Shown here piece after piece: positions 1 through 43,649 of a DNA stretch of 43,649 nt. Within the stretch, counting starts at the first letter, position 1. Every line of letters begins with the position of its first letter. The stretch is from an uncultured Clostridia bacterium (GTDB lineage: Bacteria; Bacillota; Clostridia; Oscillospirales; Ruminococcaceae). The position numbers were made by a program, and so were the translations under genes. The stretch is from contig CANRNN010000015.1 of assembly GCA_947632025.1 (NCBI GenBank), positions 1-43,649 of the forward strand, in the 5' to 3' direction. The notes below the pieces were generated by a model. It ran no database searches. It saw only the letters and a list, made by a program, of their open reading frames with translations, and was not told the origin of the DNA.

Positions 1-77
1 TCCTCCGTAGCTCAGTCGGTAGTAGCACCTGACTGTTAATCAGGGTGTCACTGGTTCAAGTCCAGTCGGGGGAGCCA
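1..77 (+). tRNA. tRNA-Asn (anticodon GTT)
   Basis: A complete cloverleaf can be drawn. The acceptor stem pairs 1-7 with 67-73, the anticodon stem CCTGA/TCAGG holds the loop CTGTTAA with anticodon GTT, the T-arm contains GGTTCAAGTCC, and the CCA (75-77) is encoded. The window begins at the first tRNA base. The last 31 bases recur exactly at 9912-9942, so this gene is the integration site of the downstream island. The integration preserved a whole tRNA on this side. Confidence 0.95.
47..77 (+). repeat. Direct repeat (att site) inside the tRNA-Asn 3' end
   Basis: These 31 bases, from the T-arm to CCA, are identical to 9912-9942 in the same orientation. The preceding base differs (T46 versus G9911). 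Duplication of a tRNA 3' end is the usual signature of site-specific integration into a tRNA gene, so this is read as attL. Confidence 0.85.
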
Positions 78-84
78 GCAGATT

Positions 85-130
85 GACCTTCACAAATGGC
101 TTAACAAAGCCAAATGTGAGGGTCTTTTTT
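85..130 (+). terminator. Rho-independent terminator after tRNA-Asn
   Basis: GACCTTCACA (85-94) pairs with TGTGAGGGTC (115-124). An inner stem GGCTT/AAGCC extends it, and six T residues follow. It lies 8 bases after the tRNA and belongs to the island, since another terminator sits beyond the right att site. Confidence 0.8.
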
Positions 131-137
131 GTAACTG

Positions 138-300
138 TTAAACCAATTTTTGAATTTTGGGACGGTGGTTTAAGCCCTGTTGGGGGATACTGCGATAATG
201 CGGCATAAATGGCTTTATAGAGCCGCTTGCAAGGGATTTTACCCTCAACTATTAAACCAATTTTAGGGGGAGGTTTTGGGGGACGGTGGTTTAAGTCCTG
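138..300 (+). repeat. Tandem degenerate repeats resembling the tRNA T-arm
   Basis: Two imperfect units, about 138-181 and 252-300, each begin TTAAACCAATTTT and end in ACGGTGGTTTAAG(C/T)CCTGT. The ends resemble the tRNA-Asn T-arm GGTTCAAGTCC (14 of 18 positions for the second unit). They may be scars of earlier integrations into the same tRNA. No credible gene occupies 78-552. A minus-strand reading frame here contains PTGLEPVTP-like peptides, the familiar artefact of translating antisense tRNA sequence. Confidence 0.45.
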
Positions 301-344
301 TGAATTTAAGTATTTTGGGTTACATAAGTCATTAAACCACCTTC

Positions 345-373
345 TTGACACACATATACAAATGTGTTATAAT
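345..373 (+). promoter_or_regulatory. Sigma-A-type promoter upstream of the RM operon
   Basis: TTGACA (345-350), a 17-base spacer and TATAAT (368-373) match consensus exactly. It points toward the restriction-modification operon, whose first methylase codon is 300 bases downstream. The intervening leader carries the remnant small frame and the 38-codon ORF. Confidence 0.75.
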
Positions 374-552
374 ATGAATTAGAAATATCAAATAATTTAC
401 AACATTCTAATTCAATATTATCAAAATTCATCTTTTAAACAAATTTAGAGGGTATTGTTTTGTACTCTTAAAAAACTTAATTAAAATGATGAAGAAACAA
501 AGCAATTTAAAAAAGGGCTGCAGCAGACCGATGCCGATTGTCAAATGAGCAA

Positions 553-669
553 ATGGATTCTTTGTTGAAGCATCGAAAGCTACTTGATCTCATCAATTAC
601 GGATTGGAAAACAACGCAAACGACAATCGTTGGGCAGAAATGCTAACCGCAATTTCAGGAGGAAAATAA
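553..669 (+). CDS. Small 38-residue protein preceding the methylase gene
   Basis: This frame begins with ATG at 553 and ends with TAA one base before the methylase ATG. It encodes a charged, helical-looking 38-residue peptide containing LLKHRKLLDLINYGLEN. Its last codons contain the AGGAGG that serves the next gene, so the two are probably translationally coupled. Just upstream a second frame reads NDEETKQFKKGLQQTDADCQMSK with no start codon, which suggests that the small gene is the tail of a larger one broken by a frameshift near 550. I do not recognise the family. It could be a truncated RM-associated regulator or just leader sequence. Confidence 0.4.
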   Translation: MDSLLKHRKLLDLINYGLENNANDNRWAEMLTAISGGK

Positions 670-670
670 A

Positions 671-2680
671 ATGACCTTGAATGAAGTATTAAAAAATACA
701 AACTATGACGTTTCTCTCTTTTCTGAGGAAGCAAGAAAATTCATTGAGGAAGCTATCGTTGTTAAAATCGTCAGGGGCAAGGAAACGCCTTCCATTACAT
801 GCCTGAAACGCGGCAAGGAGATCGTCTTAAAGCCTGAAGAAGCTGTACGTCAGCTTTATCTTTATAAGCTGATTTACGAATACGGTTATCCCACAAGCCG
901 TATCGAAGTTGAATTTCCAATTCATTTTGGTCGTGAAGTCAAACGCGCCGATATTGCCATCATGGACAAGGATCGTCCGATGGTGCCCTATATAATCGTG
1001 GAGCTCAAAAAGCCTAAGCTCAGCGATGGTAAAGAGCAGCTCAAATCTTACTGCAACGCCACCGGTGCCCCTATTGGTGTATGGACGAACGGTGAGCAGA
1101 TTTCCTACTACAACAGGAAAGATCCGAACTATTTTGAGCCGATCACAAATATCCCGAAAGTTTCCGAAAAGCTCAGCGATATTATCAATGAAAAATTCAC
1201 TTATGAAGATCTGAAAAAGATTGATAGAATCAGTCAGCAAAAGCGTTCTCTCCGTTCCCTTATTCAGGAAATGGAAGATGAAGTGCTTGCCAGCGCTGGA
1301 GTTGATTCTTTCGAGGAAATTTTCAAGCTGATTTTTGCCAAGCTCTATGATGAACTGATCTGTGAGCGTGATTCCAGTGCATATTTGAAGTTCCGCAATT
1401 CCGGCGAAACGGATTTCGAGCTGAAAGAGAAAATTCAGGGTCTCTTTGACGATGCAAAGAAAAAATGGGAAGGCATTTTTACTGACGAAAGCAAAATCCT
1501 GCTTTCCCCCTCTCATCTTGCCGTCTGTGTTGCCACGCTTCAGGATATAAAGCTGTTCAACAACAACCTTGATGTAGTAGATGATGCCTTTGAATACCTG
1601 ATGAGCAAGGCACAAAAGGGCGAAAAGGGTCAGTATTTCACACCACGCTATGTCATTGATATGTGCGTAAAAATGATGAATCCCTCCGTCAATGACAAGA
1701 TCATCGACACCGCCTGCGGCAGCTCCGGCTTTACCGTTCACAGCATTTTCAAAGTGTGGAAAGATATTCGCCGTGAAAAAGGACTTCCTGAAGGCGAAGG
1801 ATTTACGGCGGCACAGCGTATTCCTGAAGAAACAAACTTCGTGCGCGACAACGTGTTTGCCATTGACTTTGATGAAAAAACTGTCCGCGTTGCCCGCACA
1901 TTAAACCTGATCGCCGGTGATGGCCAGACCAACGTTTTACATCTGAACACACTGGATTATTCCCGATGGAACGAAATCACAAAGCAGGAAGATTGGAACG
2001 ACACCTATAACGAGGGCTTCAAGAAGCTGAAAAAACTTCAGCCCAAAGGGAGCAATGATTACAGCCAGTTCCAGTTTGATCTGGTCATGGCGAATCCTCC
2101 ATTTGCCGGAGACATTAAAGAAAACACTATTATTTCCCGATATGAACTGGGCAAAAACTCTGCCGGAAAATGGCAGAATAAGATTGGCAGAGATATTCTC
2201 TTTATCGAACGAAACCTGAACTTCCTGAAACCCGGCGGACGTATGGCTATCGTTCTTCCACAGGGACGCTTTAATAACAGCAGTGATAAGGCTATCCGTG
2301 AATATATCGCAGAACGCTGCCGCATTCTCGCCGTTGTCGGTTTGCACGGAAATGTATTCAAACCGCATACCGGAACAAAAACCTCGGTTCTGTTCGTTCA
2401 GAAGTGGGACGATAAACTATGCCCGAAGAAGGAAGACTACCCGATCTTCTTTGCGACGATGCAAAAGCCCAGCAAGGATAACTCTGGTGACAAGCTTTAT
2501 CTGGTTGATCCTGAAACAGGGCTGCCCGCGTTGGATAAACACAATCACCTGATTGTTGATCACGACCTGTTCCAGCTTTCATATATGAAGCAGGACGGAA
2601 CAGAAACTTTGCTTGAACCAGGCATAGCAGAAGCCTTTGCAAAATTTGCGAAAAAGGAAGGTTTAAGTTTTTTTCGATAA
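671..2680 (+). CDS. BcgI-like restriction-modification subunit (endonuclease-N6-adenine methylase fusion)
   Basis: This 669-residue protein joins two activities. Residues about 20-190 match the HsdR N-terminal-like PD-(D/E)xK nuclease fold, with D94 in KRADIAIM and E111/K113 in VELKK. Residues about 210-640 are a gamma-type N6-adenine methylase: motif X GQYFTPR (320-326), SAM-binding motif I DTACGSSGF (346-354) and catalytic NPPF (475-478). No separate HsdR gene is present. The arrangement is that of BcgI-type Type IIB/IIG enzymes, whose A subunit cuts and methylates while a partner supplies specificity. The ATG at 671 has a strong AGGAGG nearby. The 3' end carries a seven-T slippery run and stops at 2680, but the -1 frame leads straight into the specificity gene. 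Confidence 0.88.
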   Translation: MTLNEVLKNTNYDVSLFSEEARKFIEEAIVVKIVRGKETPSITCLKRGKEIVLKPEEAVRQLYLYKLIYEYGYPTSRIEVEFPIHFGREVKRADIAIMDKDRPMVPYIIVELKKPKLSDGKEQLKSYCNATGAPIGVWTNGEQISYYNRKDPNYFEPITNIPKVSEKLSDIINEKFTYEDLKKIDRISQQKRSLRSLIQEMEDEVLASAGVDSFEEIFKLIFAKLYDELICERDSSAYLKFRNSGETDFELKEKIQGLFDDAKKKWEGIFTDESKILLSPSHLAVCVATLQDIKLFNNNLDVVDDAFEYLMSKAQKGEKGQYFTPRYVIDMCVKMMNPSVNDKIIDTACGSSGFTVHSIFKVWKDIRREKGLPEGEGFTAAQRIPEETNFVRDNVFAIDFDEKTVRVARTLNLIAGDGQTNVLHLNTLDYSRWNEITKQEDWNDTYNEGFKKLKKLQPKGSNDYSQFQFDLVMANPPFAGDIKENTIISRYELGKNSAGKWQNKIGRDILFIERNLNFLKPGGRMAIVLPQGRFNNSSDKAIREYIAERCRILAVVGLHGNVFKPHTGTKTSVLFVQKWDDKLCPKKEDYPIFFATMQKPSKDNSGDKLYLVDPETGLPALDKHNHLIVDHDLFQLSYMKQDGTETLLEPGIAEAFAKFAKKEGLSFFR

Positions 2681-2734
2681 GCCCATCCGTTGAACCTTTC
2701 AATGAAGCCAAATATAAGGCTTTGATGGATGGGC
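2668..2734 (+). promoter_or_regulatory. Candidate -1 programmed ribosomal frameshift signal
   Basis: The methylase frame reads T TTT TTT at 2668-2674, a perfect X XXX XXX heptamer. Six bases later (2681) GCCCATCC can pair with GGATGGGC (2727-2734). Inside that stem, TTGAA/TTCAA and AAGCC/GGCTT can form two smaller hairpins. The zero frame stops at 2678-2680. The -1 frame stays open from 2674 into the specificity gene, which would give an endonuclease-methylase-specificity fusion of about 1146 residues. The heptamer, 6-base spacer and stable stem match the known layout of bacterial -1 frameshift sites. A one-base T-run error or mutation is the alternative. Confidence 0.5.
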
Positions 2735-4110
2735 TGGAATGCAGCGAGATATATAAATCGTCACTAAACGATGATTTCAGAATTGACTCAGAATATCATA
2801 AAAAGCGTTATCTTCGTGAAGATTTGTATGTAAAAAAGTTTGTTACCATTTCGATCGGAGACGTTGCCACTGTTTCAGATGGTCAGCATGGATACCATGA
2901 AGAAGATTCTTCTTCTCCAATTCACATGCTTACTGCGAAGAATGCCAAAAATTGGTTTGCCAATCTTGATGACGCTATACGCGTTGCAAAATGGGTTGAT
3001 GACAATAACAAAAGATCGTCGTTAGAGGTTGATGATATTATTCTTTCGACCAGAGGTACAGTAGGAAAATGTGCATTAGTAAAAAGCGATGTTCTTCCTG
3101 CCAATCTTGACCAAGATGTTGCGCGCATTTCCTTCATGGACACACGAATTATCTCTGGATTTGCGATATGTTTCCTTAATTCCAAGTTTGGACAGGATTG
3201 GATGATTCGAAACCAAACAGGAATGGTGCAGCAAGGTTTACCTTTAGATAAAATACGCCAAATGCCAATCCCGCAAATGACAGTGCTTTTTCAAAAGGAA
3301 ATATCCGAAGTAGTCGAAACTGCTTTTATGAGAAAAACAAACGCTGAACAGACGTACAACGAGGCTAATACAATACTATCCAATGCTATTGGCTTAAGTT
3401 CGACGCAGGCATCGACTCTGTCGATCAAAAAGCTGTCTCAAAGCTTCTTGCTTTCAGACCGCCTTGATGCAGAGTACTATCAACCGAAATACGAGACGAT
3501 TGCGCAGAAACTCAACACCAGAGAGACAGTACTATCATTGTGCAATCTGTATGACAAAAATTTTAATCCTGATAGAAAGCAAACATATCAATATATAGAA
3601 CTTGCAGATGTGGGGCAATCAGGTGATATTTCTGATGTTACTATTCAACTCGGCGGTGATTTACCTACGAGAGCACGTCGGCTCGTAAAGGCGGGGCAGG
3701 TGATAGTGTCTTCTGTTGAAGGCTCATTGCAGAGTTGTGCTCTGATTACCGATGAATATGACGGTGCATTGTGCTCAACAGGTTTCCATGTGCTTGATTC
3801 TGACAATATAAACTCTGAAACATTGCTTGTACTTTTTAAATCTGAACCCATACAGGCATTGATGAAGCAACGTTGCTCAGGAACAATTCTTACTGCCATC
3901 AGCAAGGACGAACTTCTTTCTATGCCGCTGCCGATAATTGATGAGAATATTCAAAAAGAGATCACCGCCAAGGTTCAGGAATCCTTTGCGCTTCGCAAGC
4001 AGTCAAAGCAGCTTCTTGAATATGCAAAGCAGGCAGTTGAAATGGCAATCGAGAAAGGCGAAAATTCCGCGTTGAACTGGCTAAAAGACAAAATTCCTGC
4101 GGAGGTGTAA
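2725..4110 (+). CDS. Type I-like restriction specificity subunit (HsdS/BcgIB-like)
   Basis: This 461-residue protein has the two-fold layout of specificity subunits: target-recognition domain 1 (about 30-195), a long spacer helix, target-recognition domain 2 (about 245-410) and a second terminal helix ending in KQLLEYAKQAVEMAIEKGEN. It would recognise a bipartite DNA site for the upstream nuclease-methylase. ATG 2725 is preceded by a weak AAGG, and a TTG lies directly before it. The reading frame is open further upstream, and its extra peptide SPSVEPFNEAKYKAL resembles normal N-terminal sequence of such subunits. Synthesis by frameshifting from the upstream gene is therefore plausible. Two bases separate it from the next gene. 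Confidence 0.85.
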   Translation: MDGLECSEIYKSSLNDDFRIDSEYHKKRYLREDLYVKKFVTISIGDVATVSDGQHGYHEEDSSSPIHMLTAKNAKNWFANLDDAIRVAKWVDDNNKRSSLEVDDIILSTRGTVGKCALVKSDVLPANLDQDVARISFMDTRIISGFAICFLNSKFGQDWMIRNQTGMVQQGLPLDKIRQMPIPQMTVLFQKEISEVVETAFMRKTNAEQTYNEANTILSNAIGLSSTQASTLSIKKLSQSFLLSDRLDAEYYQPKYETIAQKLNTRETVLSLCNLYDKNFNPDRKQTYQYIELADVGQSGDISDVTIQLGGDLPTRARRLVKAGQVIVSSVEGSLQSCALITDEYDGALCSTGFHVLDSDNINSETLLVLFKSEPIQALMKQRCSGTILTAISKDELLSMPLPIIDENIQKEITAKVQESFALRKQSKQLLEYAKQAVEMAIEKGENSALNWLKDKIPAEV

Positions 4111-4112
4111 AT

Positions 4113-5189
4113 ATGTCTCGAAATAAGTTATACAAAAACTGGAAAGCAGTAACCGAAGCAGATTTTGTATCATTGTTCATAAAAACATGGTTCGCTTATA
4201 TTTCTACACTACGAACTATGTTTCCAGAAGCTGCGAACAGAAGAGGTGATGGCAAATATCTAAATACCTATAAAGATAATTATCGAACAAGCGGAAGCAA
4301 AAAACTCGTTGTCGATGACCAGATTATGGCGGCAATGGAACAAGTGTATCGCGAGGGTCGTAAGGTAATAATGGAGCAGTATCCTGAATATTACCTTTGG
4401 GATTTTTATCACGTAAATGAAGATTTTGAATATACTTTTAAAGATATTCCGCCGGACAAAAGTGATTGTCTCATCATCGGTTTAAAACTAAATCGAAATC
4501 GTGGCGCTAAGTGGCAGTTTGTAATATCTGGGTTTGCGCGTTTCTTCGGTAAATACTACGATGAATATAATGGAAATGTCCAATTCCAGTGCAATATCTC
4601 GGAAATTCTCGAATCGTCATCGGCACACGTTAGAGACAATCCAAATGAGAGCGAGCAGGACTATCTTTCTTGGTTGCTACGGGAAGTAAACGTCTCGTTG
4701 ACACATAGTATTGTTGAAGCTTTTAAAGTGCACTATGAAAGTGCTACCTACGGAAAACGCGTTCTGAATAAAATAGGCGATCTTGAAAAGCGTATTATTG
4801 CTCTTATATGGCAGGTTTTTGCTCTCAATGCAAAAGACGAAACATTTAAAACGGTAGAAGAAATGGGACTTTCACGAAATACATACGAATTGATTCAGCA
4901 ACGTCCATTAAACTATTTTCAATATCATTTTGATGTAGATTGGATGCCCCAGCGTGAATTAACTGCGGCGGAAGAAGAGTGGTTTCACAAACTGTATGAA
5001 TCGCTTAGACAAAATAGCGTCCTCTGGTTTCTCGACTTTGTATATCGTCTTCGGAATGCGTTATTCCACGAGATAATAGATCCATTAGATGAGGAATGGC
5101 AAGTTATTTTTAAAAATGCATACTTGGTACTAAAAGAGATAGTAGACCTAAATATAGCAACTATCGACATTACAGGTCAGACGGTTTAA
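4113..5189 (+). CDS. RM-operon protein with a C-terminal HEPN-like Rx4H motif
   Basis: This 358-residue protein has no family I can name. It starts 2 bases after the specificity gene and ends just before the operon terminator, so it is co-expressed with the RM system. The sequence is mixed alpha/beta with a Trp/Tyr-rich first half. The C-terminal part is helical and contains R314-N-A-L-F-H319, which fits the R-x4-H catalytic motif of HEPN ribonuclease and antiphage proteins. By context it could be an auxiliary nuclease that acts if restriction fails, or a regulator of the RM enzymes. The HEPN call rests on one motif and overall helicity. Confidence 0.55.
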   Translation: MSRNKLYKNWKAVTEADFVSLFIKTWFAYISTLRTMFPEAANRRGDGKYLNTYKDNYRTSGSKKLVVDDQIMAAMEQVYREGRKVIMEQYPEYYLWDFYHVNEDFEYTFKDIPPDKSDCLIIGLKLNRNRGAKWQFVISGFARFFGKYYDEYNGNVQFQCNISEILESSSAHVRDNPNESEQDYLSWLLREVNVSLTHSIVEAFKVHYESATYGKRVLNKIGDLEKRIIALIWQVFALNAKDETFKTVEEMGLSRNTYELIQQRPLNYFQYHFDVDWMPQRELTAAEEEWFHKLYESLRQNSVLWFLDFVYRLRNALFHEIIDPLDEEWQVIFKNAYLVLKEIVDLNIATIDITGQTV

Positions 5190-5210
5190 CTTAGTTTTCA
5201 GACGAAAGAA

Positions 5211-5243
5211 AACGGCGGCAAGGATCAGCCTTGCCGCCGTTTG
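5211..5243. terminator. Terminator of the RM operon
   Basis: A perfect 14-bp stem AAACGGCGGCAAGG (5211-5224) / CCTTGCCGCCGTTT (5230-5243) has a 5-base loop. A/T-rich sequence on both sides lets it serve the RM operon from the left and the minus-strand tnpV remnant from the right. Confidence 0.85.
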
Positions 5244-5248
5244 TTCAT

Positions 5249-5657
5249 TAAACGTAGATTAGATCATTATTGACGATTTCCGTTGCCGTTCCCCGTACTG
5301 TGTTCATCTGTTGTACCCAAAGTATCTGATCTTCCGCTTTTAGCGTTTCCGTGATGTTTTCATTTTCGGCAAGTTCATTTATCAACCGAAAGAACATATA
5401 CTCCGCCTGCTCGTTCAGATCGGCAAGATAGCCGTTGAGCTTCCCGCTGAGAAGCAGGCTGTTATATAGCCCTTTGCGATACTCACTGATATACCGAAGA
5501 TGCCGCTGTCCCCAAATGCCTATGAGCCGTTCTTCCTCGGCGGGTAAAGTAAGACAGGGGATATATATTCACCTTGCAGTTCATACCAAAGGCCATTGTT
5601 TTTATCATAAATGTACTTGTCCATCTTGAAATCTTCCAGTATAATATATTCGCACAT
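5249..5657 (-). pseudogene. tnpV: tnpV-like transposon protein, frameshifted
   Basis: Reading the minus strand and allowing one shift gives a TnpV-family protein: MCEYIILEDFKMDKY, then (after the break) CLTLPAEEERLIGIWGQRHL and KLNGYLADLNEQAEYMFFRL, ending VNNDLIYV. The frame changes in the TATATATA tract near 5555. TnpV is a small protein of unknown role in Tn4451-type and related clostridial elements carried next to large serine recombinases. No intact recombinase adjoins it here, which supports decay. Residues before the break are a plausible but shorter N terminus. Confidence 0.7.
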
Positions 5658-5699
5658 ATGCCACAGTTTCTCGATTGCCACACCTTGTTATAGCCTGTT

Positions 5700-6074
5700 A
5701 CCAGATTTAGTTTCCCTCGTTTTTGCCCTTATAAAGTACGAGTGCAAGGGTAAACCTATGTGAAATCGTATAAAGGGATAAGGTGGACACATTGCGATAA
5801 ACCCTTTATTTTCAAGCGTTTCGGAGGGTTTTGTTAACGCTCTATGATGGGCGATAACCACTTATAAAATTGTGGTTTTCAAATCCAAATTTATATTAAG
5901 ATACCAATATCTTCCTTGTTCTATTATACACCGCCCTATTGAAAATGTCAACAACTTTCTGTAAAGAAAAAGAAAGCACTCTCCAAACGAAAAGTGCATG
6001 TGCAGCTTTAAGAATCGGTCTTTCGTTCTTTATTTCTGCAACACTAAATCAATACAGACATTGAAGCATAACCT
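5700..6074. other. Intergenic AT-rich region without a gene
   Basis: No coding frame is credible here. The only structure seen is a small inverted repeat AACCAC/GTGGTT near 5860-5880, and poly-purine stretches before the relaxase remnant. Confidence 0.5.
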
Positions 6075-7088
6075 TTACAAAGAGCAGCGCGGCTTTGCCC
6101 GCGATTTAAGTTCTTCCTCAACTAACCTCGCTATGTAATCCCCCTTTGAAATCTCGTAGTAGGTCTTAGCAATCTCCGAGTACAGTTCACACAATTTGCT
6201 GCACCTCTCGAAGTTCTCTTTGAGGGGTGCAGCTTTTTTCTGCATGTCGGCAACGACGGATTTGAGGTACTCGTAATCCGAACGGTTTACAATGTTGTTG
6301 CTCTCCAACACAGTCTTGTGCATTTTCAGCCGCAACTCATCGGCGGGTATTCGCTCTGCCTTGTCCAACAACGAAAAATATTCCTCGGCTTGCTCAGCTA
6401 GGGTTTTCAAATTATCAAGTTCGGTGGTAAGCGTGTTCAGCTCCTGCCGTGCTTTTTCAATCTCGTATTCAAGCTGACGAATTTTGCCTTCAACTTCCCC
6501 GATAGAGCGGAGATTGTCACGGTTAATCACGGTGAGCATAGCTCCAAGTTGTTCGAGAGTTGGGTGGTTGGCATTGACCGCTTGAATGTCGTCAATAGTT
6601 TTAGAATACTTGTCACGAAGTGCTGAACTCTTGCACGGATTTTTTATTCCAGCACCAACATCTCGCCACAAAATTCTTGAAGCAAGGCTTTCGACTGTGT
6701 AGTCCTCGCCCAAAGTTTTCAAGCGCACCGCCCGCTGTTGATCGGGAGCCTTGACCGAGATATATTTTCCGCGCCGTACTGTGTAGCCGAGCATTTCAAG
6801 CTCCGCGAGCAACTCGTCAACATTCTTGACCTTGAGTATCAGTCCATCTATCTCCAGACGGATTTTTTGTTTCCAAGAAGTACCGCGCTGCTCGTTCTGC
6901 CATTCATTGTATTCAACGGTTTTGCGTTTGTCTTTGGATTTGTCGAACGGTTGAATTCCAAATGCAAGGCACACCCTGTCGGAAATCTCTTTAAGTTCGT
7001 CAAGGGTTTTCTTGTTGACGTTGAATTTCCGACCATCAATTCCGTAAGAGTTTATGATAATATGGTTATCAACGCGTGTGGCAATCAC
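6075..7088 (-). pseudogene. MobA-type relaxase, N-terminally truncated
   Basis: The first residues, IATRVDNHIIINSYGIDGRK, match the third relaxase motif (normally DxDHxHNHIIIN). The nicking tyrosine domain that should precede it is missing, and the metal-binding HxH is itself shortened. Upstream, an out-of-frame LLISLAIAIKL looks like residue from the missing part, so the loss was a small internal deletion plus decay. The remaining 337 residues include the relaxase tail and a long coiled coil (about 200-330). It lies 3' of mobC in the usual mobC-mobA order. As it stands it should not nick DNA, so the island would need a relaxase in trans. Confidence 0.75.
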
Positions 7089-7165
7089 AATTTAATAGCT
7101 ATCGCCAAACTGATGAGCAAATTTTGAAAACTAAATTTTTTCGTCTTGTTAGGAAAGGGTGTCAG

Positions 7166-7504
7166 TTAAACTGCGATTGACGGTAGTGCGGAGAGAAATT
7201 GATTTAAGGTATGGCATAACGATTCGTTCTCCTTTCTGAGTTTCTCCACATCTTCGGCATAGATGTTGTGAGTTTCATTCGCTTTCTTTGCGATTTGGTT
7301 GATGTTCGCGCCGATGATACGCAAGGCTTTCATCACTTCGCCCACCTTGGACATATTAAAATAGGTTATATGCCCGTCGAGGGACATACGTTTAATGAAC
7401 GTTCCCGTTTTCATCATAACCGAGGCTGCCCGTTCCTCAATCGTTTTCCATTCATCAATAGAGAAGATGACCTCTTTTCGTTTTACTTGTTTGTACTTTC
7501 TCAT
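7166..7504 (-). CDS. mobC: MobC-type relaxosome accessory protein (copy 1, full length)
   Basis: This 112-residue basic protein begins MRKYKQVKRKEVIFSIDEW and contains the MobC signature MKALRIIGANINQIAKKANE, followed by a coiled coil. MobC binds oriT, helps open it and recruits the relaxase. The start at 7504 is chosen for its ideal AAGGAGG 9 bases away. A longer frame to 7543 has no such site. The protein sits between the oriT-like region and the relaxase remnant. Truncated near-identical copies lie at 22918-23136 and 37890-38243. Confidence 0.9.
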   Translation of the reverse strand: MRKYKQVKRKEVIFSIDEWKTIEERAASVMMKTGTFIKRMSLDGHITYFNMSKVGEVMKALRIIGANINQIAKKANETHNIYAEDVEKLRKENESLCHTLNQFLSALPSIAV

Positions 7505-7940
7505 AAAAATGACCTCCTTATGATTTGATTTTTTGGGTTTCAAAGCCTAGTGCTTTGGGGTAATTAGTCTTAGGGTCGGGTTCCCTAAGAAACATTTTGA
7601 GGGGGTCTGCGCTCGAAATGTAAGAAAATCCCAAAGAATACGGGATTTTCTGTGCTTGCTATGCATACAAAAAACGAAAGAATCCGTATTCCTCATTTTG
7701 GCGTTTTTGGTCTGCTCCTGCAGACCCCCTCAAAAATTTTCTGCGGCGGCGAACAGCAGATTGTGTTACCCCCCTCACTTATAGGAAAAAAACTAGCGGG
7801 AGAATTAGGGGGAGATGAAAAATTTATTTTAAGTTTGTTGCAATGCATATATTGGCAGTGAACATTTTGTACAAAAAGTAGAATAGAAAAAAATTTGTTC
7901 TTACCCCCTAATAAATCGCCGAAAATTTTCCTATAAGTGA
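7505..7940. other. oriT-like structured region, copy 1
   Basis: This non-coding block is repeated at 23137 and 38244. It contains CTTAGGG/CCCTAAG (about 7569-7589), an outer inverted repeat TTTTGAGGGGGTCTGC (7595-7610) / GCAGACCCCCTCAAAA (7720-7735), an inner GAAAATCCC/GGGATTTTC hairpin, and a 15-bp inverted repeat TCACTTATAGGAAAA (7775-7789) / TTTTCCTATAAGTGA (7926-7940). Nested hairpins directly upstream of mobC are typical of a transfer origin. I cannot locate the nick site. The following bases to about 8010 form a leader also shared with copy 3. Confidence 0.65.
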
Positions 7941-8033
7941 AGGGCAAAATTTTCGGAGCAGTATCTTGCCGTTTTGTTCCAAACCTCGCCAAAGATTTTA
8001 CCTTTCAAGTTTTCAACAGAGAGGGGGAGGACG

Positions 8034-8603
8034 TTGGATAATGTTTTCTTTGAAATTAAAAGCAGGCTGTCTATGCCGGAGGTCGCAAAGTTCTACGGAT
8101 TGGAAGTGAACAGGTCGGGTATGGCTTGCTGTCCGTTTCACGATGACAAAAATCCGAGCCTTAAAATTTACGACGATCACTTTTACTGTTTCGGTTGCGC
8201 GACTACGGGCGACTGTACGGGATTTGTGGCGAAGTTGTTCGGGTTGCGGCAGATTGACGCGACACGGAAAATCAGCGAGGATTTTGGGTTAGGGTTGTTT
8301 GACAGGAATTTCGCCGCTCCTATTAAAATAGCTCCCAATCCAAAATACGAAATGCAGAAGTGGCTTAGTGAGGCAAGGCTAACCATTAAGGAGTATTTGA
8401 CCGAACTTTACAAATGGGACAGAGAATATGCCCCACGAAATCCGTCGGAGCAGCTTCACCCGCTGTTTGTCGAGAGCCTGCAAAGAATTGACTACATTGA
8501 GTATCTGCAAGATATTCTCACGCGCGGTTCGGAGGAGGATAAGCGCGATTTGTACGAGAACAGAAAGTCCGTAGTTAGAGAACGGAGGTATAATTATAGC
8601 TAA
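8034..8603 (+). CDS. CHC2 zinc-finger protein, DNA-primase-like
   Basis: The first 60 residues hold a CHC2 zinc finger with ligands C33, H36, C52 and C55 in CCPFHDDKNPSLKIYDD...YCFGC, the DNA-binding module of DnaG primases. The rest (to 189 residues) lacks the TOPRIM catalytic domain, so it is a short primase-related protein of the kind carried by mobilizable elements. I chose TTG 8034 because GGGGGAGG lies just before it. An ATG at 7974 would translate a leader that is also present, non-coding, before a different gene at 38720. It may aid replication of transferred single-stranded DNA (inference). Confidence 0.75.
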   Translation: MDNVFFEIKSRLSMPEVAKFYGLEVNRSGMACCPFHDDKNPSLKIYDDHFYCFGCATTGDCTGFVAKLFGLRQIDATRKISEDFGLGLFDRNFAAPIKIAPNPKYEMQKWLSEARLTIKEYLTELYKWDREYAPRNPSEQLHPLFVESLQRIDYIEYLQDILTRGSEEDKRDLYENRKSVVRERRYNYS

Positions 8604-8604
8604 A

Positions 8605-8754
8605 ATGAAAAAAGCGCCCGCCGAGAAATCGGACAAGCGGGCAGAGATAATTTTGGTTCGTCATTTCGGCGACAAGGACTTCATTCAACTTTACGCGGAG
8701 TATGTTACCGCTAAGATTTTGGATAGAGCAGAGGAAGAACGGAAGTCCGCATAA
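8605..8754 (+). CDS. Small conserved mobile-element protein (49 residues)
   Basis: The ATG lies one base after the CHC2 gene stop, and a GGAGG is 16 bases upstream. The core RAEIILVRHFGDKDFIQLY and the tail RAEEERKSA are repeated in a 53-residue homologue at 23681-23842, also next to an oriT-like module, so it is a real conserved gene. It is charged, lacks membrane segments and is followed at once by the recombinase promoter. I cannot assign a function. A recombination directionality factor or small regulator would fit the position. Confidence 0.7.
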   Translation: MKKAPAEKSDKRAEIILVRHFGDKDFIQLYAEYVTAKILDRAEEERKSA

Positions 8755-8770
8755 AAATTTGCAAGGGTGC

Positions 8771-8799
8771 TTGACTTCCTTATTGTAATATGGTATAAT
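8771..8799 (+). promoter_or_regulatory. Promoter of the serine recombinase
   Basis: TTGACT (8771-8776), a 17-base spacer and TATAAT (8794-8799) lie 44 bases before the recombinase ATG. The bases leading into it (AAAATTTGCAAGGGTGCT) recur after the homologous small gene at 23842, where the promoter is broken at the edge of the shared segment. Confidence 0.8.
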
Positions 8800-9161
8800 C
8801 AAAAAGGAAGCTGATGTACTCTTGCTCAGAAAGGAAACGATTATGAGCTATATAGAGCACAAGCGTTTTCCCGCGAAGCGGGATAATGCGTATTCAGCAG
8901 CGTGTTATTGCAGACTTTCCCGTGACGACGAAAACGATGGTACAAGCGTTTCGATTGAAACGCAGAGGAAGGTTCTTGAGGACTATTGCCGCTCCAACTT
9001 TTACGAGGTATACAACTTCTATTGCGACGACGGTTACACGGGAACTAACTTCGACCGCCCTGCTTTCAAGCAGATGATGTCCGACGCGAGCGACGGCGCA
9101 GTCAATATGATTGTGGTTAAAGACCTCTCGCGATTTGGACGAAACTACATTGAAGTGGGTG

Positions 9162-9345
9162 GTTGGCAGTTTAAAATTTACAGTGTAAAGTGTACAGTAG
9201 TTGGAATCCGCCTAACGGCGGATTTTTATTAGATTGTAACAAAAAAGTAGAAGTTGCCGATAAAATTCAATACAATCAAAAAACGTTGGCAAAGCGAACG
9301 CACCTTATACTGTTCACCGTAAACTGTAAATTGTAAACTGCCAAC
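9162..9345. mobile_element. MITE-like element in the serine recombinase gene
   Basis: The 36-base ends 9162-9197 and 9310-9345 are inverted repeats with 31 of 36 matches, beginning GTTGGCAGTTTA. The interior (about 110 bases) carries a hairpin AATCCGCC/GGCGGATT (9204-9223) and no gene. The recombinase segment between the two sides is missing, so no target duplication can be read. Confidence 0.7.
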
Positions 9346-9520
9346 AGGATATGCACGAGCCGCTGATTTCCGAGCAGCTTTGGGAGGACGCGCACCTCCG
9401 CTTGAATACTCGAAAGAGGGAAAGCAAGTCGGGATTTGTAAACATTTTCGCGGGATTGTTGAAATGCGATAAGTGCGGGTATGCGTTGGGAATAGCCAAT
9501 GCAAGCGGCATATCAATTAC

Positions 9521-9542
9521 TATTCACTGTAAACTGCCGACA
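9521..9542. repeat. Solo end of the same MITE family
   Basis: TATTCACTGTAAACTGCCGAC resembles the right end of the 9162-9345 element (GTAAATTGTAAACTGCCAAC). It marks the second break in the recombinase gene, where coding sequence jumps from the zinc-ribbon region to the C-terminal part. Confidence 0.5.
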
Positions 9543-9911
9543 GGCGAACTTTCAAAAAAGTATGATATGCTTTACAACGACCGCCTTGACGGGTTGATTT
9601 CCGACAAGAAATTCAAGGAGATGTCCGCGCGGTGCGAGAGCGAGCAGGAGGAATTAAGTGAACGGCTCGAACAGCTTGAAGAGAAGCTCAGAGCAGGGAA
9701 CGAGAAGGCGTTCGATTTGGAAAGATTCGTTGACTTGATAAGCGAATATGAACGAATTGAAACGCTTGACAAAGAACTGTTAAATCTCCTGATTGACAAG
9801 ATAGTTGTGAGTGATAGGGTCAAAGAGGGTAAGTCTTTCACTCAGACTATCACAGTGTATTACCGCTTCGTGGGTTGTATGTGAGCGAAGTTTCGCTACC
9901 CAACGCACGCG

Positions 9912-9942
9912 GTCACTGGTTCAAGTCCAGTCGGGGGAGCCA
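9912..9942 (+). repeat. Direct repeat (att site), copy of the tRNA-Asn 3' end
   Basis: This 31-base perfect copy of tRNA positions 47-77 includes CCA. No acceptor or anticodon half precedes it, so it is not a second tRNA. It is read as attR of the island. Confidence 0.85.
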
Positions 9943-9950
9943 AATTGGAC

Positions 9951-9983
9951 AAATCCGAAACACGATGGTGCTTCGGATTTTTT
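9951..9983 (+). terminator. Orphan terminator, probably native to tRNA-Asn
   Basis: AAATCCGAA (9951-9959) pairs with TTCGGATTT (9972-9980), then T residues follow. It lies 8 bases after the att copy, the spacing expected for a tRNA terminator. It therefore looks like the original tRNA-Asn terminator displaced by the island. Confidence 0.7.
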
Positions 9984-9987
9984 CGTT

Positions 9988-10020
9988 TTCTACCCCGGCA
10001 AACTTTCTACCCCGGCAAAC
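9988..10020. repeat. Tandem 16-base repeat
   Basis: TTCTACCCCGGCAAAC occurs at 9988-10003 and again at 10005-10020, one base apart. It lies between the orphan terminator and the next gene. No function is apparent. Confidence 0.8.
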
Positions 10021-10081
10021 CTGTGTTTGGGTTGGTCGTTTACCTTTAAAATATCCCAAAGTCTGCGGACGGTTTTATAAA

Positions 10082-10116
10082 ATAAGAGGTCAGAACTCAA
10101 AATTCCGACCTCTTAT
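10082..10116 (-). terminator. Terminator of the AKR-flavodoxin-DUF4405 operon
   Basis: ATAAGAGGTC (10082-10091) pairs with GACCTCTTAT (10107-10116), giving a hairpin that overlaps the stop codon of the last gene. On the minus strand it is followed by TTTTAT. Confidence 0.7.
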
Positions 10117-10771
10117 ATTTCAAAATCCCGGCAAGATAATGCCCCGCGCAGACAAACGCCCCCATAACCGCAAGATAGTCCAGGAGATACAAGATCAGCG
10201 GCTCGTCGAGGTCAAAGAAAACGAAGTGGATCTGTAAAAACATATACCCCGCGAAATTCCGCTTGATGAATGCATAAACCCCGTAAGCGGCGACAAGCCA
10301 CCCGACAATACGCGTTGTCCATTTGCGTACCGCGGATTTTTTCTTGAAAAGGCGTTCTGCCATGTTCAGAATATTGCCCCAGTGCAGCCCAAGATGCAGC
10401 GACAAAACCGCAAATCCCCAGTACGCGCAAAGCAGATGCGCAGTTCGCGCAACTGCCTGCAAAGGTCGATTCCCAAGGAACATGAAAACCGTGCGCGAGA
10501 GCAAAATTCCGCTTATCATCGAACCGAGCATTGCAAGCGTCACACATACTACAACTGTCGTTTGCGCTATGCGATACGGCGTGTACTTGCCCTTAAACAG
10601 CGCCTTGCTCCACCTTACATTCAAAATATGGTGAAGAACGAACAGCGCGAAAATCCCCACTCCAAGCCATTCGTGCGCTGCCTCGCCGACTAAGCTGTAC
10701 GCCATTAGCGGCAGCAAAACGGCGGTCATGCCTATGTCAACGGAAATTCTAAGTATCAGTTTCGGCTTCAT
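10097..10771 (-). CDS. DUF4405 membrane protein, cytochrome b-like
   Basis: This 224-residue protein has at least four hydrophobic segments. His-rich membrane segments HEWLGVGIFALFVLHHIL and TAHLLCAYWGFAVLSLHLGL resemble the bis-histidine heme pockets of cytochrome b561 and DUF4405 proteins. It therefore probably passes electrons across or along the membrane. It is the last gene of a five-gene operon and overlaps the flavodoxin gene by 4 bases (ATGA). The tight pairing suggests that flavodoxin, or a reductase of the operon, is its electron partner. Heme binding is inferred from residues only. Confidence 0.7.
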   Translation of the reverse strand: MKPKLILRISVDIGMTAVLLPLMAYSLVGEAAHEWLGVGIFALFVLHHILNVRWSKALFKGKYTPYRIAQTTVVVCVTLAMLGSMISGILLSRTVFMFLGNRPLQAVARTAHLLCAYWGFAVLSLHLGLHWGNILNMAERLFKKKSAVRKWTTRIVGWLVAAYGVYAFIKRNFAGYMFLQIHFVFFDLDEPLILYLLDYLAVMGAFVCAGHYLAGILKYKRSEF

Positions 10772-11262
10772 AATAAGGCTTTGACCCTATCTATCCACTC
10801 GTCAATTTCTGCCTGCGAAGTTTTCAAGGTGTCGCCGCCCGTCGAATCAAACTGCACCTGCATTTCGCAAACAGATTTCGCGCCCTTGCAAGCTTTTTGA
10901 ATATCCTTGATAACATGACCTGCCCAGCCGCCGTTTGTCGCGAACGGAATGACCGTCTTTCCCGACCAGTCCCGACCGCTGAGGAATGTCAGCATAGCAG
11001 GAGCCATGGTGTACCACCAAGTCGGAGTGCCAACCGCGACAATTTCATATTCGGAAATATCAACAGCGGGCTTTATTTCCGGCATAAAGCCGCAGTTCAC
11101 CTCGCGTTTTCCCTGCGCCACAACCTCGTCATAGCTGCCGACGTAAGAATTTACGGTTTCAATGCGTTTAATATCCGCGCCAGTAGCTTTCCCGAGCTGT
11201 TCAGCGATCATCTTCGTGTTTCCGTTTGACCACGAATAATATACGATAAGAATTTTCTTCAT
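10768..11262 (-). CDS. Flavodoxin (cytoplasmic)
   Basis: This 164-residue flavodoxin starts with the FMN phosphate loop YYSWSNGNTKMIAEQL and carries the flavin-stacking aromatic segment GTPTWWYTMAPAML. It lacks a signal peptide, so it acts in the cytosol as a one- or two-electron carrier, probably in the group that includes NAD(P)H-quinone and flavodoxin-like reductases. A good GGAGGAAC lies before the ATG. It lies 19 bases from the upstream lipoprotein esterase gene and overlaps the DUF4405 gene. A secreted paralogue lies at 16218-16994. Confidence 0.88.
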   Translation of the reverse strand: MKKILIVYYSWSNGNTKMIAEQLGKATGADIKRIETVNSYVGSYDEVVAQGKREVNCGFMPEIKPAVDISEYEIVAVGTPTWWYTMAPAMLTFLSGRDWSGKTVIPFATNGGWAGHVIKDIQKACKGAKSVCEMQVQFDSTGGDTLKTSQAEIDEWIDRVKALL

Positions 11263-11281
11263 CAGTTCCTCCGTTCAGCCG

Positions 11282-12349
11282 TCAGTCAAAAAACACCGGC
11301 AGCGCATTATACAGATACTCCTGCACCGCGTCAAAATCGTGATACCCTCCGTCTTTCTGGTAGAACATATAGTGTTCGGGCGTGAAAACGTCGGGTCTTT
11401 CAAGCATTTCTTCCGCCTGCATAAGAGTCTGACTTTTAACGGTATCCTCCGTTCCGACCGCGTGATAAATAAAATATCCTCGCTCGTCAAGGTCGTTTTC
11501 CTTTACAAGCTGCTCGATAAAATCGACGTTCTTTTCCGTCTGAAAATCGCCGTAAGTGCCGTAGTACCAACAAGATCCGCTCATCGGCAGGAAGTATTTT
11601 ATATAGTCGTAATCGTAGCAAAACTCCAGCCACGTCGTGACCGAGCCGAGCGAAAATCCGCCGAAAACTCGGTGATCGCGCGAGGCTTTCAAATCCTCCG
11701 CGCTTGTGGAATTTGCATAAGTGTGAAATTTCCCCTCAACAGTCGGCATAAGATTTTCCTCAAAATCACGGTGAAACTCGCGGAATTCGGCAATAGAGCT
11801 GCTGAAATCCCTGTCGCTGTTTGCGTTGTAAAAACTCGCCGAAACGATTATGACGGGCGGGATATCGCCGTTCGCGATAAGGTTGTCGAACATATTTTTC
11901 GTCGGCGTGTACTCAAAGTATTCCCCCGCGTGACCGCCCCAGCCGTGCATTAAATAGATAATGTCATAGCGCGTTTCGCTGTTTTCGTCGTAACCGAATG
12001 GCAGGTAGACATACGCCGTTTTGGTTATCGGCGTACTGCCGCGCAGATAGTCGCGGGAGTTGTATTGAAGTTCAACGACCTCGCCTTGTTTATCGGCAGT
12101 TTGCTTGTATTTTTCGGGAACGGCTGTTGTAAATCCCGTTTGAGAGATCGCGGCAACGGGTGAAGATGTAGTTTCCGAACTGCTGTCAGCCGTTGACGAA
12201 GAAGTAACGTCAGCCACAGTACTCTCTGAAATTGTCGAACTTTCCGATTTCCCTGCGCTTTCAGTTGAACTTTCCCTCGCATTGTTCCGACACCCCGCAA
12301 GCGATAACGCCATAATTCCCGACAACAACATAATAAGAACCTTCTTCAT
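11282..12349 (-). CDS. Lipoprotein esterase (alpha/beta hydrolase, esterase D/CE1-like)
   Basis: The 355 residues begin with a lipoprotein signal ending LSLAGC and a Ser/Thr-rich linker (about 22-65). The hydrolase domain follows: oxyanion region YLMHGWGGHAG, nucleophile elbow GGFSLGS, and a likely catalytic His near the end (GGYHDFDAV). This is the plan of secreted feruloyl or acetyl-xylan esterases, but the substrate is unknown. It is third in the operon, 9 bases after the alcohol dehydrogenase gene. Three other operon genes in this block have the same lipobox plus Ser-rich linker, so the proteins are probably displayed together outside the membrane. Confidence 0.82.
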   Translation of the reverse strand: MKKVLIMLLSGIMALSLAGCRNNARESSTESAGKSESSTISESTVADVTSSSTADSSSETTSSPVAAISQTGFTTAVPEKYKQTADKQGEVVELQYNSRDYLRGSTPITKTAYVYLPFGYDENSETRYDIIYLMHGWGGHAGEYFEYTPTKNMFDNLIANGDIPPVIIVSASFYNANSDRDFSSSIAEFREFHRDFEENLMPTVEGKFHTYANSTSAEDLKASRDHRVFGGFSLGSVTTWLEFCYDYDYIKYFLPMSGSCWYYGTYGDFQTEKNVDFIEQLVKENDLDERGYFIYHAVGTEDTVKSQTLMQAEEMLERPDVFTPEHYMFYQKDGGYHDFDAVQEYLYNALPVFFD

Positions 12350-12358
12350 TTTGAAACC

Positions 12359-13516
12359 TCAACTACATTCGTTCAAAACTTCAAGTAATTCTTCTCTCGT
12401 GAATTTCTTACAGCAACCGCCTGTCAGGACCGTGCTGTCCGCAATCGCCTTGAAATCAGCATTTGAAATGCCCATTTCGGAGAAACTTGTCGGCAGCCCG
12501 ACTTCCTTGATGAAATCGGCAAGCGCGTCTATAAATTCCCCGGCAAGTTGCCCCTCGCTCTTGCCGTCAGCTGAAATTCCCCAAACATTCACCGCAAGCC
12601 GCGTGAACTGCGCCGCCGCTTCGGGGAGCATATGCCGATACAGCACGGGGTGAATAACGGCAAGCCCCTCGCCGTGGCTGCAGTTCGTGTACGCGCCAAG
12701 CTGATGTTCGAGCATATGCGCCTGAAAGTCCGTGATTTTGCCTATCTTCAGCATTCCGTTTTCAGCCATTGCCGCCGCCCAGACCAGTTCGCTCCGCGCG
12801 TTGATGTCGTTGGGATCTTTCAAAGTCGCACGCAGATTTCGGATAATGTTCCTCTGACAAGCCTCGTTGATCTCGTCCGAAAGATTAGTTGTCCGCGGAC
12901 TGCCCATATAGGTCTCCATGCAGTGCGAAAGCGCGTCGAACGCCCCCGACACGACCTGTCTCATCGGCATCGTCATAGTGTACGCGGGATCCAATATCGC
13001 AAACCTGTAAAATGCTCCCCATAGCGCGCCTTTTATCTTCTTTCCCTCGTGAGTAATAACCGCGCCGTTATTCATTTCAGCACCCGTGCCGAATGCCGTC
13101 ACTACCGCGCCCATAGGTATAAACTCGCTCGGAAAACCGTGCTTATCGTTTTCAAACTCCCACAGATCGTCGGAAAGTTTTGCCTGCGCAGAAATTACTT
13201 TGCAGCAGTCGATAACGCTCCCGCCGCCGACCGCAAGAATGAAGTCGATACCGTTTTCGCGGGCAAGCCTCGCCCCCTCCCGAACCTTAGCGTAAGTCGG
13301 GTTAGACATTATCCCCGAAAATTCAACAACGTTCTTTCCCGCGTTTTTCAGTATGCTCATCAGCTCGTCATACACGCCGTTTTTCTTTATCGACCCGCCG
13401 CCGTAAGCCAGCATAACGTTTTTGCCGACTTTCGCGAGTTCGGCAGGCAAGTTGCTTTCCGCCGCTTTTTCGCCGAAGTAAACTTTTGTGGGATAACTGT
13501 ATGTGAAAGTGTTCAT
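12359..13516 (-). CDS. Iron-containing (BdhA-like) alcohol dehydrogenase
   Basis: This 385-residue group III alcohol dehydrogenase has the NAD(P)-binding segment AYGGGSIKKNGVYDEL, the GGGSVID motif, and metal-ligand segments around FDALSHCMETY and HMLEHQLGAYTNCSHGEG. It would reduce aldehydes to alcohols. ATG 13516 is one base after the stop of the aldo/keto reductase gene and preceded by GGGAG. A frame extending to 13561 would overlap that gene without a better site. The pairing with aldo/keto reductases suggests carbonyl detoxification. Confidence 0.9.
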   Translation of the reverse strand: MNTFTYSYPTKVYFGEKAAESNLPAELAKVGKNVMLAYGGGSIKKNGVYDELMSILKNAGKNVVEFSGIMSNPTYAKVREGARLARENGIDFILAVGGGSVIDCCKVISAQAKLSDDLWEFENDKHGFPSEFIPMGAVVTAFGTGAEMNNGAVITHEGKKIKGALWGAFYRFAILDPAYTMTMPMRQVVSGAFDALSHCMETYMGSPRTTNLSDEINEACQRNIIRNLRATLKDPNDINARSELVWAAAMAENGMLKIGKITDFQAHMLEHQLGAYTNCSHGEGLAVIHPVLYRHMLPEAAAQFTRLAVNVWGISADGKSEGQLAGEFIDALADFIKEVGLPTSFSEMGISNADFKAIADSTVLTGGCCKKFTREELLEVLNECS

Positions 13517-13517
13517 T

Positions 13518-14363
13518 TTATTTAAATCTCCCGTGTAATGCCCGTACAAAATTCGGGTCAAAGTGGTCTACAATCTCACTATGTCCGATGTCCATTTTTG
13601 AAATTGCCGCCATGTCTTCGTCCGACAGCGTAAAGTTCCAGATGTCGATATTCTGCTCCATGCGCTCACGGTGAACGGACTTCGGAATTACGACAACTCC
13701 GCGCTGAACGTTCCACCTTAGTACCACCTGCGCCGCGGATTTTCCGTACTTCGCGCCTATTTCGGTCAATACGGGATTTGCAAAAATGCCGTGCTTGCCC
13801 TCCGCAAACGGTCCCCATGCTTCGGGCGTTACCTCGTATTCGCGCATCAGTTTAAGCGCGTTTTCCTGTTGAAAAAACGGGTGAAGTTCGACCTGATTGA
13901 CAGCGGGTATAACTTCGACAGTTTCACAGAAATCCGCTAAAACGTGCGGATAGAAATTGCAAACGCCGATTGCGCGGATACGCCCCTCCTTATACAACTC
14001 CTCCAACGCCCGCCATGCGCCGTAATAGTCGCCCATAGGCTGATGAATAAGGTACAAGTCAAGGTATTCAAGACTTAACTTTTTCAGCGAAGTTTCAAAC
14101 GCCTGCTTTGCCTTATCGTAACTTGCGTCAGACACCCAAAGCTTTGTCGTGATAAACAAGTCCTCGCGCCGCGCACCGCTTTTCCTAATTGCCGCGCCGA
14201 CAGCTTCCTCGTTCGCGTAAGCCGCCGCCGTATCAATGAGTCTGTAACCCGTGCTGATCGCGTCCAGAACCGCCTGTTCGCACTGCGCAGGGTCGGGGAC
14301 TTGAAACACCCCGAAGCCCTCCATAGGCATTTTCACGCCGTTGTTAAGTGTTTTGTACTCCAT
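13518..14363 (-). CDS. Aldo/keto reductase (2,5-diketogluconate reductase-like)
   Basis: The 281-residue TIM-barrel reductase carries the conserved D-Y-K-H tetrad region (LIDTAAAYANEEAVG, FITTKLWVSD, YLIHQP) and the NADPH-binding tail VIPKSVHRERM. It reduces aldehydes or ketones with NADPH. It is the first gene of a five-gene operon with AAGGAGG before the ATG. The operon promoter lies at 14395-14423 and a LysR-type palindrome at 14441-14463. The N terminus MEYKTLNNGVKMP is typical of the family. Confidence 0.92.
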   Translation of the reverse strand: MEYKTLNNGVKMPMEGFGVFQVPDPAQCEQAVLDAISTGYRLIDTAAAYANEEAVGAAIRKSGARREDLFITTKLWVSDASYDKAKQAFETSLKKLSLEYLDLYLIHQPMGDYYGAWRALEELYKEGRIRAIGVCNFYPHVLADFCETVEVIPAVNQVELHPFFQQENALKLMREYEVTPEAWGPFAEGKHGIFANPVLTEIGAKYGKSAAQVVLRWNVQRGVVVIPKSVHRERMEQNIDIWNFTLSDEDMAAISKMDIGHSEIVDHFDPNFVRALHGRFK

Positions 14364-14394
14364 AGTAAGTTCCTCCTTAATAGTTGTTATCTTT

Positions 14395-14463
14395 ATTATA
14401 ACCCCAATTTTGCGTAAAGAGAAGTCTCAATTAGTTTATCAGTTAAAACAAAAAGTTTGAACC
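14395..14463 (-). promoter_or_regulatory. Promoter and LysR-type operator, operon A
   Basis: On the minus strand: -10 TATAAT (14395-14400), 17-base spacer and -35 TTCTCT (14418-14423), preceded by the shared tract and the degenerate palindrome AGTTAAAAC-N5-GTTTGAACC (14441-14463). The same order and spacing occur before 18029 and 22827. The poor -35 suggests activator dependence. Confidence 0.65.
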
Positions 14464-14467
14464 GAAA

Positions 14468-15454
14468 TCAACGGAGTATTTTCGCTCCCCCGAACACCTC
14501 TGACATCTCCATGTGATTGAGAGCGCAGTCGATACGCGCAAGTTCTTCGGGAGTCAGTTCAATATCCGCCGCGCCCGCGTTTTCTAAAAGCCGTTCGGAC
14601 TTTCTTGTTCCGGGAATAGCAACAAGATTTTTGTGCTTGCACAGCATCCACGCAAGGGAAATCTGCGCGGGAGTCGCGTGCTTTTCATCTGCAACTTTCT
14701 GCAAAAGCGCAAGCAGCTCCCCGTTTTTTGCAATTCCGTCAGCTGAAAACTGCGGCATTCTGCTGCGGTAATCGTCGCTTGCAAATTTGGCGTTTTGGTC
14801 GTATTTCGCCGACAACAGCCCGTTTGCAAGCGGGGAGAAAGCCACATAACCTACGTTCAACTCGTCGAGCGCAGAAAACAGCTTTTCATGCCACCGCGCC
14901 ATCATCGAATAGCGGTTCTGAACCGCCGCAACGGGGCAGACTGCGTGCGCGCGGCGCAGATATTCCTCCGATGTTTCGGAAATTCCCCAAAAGCGGATTT
15001 TGCCCTCTTTGATAAGCGAAGCCATCGTTTCCGCAACCGTTTCGGGTTCAACTTTCGGGTCAATTCTGTGCTGATAGTAAAGGTCGATATAGTCCGTCCC
15101 AAGCCGTTTCAGACTGCCCTCCACGGATTTTCGGATAGTTTCGGGGCGGGAATCGGTCAGCAACCCGTCGGGCGCGTGCCGAACGCCGAATTTTGTGGCG
15201 ATAACCACTTTCTCGCGATATGGTTTCAGTGCCGCGCCAACAAGTTCCTCGTTATAAGCGATACTGCCGTCTGACAGCTTGCCCGTGTAACACTCCGCCG
15301 TGTCGAACATCGTGTAACCCAACTCCACCGCCTCGTGCAGCAACCGCGTCATTTCCTTTGTGTCGGACGGCGCGCCGAATGCGTGCGTCATGCCCATACA
15401 CCCCAAACTTACAGCCGATACGGTGAGTTCTTTTCCCAATGTTCGGTATTTCAT
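14468..15454 (-). CDS. Aldo/keto reductase (YajO/Tas-like family)
   Basis: This 328-residue reductase has the family start MKYRTLGKELTVSAVSLGCM, the active-site region MFDTAECYTG, catalytic KFG and H in YYQHRID, and the cofactor motif IPGTRKSERL. ATG 15454 is chosen for GGGAG about 10 bases upstream. The frame extends to 15490 without a site. It is the last gene of operon B (esterase, lipoprotein flavodoxin, hydrolase, reductase), 17 bases after the hydrolase gene. Its stop lies 5 bases from the next operon's operator. Confidence 0.9.
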   Translation of the reverse strand: MKYRTLGKELTVSAVSLGCMGMTHAFGAPSDTKEMTRLLHEAVELGYTMFDTAECYTGKLSDGSIAYNEELVGAALKPYREKVVIATKFGVRHAPDGLLTDSRPETIRKSVEGSLKRLGTDYIDLYYQHRIDPKVEPETVAETMASLIKEGKIRFWGISETSEEYLRRAHAVCPVAAVQNRYSMMARWHEKLFSALDELNVGYVAFSPLANGLLSAKYDQNAKFASDDYRSRMPQFSADGIAKNGELLALLQKVADEKHATPAQISLAWMLCKHKNLVAIPGTRKSERLLENAGAADIELTPEELARIDCALNHMEMSEVFGGAKILR

Positions 15455-15471
15455 ATAATCATCTCCCAAAA

Positions 15472-16161
15472 TTATTTTGAAAACAGCCACCCCATAACCT
15501 CTTCGTTGTAAGCCGCAAGACCGCCCCCGCCGTGTTCGTTGTTAATCCCGCGGTCGGTGAAGTAGCTGTGCGGCTTAACGTCAAGCGTTACCAGCCGCGA
15601 GATCTCGCTCTCCGAAAGACCTTTACTGCGGTAAATTTCCGTCAGCTTTTCATAAGCCTGTTTTGACGGCTCTGACCCATAATACTCGTCATTTTCGCCG
15701 ATGAAGATATACACGGGCGTTTCGCTTGCGGCAAGCGTTTCCAAATCCCCGTCCCACTGCGAGCTTACATGAAGATACGCTGTAAACAGTTCGGGGCGCT
15801 TTCCCATAACGAGCGACATGGTCTCCCCGCCGCCCGAATAGCCGTTCGCATAGACCTTTTCACGGTCGATGTTGTAGGCGTCAAGGAAGTATTCAGCCAG
15901 CGCGATTGTCTGGTTCGCCGAAGTCTCTCGCCAGTCGGAAAGCTGCGGCGCGACAACAATCATCTTTTCGTTGTACTTCTGCGCTTCAAAGCCGAACGCC
16001 TCGGATTTCAGATTTTGCGCCACGCCTTTAAAATACAGTCCCTCGTAGCCGGGCAGCGTGAAAAACAGCGCGTAAGGCTCGCCGCCGTCATAGCTTTCGG
16101 GTATGTAGACGTTGTAGTGAATATCCCCGTCATTCGCCGAATGATAAACGTTGTCAATCAC
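15472..16161 (-). CDS. Alpha/beta hydrolase (esterase/PHB-depolymerase-like), start uncertain
   Basis: The domain has the oxyanion region FFTLPGYEGLYF, nucleophile elbow ANGYSGGGET, acid region IFIGENDEYYG and His in VKPHSYF, so all catalytic parts are present in 229 residues. The annotated GTG 16161 lacks a ribosome site. The frame remains coding upstream (KHSDKDYNITVGTETYNGF) into the end of the flavodoxin gene, and no ATG, GTG or TTG fits there. The true N terminus may therefore have been lost, or the gene may once have been fused to the flavodoxin. Unlike its neighbours it has no visible secretion signal. Confidence 0.7.
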   Translation of the reverse strand: MIDNVYHSANDGDIHYNVYIPESYDGGEPYALFFTLPGYEGLYFKGVAQNLKSEAFGFEAQKYNEKMIVVAPQLSDWRETSANQTIALAEYFLDAYNIDREKVYANGYSGGGETMSLVMGKRPELFTAYLHVSSQWDGDLETLAASETPVYIFIGENDEYYGSEPSKQAYEKLTEIYRSKGLSESEISRLVTLDVKPHSYFTDRGINNEHGGGGLAAYNEEVMGWLFSK

Positions 16162-16217
16162 AAAGCCGTTGTAAGTTTCCGTTCCGACAGTGATGTTATA
16201 ATCCTTGTCGGAATGCT

Positions 16218-16994
16218 TTATAGGTCCAAGCTGTCAACCCACTCTTTAACTGTGTCCTCGCTTGCTCTCGACTGAAAACGCTGACCCTCAAGCCAGTTTC
16301 CGGTACCTGCCATTTCTGCGAGGAGCTTGCCGCTCTGCCCAAGACCCGACGAAGATGACGTGCAGAACGGGATCACCGTTTTTCCCGTGAAATCGTTCGC
16401 CTCAACAAAGCCGTCTACTACCCAAGCCGCAATTCCCCACCAGATCGGGTATCCGATAAACACCGTGTCATAATCCTCCCAGTTGTCGACGGTCGTTGTC
16501 GTGAGTTCAACATCGCGCAGGCTCTCGTCGTCATGCTCGCGGGAAACGCGGCTGTTACGGTTCGTCCAGTCGAGGTCGTCGCTCGTGTACGGCTCGGTAG
16601 GCGTTATCTCGAACAGATCCGCGCCCGTCGCCGATACGATATACTCGGCGATTGCCTTAGTGTTCCCCGATGCCGAATAAACCGCGACAAGCGTTTTCCC
16701 GCCCTCGGACGGGAGGTCAGTAGGCGTGCTGTCGGTTGAGGTTTCGGTCGGGGAACTTGCGGTTGAACTTGATTTGCTCTCCGAGTTGTTGGAAGAAGCC
16801 GCCCCGCTTTGCGAACTTTCGGAAGATGTTGTCGAAGCGGACGAACTCGAATTACTCTGCGAATTGTCGGAAGATGTTGTCGAAGCAGACGAACTTGAAT
16901 TGCCCTCCGAACCGTCCGAAGTTGTCGAACTGTTGCACCCCGCCAAGGTGAACATCATCACCGCGCTTAAAATCCCTGCAAATAACTTTTTCAT
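16218..16994 (-). CDS. Lipoprotein flavodoxin with a Ser-rich linker
   Basis: The 258 residues begin with a signal peptide and lipobox MMFTLAGC, then about 75 residues of repetitive Ser/Thr/Asn linker containing a duplicated SSSSASTTSS unit. A complete flavodoxin domain follows: FMN loop YSASGNTKAIAEYI, flavin-stacking YPIWWGIAAWVVDGF, and CTSSSSGLGQSG. A flavodoxin outside the membrane is unusual, because the family normally works in the cytosol. Here it is probably a surface-tethered electron carrier. It is second in operon B, 24 bases after the esterase gene. Confidence 0.8.
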   Translation of the reverse strand: MKKLFAGILSAVMMFTLAGCNSSTTSDGSEGNSSSSASTTSSDNSQSNSSSSASTTSSESSQSGAASSNNSESKSSSTASSPTETSTDSTPTDLPSEGGKTLVAVYSASGNTKAIAEYIVSATGADLFEITPTEPYTSDDLDWTNRNSRVSREHDDESLRDVELTTTTVDNWEDYDTVFIGYPIWWGIAAWVVDGFVEANDFTGKTVIPFCTSSSSGLGQSGKLLAEMAGTGNWLEGQRFQSRASEDTVKEWVDSLDL

Positions 16995-17018
16995 GTCAAA
17001 ATCTCCTTTACAAATATA

Positions 17019-18029
17019 TTAAACCTGCCGTTCCCAAAAGGCAACAGCATCGTTTATCCACCCTTCGGCAACCGTTCCCGTGCCGAGTCCGAACCCGTGC
17101 GATAGCCCCTCGTAGGCGTGAAATTCGGTGGGTATACCGAGCGCGGACATCGCGTCAAGCCGCGCTTCCATAGTGCGCCAGTTCGCTATCCCGTCGCTTG
17201 TTCCTACGCAGGAATATGTCGGCGGATCGTCCGCGCTGTATTCGCTGTGACCCGTGTACTGAATAATGCACGCGGCGGGTTTCGGGAGGTCGCCGCCGCC
17301 GAAATATGCCGTGCCGTAAGTGCCGAGATACGCCGCCATTCGTCCGCCTGCCGAGCCGCCCCACAATGAATAATTATCCACGTCAACTTCAAGTTCCTCG
17401 GCGTTCGCGAAAATAAAGCTAATAGCTCTCGCCAGATCCTCGCAGGCGGTGTCCCAGCCGGGACGATAAATCAGAGCAAACGCGTTGTAGCCCATTTTCG
17501 ACAACTCCAGCGCGTGCGGAAAGCTGTCGTGCATTGCTCCAACATACGCAAACCCGCCGCCCGCATTGCACACGGCAAATTTCGCATTCGGACTGCCCTT
17601 GAAGAAAAACAATCCCGTGTCCGCTTTGGCAGGATCTTCGGCTTTTTCATTATCGCTGTAGATGTCGTAGAAAATCACCTCGCCGCCGTCGGCGCATTCT
17701 TTCATATAGTTTGCGATCTCAACCGTTTTTTGCGGGTCAATGTTGTTGTACCACGTCAGCCGCAAACTGCTGAGCGTGTCGCCGCTGTAATAACCGCTGT
17801 TTACGGGGAAGATAAGCCTGCCCCAACTGCCGAAAGCGGGGTAATTTATAACGTCCGAAATTGCGGTGTTGACCGTGAAAGGCTGACTTTCGGCAACATT
17901 TGAAGTTGAATTGCTTTCGTCAACAGTTGATGTTGAAGTTGAACTATTCACTACACTTTCCTCGTTATTCCTCGCCGAACATGACGTAAAAAAGAACATA
18001 ATCATCAGCCCCAAAATTAAACGTTTCAT
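17019..18029 (-). CDS. Lipoprotein alpha/beta hydrolase (esterase-like)
   Basis: This 336-residue protein starts MKRLILGLMIMFFFTSCSA, a lipoprotein signal, followed by a Ser/Thr/Asn linker. The hydrolase fold shows the nucleophile elbow LWGGSAGGRMAAYLG and a terminal His in GLSHGFGLG, the pattern of BD-FAE/acetyl-esterase enzymes. ATG 18029 is preferred to a frame start at 18062 because GGGGTGAAAG precedes it and the signal peptide begins there. It heads operon B behind a palindromic operator and lies downstream of the lysR gene on the same strand. Confidence 0.82.
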   Translation of the reverse strand: MKRLILGLMIMFFFTSCSARNNEESVVNSSTSTSTVDESNSTSNVAESQPFTVNTAISDVINYPAFGSWGRLIFPVNSGYYSGDTLSSLRLTWYNNIDPQKTVEIANYMKECADGGEVIFYDIYSDNEKAEDPAKADTGLFFFKGSPNAKFAVCNAGGGFAYVGAMHDSFPHALELSKMGYNAFALIYRPGWDTACEDLARAISFIFANAEELEVDVDNYSLWGGSAGGRMAAYLGTYGTAYFGGGDLPKPAACIIQYTGHSEYSADDPPTYSCVGTSDGIANWRTMEARLDAMSALGIPTEFHAYEGLSHGFGLGTGTVAEGWINDAVAFWERQV

Positions 18030-18053
18030 ACTTTCACCCCGCGTTCTGATTTT

Positions 18054-18122
18054 ATTATACAAAAAAAGAGACCTCGTGAGAAGTCTCTTTTGGTTTATCA
18101 GTTGTAACCAAAAGTTACAACT
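18054..18122 (-). promoter_or_regulatory. Promoter and LysR-type operator, operon B
   Basis: This has the best-conserved palindrome, AGTTGTAAC (18100-18108) CAAAA GTTACAACT (18114-18122). On the minus strand it is followed by -35 TTCTCA (18077-18082), a 17-base spacer and -10 TATAAT (18054-18059). The palindrome starts one base after the lysR stop codon. Confidence 0.75.
18064..18091 (-). terminator. lysR terminator overlapping the operon B promoter
   Basis: On the minus strand, AAAAGAGAC and GTCTCTTTT form a 9-bp stem with a 10-base loop followed by further T residues. The loop contains the -35 box of operon B. Confidence 0.65.
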
Positions 18123-19007
18123 TTAGATTACCGCCTTGACCGCCTGCAAAAACCGCTCAACGGTAGGGGAGGGCTCGTTTGAATACAATACCCCGAACGG
18201 TATTTTGTACTCCCAGTCCACGGGAATTACTTTCAGCATCGGGTGAACGCAATTCCAGCTTTTTATTACCAATAGCACGTTTTTTTCCTGCTCGCAGCGG
18301 TTGAAAATGCTCATATCGTAAAAGTCGAAATCGGTGATTTTGATTTGCTTATGCTCGGTCAGTTCATCTCTCACTTTGTCAACATAACAACTCCAGCCGC
18401 GGTGCATTAAAAGCAACTCCTCGCCGTACAAATCGCTTATCGACAGCTTGTCTTTTTTCGCTAGCGGGTGATAGATTGAAACCGCACAACAGAGCGGTTC
18501 GCGCGTGATCTCGAACCCCGCGCAGCCGCGCACTTCAAGCAGGGTATCGTCGAAAAGCCCCGTCACTACGTCGATATTCTGACCGAGATTTTTCAGGATT
18601 TCCCGTGCATTTTCGGGGGTGTTCTCGAACGGCACAAGCTGAAAACTGATGTCGGAGCAATGCTCGTGAATTTTCGACCACAAGTTGGTAAGTATCTGCG
18701 CGGGGGTCATGGGAGAAGTGCCTATGCGGATAACGGCGCTTTTTTCGCTCCCCGCGCGCCTTGCGCGGCGCATGGCTTCCTTGCTGTATGACACGATATA
18801 TTTCGCGTCGGTGTAAAGCGATTCGCCCGCCTTCGTGAGTTTCAAGCCGCGATGCGTGCGCTCGAAAAGCGAAACGCCGACTTCGTTTTCGAGCAAATTT
18901 ATCTGCTTTATGACGGCGGTGGAAGTGATGAAAAGTTCCTCCGCAGCCTTGTTGAAGCTGCCCGCCTCGACAATTGCGATAAAAGTTTCAAGGTGTATAT
19001 TGTTCAT
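18123..19007 (-). CDS. LysR family transcriptional regulator
   Basis: The 294 residues have the LysR winged helix-turn-helix at 1-60 (FIAIVEAGSFNKAAEELFIT, LLENEVGVSLFERTHRGLKLT) and the effector-binding domain from about 90. The gene is transcribed in the direction of operon B, which begins 93 bases after its stop. LysR proteins bind interrupted palindromes, and three such sites (14441, 18100, 22903) precede the three surrounding operons, so it is the natural candidate activator. The effector may be an aldehyde, quinone or aromatic compound (guess from the targets). The gene's own upstream region holds a dispersed repeat. Confidence 0.9.
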   Translation of the reverse strand: MNNIHLETFIAIVEAGSFNKAAEELFITSTAVIKQINLLENEVGVSLFERTHRGLKLTKAGESLYTDAKYIVSYSKEAMRRARRAGSEKSAVIRIGTSPMTPAQILTNLWSKIHEHCSDISFQLVPFENTPENAREILKNLGQNIDVVTGLFDDTLLEVRGCAGFEITREPLCCAVSIYHPLAKKDKLSISDLYGEELLLMHRGWSCYVDKVRDELTEHKQIKITDFDFYDMSIFNRCEQEKNVLLVIKSWNCVHPMLKVIPVDWEYKIPFGVLYSNEPSPTVERFLQAVKAVI

Positions 19008-19023
19008 GGCATTGCCCCCTTTT

Positions 19024-19163
19024 AGATGTAAGATGTTAGAGGTAAGAGGTTAGAATTCAATTCAAAACAAGATTTCCTTTTCAAAACTTGTTTAGTCCAA
19101 ATTCTTACTTCTTACAGCGTTATCCGCCGTAAGGCGGATAATGCGCTAACCGCTTACCTCTAA
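19024..19163. repeat. Small inverted-repeat element upstream of lysR
   Basis: The left end TTAGAGGTAAGAGGTTAG (about 19037-19054) and the right end CTAACCGCTTACCTCTAA (about 19146-19163) are inverted. Between them lie AATTC motifs and a hairpin ATCCGCC/GGCGGAT. A related arm occurs at 20806-20847. It is probably a MITE or REP-like sequence. Confidence 0.55.
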
Positions 19164-19197
19164 TTATAGCACAAAGTCAGGAATTTTGCAATACAAA

Positions 19198-19227
19198 ACG
19201 GCAAACAGTTTTTTACCCGTTTGCCGT
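19198..19227 (-). terminator. Terminator of the ECF S-component gene
   Basis: On the minus strand the stem ACGGCAAAC/GTTTGCCGT is followed by TTTGTATT, 10 bases after the gene stop at 19237. Confidence 0.75.
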
Positions 19228-19236
19228 TAAATTTCT

Positions 19237-19791
19237 TCAGTTCTTCAAATTTTCTAATCTGTATACAATAAGCGGCAGCAACGCCCATTGCAGAGCAAGT
19301 CCGAACAGTCCCGTTCCTATGCTCGTCCAGATTGTCGAAACTTTGACTTGACTTCCGAAAACGTAAACTCCGAGCAGAATTGCGCCCGCGCACACCGCAC
19401 GTCCTGAGATTTGCGCTATAACGACCTTAACGATCGTCGGCAGTTTTACATTCCGCAGAAGTCCCGCCGTTAAACCGTAAATGCAGAGTTCAATCATCAT
19501 AAACGGCAACATCATTGCTCCGGGCATTCCCGAAAGTGCAAAGCTTGCAAGCGGTCCGAGAAGTCCCGAAATCGCACCCGCATACGGTCCTGCAAGAAGC
19601 CCGACGAGAATTATCGGAAGGTGCATAGGCAGAAACGCCTCGCCGAGCGATGTTCCAAGTCCCGATGCTGCGCCTAAAACGTGAAAAATCTGCGGAATGG
19701 CAACCGCTCCGACAATCGCCGCAAGAGTTGCAATCGCCTGCACTTTCACCGACAGGCGCGGTTTTTCTAAAGTTTTAAGCATTGTTGACAT
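19237..19791 (-). CDS. ECF transporter S component
   Basis: This 184-residue membrane protein has about five or six hydrophobic segments and the shape of an energy-coupling-factor substrate-binding subunit, for example the small-residue-rich FLPMHLPIILVGLLAGPYAGAISGLLGPL. Such proteins bind a vitamin or cofactor and share an AAA-type ATPase module encoded elsewhere. None is present here. AAAAAGGAGA precedes the ATG. I see no riboswitch in the 60 bases upstream, so the substrate cannot be named. It is a single-gene unit ending in its own terminator. Confidence 0.8.
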   Translation of the reverse strand: MSTMLKTLEKPRLSVKVQAIATLAAIVGAVAIPQIFHVLGAASGLGTSLGEAFLPMHLPIILVGLLAGPYAGAISGLLGPLASFALSGMPGAMMLPFMMIELCIYGLTAGLLRNVKLPTIVKVVIAQISGRAVCAGAILLGVYVFGSQVKVSTIWTSIGTGLFGLALQWALLPLIVYRLENLKN

Positions 19792-19854
19792 AATAAAATC
19801 TCCTTTTTAATTCAATTAACCGAACAATGCCGCTTATGTATTTTCACCGCACTT

Positions 19855-20761
19855 TTAAATGTCATACGGTGTCATTTGATATACATAATAATTCAGCCAG
19901 TTGTAAAAAAGGAGGTTAGAATGGCTGAACCAGTTTGCTATCGGAGAATTGTCCGGATTATTGTGCGGGAAATACCCGTAGGGAACAGCAGGATTTATTT
20001 TTTTGTTCAAATCACGCCGATATTCTTTTTCAAGAGTATCACGTTCATATTCGGGATGTCCGTTCACAAATATTTGTTTTCCGTTGCGTGTTGCCACAAT
20101 GTATGCGCCGGCAATCTCGGATAAAGCTAGTATTTCAAGCTCGGGTACGCAATTTATGTCCTCAGTCTTTATCCCGGTGTATCTTGAATGAGGCGCAAAG
20201 AAAACGTCGTCAAATCTCTGGTAAGTAGAGCATTTTTCTTAGTTATTCTGTGCGGATATATTCCCGACAGCTTATTTTCCAACGGATATTTTTTATTCCG
20301 AAATGGTGGTACAATCCTGCCTGAGCCGCCCAGCAGATATAAAAGGCAGATGTAACATGGCTTTTGCTCCATTCCATTATTTCCACCAATTCACTCCAAT
20401 AATCAACTTGTTCGTACTCAAGGTTCTCCACAGGTGCTCCGGTAATAATTAAGCCGTCAAAATGAGATTTCCGAATTTCATTGAATGTGTGGTAATATTC
20501 TTTAAGATATTCGTCTGAGGTATTTTTATAATTATGAGTAACCAAACGCACAAATGTCACGTCCGTCTGGAGCGGCGTATTTGACAGCAGACGGAGAAGC
20601 TGAAACTCAGTATCTTGCTTTTTCGGCATAATATTATTCACTACGGCGATTTTGAGCGGTCTTATATCTTGATGAAGAGCCTGATTTTCAGGTATTATGA
20701 AAATATTTTCGTCTTCAAGTTTCTGTGCAACCGGCATATTGTTGCTGATGCATATCTGCAT
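19855..20761 (-). pseudogene. metA: Homoserine O-acyltransferase (MetA), two frameshifts
   Basis: Three consecutive frames together give an almost complete Met[50 protein letters not shown], then [16 protein letters not shown] (catalytic-Cys region CWAAQAG), [40 protein letters not shown] and IFVNGHPEYERDTLEKEYRR. Frames change near 20295 and near 20225. MetA acylates homoserine in methionine synthesis. The start at 20761 has GGTGGATAT upstream. If both indels are real, this route is lost. If not, a working gene has been mis-assembled. Confidence 0.85.
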
Positions 20762-20805
20762 TTATATCCACCACCTTCGGCAAAGCGAAAGGCGGAACTG
20801 CGCTC

Positions 20806-20847
20806 CCGCCCTTCTAACTTCCAACCTCTTACTTCTTACCTCTAATT
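20806..20847. repeat. Solo copy of the GAGGTAAG repeat arm
   Basis: TTCTAACTTCCAACCTCTTA and CTTCTTACCTCTAATT match the arms of the 19024-19163 element. It lies between the tRNA-like element and metA. A hairpin GGCGG/CCGCC (20791-20810) lies just beside it. Confidence 0.5.
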
Positions 20848-20918
20848 GGCGCCGACGGCGTGGTTTTACACGCATCAGTCCGCATATGAAACAGCTGCTC
20901 TCTTTGAGCTACATCGGC
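20847..20918 (-). other. Degenerate tRNA-Met-like element
   Basis: On the minus strand, GCCGATG pairs over 7 bp with CGTCGGC, followed by G-CCA. GCTC/GAGC forms a D-stem, and GCGTG/CACGC a 5-bp T-stem. The middle loop TTCATAT would place CAT as anticodon (Met). The D-loop is too short, the T-loop lacks TTC, and the anticodon stem is weak, so it is not a normal tRNA. A TATAAT lies upstream (about 20938-20945). It sits directly upstream of metA. It could be a decayed tRNA or a tRNA mimic. Confidence 0.4.
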
Positions 20919-20986
20919 ATATTTTTCTTAATTACAATTATATCATAAAGACAATCAGATGTCCAATACATAAATTCTATCAACTG

Positions 20987-21670
20987 TTATAGGTTAATCC
21001 TACGTCGACGGTATCGAGAATTTTGCTGTTCCCCGAACAGCGCAGCGAATTTGTCCGCGGGAACGTATCTTTGAAACAGCGCGGACAGCAGCACTCCCAC
21101 GAGGAACCACAGTCCCGTCGCCTTGATGTTCCGTCCGAGATTAAACAGAAACCGCAGAAACGGGTTCGGGTGGGTGTCGTGGCTGGCTCTCGGCTCAAAG
21201 CCCTTGAAGTCGAAAAACGGTTTGTCCTTGTAGAAAACGTGAACCACAATTCCTGCCACAATGCCACACACCGCGCAGGAAACAATGCGTATTACGAGTG
21301 CAGTCGCACCCAGAGCAGTGGAATACATAATAAGTTGCGGATTTAAGAGCACGCTCGACATCATAAACGCCGCTAACCAGTCGTGCCTCATTCCGTGCTT
21401 GGAAAACGACGCAGCAATCGGGATTGTGCCGTACATACAAAGCGGGGAGGCTATGCCGAGCAGACTTGCAGGAACGACGCCCCACAGTCCCCACTTCTTG
21501 TCCCGAATACGGTCAAACGCATTGTGAATGGCGTCCTTCGCGAACACCGAAACCAGCGACCCGATCACCATTCCGAGCGCCCAATAGCCCGCAATCTGCC
21601 GCAGCTGCACCATGAAATAGTAGCTGACATAGACGAATTCGCGGCGCAGGATTTCAAGTATTTCGGTCAT
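20987..21670 (-). CDS. Permease (DUF318/YraQ-like), C-terminally truncated
   Basis: The 227 residues contain about five membrane segments of the ArsP/YraQ permease family, including SPLCMYGTIPIAASF (the conserved S-P-x-C-x-x-G-x-x-P) and LNPQLIMYSTALGATALVIR. Family members are usually over 300 residues with a second half repeating this motif. Here the frame leaves the family pattern after KFAALFGEQQ and ends in RRRRINL, so the second half is lost. It overlaps the stop of the upstream esterase gene by 4 bases (ATGA) and is the last gene of operon C. It is probably non-functional. Confidence 0.7.
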   Translation of the reverse strand: MTEILEILRREFVYVSYYFMVQLRQIAGYWALGMVIGSLVSVFAKDAIHNAFDRIRDKKWGLWGVVPASLLGIASPLCMYGTIPIAASFSKHGMRHDWLAAFMMSSVLLNPQLIMYSTALGATALVIRIVSCAVCGIVAGIVVHVFYKDKPFFDFKGFEPRASHDTHPNPFLRFLFNLGRNIKATGLWFLVGVLLSALFQRYVPADKFAALFGEQQNSRYRRRRINL

Positions 21671-22827
21671 TTTACATTTTCCGTTATCCAGTTTTCAATA
21701 TGGTCTGCAATGATGTCATTGTTCAGGTCCTGGAACATCATATGGTCGTTTCCGTAAATTCCCTCGTCGGGCAGACTTACAACCGTGCAGTCGCCGCCCG
21801 CCGCCGTAAACGCTTCTTCAAACGTGTACGCCGAGGACATCATCATAGACCACATTCCTGCGGCGGGAACGTCGGCAAAATCCATGCCGATATAGTCGCC
21901 GTAATAGAACGCCACGGGTATCTTCTTTTCGAGCAAAATCTTGTAATCCTCGCTGTCAACCATAGGTGCGCCGCCCGGCTCGATTGCCACAATAGCGGCG
22001 ATGTGGTCGGTGTACTGTACGGTATCCCAACCGGGAAGACCGCCCTGCGAGTGGGTTACAAGTATCGAATTCTTTCCCGTCTTTTCGTAAGCCTCGTCGA
22101 TCACTGCGGCGACAGCTTTTGCAACGACTGTGTTATCAATGCCCTGATCGCCGTTTGCGGAATCCATCGCCGTATCGGGCGTCATCTGACGGAAAAATTG
22201 ATCGAGTACCTCCTCGCCCTGCGGGAATTGCGAATTTTCATTGTAAGTAAACGCGCCGTCAATGTAAGTGCCTATGCGGAACTGCGTGTACCAAGTCTGG
22301 TCGGACGGCTCGGTGCTTATAGTTCCCGCAACGGAAGTCTGACCCGCTTCGCCGCGCCGCGGCTGGTCTATAAGGAATACGCTGTGCCCCTTCTTGAGGA
22401 ACATATCCGACCAGCCCTCTCTGCCGTCGGGTGTTGTCATCCAGCTCATTCTTGACTGCCCGTAGCCATGGAGGAACACCATAGGCGCGCCCGTTTCATC
22501 TGCGGGTATCTGATATAGCACATTGGCGTGGTCAACGTGCGAAGTAGACCCCTCGCGGGACATATAGTAGTTTGAAACGTCAAACGTTCCGTTCGACTGT
22601 ATCACCGTGCCGCCTGCCGAAAAAATGCCCTGATCCGCTATCATAAGGACGTCGGCGGTATTTTTCTCTTTTTCGGAAGTTTCGGAGGTCTCAGAGGCCT
22701 CGGAAGCCGTTGATACCGTTGTATTTGAACTTTCGGACGAACTGTCTGACGAGTTGTCGGAGCAGGCTGTAAGCGTTCCCAAAAGCACCGCGCACAGTAC
22801 AAGTGCAGTTATTTTGTTTTTCTTCAT
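21667..22827 (-). CDS. Lipoprotein alpha/beta hydrolase
   Basis: The 386 residues start MKKNKITALVLCAVLLGTLTAC, a lipoprotein signal, then a Ser/Thr/Glu linker. The hydrolase domain has FLHGYGQSRMSW (oxyanion HG), nucleophile elbow VTHSQGGLPG, and acid/His residues near the end (YGNDHMMFQDL). ATG 22827 is chosen for the GGGAGG directly before it. It heads operon C behind the third LysR-type operator. The family includes secreted esterases and haloperoxidase-like hydrolases. The substrate is unknown. Confidence 0.82.
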   Translation of the reverse strand: MKKNKITALVLCAVLLGTLTACSDNSSDSSSESSNTTVSTASEASETSETSEKEKNTADVLMIADQGIFSAGGTVIQSNGTFDVSNYYMSREGSTSHVDHANVLYQIPADETGAPMVFLHGYGQSRMSWMTTPDGREGWSDMFLKKGHSVFLIDQPRRGEAGQTSVAGTISTEPSDQTWYTQFRIGTYIDGAFTYNENSQFPQGEEVLDQFFRQMTPDTAMDSANGDQGIDNTVVAKAVAAVIDEAYEKTGKNSILVTHSQGGLPGWDTVQYTDHIAAIVAIEPGGAPMVDSEDYKILLEKKIPVAFYYGDYIGMDFADVPAAGMWSMMMSSAYTFEEAFTAAGGDCTVVSLPDEGIYGNDHMMFQDLNNDIIADHIENWITENVK

Positions 22828-22856
22828 AATTTTTCCTCCCAATGTTGTATAGTTTC

Positions 22857-22925
22857 ATTATAATTAAAAATACGACTTTTGGGAAGTTCCTTTTGGTTCA
22901 TCAGTTGTAACTTTTGGTTACAACC
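22857..22925 (-). promoter_or_regulatory. Promoter and LysR-type operator, operon C
   Basis: The palindrome AGTTGTAAC (22903-22911) TTTTG GTTACAACC (22917-22925) is followed on the minus strand by -35 TTCCCA (22880-22885), a 17-base spacer and -10 TATAAT (22857-22862). The arrangement equals that before operon B. Confidence 0.75.
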
Positions 22926-23136
22926 GTTGCATTATTACATTTGGTACTCGAAGTCTGAAGTTTGTTCGGCAAATGCTGTCAACGTGTTCTGTATAGGAAA
23001 CATGTCCCGTGAGGGCTATGTGCCTTATGAACTCTCCCGTTTTCATCAGAACCGAAGCAGCCCGTTCCTCAATCAACTTCCATTCGTCAATCGAGAAGAT
23101 GACCTCTTTTCGTTTTACTTGTTTGTACTTTCTCAT
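22918..23136 (-). pseudogene. mobC: mobC copy 2, C-terminally truncated
   Basis: The first 47 or so residues, MRKYKQVKRKEVIFSIDEW through MKTGEFIRHIALTGHVSY, are near-identical to copy 1. The sequence then diverges and runs out through the operon C operator, so about 60% of the protein, including the IGANINQIAKKANE signature, is gone. The AAGGAGGT-type start region is retained. No relaxase follows. The junction at about 22940-22990 marks where this mobile fragment abuts the chromosomal operon. Confidence 0.8.
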
Positions 23137-23500
23137 AAAATCGACCTCCTATAATCAAAGTGGTTTTAGATAAAGCCTAGTGGTTTAGGGGGTATTACTC
23201 TTAGGGCTGGGTTCCCTAAAAAACATTTTGAAAGGGTCTGCACTTAAAATGTAAGAAAATCCCAAAGTATACGGGATTTTCTCTGCTTGCTATGCATACA
23301 AAAAACGAAAGAATACGTATTCCTCGTTTTAGCGTTTTTGGTCTGCTCCTGCAGACCCCCTCAAAAAATTTCTGCGTCGGCGAACAGCAGATTGTGTTAC
23401 CCCCTCACTTATAGGAAAAAAACTAGTGGGAAAATTAGTGGTAACTGAAAAAATTTTTAAATCCCCCCTAATAAATCGCCGAAAATTTTCCTATAAGTGA
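23137..23500. other. oriT-like structured region, copy 2
   Basis: This is closely related to 7505-7940. Retained are the CTTAGGG/CCCTAA hairpin, GAAAATCCC/GGGATTTTC, the 12-bp palindrome GAATACGTATTC, the GCAGACCCCCTCAAAA arm and the 15-bp inverted repeat (23405-23419 and 23486-23500). The left outer arm has mutated (TTTTGAAAGGGTCTGC). The spacer inside the last inverted repeat is shorter than in copy 1. Confidence 0.6.
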
Positions 23501-23512
23501 AGTACATATAAA

Positions 23513-23658
23513 GTGTTGGTTATCTTGTCAAGCGGTGATGATGTTCAGCTCGGCGGTTTCGGAACGTTCGAGGTGCTGACCGACTTGAGGGGGAGAGTAT
23601 CATTGCGTTTAATGCAAGTAAGGTCTTAAAGCAGGCGCTCAACCTCAACAAGGAATAA
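23513..23658 (+). pseudogene. HU-family DNA-binding protein fragment
   Basis: One frame reads SSGDDVQLGGFGTFEV, the HU beta-arm start. Another, a few codons on, reads IIAFNASKVLKQALNLNKE, the HU C terminus. The first third of HU and the middle of the arm are missing, and the frame shifts between the two parts. HU or IHF-like genes are common passengers of mobile elements. It occupies the place held by the CHC2 gene in the first island. Confidence 0.7.
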
Positions 23659-23680
23659 TTGGAGGTGTATTGTAATAGGT

Positions 23681-23842
23681 ATGGCTGAAAAGAAAAAAAT
23701 TCCCGCCGCTGAGAAATCGAACAAGCGGGCAGAGATAATTCTGGTTCGTCATTTCGGCGATAAGGACTTCATTCAACTTTACGTGGAGTATGTTGCTGAA
23801 AAAATTTCAGAGAGAGCAGAGGAAGAAAGAAAGTCCGCATAA
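23681..23842 (+). CDS. Small conserved mobile-element protein (53 residues)
   Basis: This is the homologue of 8605-8754, with RAEIILVRHFGDKDFIQLY and the same RAEEERKSA end. The ATG is at 23681 with GGAGG at 23661-23665. It remains intact although the genes around it (HU, mobC) are broken and the shared sequence stops 20 bases after it, within the former recombinase promoter. Function unknown. Confidence 0.65.
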   Translation: MAEKKKIPAAEKSNKRAEIILVRHFGDKDFIQLYVEYVAEKISERAEEERKSA

Positions 23843-23879
23843 AAATTTGCAAGGGTGCTAGACTCCTGTTTTATAATAG

Positions 23880-24082
23880 ATCTAGATTTCATAATATTGA
23901 TACATCTGACTTCATTGGAAGCAACTTTATAAAAGGAATGTTTGACAACAGTCTTTGTGAAATCAACAGTCATTCGTTCCTGATGATATTGTGGTATATG
24001 GATACATACCAAAACGTCTAATAAAGTATATGTTGGAATGGGGTAATTCAAAATCCTTAAAAAAGAAATTTTATACTTTTAG
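23880..24082 (+). pseudogene. Unidentified gene fragment with frameshift
   Basis: FHNIDTSDFIGSNFIKGMFD in one frame and FVPDDIVVYGYIPKRLIKYM then LEWGNSKSLKKKFYTF in another look like one protein broken near 23970. There is no start codon or ribosome site. The composition resembles real coding sequence. I do not recognise the family. Confidence 0.35.
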
Positions 24083-24579
24083 ATAAAGGGCTTTTAACAC
24101 CAATATTTCAGTCACGATATAGATTACACAAAGGAATATCTTTTACACAGGTTCAAGACCCAGGGCAGCCTGCGAAAAGCCTGCTTAAAACTGAGATTGA
24201 GCGAAAAGATATTTTGCGAGGAATCGCACGAACGCCAAAAAGACGTTATTCGTGTGATTTAAGTCGGGATTCGTCGAGAACGGGTAGCGACATCTGAAAC
24301 AACAATGCCCCGCTGTTTGAGCGGTTTTGACGACAAAAGTGAGAAATCCTAAACCCATGTTGAAGACGATAATTAGGATGAAGATGCGTCCGAGGGCGTA
24401 GGAGCATCGGCAGAAATATGAGTTTGGCACTTTGGCGAAGCTCGAATCTTAAAGGTTTCAGATTCGTCAAATTCTAGTAACGCCATAGTGAAATTGAACA
24501 AAAAACCTTCGTGAGTTTTAGGCAATTATACATTTTTATTCACAATACGGTGATTTTTGACATCTTGCGAAAAAAGATG
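24083..24579. other. Unexplained 500-bp region
   Basis: No frame has a start with a ribosome site. A plus-strand frame without ATG runs about 24069-24297 (core KSLLKTEIERKDILRGIART). Minus-strand frames of 74-81 codons overlap each other. Several short complementary pairs (GCCTGC repeats, GCGAGG/TCGCAC) hint at structure, but nothing is diagnostic. It could be a decayed gene or a structured RNA. Confidence 0.35.
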
Positions 24580-24608
24580 TTGAATAATATTTCGAAATGC
24601 AGTATAAT
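24580..24608 (+). promoter_or_regulatory. Promoter of the 1221-residue conflict protein
   Basis: TTGAAT (24580-24585), a 17-base spacer and TATAAT (24603-24608) lie 74 bases before the ATG at 24683. Confidence 0.7.
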
Positions 24609-24682
24609 TAACTTAATGGCAATTAACCGATTTTGTTAAAGGCATTGCCGGGACTATACAAAATGATTGGATTGGAAATAAA

Positions 24683-27600
24683 ATGAACGAAATTATTAAG
24701 GTTGTAGGTGATTTAATATTCAGTGTTTTATCGTGCTTCGTTTACGATAAGGCAAAAATTGCTATTTCAAACACGATTGTAAAAAAAAGGCAAGATACTA
24801 TTAAGAAATGGATATCAAAGTTCTTTGCAGACCATATTGAGGCGGTCTTTGAGTCGCCTCAATTTGAAAACTACCTCAACTACAATAAGCCATTTGATAC
24901 AATTGCCAAATATGTTAAAGAAGCGTATAAAAACGATGCCGCTGTACCGGAAGAAACTTTTATAAATGACCTTGTTAAGGATTGCAGGAAAGAAGTTGTT
25001 AATCAAGGCGGGAAATGTTCGAGTTCCGAAGAAAGTAGCATTCGTGACCTCTTTAGGGGAATTTTGTCATTGATTAAAGCCGAACTTCATTCTGAGCTGA
25101 GTGAAGGAGGGCAGATGATATCATATCAAGTGAATCAAAATCATTTGCAGATTAACGATATGCAAACGGTTCTTCGTGAGATTAAAAACATAATTTCAGC
25201 ACAAAACCAAGTTACCGATCCGACAGTGATTGAAAATGCATATCAATTAATGTCTAAAGCCATTTCTTGCGGCGATTTTGAAATGGTATATGATTTTCTC
25301 CCTGTAATTACTGGGAAAAGTGAGGATTTAGAAAAATCCATCAGAATTAAGCTTGATATTTTATCCAGGTATGATATGCATATAGAAGATCGGTATGCGG
25401 AACTAAACAGCATAGAAAATTTGACGTTAAGAGACGATATAATTAGAACGTTAATTATAGAGTATTATTTTGAGTTCCAAAAGATCGTTCCGTTGGTCGA
25501 GCTGATTTCTAACCAGGCCTTAAAAGAGATTGCCAAGTCGGTGTCTGAAAACCACATTGAGCAAGTAATCTCAAAAACTGTTAATAATGACAATGGCAAA
25601 ACTGTAATTACATTTAAGATTTTAAAAGACTATAAAACTGAAAAAGTATTAGTAAATAAGCTGTTGATGTTATACGTTGCAGCATTAAATGGACGCTGCT
25701 ATACCTTCCTCAAAAACGTGATTGTCGAGCCCGACATATTTGACTATTCTTATATATGGGAGAGCAGTTATAATGAGGCGGTTTATTTCGGTTCAGAGAA
25801 AAATTATAACAAGAACAACGATCTCATGATCCTTCTGAAAGAACTGAAAAACAATGCAGATAAATATTATAACGCGCATGAGAAGTATGCGGTCCGCTTT
25901 TACTCTCTTTTACTTAAAACTACGCTTCTTGTTTGTCCAGAAGATTTTAATGTTACTCTTGCTGTTATTCCAACCCATATTATAAGCGCACCTCAAATTG
26001 TGGAACTTCAAATGGTGCTTAAAATCCGCGTGGGTGAAGTGCATCCCGATGAGGTGCTGGATTTCGCATTAAAAAATGATCTTTATAATGTCATTGTCGA
26101 ATATTGTTTTTGCTTAGAAAGCGGTGAAAAGATTATAGAATTTATAGACCGGGCACAATTGATGCTGAAAAAGGACATTCGCATTTTAATATTATATGTT
26201 GAAGCGGTTGGCAAAGTTAATAGTAAAAAAGAGGCTTTATCTTTGCTAAAGCAATTTGAAACAGATTACAATGTTTATTCGGCTTTTTGGATCAATGCGT
26301 ATATCAATTCCGAGGAAGATAATGATAGGCAATGGTCGATAAATTCCCTTGTGGATAAAATGGAGAGTAAAACCATTTGCTATAACAACGTTGATGAAAT
26401 TTTTACGTCCATTAAAATGCTTTTGAACGAAAGAAAATACGAGATTGCATTGAAACTGATAAATGATGTTGAACGCGCGTTGAGTTTAGAAGATAATGCA
26501 GATTTAATCTGCATGAAAATCGATGCGCTGATGTTATCAGAACGTCACATAGAGGCTTTTAGCGAGATGGAGAAACACCGTTCTGTTTTAATGGATAATA
26601 TACGTATTTTGGATATGTTCCTTTGTCTTTCAATAAACAACAACAGACCGATTCCAGAAGATGTTTTTTCACGTGCCAAAAATTATAATAACGCACGAAT
26701 TTTAATGTTAGTTGCTGAAGTGGAGTACAGTAACAATAACATCGACGCTGCCAAATGTTATGCTATGAAATCATTGCTGAATACATCCGAGGATAACGGG
26801 GAATTTTCAGATGGCGCATTTAAATTTTTTGTTGGCGATAGCAATACAACCGGCAGGAATTTTTCGCAAATTGATGCAAATATGGTCGTTGATCTTGAAA
26901 CCGAAAGCGATGACTCTACAATAAGAATATGTGTTTACAAAGAACGAATACTGCCTTATTCCGGTTACAAATGGAAGGACGCAGTGCATGCTTACATTGA
27001 TGATGAGATAGGTTCAAAACTTGTTAGATTATCTGTCGGGGAAACCGTCGAATACAATAATGAAATATATAAAGTTACAGGCATCGCTCCGATAGAAGCC
27101 TTCTATTTTAACGTTTGCGCGAAGAGTATGATAAACAGGCAAACTGCATTTTCTATCTCTGCTGAAAGTTTAGAGGATTTTAAGCAAGGGGTTATAGGGT
27201 TCTTCCGTGAGCATCCCGAATTTAACAATAAGCATACTGTGCTTGATTGTTATATGGACCTTGCAGAACTGCCGCCAACGATTTACTCTATTGCGCAATG
27301 GACTAATATGGAGTACGCCCAACTTGCGCGGGGGATTATTGAGGATACATCTGTAATTGTAAGAGAATACATTCTGCCGTTCGGCGATTATAATGCCAAA
27401 GAATTTGTCTTGACCTATACAGCGCTTGTCGCACTTCATTATTTGGGAGTCACAATTGAGGAGTGCGCAGGTTGTAATAGTATAATCCCAAGCTCCGCCA
27501 TCATAGAGGCAGAAAAAGAAGTAAAAAAAATATATGACAATTACAACAGAGATATTGTTATGACTTTGGGTGTTGTTGCTGATAATCTGTTTGTTTTCCA

Positions 27601-28348
27601 ATCCGATGAAAAAGACAAGAGAAACACTATTGGCACTTCAACTTCTTTTAAGACCTTTGTTTCCCATTTCGAAAGTGTAGATAATAAAAATGATATGCAG
27701 ATTCCCAAGTTTAACAAAAATAAGTTGAGATTTCTTCTGGGAATATGTGATTATGATTCAATTGTAATTGCACACCAAAGGAATGCGGTTTTGATTACCG
27801 GAGAGATGATTCCGGCGAGATTTACGCAATTGAACGAAACCAAGGCTGACGTTGCCGGAATTGCTGACTTTTTGTGTTTGCTAAAACTTCCTGCAATACG
27901 ACTAATATGTTTAATCGGCAAAATGATTGCGTATCGATTTAACGCAGCCATAACGCCAACAGTAATCGTATACCTATCCAAATGTTATGACAACTCTGAT
28001 GAATCAACTCAAAAAAGAATCCTACAAGATTGGAGAGATTTATTACAAACTTTAAACGAAATTAACGATGAAAAGCAACGCAGTAACTACAAGTCAACGT
28101 GTGTAGAGGTGATAAAATTGTTAGACGGATTTAAACAAGGAGAAGGGCATCCAATTGTCAGGGAATATGTAATGTTTTCATTCCATTTTAATGGTTATAA
28201 ACTACAACGAAGTATTGAAAACGGTGAATTGGTTATTTCGACTTATTATATTGATAATGCAAATTCAACAACGCCATCCAAACTAATCGCAAAAATGCAA
28301 GCATCACTTCTCAATGATGGAGAACATTTTCCAGATGGTAAATTATAG
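24683..28348 (+). CDS. Large TPR / GreAB-C-like / PIN-like conflict-system protein
   Basis: This 1221-residue protein is a single-gene unit. Residues 1-30 are weakly hydrophobic. Residues 30-170 are helical and polar. Residues about 190-720 form helical repeats of TPR type. About 740-815 (GSKLVRLSVGETVEYNNEIY then KVTG) resembles the GreA/GreB C-terminal fold. About 905-1130 looks like a PIN nuclease domain, with LTYTALVALHYLGV, IPSSAIIEAEKEV and AHQRNAVLITGEMIPARF. This order matches the family described by comparative genomics as TPR-GreAB-C-PIN conflict systems, thought to cut RNA after sensing invasion. Expected PIN aspartates are replaced in places (T in the first strand, GE for DD), so activity is uncertain. 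It lies inside mobile DNA. Confidence 0.65.
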   Translation: MNEIIKVVGDLIFSVLSCFVYDKAKIAISNTIVKKRQDTIKKWISKFFADHIEAVFESPQFENYLNYNKPFDTIAKYVKEAYKNDAAVPEETFINDLVKDCRKEVVNQGGKCSSSEESSIRDLFRGILSLIKAELHSELSEGGQMISYQVNQNHLQINDMQTVLREIKNIISAQNQVTDPTVIENAYQLMSKAISCGDFEMVYDFLPVITGKSEDLEKSIRIKLDILSRYDMHIEDRYAELNSIENLTLRDDIIRTLIIEYYFEFQKIVPLVELISNQALKEIAKSVSENHIEQVISKTVNNDNGKTVITFKILKDYKTEKVLVNKLLMLYVAALNGRCYTFLKNVIVEPDIFDYSYIWESSYNEAVYFGSEKNYNKNNDLMILLKELKNNADKYYNAHEKYAVRFYSLLLKTTLLVCPEDFNVTLAVIPTHIISAPQIVELQMVLKIRVGEVHPDEVLDFALKNDLYNVIVEYCFCLESGEKIIEFIDRAQLMLKKDIRILILYVEAVGKVNSKKEALSLLKQFETDYNVYSAFWINAYINSEEDNDRQWSINSLVDKMESKTICYNNVDEIFTSIKMLLNERKYEIALKLINDVERALSLEDNADLICMKIDALMLSERHIEAFSEMEKHRSVLMDNIRILDMFLCLSINNNRPIPEDVFSRAKNYNNARILMLVAEVEYSNNNIDAAKCYAMKSLLNTSEDNGEFSDGAFKFFVGDSNTTGRNFSQIDANMVVDLETESDDSTIRICVYKERILPYSGYKWKDAVHAYIDDEIGSKLVRLSVGETVEYNNEIYKVTGIAPIEAFYFNVCAKSMINRQTAFSISAESLEDFKQGVIGFFREHPEFNNKHTVLDCYMDLAELPPTIYSIAQWTNMEYAQLARGIIEDTSVIVREYILPFGDYNAKEFVLTYTALVALHYLGVTIEECAGCNSIIPSSAIIEAEKEVKKIYDNYNRDIVMTLGVVADNLFVFQSDEKDKRNTIGTSTSFKTFVSHFESVDNKNDMQIPKFNKNKLRFLLGICDYDSIVIAHQRNAVLITGEMIPARFTQLNETKADVAGIADFLCLLKLPAIRLICLIGKMIAYRFNAAITPTVIVYLSKCYDNSDESTQKRILQDWRDLLQTLNEINDEKQRSNYKSTCVEVIKLLDGFKQGEGHPIVREYVMFSFHFNGYKLQRSIENGELVISTYYIDNANSTTPSKLIAKMQASLLNDGEHFPDGKL

Positions 28349-28467
28349 ATAGAATTGGTTTTCTTACTTTTATAAAAAATCTTTTGATAACGATGTCACA
28401 GCCGGCGCGGCCGGCAGCGAATTTGTCCTGCGTTAAGCGGGGCATTTTGTTTTACTTAATTAAAGCA

Positions 28468-28492
28468 AAATCTTTTTTGTAAAGGTTAGACA
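28468..28492 (+). repeat. 25-base direct repeat, left copy
   Basis: It is identical except for one base to 43385-43409 (core TTTTGTAAAGGTTAGACA). The two copies bracket 14.9 kb that has a tyrosine recombinase near its left end. Confidence 0.6.
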
Positions 28493-28670
28493 TCAGGGGT
28501 GGCTTTTATGGGACATAGTTTTCTGTACAGTTGTTATGTAAATCTTACGGGAAACAGGGTTTGCTGTCCACAGATATTTTCGACACGAAAAGTGGCAGGG
28601 TCGAATAAGTTCGACCCGCGAACCCCTACCCTGCAAAATTTTTCGATAAAATTTTGTACAATACACAAAG

Positions 28671-28720
28671 TGCCTGTGAGCAATTTCTTGTTAATTAAGA
28701 AATCGCTTGCAGGCATTTTT
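28671..28720 (+). terminator. Long hairpin with T tail
   Basis: TGCCTG...GAGC..ATTTCTT pairs with AAGAAAT..GCT..CAGGCA around the loop GTTAATT, then TTTTTGTTTT. This is a strong terminator-like structure, but no intact gene lies directly before it. Confidence 0.65.
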
Positions 28721-28796
28721 GTTTTCCGCATTATTTGTTAGAATCCATTAGTCAATCGGTTCTTCGGAGCTTGAAAATATAATTCGGGGGTACACA

Positions 28797-29160
28797 ATGA
28801 TAAAAGCAATATTTCAAAATTCTCCACACTGTGCGGAGATCGTCTTTCACTGTTCGGAACCAAAGCTTTCCAATAAGCTCGGCGAACTCGGTAGCATCTT
28901 TTGCCTATGCCGCGGAGCTTGAAATTAAGTCTGCGGATTTGTCAATGCCAGTTGACAGCGATGTGAGCCTTTACGCTCTGAATTACCTCTGCAAGAAAAA
29001 GAATATGAAAAACATTATAGTGATAATACGGACCATCTTGAACATATTGAACAAATTTATATGCTGAATTTTCCTAACCGTGCAGACATTCGTTTCATGA
29101 ATAATGATTTCAAAAAACAGCATAAGAATACTGAGCGGGAATGCACATTCAGCTGGACCA
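28797..29160 (+). pseudogene. Unidentified mobile-element gene, frameshifted
   Basis: ATG 28797 has GGGGG upstream and reads MIKAIFQNSPHCAEIVFHCS then EPKLSNKLGELG before shifting to SFAYAAELEIKSADLSMPVD and then to EYEKHYSDNTDHLEHIEQIY. At least two frameshifts break it. The pieces read as one acidic protein in accessory DNA. I do not know the family. It ends near the convergent recombinase gene. Confidence 0.4.
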
Positions 29161-29170
29161 AAGTGAACAG

Positions 29171-30076
29171 TTATATTTTAATTTTATTTCTTGGGTGTTT
29201 AACTGCAAGAATTTCTTTTTGCTTTGCCATTGAAACATGTGTATATATTTGCGTTGTGGAAATCGAACTATGCCCAAGAATTTTCTGTATATAACGAATG
29301 TCCACATCCTCCTCAAGCAGCAGCGTGGCAAACGAATGCCGGAACATATGCGGGGTGATATGCTTTTGATAACCTATCGCCTCGGCTTGTTTGTTAATCA
29401 TTACCCGAACCGATTGCTCCGTTAGCCGTTGATGCAGTTTATTCACGAAAAAATATCCCGACTTGGAAATATCATCACTAAACATCTCATAGTAGCTGTT
29501 CAATGCTTTTAAAACATCTGCATTTTCTATTTGTATAATTCTTTCCCTTGAACCTTTACCAAAAATTTTGATTGTGTGATTTATTAAATCCACAGCATCG
29601 GGCGTCAGGGTGCAAATCTCGGAAACTCTTGCTCCCGTAGCAAAGAGCAGCTCTAATACGGCTATATTACGAACGGCTTTCTTACGAAAAAAAGCTGTAT
29701 TGCTTTTTTGAAAATCCGAATAAGCGTTCTCTAAAATTTTTCCGATGATATTTATCGGGATAACTTTTGGCAGAACCATAGGCTCACGAAATGACGTATC
29801 GATTTTATCAAACGGATTAACGTCAATAATTTCTTGAATCATCAGATAATGGGCAAAGGCTTTCAGCGCGGCAATTTTGCGCTTTGCGGTTTTAGGTTTG
29901 AATTTTCTGTGTAAGTAAGCTATGTAGTTGATTATGCTGTTCTTATCAAACTTGCTGCATGAAAATTCAGTAAATTGAAGCAAGTCGATTCTGTAAGCCT
30001 TGGTGGTCTTGGAACTGAGGGTTCTCTGTTCTGAACAATAGCTTAGGTATGTGTTTATAATATTTCTTAATTCCAT
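29171..30076 (-). CDS. Tyrosine recombinase/integrase (XerC/D-like)
   Basis: The 301 residues have an N-terminal SAM-like core-binding domain and a complete catalytic domain: R150 in ATGARVSEI, K174, H243 and R246 in HMFRHSF, H269 in LGHSS, and nucleophile Y278 in IYTHV. ATG 30076 is chosen because AAGGAG precedes it. A frame to 30136 has no site. It should cut and rejoin DNA at specific sites. It is one of the few intact recombination genes here and lies 700 bases inside the left copy of the 25-base repeat, so it may have moved the 28.5-43.4 kb segment. Confidence 0.92.
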   Translation of the reverse strand: MELRNIINTYLSYCSEQRTLSSKTTKAYRIDLLQFTEFSCSKFDKNSIINYIAYLHRKFKPKTAKRKIAALKAFAHYLMIQEIIDVNPFDKIDTSFREPMVLPKVIPINIIGKILENAYSDFQKSNTAFFRKKAVRNIAVLELLFATGARVSEICTLTPDAVDLINHTIKIFGKGSRERIIQIENADVLKALNSYYEMFSDDISKSGYFFVNKLHQRLTEQSVRVMINKQAEAIGYQKHITPHMFRHSFATLLLEEDVDIRYIQKILGHSSISTTQIYTHVSMAKQKEILAVKHPRNKIKI

Positions 30077-30240
30077 CTTGGTTTCTCCTTTGAGTTTAGT
30101 CACTTTTATTATAAATCCAAACGCCAAATATGTCAAATTACACAGTAAATCACAAGATATTTTGGCTAAAATGACGATTTTGCAGGAAAATTAATGAAAT
30201 TTGTTGGAATATGTGATATAATTAAAGTTAGATAACTAGG

Positions 30241-30262
30241 GATAACTTCAAATTATCGGAGG
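30241..30262 (+). promoter_or_regulatory. Hairpin/RBS leader of the GT2 gene
   Basis: The 22 bases from GATAACTTCAAATTATC to GGAGG are identical, in opposite orientation, to the leader of the gene starting at 32555. GATAA/TTATC can form a small hairpin directly before the Shine-Dalgarno GGAGG. A TATAAT lies at 30217-30222. Confidence 0.6.
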
Positions 30263-30271
30263 TAAAATATT

Positions 30272-31219
30272 ATGAACACACTCAGTATTATTGTACCTGT
30301 TTTTAATGTTGGATGTCTAGTAAAAAGGTGCATTGAGTCTTTAATCAATCAAAGTTATACTAATATTGAGATAATAATTGTAAACGATGGGAGTACAGAC
30401 GACTCGCCTAAGTTCATAGAACCCTATCTTGATAATCCTCAAATAAAATATTTTTCTCAAACAAATAAAGGTCTTGGAGAAGCACGTAATGTTGGTATAA
30501 AAAATGCCTCTGGTACATTTATCACGTTTGTTGATAGCGATGATTGGGTGGATTTAGATTTGTATAATATAATTATAAATAGTATGGAAATAAACGAGAC
30601 TGATATAGCAATATGCAGTGTGAAAAATGAATATAATAATTATAATAGTTCGGAAGAGCGATATACATATTCGTATTCAAACATATTAAGTAGATTTAAA
30701 GCTATTGGTCTTCTTTCACTTTGCGAAAGAAACAATTATATGATTAGTCCAGTGGTGTGGAATAAGGTGTACAAAAAAAGTCTAATTTTAGATAATAATA
30801 TTAAATTTATAGATAATTCGTATTGGGAGGACGATATATTTAGTTTTCAAGTTTTTATGGCTGCGAAATCAATTAACATAGTTCCGAAAGTATACTATCA
30901 TTATTTTCAAAGAGAGAAATCAATTACTAAACATTTTTCCAAAAAACATATTGATGACCTTGTGAATTCTTTTAAGAAGTTATATATGTATGTTGAAGAG
31001 CAAGATTTTTTAGATTTTGATATAAAGCCCATGTTAGATTGTTATTTTGATAGAGCTATATCTTCAATGTTACAAATGCTCTTTTGTAATGAGCCTTCAA
31101 TTCAAGTTCAAAAAGAATATATTATTTACTTTTTTAACCTATTTTCACAAAAATTTTCGTTGTCAGAAGCAATTTCATATTTAGATATAAGTAGAATTAA
31201 GAGATTGTTTATCATATAA
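30272..31219 (+). CDS. Family 2 glycosyltransferase
   Basis: The 315 residues start with the GT-A fold of GT2 enzymes: LSIIVPVFNVGCLVKRCIES, IIIVNDGSTDDS and the metal-binding DxD in FVDSDDWVD (about residue 89). Such enzymes add a sugar from a nucleotide-sugar to a polysaccharide or cell-wall glycan. A second motif WEDD fits the catalytic ED region. There are no membrane segments and no neighbouring polysaccharide genes, so it is isolated cargo. GGAGG lies 7-8 bases before the ATG. Its 3' end overlaps the convergent gene by 8 bases, and the two share their leader sequence. Strongly AT-rich codon use suggests transfer. Confidence 0.88.
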   Translation: MNTLSIIVPVFNVGCLVKRCIESLINQSYTNIEIIIVNDGSTDDSPKFIEPYLDNPQIKYFSQTNKGLGEARNVGIKNASGTFITFVDSDDWVDLDLYNIIINSMEINETDIAICSVKNEYNNYNSSEERYTYSYSNILSRFKAIGLLSLCERNNYMISPVVWNKVYKKSLILDNNIKFIDNSYWEDDIFSFQVFMAAKSINIVPKVYYHYFQREKSITKHFSKKHIDDLVNSFKKLYMYVEEQDFLDFDIKPMLDCYFDRAISSMLQMLFCNEPSIQVQKEYIIYFFNLFSQKFSLSEAISYLDISRIKRLFII

Positions 31220-32555
31220 TGTAGTAATTTTTTAAAATATCACCAAACTCGTTATTAAACTTGGTTACATATATCTGATCGTTAGTGGTATCTAACGCTT
31301 TGATTGCATTAAAAGCATGTTTCAATACAAACAATTGTCTGGTTGTCAAAATCTCTGTTTTGTGCTCTTCTACCCATTTTGTAATAATTTCTATTCCTCC
31401 ATCTTGCTTTAATTTACCAATTGCCTCCATCATGCTTTGAGCTGTAAAGTAATTTTCCTCTTTAGCAAGTTGTTTGAATAAAAGTGGCGTGGCGGCTATA
31501 ATTTTCTTTTCACCAATTATATCAGACATATGTTCCCTGATGTAACAATCGGGATCACAGAGTTTAGATATTATCGCATTATCCACCTGGTCAGAAGATG
31601 ATATCATCAAAAACCGTTCAACGCTATACCTATTTAAGTCAATTGTTGCCGTTTTTGTGCGTGAAAAATAATTTAAAATCCATGGAATTACAGTTTCCAT
31701 ATACATATTGCTATTTGCGAGCAACAAAGCTAAGCGCGTTTTATATTCGCGAATAATTGAACCTTCAATGTTAAACTGTTCAAAAAAATTCTCCAAAATA
31801 CTTGATACATGTGTTCGTATTTGGTCACACTCTTTAACTGATTGAATCACAGCATAATATATATCTAAAATCTTTGATAAGGTTGGATAATTTTTTTCAC
31901 ATATAATTTGCTCAATAATTTTTCTAAGAGCTAATAATGAAGAGTTTATATCATTTTGTCCATAACTTTTGCCATCCACAAGAAGTGCTTGAGTCAAACA
32001 TTCAATCGAAAAGCTATCTAAATGAGATAAAACCAACTCAATAAATTCATTATCATTTTCATCAATAAAATTTATTATACCATGCTGTCTTAATGACTCA
32101 TAAAATTCATTTTTCGTCTTACTCTCGTTTAAGAAATCACATATTTTAGAAGCAACTAATTTTAAATTATCTGGGGTATATTCAGTATATGTAAGATGCT
32201 TTATATCAAAAGGAACTTCATAGTTTTTTTGTTTTAGCAAAAGAACATTCCTTGCCTCCTTTAACGTGTGTGCAATTCCCAATTCGTAAAAAACATTAGG
32301 ATTACAACATGTTAAATCTACGATAATATATTGTGACCTCATTATGCTCATTAAAATCTTAGATACAATTGGTGTTGATCCAGAAATTTCATCGGCACGA
32401 TCGCAAACATAGTTAGCATCATTTAAGTATTGTTTTATTGTACCATAAATAACATCAAATTCTTTGCTGAATGGCATAAGAAAAAAACAGTGATTCCTTT
32501 CAATAGGTATAACTTGTCTGGTTAGTTGTTTTGGATAAATAATATAATCATTCAT
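31212..32555 (-). CDS. Deoxyribosyltransferase-like effector domain fused to HEAT-like repeats
   Basis: This is a 447-residue protein. Residues about 20-130 match the nucleoside 2-deoxyribosyltransferase-like/TIR-like fold: CFFLMPFSKEFDVIYGTIKQ, CDRADEI, YIIVDLTCCNPNVFYELGIA. Domains of this group in defence proteins cleave nucleotides such as NAD. Residues about 290-440 are helical repeats of HEAT type (SKLCDPDCYIREHMSDIIGE and LFKQLAKEENYFTAQSMMEA), which usually bind a partner. A sensor-effector antiphage role is plausible but inferred. GGAGGG precedes ATG 32555. The gene is convergent with the GT2 gene. Confidence 0.65.
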   Translation of the reverse strand: MNDYIIYPKQLTRQVIPIERNHCFFLMPFSKEFDVIYGTIKQYLNDANYVCDRADEISGSTPIVSKILMSIMRSQYIIVDLTCCNPNVFYELGIAHTLKEARNVLLLKQKNYEVPFDIKHLTYTEYTPDNLKLVASKICDFLNESKTKNEFYESLRQHGIINFIDENDNEFIELVLSHLDSFSIECLTQALLVDGKSYGQNDINSSLLALRKIIEQIICEKNYPTLSKILDIYYAVIQSVKECDQIRTHVSSILENFFEQFNIEGSIIREYKTRLALLLANSNMYMETVIPWILNYFSRTKTATIDLNRYSVERFLMISSSDQVDNAIISKLCDPDCYIREHMSDIIGEKKIIAATPLLFKQLAKEENYFTAQSMMEAIGKLKQDGGIEIITKWVEEHKTEILTTRQLFVLKHAFNAIKALDTTNDQIYVTKFNNEFGDILKNYYII

Positions 32556-32563
32556 AAAGTTGC

Positions 32564-32585
32564 CCTCCGATAATTTGAAGTTATC
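32564..32585 (-). promoter_or_regulatory. Hairpin/RBS leader of the HEAT-repeat gene
   Basis: On the minus strand this is the same 22 bases as 30241-30262, ending in the GGAGG that serves ATG 32555. The two leaders are therefore inverted copies around the GT2/HEAT gene pair. Confidence 0.6.
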
Positions 32586-32662
32586 TTACTTTGATTTCTA
32601 CATACCTATATTCTCCTCTGAAAACAACAGAGGAGATTTTTTCGCGAAGGAGATATAAAATT

Positions 32663-33315
32663 ATGCCCCAAATAATTGTCATCAGCCGCTACATCAAGCC
32701 GAATTCCCACAAACGTTTCGGGAATTTTATAAAGTACATTGCAACCCGCGAGGGAGTTGAAAAGCCCGCTCAAAACCGCGACCTCGACCGTGAGATATTT
32801 ATGAATTATTTGGATAACCGCCCTAACTCGCACGGATTTTTTTCCGAAACTGACGAGCCTATAATTCTTGAAAAAACGGCAAAGGAAGTTGCAAATCACG
32901 CAGGAGCGATTTGGACGCACATTGTTTCTCTGCGGCGCAACGACTCGGAGCGAATGGGATACAACACGCTTGACGCTTGGAAAAATCTTGTCCGCAGGCG
33001 AATTGTGGACATTGCCGAGGCGCAGAAAATTTCGCAGCAAAATATCCGTTGGTACGCAGCATTTCACAACAACGGAAACAATCCGCACGTTCATATTGTC
33101 GTGTATTCGGCGAACCTGAAAGAGGGCTTTCTCACCCAAAAGGAATAAAAAAAATACGCAGTTCGTTCGCAAATGACATCTACCGCGGAGAGCTGCAAAA
33201 TTTATATTCCGAGCAGACTGTAATCCGCAATAAACTGCGCTACGATGCGGAAAATGTGATGAAAAACCTGCTGTCCGAATTACAAAACGGGTGCATTAAA
33301 AACCCAAAATTTTAA
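32663..33315 (+). pseudogene. Relaxase (MobP3/MobL-type), frameshifted and truncated
   Basis: ATG 32663 has AAGGAG. The start PQIIVISRYIKPNSHKRFGN and the metal-binding HNNGNNPHVHIVVYS belong to the MobP-type relaxases seen in Bacillota elements. The frame stops at 33148 in AAAAGGAATAAAAAAAA. Adding one base restores FLTQKGIKKIRSSFANDIYR and a charged helix to 33315, after which the C-terminal part is missing. It is unrelated in sequence to the truncated relaxase at 6075-7088. It should be inactive. Confidence 0.75.
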
Positions 33316-33325
33316 GAGTGAATAA

Positions 33326-33496
33326 TTGCTGAATAACCGTGAAATTTATGCGACAAACCTACCTCACCGCGCGATAGTTATGTATATGTATTTGCGCGAC
33401 CGAGCCGACAAAAACGGCGCGTGTTTCCCTGCAATTTCAACGATTGCAAGCGAACTGAAACTATCCAAAAGCACCGTGAAACACAAAATCTACTAA
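33326..33496 (+). pseudogene. Helix-turn-helix protein, N-terminal fragment
   Basis: From TTG 33326 the frame reads NNREIYATNLPHRAIVMYMY, LRDRADKNGACFPAISTIAS and ELKLSKSTVKHKIY, then stop. This is a winged-helix (HTH_36-type) replication or regulatory domain cut after its recognition helix. It follows the relaxase remnant as in some plasmid-like modules. The next 220 bases contain only short leftover frames (for example ASLQALADRFGVENNGAKIV). Confidence 0.6.
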
Positions 33497-33717
33497 ACAT
33501 AACAATCTCAAAAAGCCATGATGTCATGATTTCAGCATCTTTGCAAGCCCTCGCAGACCGTTTCGGAGTTGAAAATAACGGCGCGAAAATTGTACGATAA
33601 AGCCGACTGCGCGTTGAAATTATCAACCGAGGAAACGCTCGTTCAGCAAATATAAAAGCACCAAACAAAATGTTCTGTACCGATATTACGAAACTAATCA
33701 GACAAATCGTAATTTAA

Positions 33718-34050
33718 CTATAAATTTCGAAAAGAATTGAACCAAGCCCTGTCTTCAAATTCCTTTTTCTTAGGCGTTGTCAGTTCAGTTTTAGCAATTC
33801 TGACAGGTAAAAAGCACATCAAATCATAATCATCAGGATTTAATATTTTTGCCATTTTATGACCAATATTATCGTCATCTGTAATATGACCTTCGTACCA
33901 ACAGCTTTGATATCCGAGTTCAACTATTGCAAGGAGCATATTTTCTATTGCAGCAGAGTAATCCTGTACTGCAAAGCATCTATCCCGATAAGCATTGACC
34001 TTTTGAGTAAGAACGCATATTATGCAAGGTGCTGTCTCTCTGACGGCGGA
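33718..34050 (-). pseudogene. Nitroreductase, C-terminal fragment
   Basis: The minus strand reads CIICVLTQKVNAYRDRCFAV, QDYSAAIENMLLAIVELGYQ and SCWYEGHI, ending KKKEFEDRAWFNSF. This is the second half of an FMN-dependent nitroreductase, with the conserved ENMLLA and GYQSCW segments. The N-terminal half with the FMN-binding RRS motif is absent. No start codon or ribosome site precedes it. Confidence 0.7.
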
Positions 34051-34589
34051 TCTATGACTTCGTGCAATTAATTAAGTTTTTCCTTGTCGTCTACGGCTAT
34101 CAAACTTGTTGTTTGCTTATTGCAGCATGATGGGGCACTTAATCCTGCTTTCATAATAGTTATTAACTCTAAAACCGCCGATGAGATGTCCCGAAACCAT
34201 GGTAAGCAGACGGTTCTGACTGGTTCTGTGTCACGCTTTTCAGGGAACGACGGCGCTGGGAAACCGCGTCCCCCGATAAGATGCGTTTTTTCCCAATAAG
34301 TTTTAGAAAACAGCTATACATAAATTATGCCGCCGAACCATTTTCATCTGTGATAATATCAAAAATTAATTGATTGCAAAACTACCGCTCCGAACACAAC
34401 AGCTAAAACCAAAAAAGATTATTCCACCAATCCCCTTTGGCTTTATAGACATACACATATAAATCATTCCTTATTTGCATTTCTTAAAAAGTGTGAATTG
34501 TTTTTTGTCAGCTTTGACTTTCCGGCTAATTAAAGCAAATGTGATTTGGAATCATTGCATCTGTAATCAGCAGATCATCTATTTAAGAA
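34051..34589. other. Intergenic region without a recognisable gene
   Basis: A 71-codon plus-strand frame at 34084-34299 has no ribosome site and no recognisable motif. A GC-richer patch lies at 34195-34285. I see no repeat or strong hairpin. Confidence 0.4.
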
Positions 34590-35654
34590 TCACTTGTCTG
34601 TTGCCGGACAAACAACAAAAAGTGAGTATTTTTTAAAATCCATGTGTATTGGCGTTTCAACATATGTTTGGTTAGATAAATCATAATCAATCTGAGTTCC
34701 ATAAATAGATTTTTCTTTATCCGGGTTATTGAAACGCGTTGTAATATAGATATAGTCATTCAAAGCAGCGACATCAGAAATAAAGCTGCTCACACAAGGT
34801 ATCCAATATCGAGCCATCTTCTAAGGAAATCAAGCAAAACTTGTTTCCTATCCCACAATAAAGACTGCCTTCATAATTAAGCAAGCCCGCAACCTCATCG
34901 ATGAATACCAGCGTTTTTTCTCTTTCGAGTGTTTTTGCGTCAATAACATATATTTCACGGGTACTTCCATTCAAGCTGTGAGAAATACAATATAGTTTTC
35001 CGTTTAATGTGCAAACAGTCTCAATAACTTTTCGAGACTCGTACATTTGCTCGTTTATTTCGCCCGATGTTAAATTGTAGGATATGACTTTCCAGTTTTG
35101 ACCTCGTTTTCTCCGCTGCGATCCATAAAGCCAACAATATAAACTGTATTGTTAACACAAATAATATCGCACGCAAAAACTTCAACTACATGATCCACTT
35201 CAACATCGCCAGACAGATTTTGAATGACAAGGTCATTAATATATACGCCGCCCGAATATCCACAGTTCATCGAAGCTATAATCCGATCTCCGTCCATAGT
35301 AATCGCGCGCATACCTGAATAGTCCAGACTATCAAGCAAGTAAAATTCTTCATAATTCCCATTTCCATCGACAATCAGATGTGTATTCGACCGTGACCCG
35401 CCGATTACTTTTTTCCCGTTAGGAAACTCAATCTTCGAGCCGTCCCGCAAATTCACTTTGCTCCTTGATGTGATATTCCCGTCCTCATCAATCCCACAAA
35501 GCTCGCCGCCTATATTCATAACGTGAGAATAAGCAATATAGTACTTTGTTTTCTTTTCAGAGAATTCTTGTTTTTGGCTTGATGAACAGCCCGCAAGAGT
35601 TGTGAAAATCAAAGTTAAACCGATAATGGCTGCAACCTTTCCAACAAACTTCAT
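34590..35654 (-). pseudogene. Lipoprotein of beta-propeller type, two frameshifts
   Basis: The first part (from 35654) is a lipoprotein signal ending TTLAGC followed by repeats such as GELCGIDEDGNITSRSKVNL and GSRSNTHLIVDGNGNYEEFY. After a shift near 35075 it continues RKVIETVCTLNGKLYCISHS and GLLNYEGSLYCGIGNKFCLI. After another near 34790 it continues VAALNDYIYITTRFNN. The recurring LNGKLYCI/YIVGF units suggest a secreted beta-propeller or DUF5050-like sensor protein. The two breaks imply a dead gene or sequencing indels. Confidence 0.6.
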
Positions 35655-36038
35655 ACAATCAGTCCTTTCAAAAATCAGATGTTGCCCTCAACAAGAAACA
35701 TACCCGTTTTGATTTAATTTTGTGCATAATGCGCTTGCAATAATAAATTATGCTGTTTACGAGAGCATACACACAATGTTCTGTACAGCGCAAATAGCTT
35801 GTCGCATGGTATCCCCCACAAATAATCTAATAAGATACACAACATACGCGAATATGCCGCTTATAATAATTTCGCAGCATAATACAAGTACAACGTTTTA
35901 TCACTTTCTTGCTTCCTAAGCCCATTATAGCAACAATAAATTCAATTGTCAATTTTTTAGGAAAGTTTGGACGTATTTTGTCAAGTTTGACAAAATACAC
36001 CTCTTCTTTTCGGAAAACGGTGTTTGTGGGGAATTTTT
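35655..36038. other. Intergenic region with a palindrome
   Basis: No gene is supported. It includes the palindrome at 35973-35998. Otherwise it is AT-rich and unremarkable. Confidence 0.5.
35973..35998. promoter_or_regulatory. 26-base palindrome
   Basis: GTATTTTGTCAA (35973-35984), GT, TTGACAAAATAC (35987-35998) is a perfect 12-bp inverted repeat. There is no T tail, so it looks more like an operator than a terminator. It lies between the kinase pseudogene end and the lipoprotein gene start. Confidence 0.4.
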
Positions 36039-37354
36039 TTACCTGTAAAGTATGACTCGGCAGTTTAACAAATTATCATCTTCAAAATATTTTACTGAGC
36101 CTTGATATTTTTTCACGATAAGGCGTATGCTCTTAACGCCGAAACCGTGTTCTGACAAATCCGATTTTGTCGACTTAAGTTCCTTATTCCCGTTCAGAAC
36201 AGAGTGCTTTATGGAGTTCGCGACCTGTATTATCAGCTTTCCGTCGAAAGACGTAATTTTGACCTCGATAAGTCGGTTTTCCGGCAGACATTGCTCGGCA
36301 GCTTCAATAGCATTATCAAGCAGATTTCCGAGAAGCGTGCACAAATCCACCGCTTCAATTCCCGAAATATCTTTTACAGAACTGCAGATTACTTCAATAC
36401 CAAGCTGCTTTGCGGCGGTGAGTTTGGAATTTAATATCGAATTTACAAAATCGTTTCCCACGTCAACCAGCACCTCGGTTTTTGTGATAGCGGATTTCCC
36501 CGCGCGAATATACTCCATAGCGTCCGAGGTTCGGTTTTCGGACAGCAGTGTTTCATTAACCGTGTAAGATTGCTTCATGTCATGCCGAATTTGTCTTATC
36601 TCGTCATAGCGGTATTTAACGTTTTCTGCATACTGTTTTCGCATTTCGTCCTGCTGTTTCAAAACAGATAACTCTTCTGCTGCCTTATGGCTGTTACTCA
36701 GTATTGACATCATAAAAAAGCATATTATATTTATTAATATAAGACCAAGCTCTGCTACCATAAGAACACCTATATATTGTTCGGACAGGTCGTTCTTTTG
36801 AAGTGTAATTTGAATAGCAGCAAGCGAAAGAAATGAAACCGAAAAATTGTAATGATGAAAGACCATTCTTTTCTTCCCAAATTCATTTTACTTCTTTTAA
36901 AAATTCTCAATAAAAGTGCAAAAACATAAAACAAAATCAATTGATCAATAATTATACCTAAAAATCTAGATATAGATTGTTCGGAATATATCGCATCCAC
37001 ATTGTTTTAAATACTAACGATATTAAATTAGCAACAAATGTACTGACGCTTATTAAACATATAACCGTAAAAATCGAAACAAATATTTTAGTAAGTAATT
37101 TTCCGCGAAGAAAAATCAAAGAAAAAACCAAAATATAGATTGAATAGACGACTCCGAGCCAACCCTCATAAGAAGTTATGCTGTTGATCGTCAGTACCAT
37201 TAAATAAAGCAAAAACAATACTCCCGCATATGTAAATCGTTCTGCCTTTTTTGGAAGAAAAGCTATGATCAAAAAATGAACAGACAAAATGCATTATCAC
37301 AAACGCCTCAAAAACTGTTACTAAAAATTCAAATCCTACCCAAAGTTTATCCAT
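36039..37354 (-). pseudogene. GHKL sensor histidine kinase (AgrC-like), several frameshifts
   Basis: The pieces in order are MDKLWVGFEFLVTVFEAFVI (membrane), then FTYAGVLFLLYLMVLTINSI and the rest of a multi-span sensor. After another break comes QSISRFLGIIIDQLILFYVF, then a long intact frame (36866-36039) with the dimerisation HDMKQSY segment (His in RQIRHDMKQ) and the GHKL ATPase (LGNLLDNAIEAAEQ, EHGFGVKSI). Three breaks fall in the membrane region. It begins 15 bases after the LytTR gene, the usual regulator-kinase order of peptide-sensing systems. No peptide or exporter gene is nearby. Confidence 0.75.
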
Positions 37355-37369
37355 ATCGTCAGCCCTCGG

Positions 37370-37860
37370 TCACTCAAAATTCCTGAGATATATGTCATAT
37401 AAAATTTCAAGTTCTTTTTTATATGCTCTGCTTATATTAAAAGTTCTTCTGTCATTCATAGTAACCTCAAGATTTGGGTAATCGATCCTCTTGATATGCT
37501 TCATATTGACAATAAATCGGTTATGAATTCTCGCAAACAAATAGGGATTAAGCGCTGTCTGCGCTTCGTCAAGTTCCTGACGGATTTTTAGCATCGGTCT
37601 GTTAGTAAAACAGTACGAAACATACTTTGTATTGCTTTCAGCTGAAATAATGCTCAAAGGATCAACACTGTACTCATCTCCGTATGGTGCTTTAAGAATT
37701 ATCTTTTTATTAGCCGACAAATGAATTGCAAGTCGTTTAACAACATATGACAAACGTTCGGCAAAAATTTTCGGAGAACTCTTCGGAATAAAGGAAAACG
37801 GTTGGAAGTCAAAGCTCTCATAGATAAGACTGCTAAAGTCAATAACAAAACGAGCACAAC
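37370..37860 (-). pseudogene. LytTR response regulator, N-terminally truncated
   Basis: The intact end (37753-37370) is a LytTR DNA-binding domain with LFARIHNRFIVNMKHIKRID. In the same frame upstream, FVIDFSSLIYESFDFQPFSF and IPKSSPKIFAERL are the last receiver-domain helix and linker. The phosphoacceptor part is missing where the sequence meets the mobC module, at about 37865. The regulator was thus cut by insertion or recombination of the third mobilization module. A shorter protein starting at 37753 could still be made but would lack the receiver. Confidence 0.75.
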
Positions 37861-37889
37861 CCCTTTAATGCAGAGGTTTATGCTAGTTT

Positions 37890-38243
37890 TTATGTTTGCA
37901 GGGGAATATTCATTTGAACTGTTTTGCAGGAATATGTTTTTGATAACATATGGCAAATTTCCTCGTTCTCCTTTCTGAGTTTCTCCACATCTTCAGCATA
38001 GATGTTGTGGGTTTCATTCGCTTTCTTCGCGATCTGGTTGATGTTCGCGCCGATGATACGCAAGGCTTTCATCACTTCGCCCACCTCGAACATATTAAAA
38101 TAGGTTATATGTCCGTCGAGGGACATACGTTTAATGAATGTTCCCGTTTTCATCAGAACTGAGGCGGCTTTATCCTCAATCAGTTTCCATTCGTCAATCA
38201 AAAAGATGACCTCTTTTCGTTTTACTTGTTTGTACTTTCTCAT
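37890..38243 (-). CDS. mobC: MobC copy 3 with a replaced C terminus
   Basis: 117 residues. The first 97 or so are nearly identical to copy 1, including the MKALRIIGANINQIAKKANE signature. After RKENEEICHML the sequence changes to a different tail (SKTYSCKTVQMNIPLQT), which marks the recombination junction with the LytTR gene. AAGGAGGTC precedes the ATG at 38243. The DNA-binding core is complete, so it may still bind oriT. No relaxase follows. Confidence 0.8.
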   Translation of the reverse strand: MRKYKQVKRKEVIFLIDEWKLIEDKAASVLMKTGTFIKRMSLDGHITYFNMFEVGEVMKALRIIGANINQIAKKANETHNIYAEDVEKLRKENEEICHMLSKTYSCKTVQMNIPLQT

Positions 38244-38530
38244 AAAAATTGACCTCCTTATGATTTAATTTTTTGGGTTTCAATGCCTAGTGCTTTGGGG
38301 TAATTAGTCTTAGGGTCAGGTTCCCTAAGAAATATTTTGAGGGGGTCTGCGCTCAAAATGGGAGAAAATCCCAAAGTATACGGGATTTTCTATGGCTTGC
38401 TATGCATACAAAAATCGAAAGAATACGTATTCCTTGATTTAGCGTTTTTGGTCTGCTCCTGCAGACCCCTCAAAAATTTTCTGCGGTGGCAAACTGCGAA
38501 TAGTAAATCTCCCCTCATATAAATGGATAA
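38244..38530. other. oriT-like structured region, copy 3
   Basis: It shares with copies 1 and 2 the CTTAGGG/CCCTAAG hairpin, the TTTTGAGGGGGTCTGC arm, GAAAATCCC/GGGATTTTC, GAATACGTATTC and a shortened GCAGACCCCTCAAAA arm. The 15-bp TCACTTATAGGAAAA repeat has been lost. The conserved leader AACCTCGCCAAAGATTTTAC (from about 38727) is retained downstream, as before the CHC2 gene. Confidence 0.6.
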
Positions 38531-38775
38531 AAAATTTAGGAAAAACAGGATATAGACCTATCATTATTTTTTTATTTGTAGCTTTAACCAAACAGATGTG
38601 GCTACTTTTATACAAAAAGTAGAAGTTCAAAATTTTTATATGGAGTATCCTGTTTTTTGCCATTATTTTATCCGTTTATTTGAAAGGGTATTTTTTTCGG
38701 AACGAATTTTTGCTGTTCTGTTCCGAACCTCGCCAAAGATTTTACCTTTCAATCTTTTCAAGGAGGAATTACGAA

Positions 38776-38937
38776 ATGAAAAATCAGAACAAGCCTGTTC
38801 TTTCCGAGGAACAGCTTGACGCGCTGGCACAAAGTCTTTTGCCTGCGATGCGTGAGTTTTTCAATTCGGAGAGGGGCAAGAAGATTTGGGCAGTGAAGCT
38901 TGAAAAAATTCAGCAGCGCAAAACAAATGTAGTTTGA
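38776..38937 (+). CDS. Small mobile-element protein (53 residues)
   Basis: ATG 38776 has AGGAGG 9 bases before it. The protein is charged and helical, with EEQLDALAQSLLPAMREFF and GKKIWAVKLEKIQQRK. It occupies the place that the CHC2 gene has in the first island, behind the same conserved leader, so the leader probably drives different genes in different elements. The family is not recognised. Confidence 0.65.
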   Translation: MKNQNKPVLSEEQLDALAQSLLPAMREFFNSERGKKIWAVKLEKIQQRKTNVV

Positions 38938-38990
38938 TGTTGTCGTTCCCGAAAGGGCTACATGCTTGTTAGCAGGTCCAACATCATTCA
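38938..38990 (+). other. Possible structured RNA or hairpin
   Basis: GATGTTG and CAACATC form the ends of a fold containing CCCGAAAGGG. It lies just after the 53-codon gene and before the lipoprotein promoter, with no T tail. It matches no riboswitch I know. Confidence 0.3.
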
Positions 38991-39001
38991 GGTTAAAGGT
39001 A

Positions 39002-39030
39002 TTGACAAATTGAAATAATTGTGCTATACT
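39002..39030 (+). promoter_or_regulatory. Promoter of the GIN-domain lipoprotein
   Basis: TTGACA (39002-39007), a 17-base spacer and TATACT (39025-39030) lie 30 bases before the ATG, with GGGAGG as ribosome site. Confidence 0.8.
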
Positions 39031-39059
39031 TGCAATAGAGTTGTTAGGGAGGTCAAAAA

Positions 39060-39800
39060 ATGAATAAAAAAATTATCAAAGCGTTCGCAGGCGTATGCCT
39101 TGCAGCCGCAGCAATGAGCCTTTCGGGCTGCGGAGAAAAAGACAGCGGAGCAAATTTCACCATTGATATTGCGGGAAGTTATGACAATAAGATCGAAGGA
39201 AACGGAAATTTATCATCAAATACCTTTGAGCTGTCCGCAGACCGTACATATAAGCTCGTTTTATCAGGCATAAGCCGCTCAAACAGCACGTTCAAAGCAG
39301 TTATCGATCCGACAGGTAACAACGCTGTTCTTGAAGCAGATGAAAATGCTCTCGTCGACTTAAAATTAAATGTTGATGAAAACAGCGGAACGATCACTTT
39401 ATCCGGAACGGAAGGCACAATGTTCAGTAATGTTGCTTGTACGTTAACGCTTAATGTTCCCGTAAATTCAATAAGCGCAGACGGAGATACGATCATTGAT
39501 TACAAAACGCCTGAAAATCCGGATAGTGTTGATATAACGGCATCGGGTTCCGTAAAGATCACGGCAGCGGGCTCTGCTGAAAAGGTAGTGTATAAGCTGT
39601 CGGGAAGCGCATCACTTTCCGCAGGCGAACTTAAAGCAAAAGATGTTGAAGTTGACGCTTCGGGTTCGGTGAATTGTAATGTTTATGCGGAAAATTCCAT
39701 TAATGTGACAGCATCGGGATCAAGTTCCGTAACATATTCCGGAGATCCTGATACGGTAAATGAAAACGCATCGGGTATGGCATCCATAAATAAAAAATAA
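39060..39800 (+). CDS. Lipoprotein with a DUF2807/GIN beta-helix domain
   Basis: The 246 residues start with a lipoprotein signal ending AAAMSLSGC. The remainder is almost all short beta strands, with late repeats of ASGSVKITAAGS, LSGSASLSAG, DASGSVNCNV and TASGSSSVTYSG. These are the hallmark of the GIN (DUF2807) beta-helix domain of surface or adhesin-head-like proteins. The role is probably structural or binding at the cell surface. It has its own promoter and stands alone. GGGAGG lies 8 bases before the ATG. Confidence 0.85.
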   Translation: MNKKIIKAFAGVCLAAAAMSLSGCGEKDSGANFTIDIAGSYDNKIEGNGNLSSNTFELSADRTYKLVLSGISRSNSTFKAVIDPTGNNAVLEADENALVDLKLNVDENSGTITLSGTEGTMFSNVACTLTLNVPVNSISADGDTIIDYKTPENPDSVDITASGSVKITAAGSAEKVVYKLSGSASLSAGELKAKDVEVDASGSVNCNVYAENSINVTASGSSSVTYSGDPDTVNENASGMASINKK

Positions 39801-39983
39801 TTTGCAAAGTAGCAGGCGGTAAGGGTGATTCGAGCAAAGTCGAATTTTACAGAGGAGATAAATTGGTGTACCGGTGTTTCGGTTCAAACGGCAATTTATT
39901 ATAATAGAAACGAGAAACCGAAATGTGTAAATCTATGTAAGATGCTCAAAAATGGTGAGCCTTGATCTTGCAAGCCGGATAAC

Positions 39984-40115
39984 AAACAGCGCATTATAGA
40001 TACGTTTGTGAATTCAATTTATGTGTATGATGATAAAGCTGTAATAAACTTTAATTGCCGAGAGGAAACCGCGTTGAAAGCTACATTTTTAGTACAAGAT
40101 GCACAAAGAATGTAG
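39984..40115 (+). pseudogene. Serine recombinase, C-terminal fragment
   Basis: The frame KQRIIDTFVNSIYVYDDKAV, INFNCREETALKATF to the stop is the usual end of large serine recombinases. Nothing upstream (39801-39983) restores the rest, although scattered frames there suggest further decay. It is a remnant of a second recombinase just before the one at 40173. Confidence 0.65.
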
Positions 40116-40122
40116 CTTTTTG
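40077..40122 (+). terminator. Terminator overlapping the recombinase fragment end
   Basis: AAAGCTACATT (40077-40087) pairs with AATGTAGCTTT (40109-40119), then TTTG. The stop codon of the fragment lies in the right arm. Confidence 0.6.
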
Positions 40123-40139
40123 TTTTACATATTTACTAA

Positions 40140-40174
40140 CCGCAGGCTGAAACATTCCTGCGGTTTTAATTTTT
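40140..40174 (+). terminator. Second terminator hairpin
   Basis: CCGCAGG (40140-40146) pairs with CCTGCGG (40157-40163), followed by TTTTAATTTTT. It lies immediately before the next recombinase gene. Confidence 0.7.
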
Positions 40175-41038
40175 GGAAGTGATTTTGATAAGTAAACTTA
40201 GGGTTGCGGCCTACTGCCGAGTGAGCACAAATCACGATGAACAAGAATCAAGCCTTGAAACACAAATTTCATATTACGAAAAGCTGATAACAGAACACGA
40301 AGGCTGGCAATTGGTGAAAATATATGCCGAGCGTGCTTCGGGAACTCAACTAAAGATACGTCCTGAATTTTTGAAAATGCTCAAGGCTTGTAAACATGGA
40401 AAGATTGATTTTATTCTAACAAAGTCAATTAGTCGTTTTGGAAGAAACACGTTGGACACATTAAAAACACTGTATGAGCTTTTCAACTTAGGCGTTAAAG
40501 TCTACTTTGAGAAAGAAAACCTAAACAACTATGACAAGGAGATGAGGACCATTATGGGAATTTACGCAGGTTTTGCACAGGAAGAAAGCAAAAGCATGAG
40601 CGATAACATCAAGTGGGGAATTCGCGAGAGAATGCGCGAGGGTAAAGTGTGTCTTAACTGCACGCGATTTTTAGGATATGATAAAGATGAGAACGGCAGA
40701 TTGGTGATAGTTGAATCCGAGGCGGTTGTAGTAAGAAAAATATTTGAACTGTATCTTAACGGGTTTGGTGTTCGCAAGATTAAAGAAATACCTTGAGGAA
40801 AACGGTATCAAAACTGTAACAGGCAAGGATGTGTGGAGCACTTCAACGATTGACCGCATACTCTCCAATGAAAAAATATTGGTGATGTGCTAATGCAAAA
40901 GAGCTTTACCGAGGACTTCCTAACGGGAAAGCGTAAGAAGAACGAGGGTGAGTTGGATATGTATTTCATTGAAAATGACCACGAGGCGATTGTTAGTAGT
41001 GGTGTATTTGAGAAGGCCCAGGAACGGAAAGAAAAATA
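40173..41038 (+). pseudogene. Serine recombinase, frameshifted and truncated
   Basis: The catalytic domain is complete: VAAYCRVSTNHDEQESSLET (nucleophilic Ser in RVST), TKSISRFGRN, EKENL, and the long helix GIYAGFAQEESKSMSDNIKW. The frame stops at 40796. Shifting restores KKYLEENGIKTVTGKDVWST, then (after another shift near 40880) QKSFTEDFLTGKRKK and NDHEAIVSSGVFEKAQERKE to 41038. The zinc ribbon and C-terminal coiled coil are missing. Starts TTG 40173, GTG 40179 or TTG 40185 are possible. GGAAG lies close to the last two. Confidence 0.8.
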
Positions 41039-41202
41039 ATTATTTGGAATAGTTAATTTGATTTGCTAAACTTATAAAAATATGATAATAATACAAGGCA
41101 TACTCGTATTTGTTAGGCAATAGCAGTATAGATTTTATTCATAATTTGCAATATTGTTGAACACAGTGATTTCTAATTTTAAACAAATATTTACAGCAAG
41201 TA

Positions 41203-41231
41203 TTGACATCCTATGCAATATATGGTATAAT
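41203..41231 (+). promoter_or_regulatory. Promoter of the dGTPase-like gene
   Basis: TTGACA (41203-41208), a 17-base spacer and TATAAT (41226-41231), with an extended TGGTATAAT, lie 100 bases before the start codon. Confidence 0.8.
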
Positions 41232-41330
41232 TAAGAAGAAGTGAATTGGATTTTATAAATAATAAGATTTGTGCGTTTGATGCCTGTCGTAATAATCAGG
41301 AATTAAAAAGTCTAATTGAAAGGAAATTTT

Positions 41331-43208
41331 ATGGAAAAGAAAGTAATAATTATTAAATTAAAATCTCAAGTGTGTGATAGCATTTCACGTTTTGAAGAAT
41401 CCTATGAATTTTTTCTAAAGCATGAAACAACTAAAAGGTATTATAATTTCCCCAGAAACAATAAAACTTCCTATTTGAACGAATTAACTGATATGGGAAA
41501 ATATTATTTTTTGGCTTTTGTTTTTGATAATGGTGGTGGAAATAATAAGTATGAAAAGTATTTTTTGGGTGTTGGCACATACAACGATGAACATAAAAGT
41601 TTAGAAATATCAACTCAATATTCGAGTGTGGAAAATAATATGACAAAGAGCTTGAGAAAATTATCTGATATTGACATAAACAAGGACTTTATGAATGGAG
41701 AGTATGTCTCAATAGAAAATTCCAAGCTTTTATTTGATCAGTTGGACCGGATTTTGTCAGAGATGCCCGTATTCCACAGAATTGAAAGAGAATATGGTTC
41801 AATTGAAACGGAAGGTCATCTTCATAAATTAGCGCAGAAAAACGAATATTGCCGCAGACAATACAATTTACGTAGTGTACAGGAAGGCAGAGGAGAATTT
41901 CAAAGGGATTATGAGCGCATAGTTCATTCAAAAGCATTTAGACGAATGGTCGATAAGGCTCAGGTGTTTAGTGCGTCAAAAGGAGATTACTACAGAACAC
42001 GAATGACACATTCGCAGGCTGTTGCACAAATAGCGAGAGGGATTGCTGCTGAACTTGATCTCAATCTTAATTTAACAGAAGCCATTTCTTTAGGTCATGA
42101 TCTTGGTCACACGCCTTTCGGTCATCAAGGTGAAAGGACGCTCAATGATATTCTTCACAATAAGATATCGATAATAAAAAACGCTGAAATTTTTGAAGAT
42201 AATTTTGGTGGATTTAAGCATAATTATCAATCTGTTCGTGTTGCGTCTATACTTGAAGAAGAATATTTCGAAGTAAGCGGAATGGATCTAAGCTACCAGA
42301 CACTTGAGGGAATGCTTAAACATACAAGTTTGTCAAAAAAAGGACAGACATTTGAATTGAAAGAGTTTATAAGTGCCGATGACGCAGAAGAGGAATTGAG
42401 ATTTGATACAAGCGTCTGCTCAACATTAGAAGGACAGATTGTTGCTATTGCTGATGAGATAGCACAACGTGGGCACGATCTGGATGACGCTCTTTCGTCG
42501 GGAATGATATCTGTTGAAGAATTTAAGAAATATTTAGAATTCAAAAAGATGCACGAGCTTAAAGAAAGAATTGAAAAACTATTTGAAGATATGAAAATTG
42601 CAGAAACTAATCACTGCTTATTTTCAGATAAAGAAGAATTGATGCACAGCCGTGTGGTTTCTACAGTTATTTCATATTTTATCAATGATGTTATTAAAAC
42701 CTCAAAAATCAGTATGGATAATTATTCTGAGGAGGAGTTCAAAAATAATGGGTATGCAGTTAAAGAGAGTATAATAAAATTTTCAGATTCAGCAAGTGCG
42801 ATAAACAAATACCTTGAAGTAATGATAGCAAACAGAGTAATCAATAGTTCCGAAGTATCTTTGTTTGATAACAATGGTGCAACGATAGTGACAGGATTAT
42901 TCAAAGCGTATTATAACAATCCACGCTTAATAGATAAGGGAACTCAACGCAGAATTTATGCTGAGATTTTCCGGCATACAAAAAATGTTGTTGATTTCGA
43001 ACTCGGTGATCATGATGTTATCAACGATGAGATAAAAAAGATAACAATGGCTGATCTGTCGGATAAAAATAATGAAATGGAGTCGGAACTCAAAGAAGAA
43101 TATAAACTGAAACGTAAAATTTTAGTTCGTAATATTTGCGACTACATTTCAGGTATGACTGACACTTATGCTATCAATGAATTCAGACGTATTGAAAAAC
43201 AAATATAA
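41331..43208 (+). CDS. HD-domain dGTPase with an extra N-terminal domain
   Basis: This is a 625-residue protein. From about residue 185 it is a dNTP triphosphohydrolase of the dGTPase family: RDYERIVHSKAFRRM, H227 in MTHSQAVAQ, H256-D257 in GHDLGHTPFGHQG, and D375 in AIADEIAQRGHD, the four metal ligands of the HD fold. Such enzymes remove triphosphate from dNTPs, and some defend bacteria by starving phages of nucleotides. The first 180 residues are an added domain I cannot place (FEESYEFFLKHETTKRYYNF; FVFDNGGGNNKYEKYFLGVG). ATG 41331 is chosen for the AAAGGA upstream. It is a single gene with its own promoter in accessory DNA. Confidence 0.85.
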   Translation: MEKKVIIIKLKSQVCDSISRFEESYEFFLKHETTKRYYNFPRNNKTSYLNELTDMGKYYFLAFVFDNGGGNNKYEKYFLGVGTYNDEHKSLEISTQYSSVENNMTKSLRKLSDIDINKDFMNGEYVSIENSKLLFDQLDRILSEMPVFHRIEREYGSIETEGHLHKLAQKNEYCRRQYNLRSVQEGRGEFQRDYERIVHSKAFRRMVDKAQVFSASKGDYYRTRMTHSQAVAQIARGIAAELDLNLNLTEAISLGHDLGHTPFGHQGERTLNDILHNKISIIKNAEIFEDNFGGFKHNYQSVRVASILEEEYFEVSGMDLSYQTLEGMLKHTSLSKKGQTFELKEFISADDAEEELRFDTSVCSTLEGQIVAIADEIAQRGHDLDDALSSGMISVEEFKKYLEFKKMHELKERIEKLFEDMKIAETNHCLFSDKEELMHSRVVSTVISYFINDVIKTSKISMDNYSEEEFKNNGYAVKESIIKFSDSASAINKYLEVMIANRVINSSEVSLFDNNGATIVTGLFKAYYNNPRLIDKGTQRRIYAEIFRHTKNVVDFELGDHDVINDEIKKITMADLSDKNNEMESELKEEYKLKRKILVRNICDYISGMTDTYAINEFRRIEKQI

Positions 43209-43329
43209 ACACTTTACAAAATCTTAATCCCAAATCCAAATTAGAAATACCTGAAAATATTATAATTAGTGTTTATAATGAAATGCAGTAATAGTAATTA
43301 GACAGTTGTTGTAGTTGAATTTAATTGTA

Positions 43330-43358
43330 TTGACAAGGCTTGAGTAATTTGTTATCAT
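43330..43358 (+). promoter_or_regulatory. Promoter before the terminal leader region
   Basis: TTGACA (43330-43335), a 17-base spacer and TATCAT (43353-43358). It would transcribe the 25-base repeat, two hairpins and the small ORF at 43488. Confidence 0.6.
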
Positions 43359-43384
43359 ATTGTCAAGAAAGACATGACATAAAA

Positions 43385-43409
43385 AAATCTATTTTGTAAA
43401 GGTTAGACA
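43385..43409 (+). repeat. 25-base direct repeat, right copy
   Basis: It matches 28468-28492 at 24 of 25 bases in the same orientation. It is followed by a GGGCA..TGCCC hairpin, whereas the left copy is followed by different sequence. Confidence 0.6.
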
Positions 43410-43438
43410 GCCGGGCAGGGCAATGCCCTGCACCGTTT

Positions 43439-43464
43439 CCCAGTGAGATGTTGTTCTCACTGGG
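43439..43464 (+). terminator. Hairpin in the leader of the last ORF
   Basis: CCCAGTGAGA (43439-43448) pairs perfectly with TCTCACTGGG (43455-43464) around TGTTGT. The following bases (ACGTTGTTTTC) are only moderately T-rich, so it may be an attenuator or an RNA structure. Confidence 0.45.
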
Positions 43465-43487
43465 ACGTTGTTTTCTGTAAGGATATT

Positions 43488-43625
43488 ATGCGTAATTTAT
43501 TTAATAAAGGTGCCGGCATGACCGGCGGCAAGTTCGTTTCGCAGGTTCTTGCGGGGCAGTTTTATGCCGCCCGACGTCCCCCTTCGTTGTCGTCGGCGAC
43601 GTCAGATCATTGTAAGCGGACGTGA
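43488..43625 (+). CDS. Small ORF (45 residues), unidentified
   Basis: ATG 43488 has AAGGATATT before it and a promoter 130 bases upstream. The frame reads MRNLFNKGAGMTGGKFVSQV then LAGQFYAARRPPSLSS. A diverged non-coding relative of this DNA lies at 28395-28445 (GCCGGC..GGCAGCGAATTTGT..GCGGGGCATTTTG). The GC-rich end could fold, so it might be RNA rather than protein. The window ends 24 bases later. Confidence 0.35.
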   Translation: MRNLFNKGAGMTGGKFVSQVLAGQFYAARRPPSLSSATSDHCKRT

Positions 43626-43649
43626 GAGCATCATACGCGGTTTTGAGCG

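Follow-up and report, generated by a model that had tools for sequence, protein, structure and literature searches.

The nuclease-methylase gene (M) and the specificity gene (S) of a restriction-modification system from an uncultured Clostridia bacterium are very likely expressed through a conserved programmed -1 ribosomal frameshift, which would make both M and an M-S fusion from one mRNA. Comparison of homologous loci gives the slip heptamer, the hairpin that follows it, the frame relation of the two genes, the coding character of the linker between them and a mirror form of the layout; the shift itself and its frequency are what we infer from these features. The window, as we use the word, is the whole stretch of DNA that was analysed, 43,649 nucleotides long.

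In the proposed mechanism, ribosomes translating M would meet T TTT TTT with a hairpin ahead, and a fraction of them would slip back by one base, both Phe tRNAs re-pairing on TTT. The slipped ribosomes would bypass the stop of M and continue through a conserved linker into S, so that an RM-S fusion is made, and the unslipped ones would terminate two codons on and release free RM.

The M/S junction of the window

The features of the junction and of the two genes that it joins are as follows.

671 to 2680, + strand: M, a nuclease (HSDR_N_2) with an N6-adenine methylase, 669 aa (Pfam PF13588, PF02384, PF07669)
2654 to 2658, + strand: Shine-Dalgarno-like AAGGA, 9 nt upstream of the slip site, a possible stimulator
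2668 to 2674, + strand: candidate slip heptamer T TTT TTT, in the M frame
2674 to 4110, + strand: S as read after a -1 shift, made of the linker (2674-2721) and the specificity subunit (Pfam PF01420), with its stop at 4108-4110
2680 to 2691, + strand: 5' arm of the main stem, pairing with 2724-2735
2704 to 2723, + strand: inner hairpin, 2704-2709 with 2718-2723; 79.2% of cells are paired in the 20 distinct rows of the long type described below
2722 to 2727, + strand: TTG ATG, a possible internal start of a separate S if the two genes were merely coupled
2724 to 2735, + strand: 3' arm of the main stem, overlapping the possible S start codons

The zero frame is that of M, which ends in AGT TTT TTT CGA TAA with its stop TAA at 2678-2680. 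The original prediction had placed a T7 run at 2668-2674 in the methylase frame and a zero-frame stop at 2680, and both coordinates are exact; the run has the form X XXY YYZ in the zero frame and is of a class that is efficient in bacteria. The -1 frame, described as open through S, is open from 2617 to the stop at 4108-4110, and the expected fusion of about 1146 residues comes out as 668 + 478 = 1146. The hairpin had to be redrawn in part. The 8-bp stem 2681-2688/2727-2734 is real and belongs to a stem of 12 pairs (2680-2691/2724-2735); this stem begins 5 nt past the slip site, the announced 6-base spacer being the distance to the first G-C pair only; and where two inner hairpins had been seen, the minimum-energy fold has one, of 6 pairs (2704-2709/2718-2723). 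Over 2680-2735, the hairpin has a folding energy of -26.6 kcal/mol (z -5.28), and none of 200 dinucleotide shuffles folds as low. The AAGGA at 2654-2658 had been missed.

The heptamer and the hairpin fit what is described for bacterial frameshifting. Stimulatory hairpins usually begin 5-8 nt downstream (PMC4066793), and the most efficient heptamers in E. coli include H_HH.U_UU.Y and V_VV.A_AA.R (Sharma et al. 2014, PMC4066793). Both T TTT TTY and G GGA AAG, the two motifs found at this junction among homologues, fall in these most efficient classes, which supports the frameshift. An Rfam scan of positions 1-6000 gave no match at the junction, and a tRNA and two sub-threshold matches elsewhere.

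Among solved sequences, that of RM.BsaXI is closest to the M of the window, and S has two recognition halves, matches being found in both. With nuclease and methylase in one chain and such an S, the pair has the make-up of the Type IIB (BcgI/BsaXI-like) systems. A classical Type I system was not accepted, as positions 1-9000 of the window hold no ORF longer than 669 aa and hence no adjacent HsdR translocase subunit; nor was MADS (MAD2/MAD5), the scores being 306.9 bits versus an NCBIfam cut-off of 720 and 141.8 versus 400. The two genes directly follow a tRNA (1-74). Near them are MobC/NikA-like (7169-7543) and CHC2 zinc-finger (7974-8600) genes, and a relaxase-like gene (6078-7088) whose score is slightly under the Pfam cut-off; judged by these neighbours and the tRNA, positions 1-9232 are probably a mobile element. 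Immediately after S, a 358-aa gene (4113-5189) has no match in Pfam, NCBIfam or PADLOC. At the corresponding place, E. coli carries a 264-aa hypothetical gene, of unrelated length, and two DUF262 genes.

Conservation of the junction among homologous loci

Because T TTT TTY is common, with 65 occurrences on the two strands of the window, a lone T-run is weak evidence, and its weight comes from conservation. Homologues were scanned for with the S protein in one genome per species, the patterns being taken from the S body and not from the junction, and the best 80 of the 92 stretches coding for a relative were kept. When three loci from the genome of the window are added to these 80, M lies directly before S in 71 cases: S is in the -1 frame in 58 of them and in the +1 frame in 6, and the two genes are fused in 7. 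Even at 26-30% identity, the matches often start as early as query residue 8 or 9, ahead of the TTG at residue 17 that is the first possible start. Further loci were added from genome searches, viral contigs, and phage, plasmid and E. coli records. With identical junctions merged and an M match required to reach at least residue 655, this made 107 distinct junctions from 125 loci.

T TTT TTY is present in 61 of the 107 (the T class) and G GGA AAG in 11 (the G class), S being open in the -1 frame from the heptamer in both; 11 more are single-frame M-S fusions (the F class), all of which keep T TTT TTY. The signal and the -1 relation are thus found together in 72 split junctions and, in mirror image, in 11 fused ones. 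The original prediction had seen in the T-run and stem of the window a candidate -1 frameshift yielding M and an M-S fusion, and had proposed that homologues be aligned. The comparison supports this reading: the T-run and the stem are conserved across hosts whose labels span at least ten phyla, and the comparison adds T TTT TTC and G GGA AAG as alternative motifs, and fused homologues with an early -1 stop.

Could the frame relation come from a frameshift mutation, a sequencing error or homopolymer phase variation? Homopolymer tracts do switch some modification genes (PMC3711429), and yet the same relation recurs in 72 of 107 distinct junctions, some of them with T6C or with motifs that are not homopolymers. 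The T7 itself, where a run of six or eight would have spoken against the shift, is identical in four related records, one Klebsiella pneumoniae plasmid and three E. coli chromosomes; the variable tract length of phase variation is not seen. We regard this explanation as extremely improbable. Transcriptional slippage at the T-run, yielding mRNAs in two frames, is also very improbable: T7 is a homopolymer and one remote fused homologue (L141) has T9, but such slippage is said to use T runs longer than 8 (PMC3711429), the runs are mostly T7 or T6C, G GGA AAG stands in their place in 11 junctions, and a downstream hairpin would have no clear role.

The layout is absent, or scored as absent, in 24 of the 107 junctions. 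In 11 of these, M ends in FW and at most a few residues, followed by an ordinary start or another gene (L009, L040, L048, L073, L078, L083, L099, L124, L130, L131, L136). Eight are remote, at 28-38% identity (L058, L081, L082, L085-L089), and five are odd (L107, L119, L113, L016, L116). L116 does carry the element and was grouped here because its M match ended too early for scoring; L016 was scored here without an assigned class. L107 and L119 (loci L035 and L077, Bacteroidales) read AGT TTT TCG TAA (T5), with S in the +1 frame of M and a hairpin of 17-18 pairs kept (-30.4 and -28.5 kcal/mol). These T5 junctions may use a +1 or a -2 shift instead. Phage Mu has a -2 frameshift site of similar shape. 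L113 (locus L021, a Roseburia bin) has S in -1, a hairpin of -22.5 kcal/mol, no canonical heptamer (ATT TCT TTT TGA) and a differing M tail. In a contig binned as Akkermansia (L031), M is 97% and S only 35% identical to that of the window, a case of transfer or mis-binning with S swapped and the junction kept.

The pattern is specific to M/S junctions. Among 1274 distinct ORFs of at least 100 aa, drawn from the window and the collected homologous loci, 206 have a -1 ORF that crosses their stop and runs for at least 100 aa beyond; within the last 11 codons, T TTT TTY or G GGA AAG is found in 72 of the 206, each of them an M/S junction. In 71 of the 72 T and fused rows, AGT is the Ser codon that comes before TTT, and AGT makes up 18% of the preceding Ser codons of the same genes; the heptamer class demands its last T, not the choice of AGT over TCT. 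Upstream, 65 of the 83 junctions of classes T, G and F carry a Shine-Dalgarno-like match of at least four bases, versus 47.8 expected from synonymous shuffles (T 52/61, F 11/11, G 2/11).

The same 83 junctions were folded over 72 nt and compared with 200 shuffles that keep the S-frame peptide and the local codon use. The median z of the hairpin is -3.74 (T), -3.92 (G) and -4.6 (F); it is below -2 in 79 of the 83 (T 59/61, G 11/11, F 9/11) and above 0 in none. In a MAFFT alignment of the 72 split junctions, a difference in length put the stem out of place, and covariation was therefore assessed in two gapless registers, with 70 rows chosen by predicted fold, five of them fused genes. The short type (49 rows, 48 distinct) has ten consecutive pairs without a mispair: 85.3% of cells pair versus 30-59% when the register is slid, and none of 500 shuffles reaches its covariation score. 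The long type (21 rows, 20 distinct, the window included) has 90.8% of cells paired versus 21-46% when slid. Two-sided pair changes give a weaker signal, their count being reached by 30 and 15 of 500 shuffles; the other covariation measures are reached by at most 4 of 500. In the remaining 13 of the 83 junctions, the helices lie in other registers, and four fused genes among them (L101, L102, L109, L132) have a different hairpin directly after the slip site.

The linker bears on whether S is made separately. In the -1 frame, its pN/pS is 0.34 (short type) and 0.30 (long type), with no stop, versus 0.80-1.15 and some stops in the other two frames. Judged from these sequence comparisons, selection at the protein level acts, in the -1 frame only, on the linker that precedes any S start. 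Between the point where the S frame opens and the fifth codon after the slip site, 54 of the 72 split loci offer no ATG, GTG or TTG in that frame. Translational coupling on its own, in which M would end at 2680 and a separate S would re-initiate at TTG 2722 or ATG 2725 with the hairpin gating access, has in its favour that 71 of the 72 split loci offer, no more than 60 nt from the M stop, an ATG, GTG or TTG in the frame of S, mostly a conserved-Leu TTG. It can also draw on the TAAGG upstream of ATG 2725 in the window, on the records that annotate S from that TTG, and on EcoKI, whose M and S are translationally coupled (PMC3510504). Yet the conserved coding linker sits upstream of that start, one split locus (L022) has no S start within 60 nt past the M stop, and 50 of the 72 split homologues have no ATG near the S-start region. 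Coupling also leaves the slip heptamer, and its swap for another canonical one, without a role, and heptamer and hairpin are kept in fused homologues, so that we judge coupling alone to be quite improbable. Internal initiation in addition to the frameshift could supply extra free S, given the nearby start in 71 of 72 loci.

The mirror form and the reach of the element

In the fused homologues, the -1 frame stops immediately (TGA or TAA) in 10 of 11 and after five codons in the other, and a -1 shift there would therefore give free RM. One of these fused genes, L094, comes from Picosynechococcus pAQ6. The chance of a stop at that place, its first base being T, is 0.31-0.39, and that of at least 10 in 11 is 6e-5 to 5e-4 if the rows are taken as independent, which they are only in part. 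The shift would then act in both directions, producing the fusion from split genes and free RM from fused ones.

Of the 107 M proteins, the 89 with an identity of 33% or more and no fewer than 400 residues were placed in a tree, without their last 15 residues, by a quick search with midpoint rooting; the tree has some long branches. On this tree, the fused state changes 5 times, at least 4 of them on strongly supported branches, and G GGA AAG changes 7 times, at least 5 on such branches. In the main clade, 75 of 78 rows have a canonical heptamer, the exceptions being L107, L113 and L016. Homologues with an ordinary start and no slippery run, which the original prediction had named as evidence against it if close, make up 11 rows of the tree, all outside the main clade. 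As read from sequence, the predicted two-product output stays constant across the M tree while the means of reaching it change.

The hosts of T, G and F junctions are labelled as Bacillota, Bacteroidota, Pseudomonadota, Campylobacterota, Spirochaetota, Planctomycetota, Fibrobacterota, Chloroflexota, Verrucomicrobiota and Cyanobacteriota, and also as Synergistaceae; these labels may err, since many records are metagenome bins. A K. pneumoniae plasmid also carries the element, as do 3 of 5426 E. coli genomes; there, two genes are annotated and S is made to start from a TTG in the 3' arm. Two-gene annotations that start S inside the hairpin in this way would leave out the linker and overlook the fusion protein.

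The element also occurs in a remote M subfamily, which shares about 30% identity with the M of the window: four of its loci are split (L116, L142, L117, L144), and L141 is fused, with a -1 stop after three codons. The element is absent from L143, L118 and L145, the last of which has its own ATG. This subfamily gave no match in plasmids (E at most 1e-100) or in viral contigs. The system is uncommon: of 398 genomes drawn from the phylum of the window, 5 match M at 1e-150, its own included. At 1e-60, M is matched in 7 of 200 relatives, again with its own, and five of these are of the 30%-identical kind without the element.

Proposed subunit supply and comparison with known systems

One RM-S chain and one free RM chain would make (RM)2S for an S with two recognition halves, and BsaXI is indeed an (RM)2S enzyme (PMC11997821). 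As (RM)2S would need both chains, recoding would set the subunit ratio, and by analogy we consider it fairly probable that supplying this stoichiometry is the purpose of the shift. We hold with similar, moderate confidence that a branch of RM+S enzymes in at least ten phyla, with two deeply separated M subfamilies, has its RM/RM-S ratio set by frameshifting in both directions. If so, a recoding signal specifies the assembly stoichiometry of a defence enzyme, and the shift supplies the natural RM-S fusions of the family with their second RM chain.

The shift may also be real and serve another end, for example if only the fusion works as an enzyme, free RM being a by-product or a regulator. Activity is known for single-chain enzymes that have two recognition domains, such as AloI and CjeI (PMC3874165), and two single-chain loci of the profile PDLC03624 (L147, L148), not placed with AloI or CjeI, lack the element, as no heptamer with a strong hairpin and an early -1 stop was found near their RM/S border. 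The fused homologues, on the other hand, keep a signal whose plain effect would be to make free RM, and 4 of the 7 genomes with a fused gene gave no second M match; two others have a second M that is about 30% identical, and the last has M in two pieces on two contigs. Another purpose is thus possible but, in our view, rather unlikely, and the supply of (RM)2S stoichiometry is the one that we prefer. Loenen et al. regard as a mystery the way in which AloI and CjeI work with a single RM part and a pair of recognition domains (PMC3874165). The fused homologues would answer such a puzzle for their own family, though not in general, since L147 and L148, which match a different single-chain profile, do not carry the signal.

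Rather few cellular bacterial gene families have documented programmed frameshifting, and we found none among them that is a restriction-modification system. The original prediction had known of no restriction system of this kind, and no report of frameshifting in the M or S genes of such systems was found in the literature searched, which takes in few subscription papers and not the Sharma 2011 survey. Term searches of the excerpted PMC3711429, PMC5009743 and PMC4066793 brought up no M or S gene of a restriction-modification system as an example of frameshifting. The nearest case is a fusion of control protein and restriction enzyme in which a frameshift was sought and not seen (PMC3850674).

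With the BcgI and BsaXI Type IIB enzymes, the system shares the joining of nuclease and methylase in one chain and the two-domain S; it differs from BsaXI in the predicted frameshift, a term that does not occur for that enzyme in the excerpted text of PMC11997821. The EcoKI M-S fusion ('Type IMS') offers another parallel. This man-made fusion needs added M for cutting in vitro, and it restricts in vivo without added M, where its authors suspect traces of free M (PMC3510504); the difference is that the fusion is engineered, the natural EcoKI genes being overlapping and coupled (PMC3510504). IS3-family transposase genes use the same U_UU.U_UU.Y and G_GG.A_AA.G classes with a hairpin a few nucleotides downstream (PMC4066793), but they serve the transposition of mobile elements and have no subunit-ratio role of this kind.

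A further likeness, in layout and with no kinship implied, is to dnaX (gamma/tau), where a slippery heptamer and a downstream structure yield a short and a long subunit of one complex, about 50% shifting fits that complex, and single-frame and two-ORF layouts both exist (PMC3711429). The fused homologues described here are the mirror form, as in E. coli dnaX. The two differ in that dnaX encodes part of a polymerase clamp loader, whereas here it is the M/S pair of a restriction-modification system that carries T TTT TTY or G GGA AAG. With a signal found across phyla, interchangeable slip motifs and a mirror layout, this pair would constitute a natural experiment on the control of subunit ratios.
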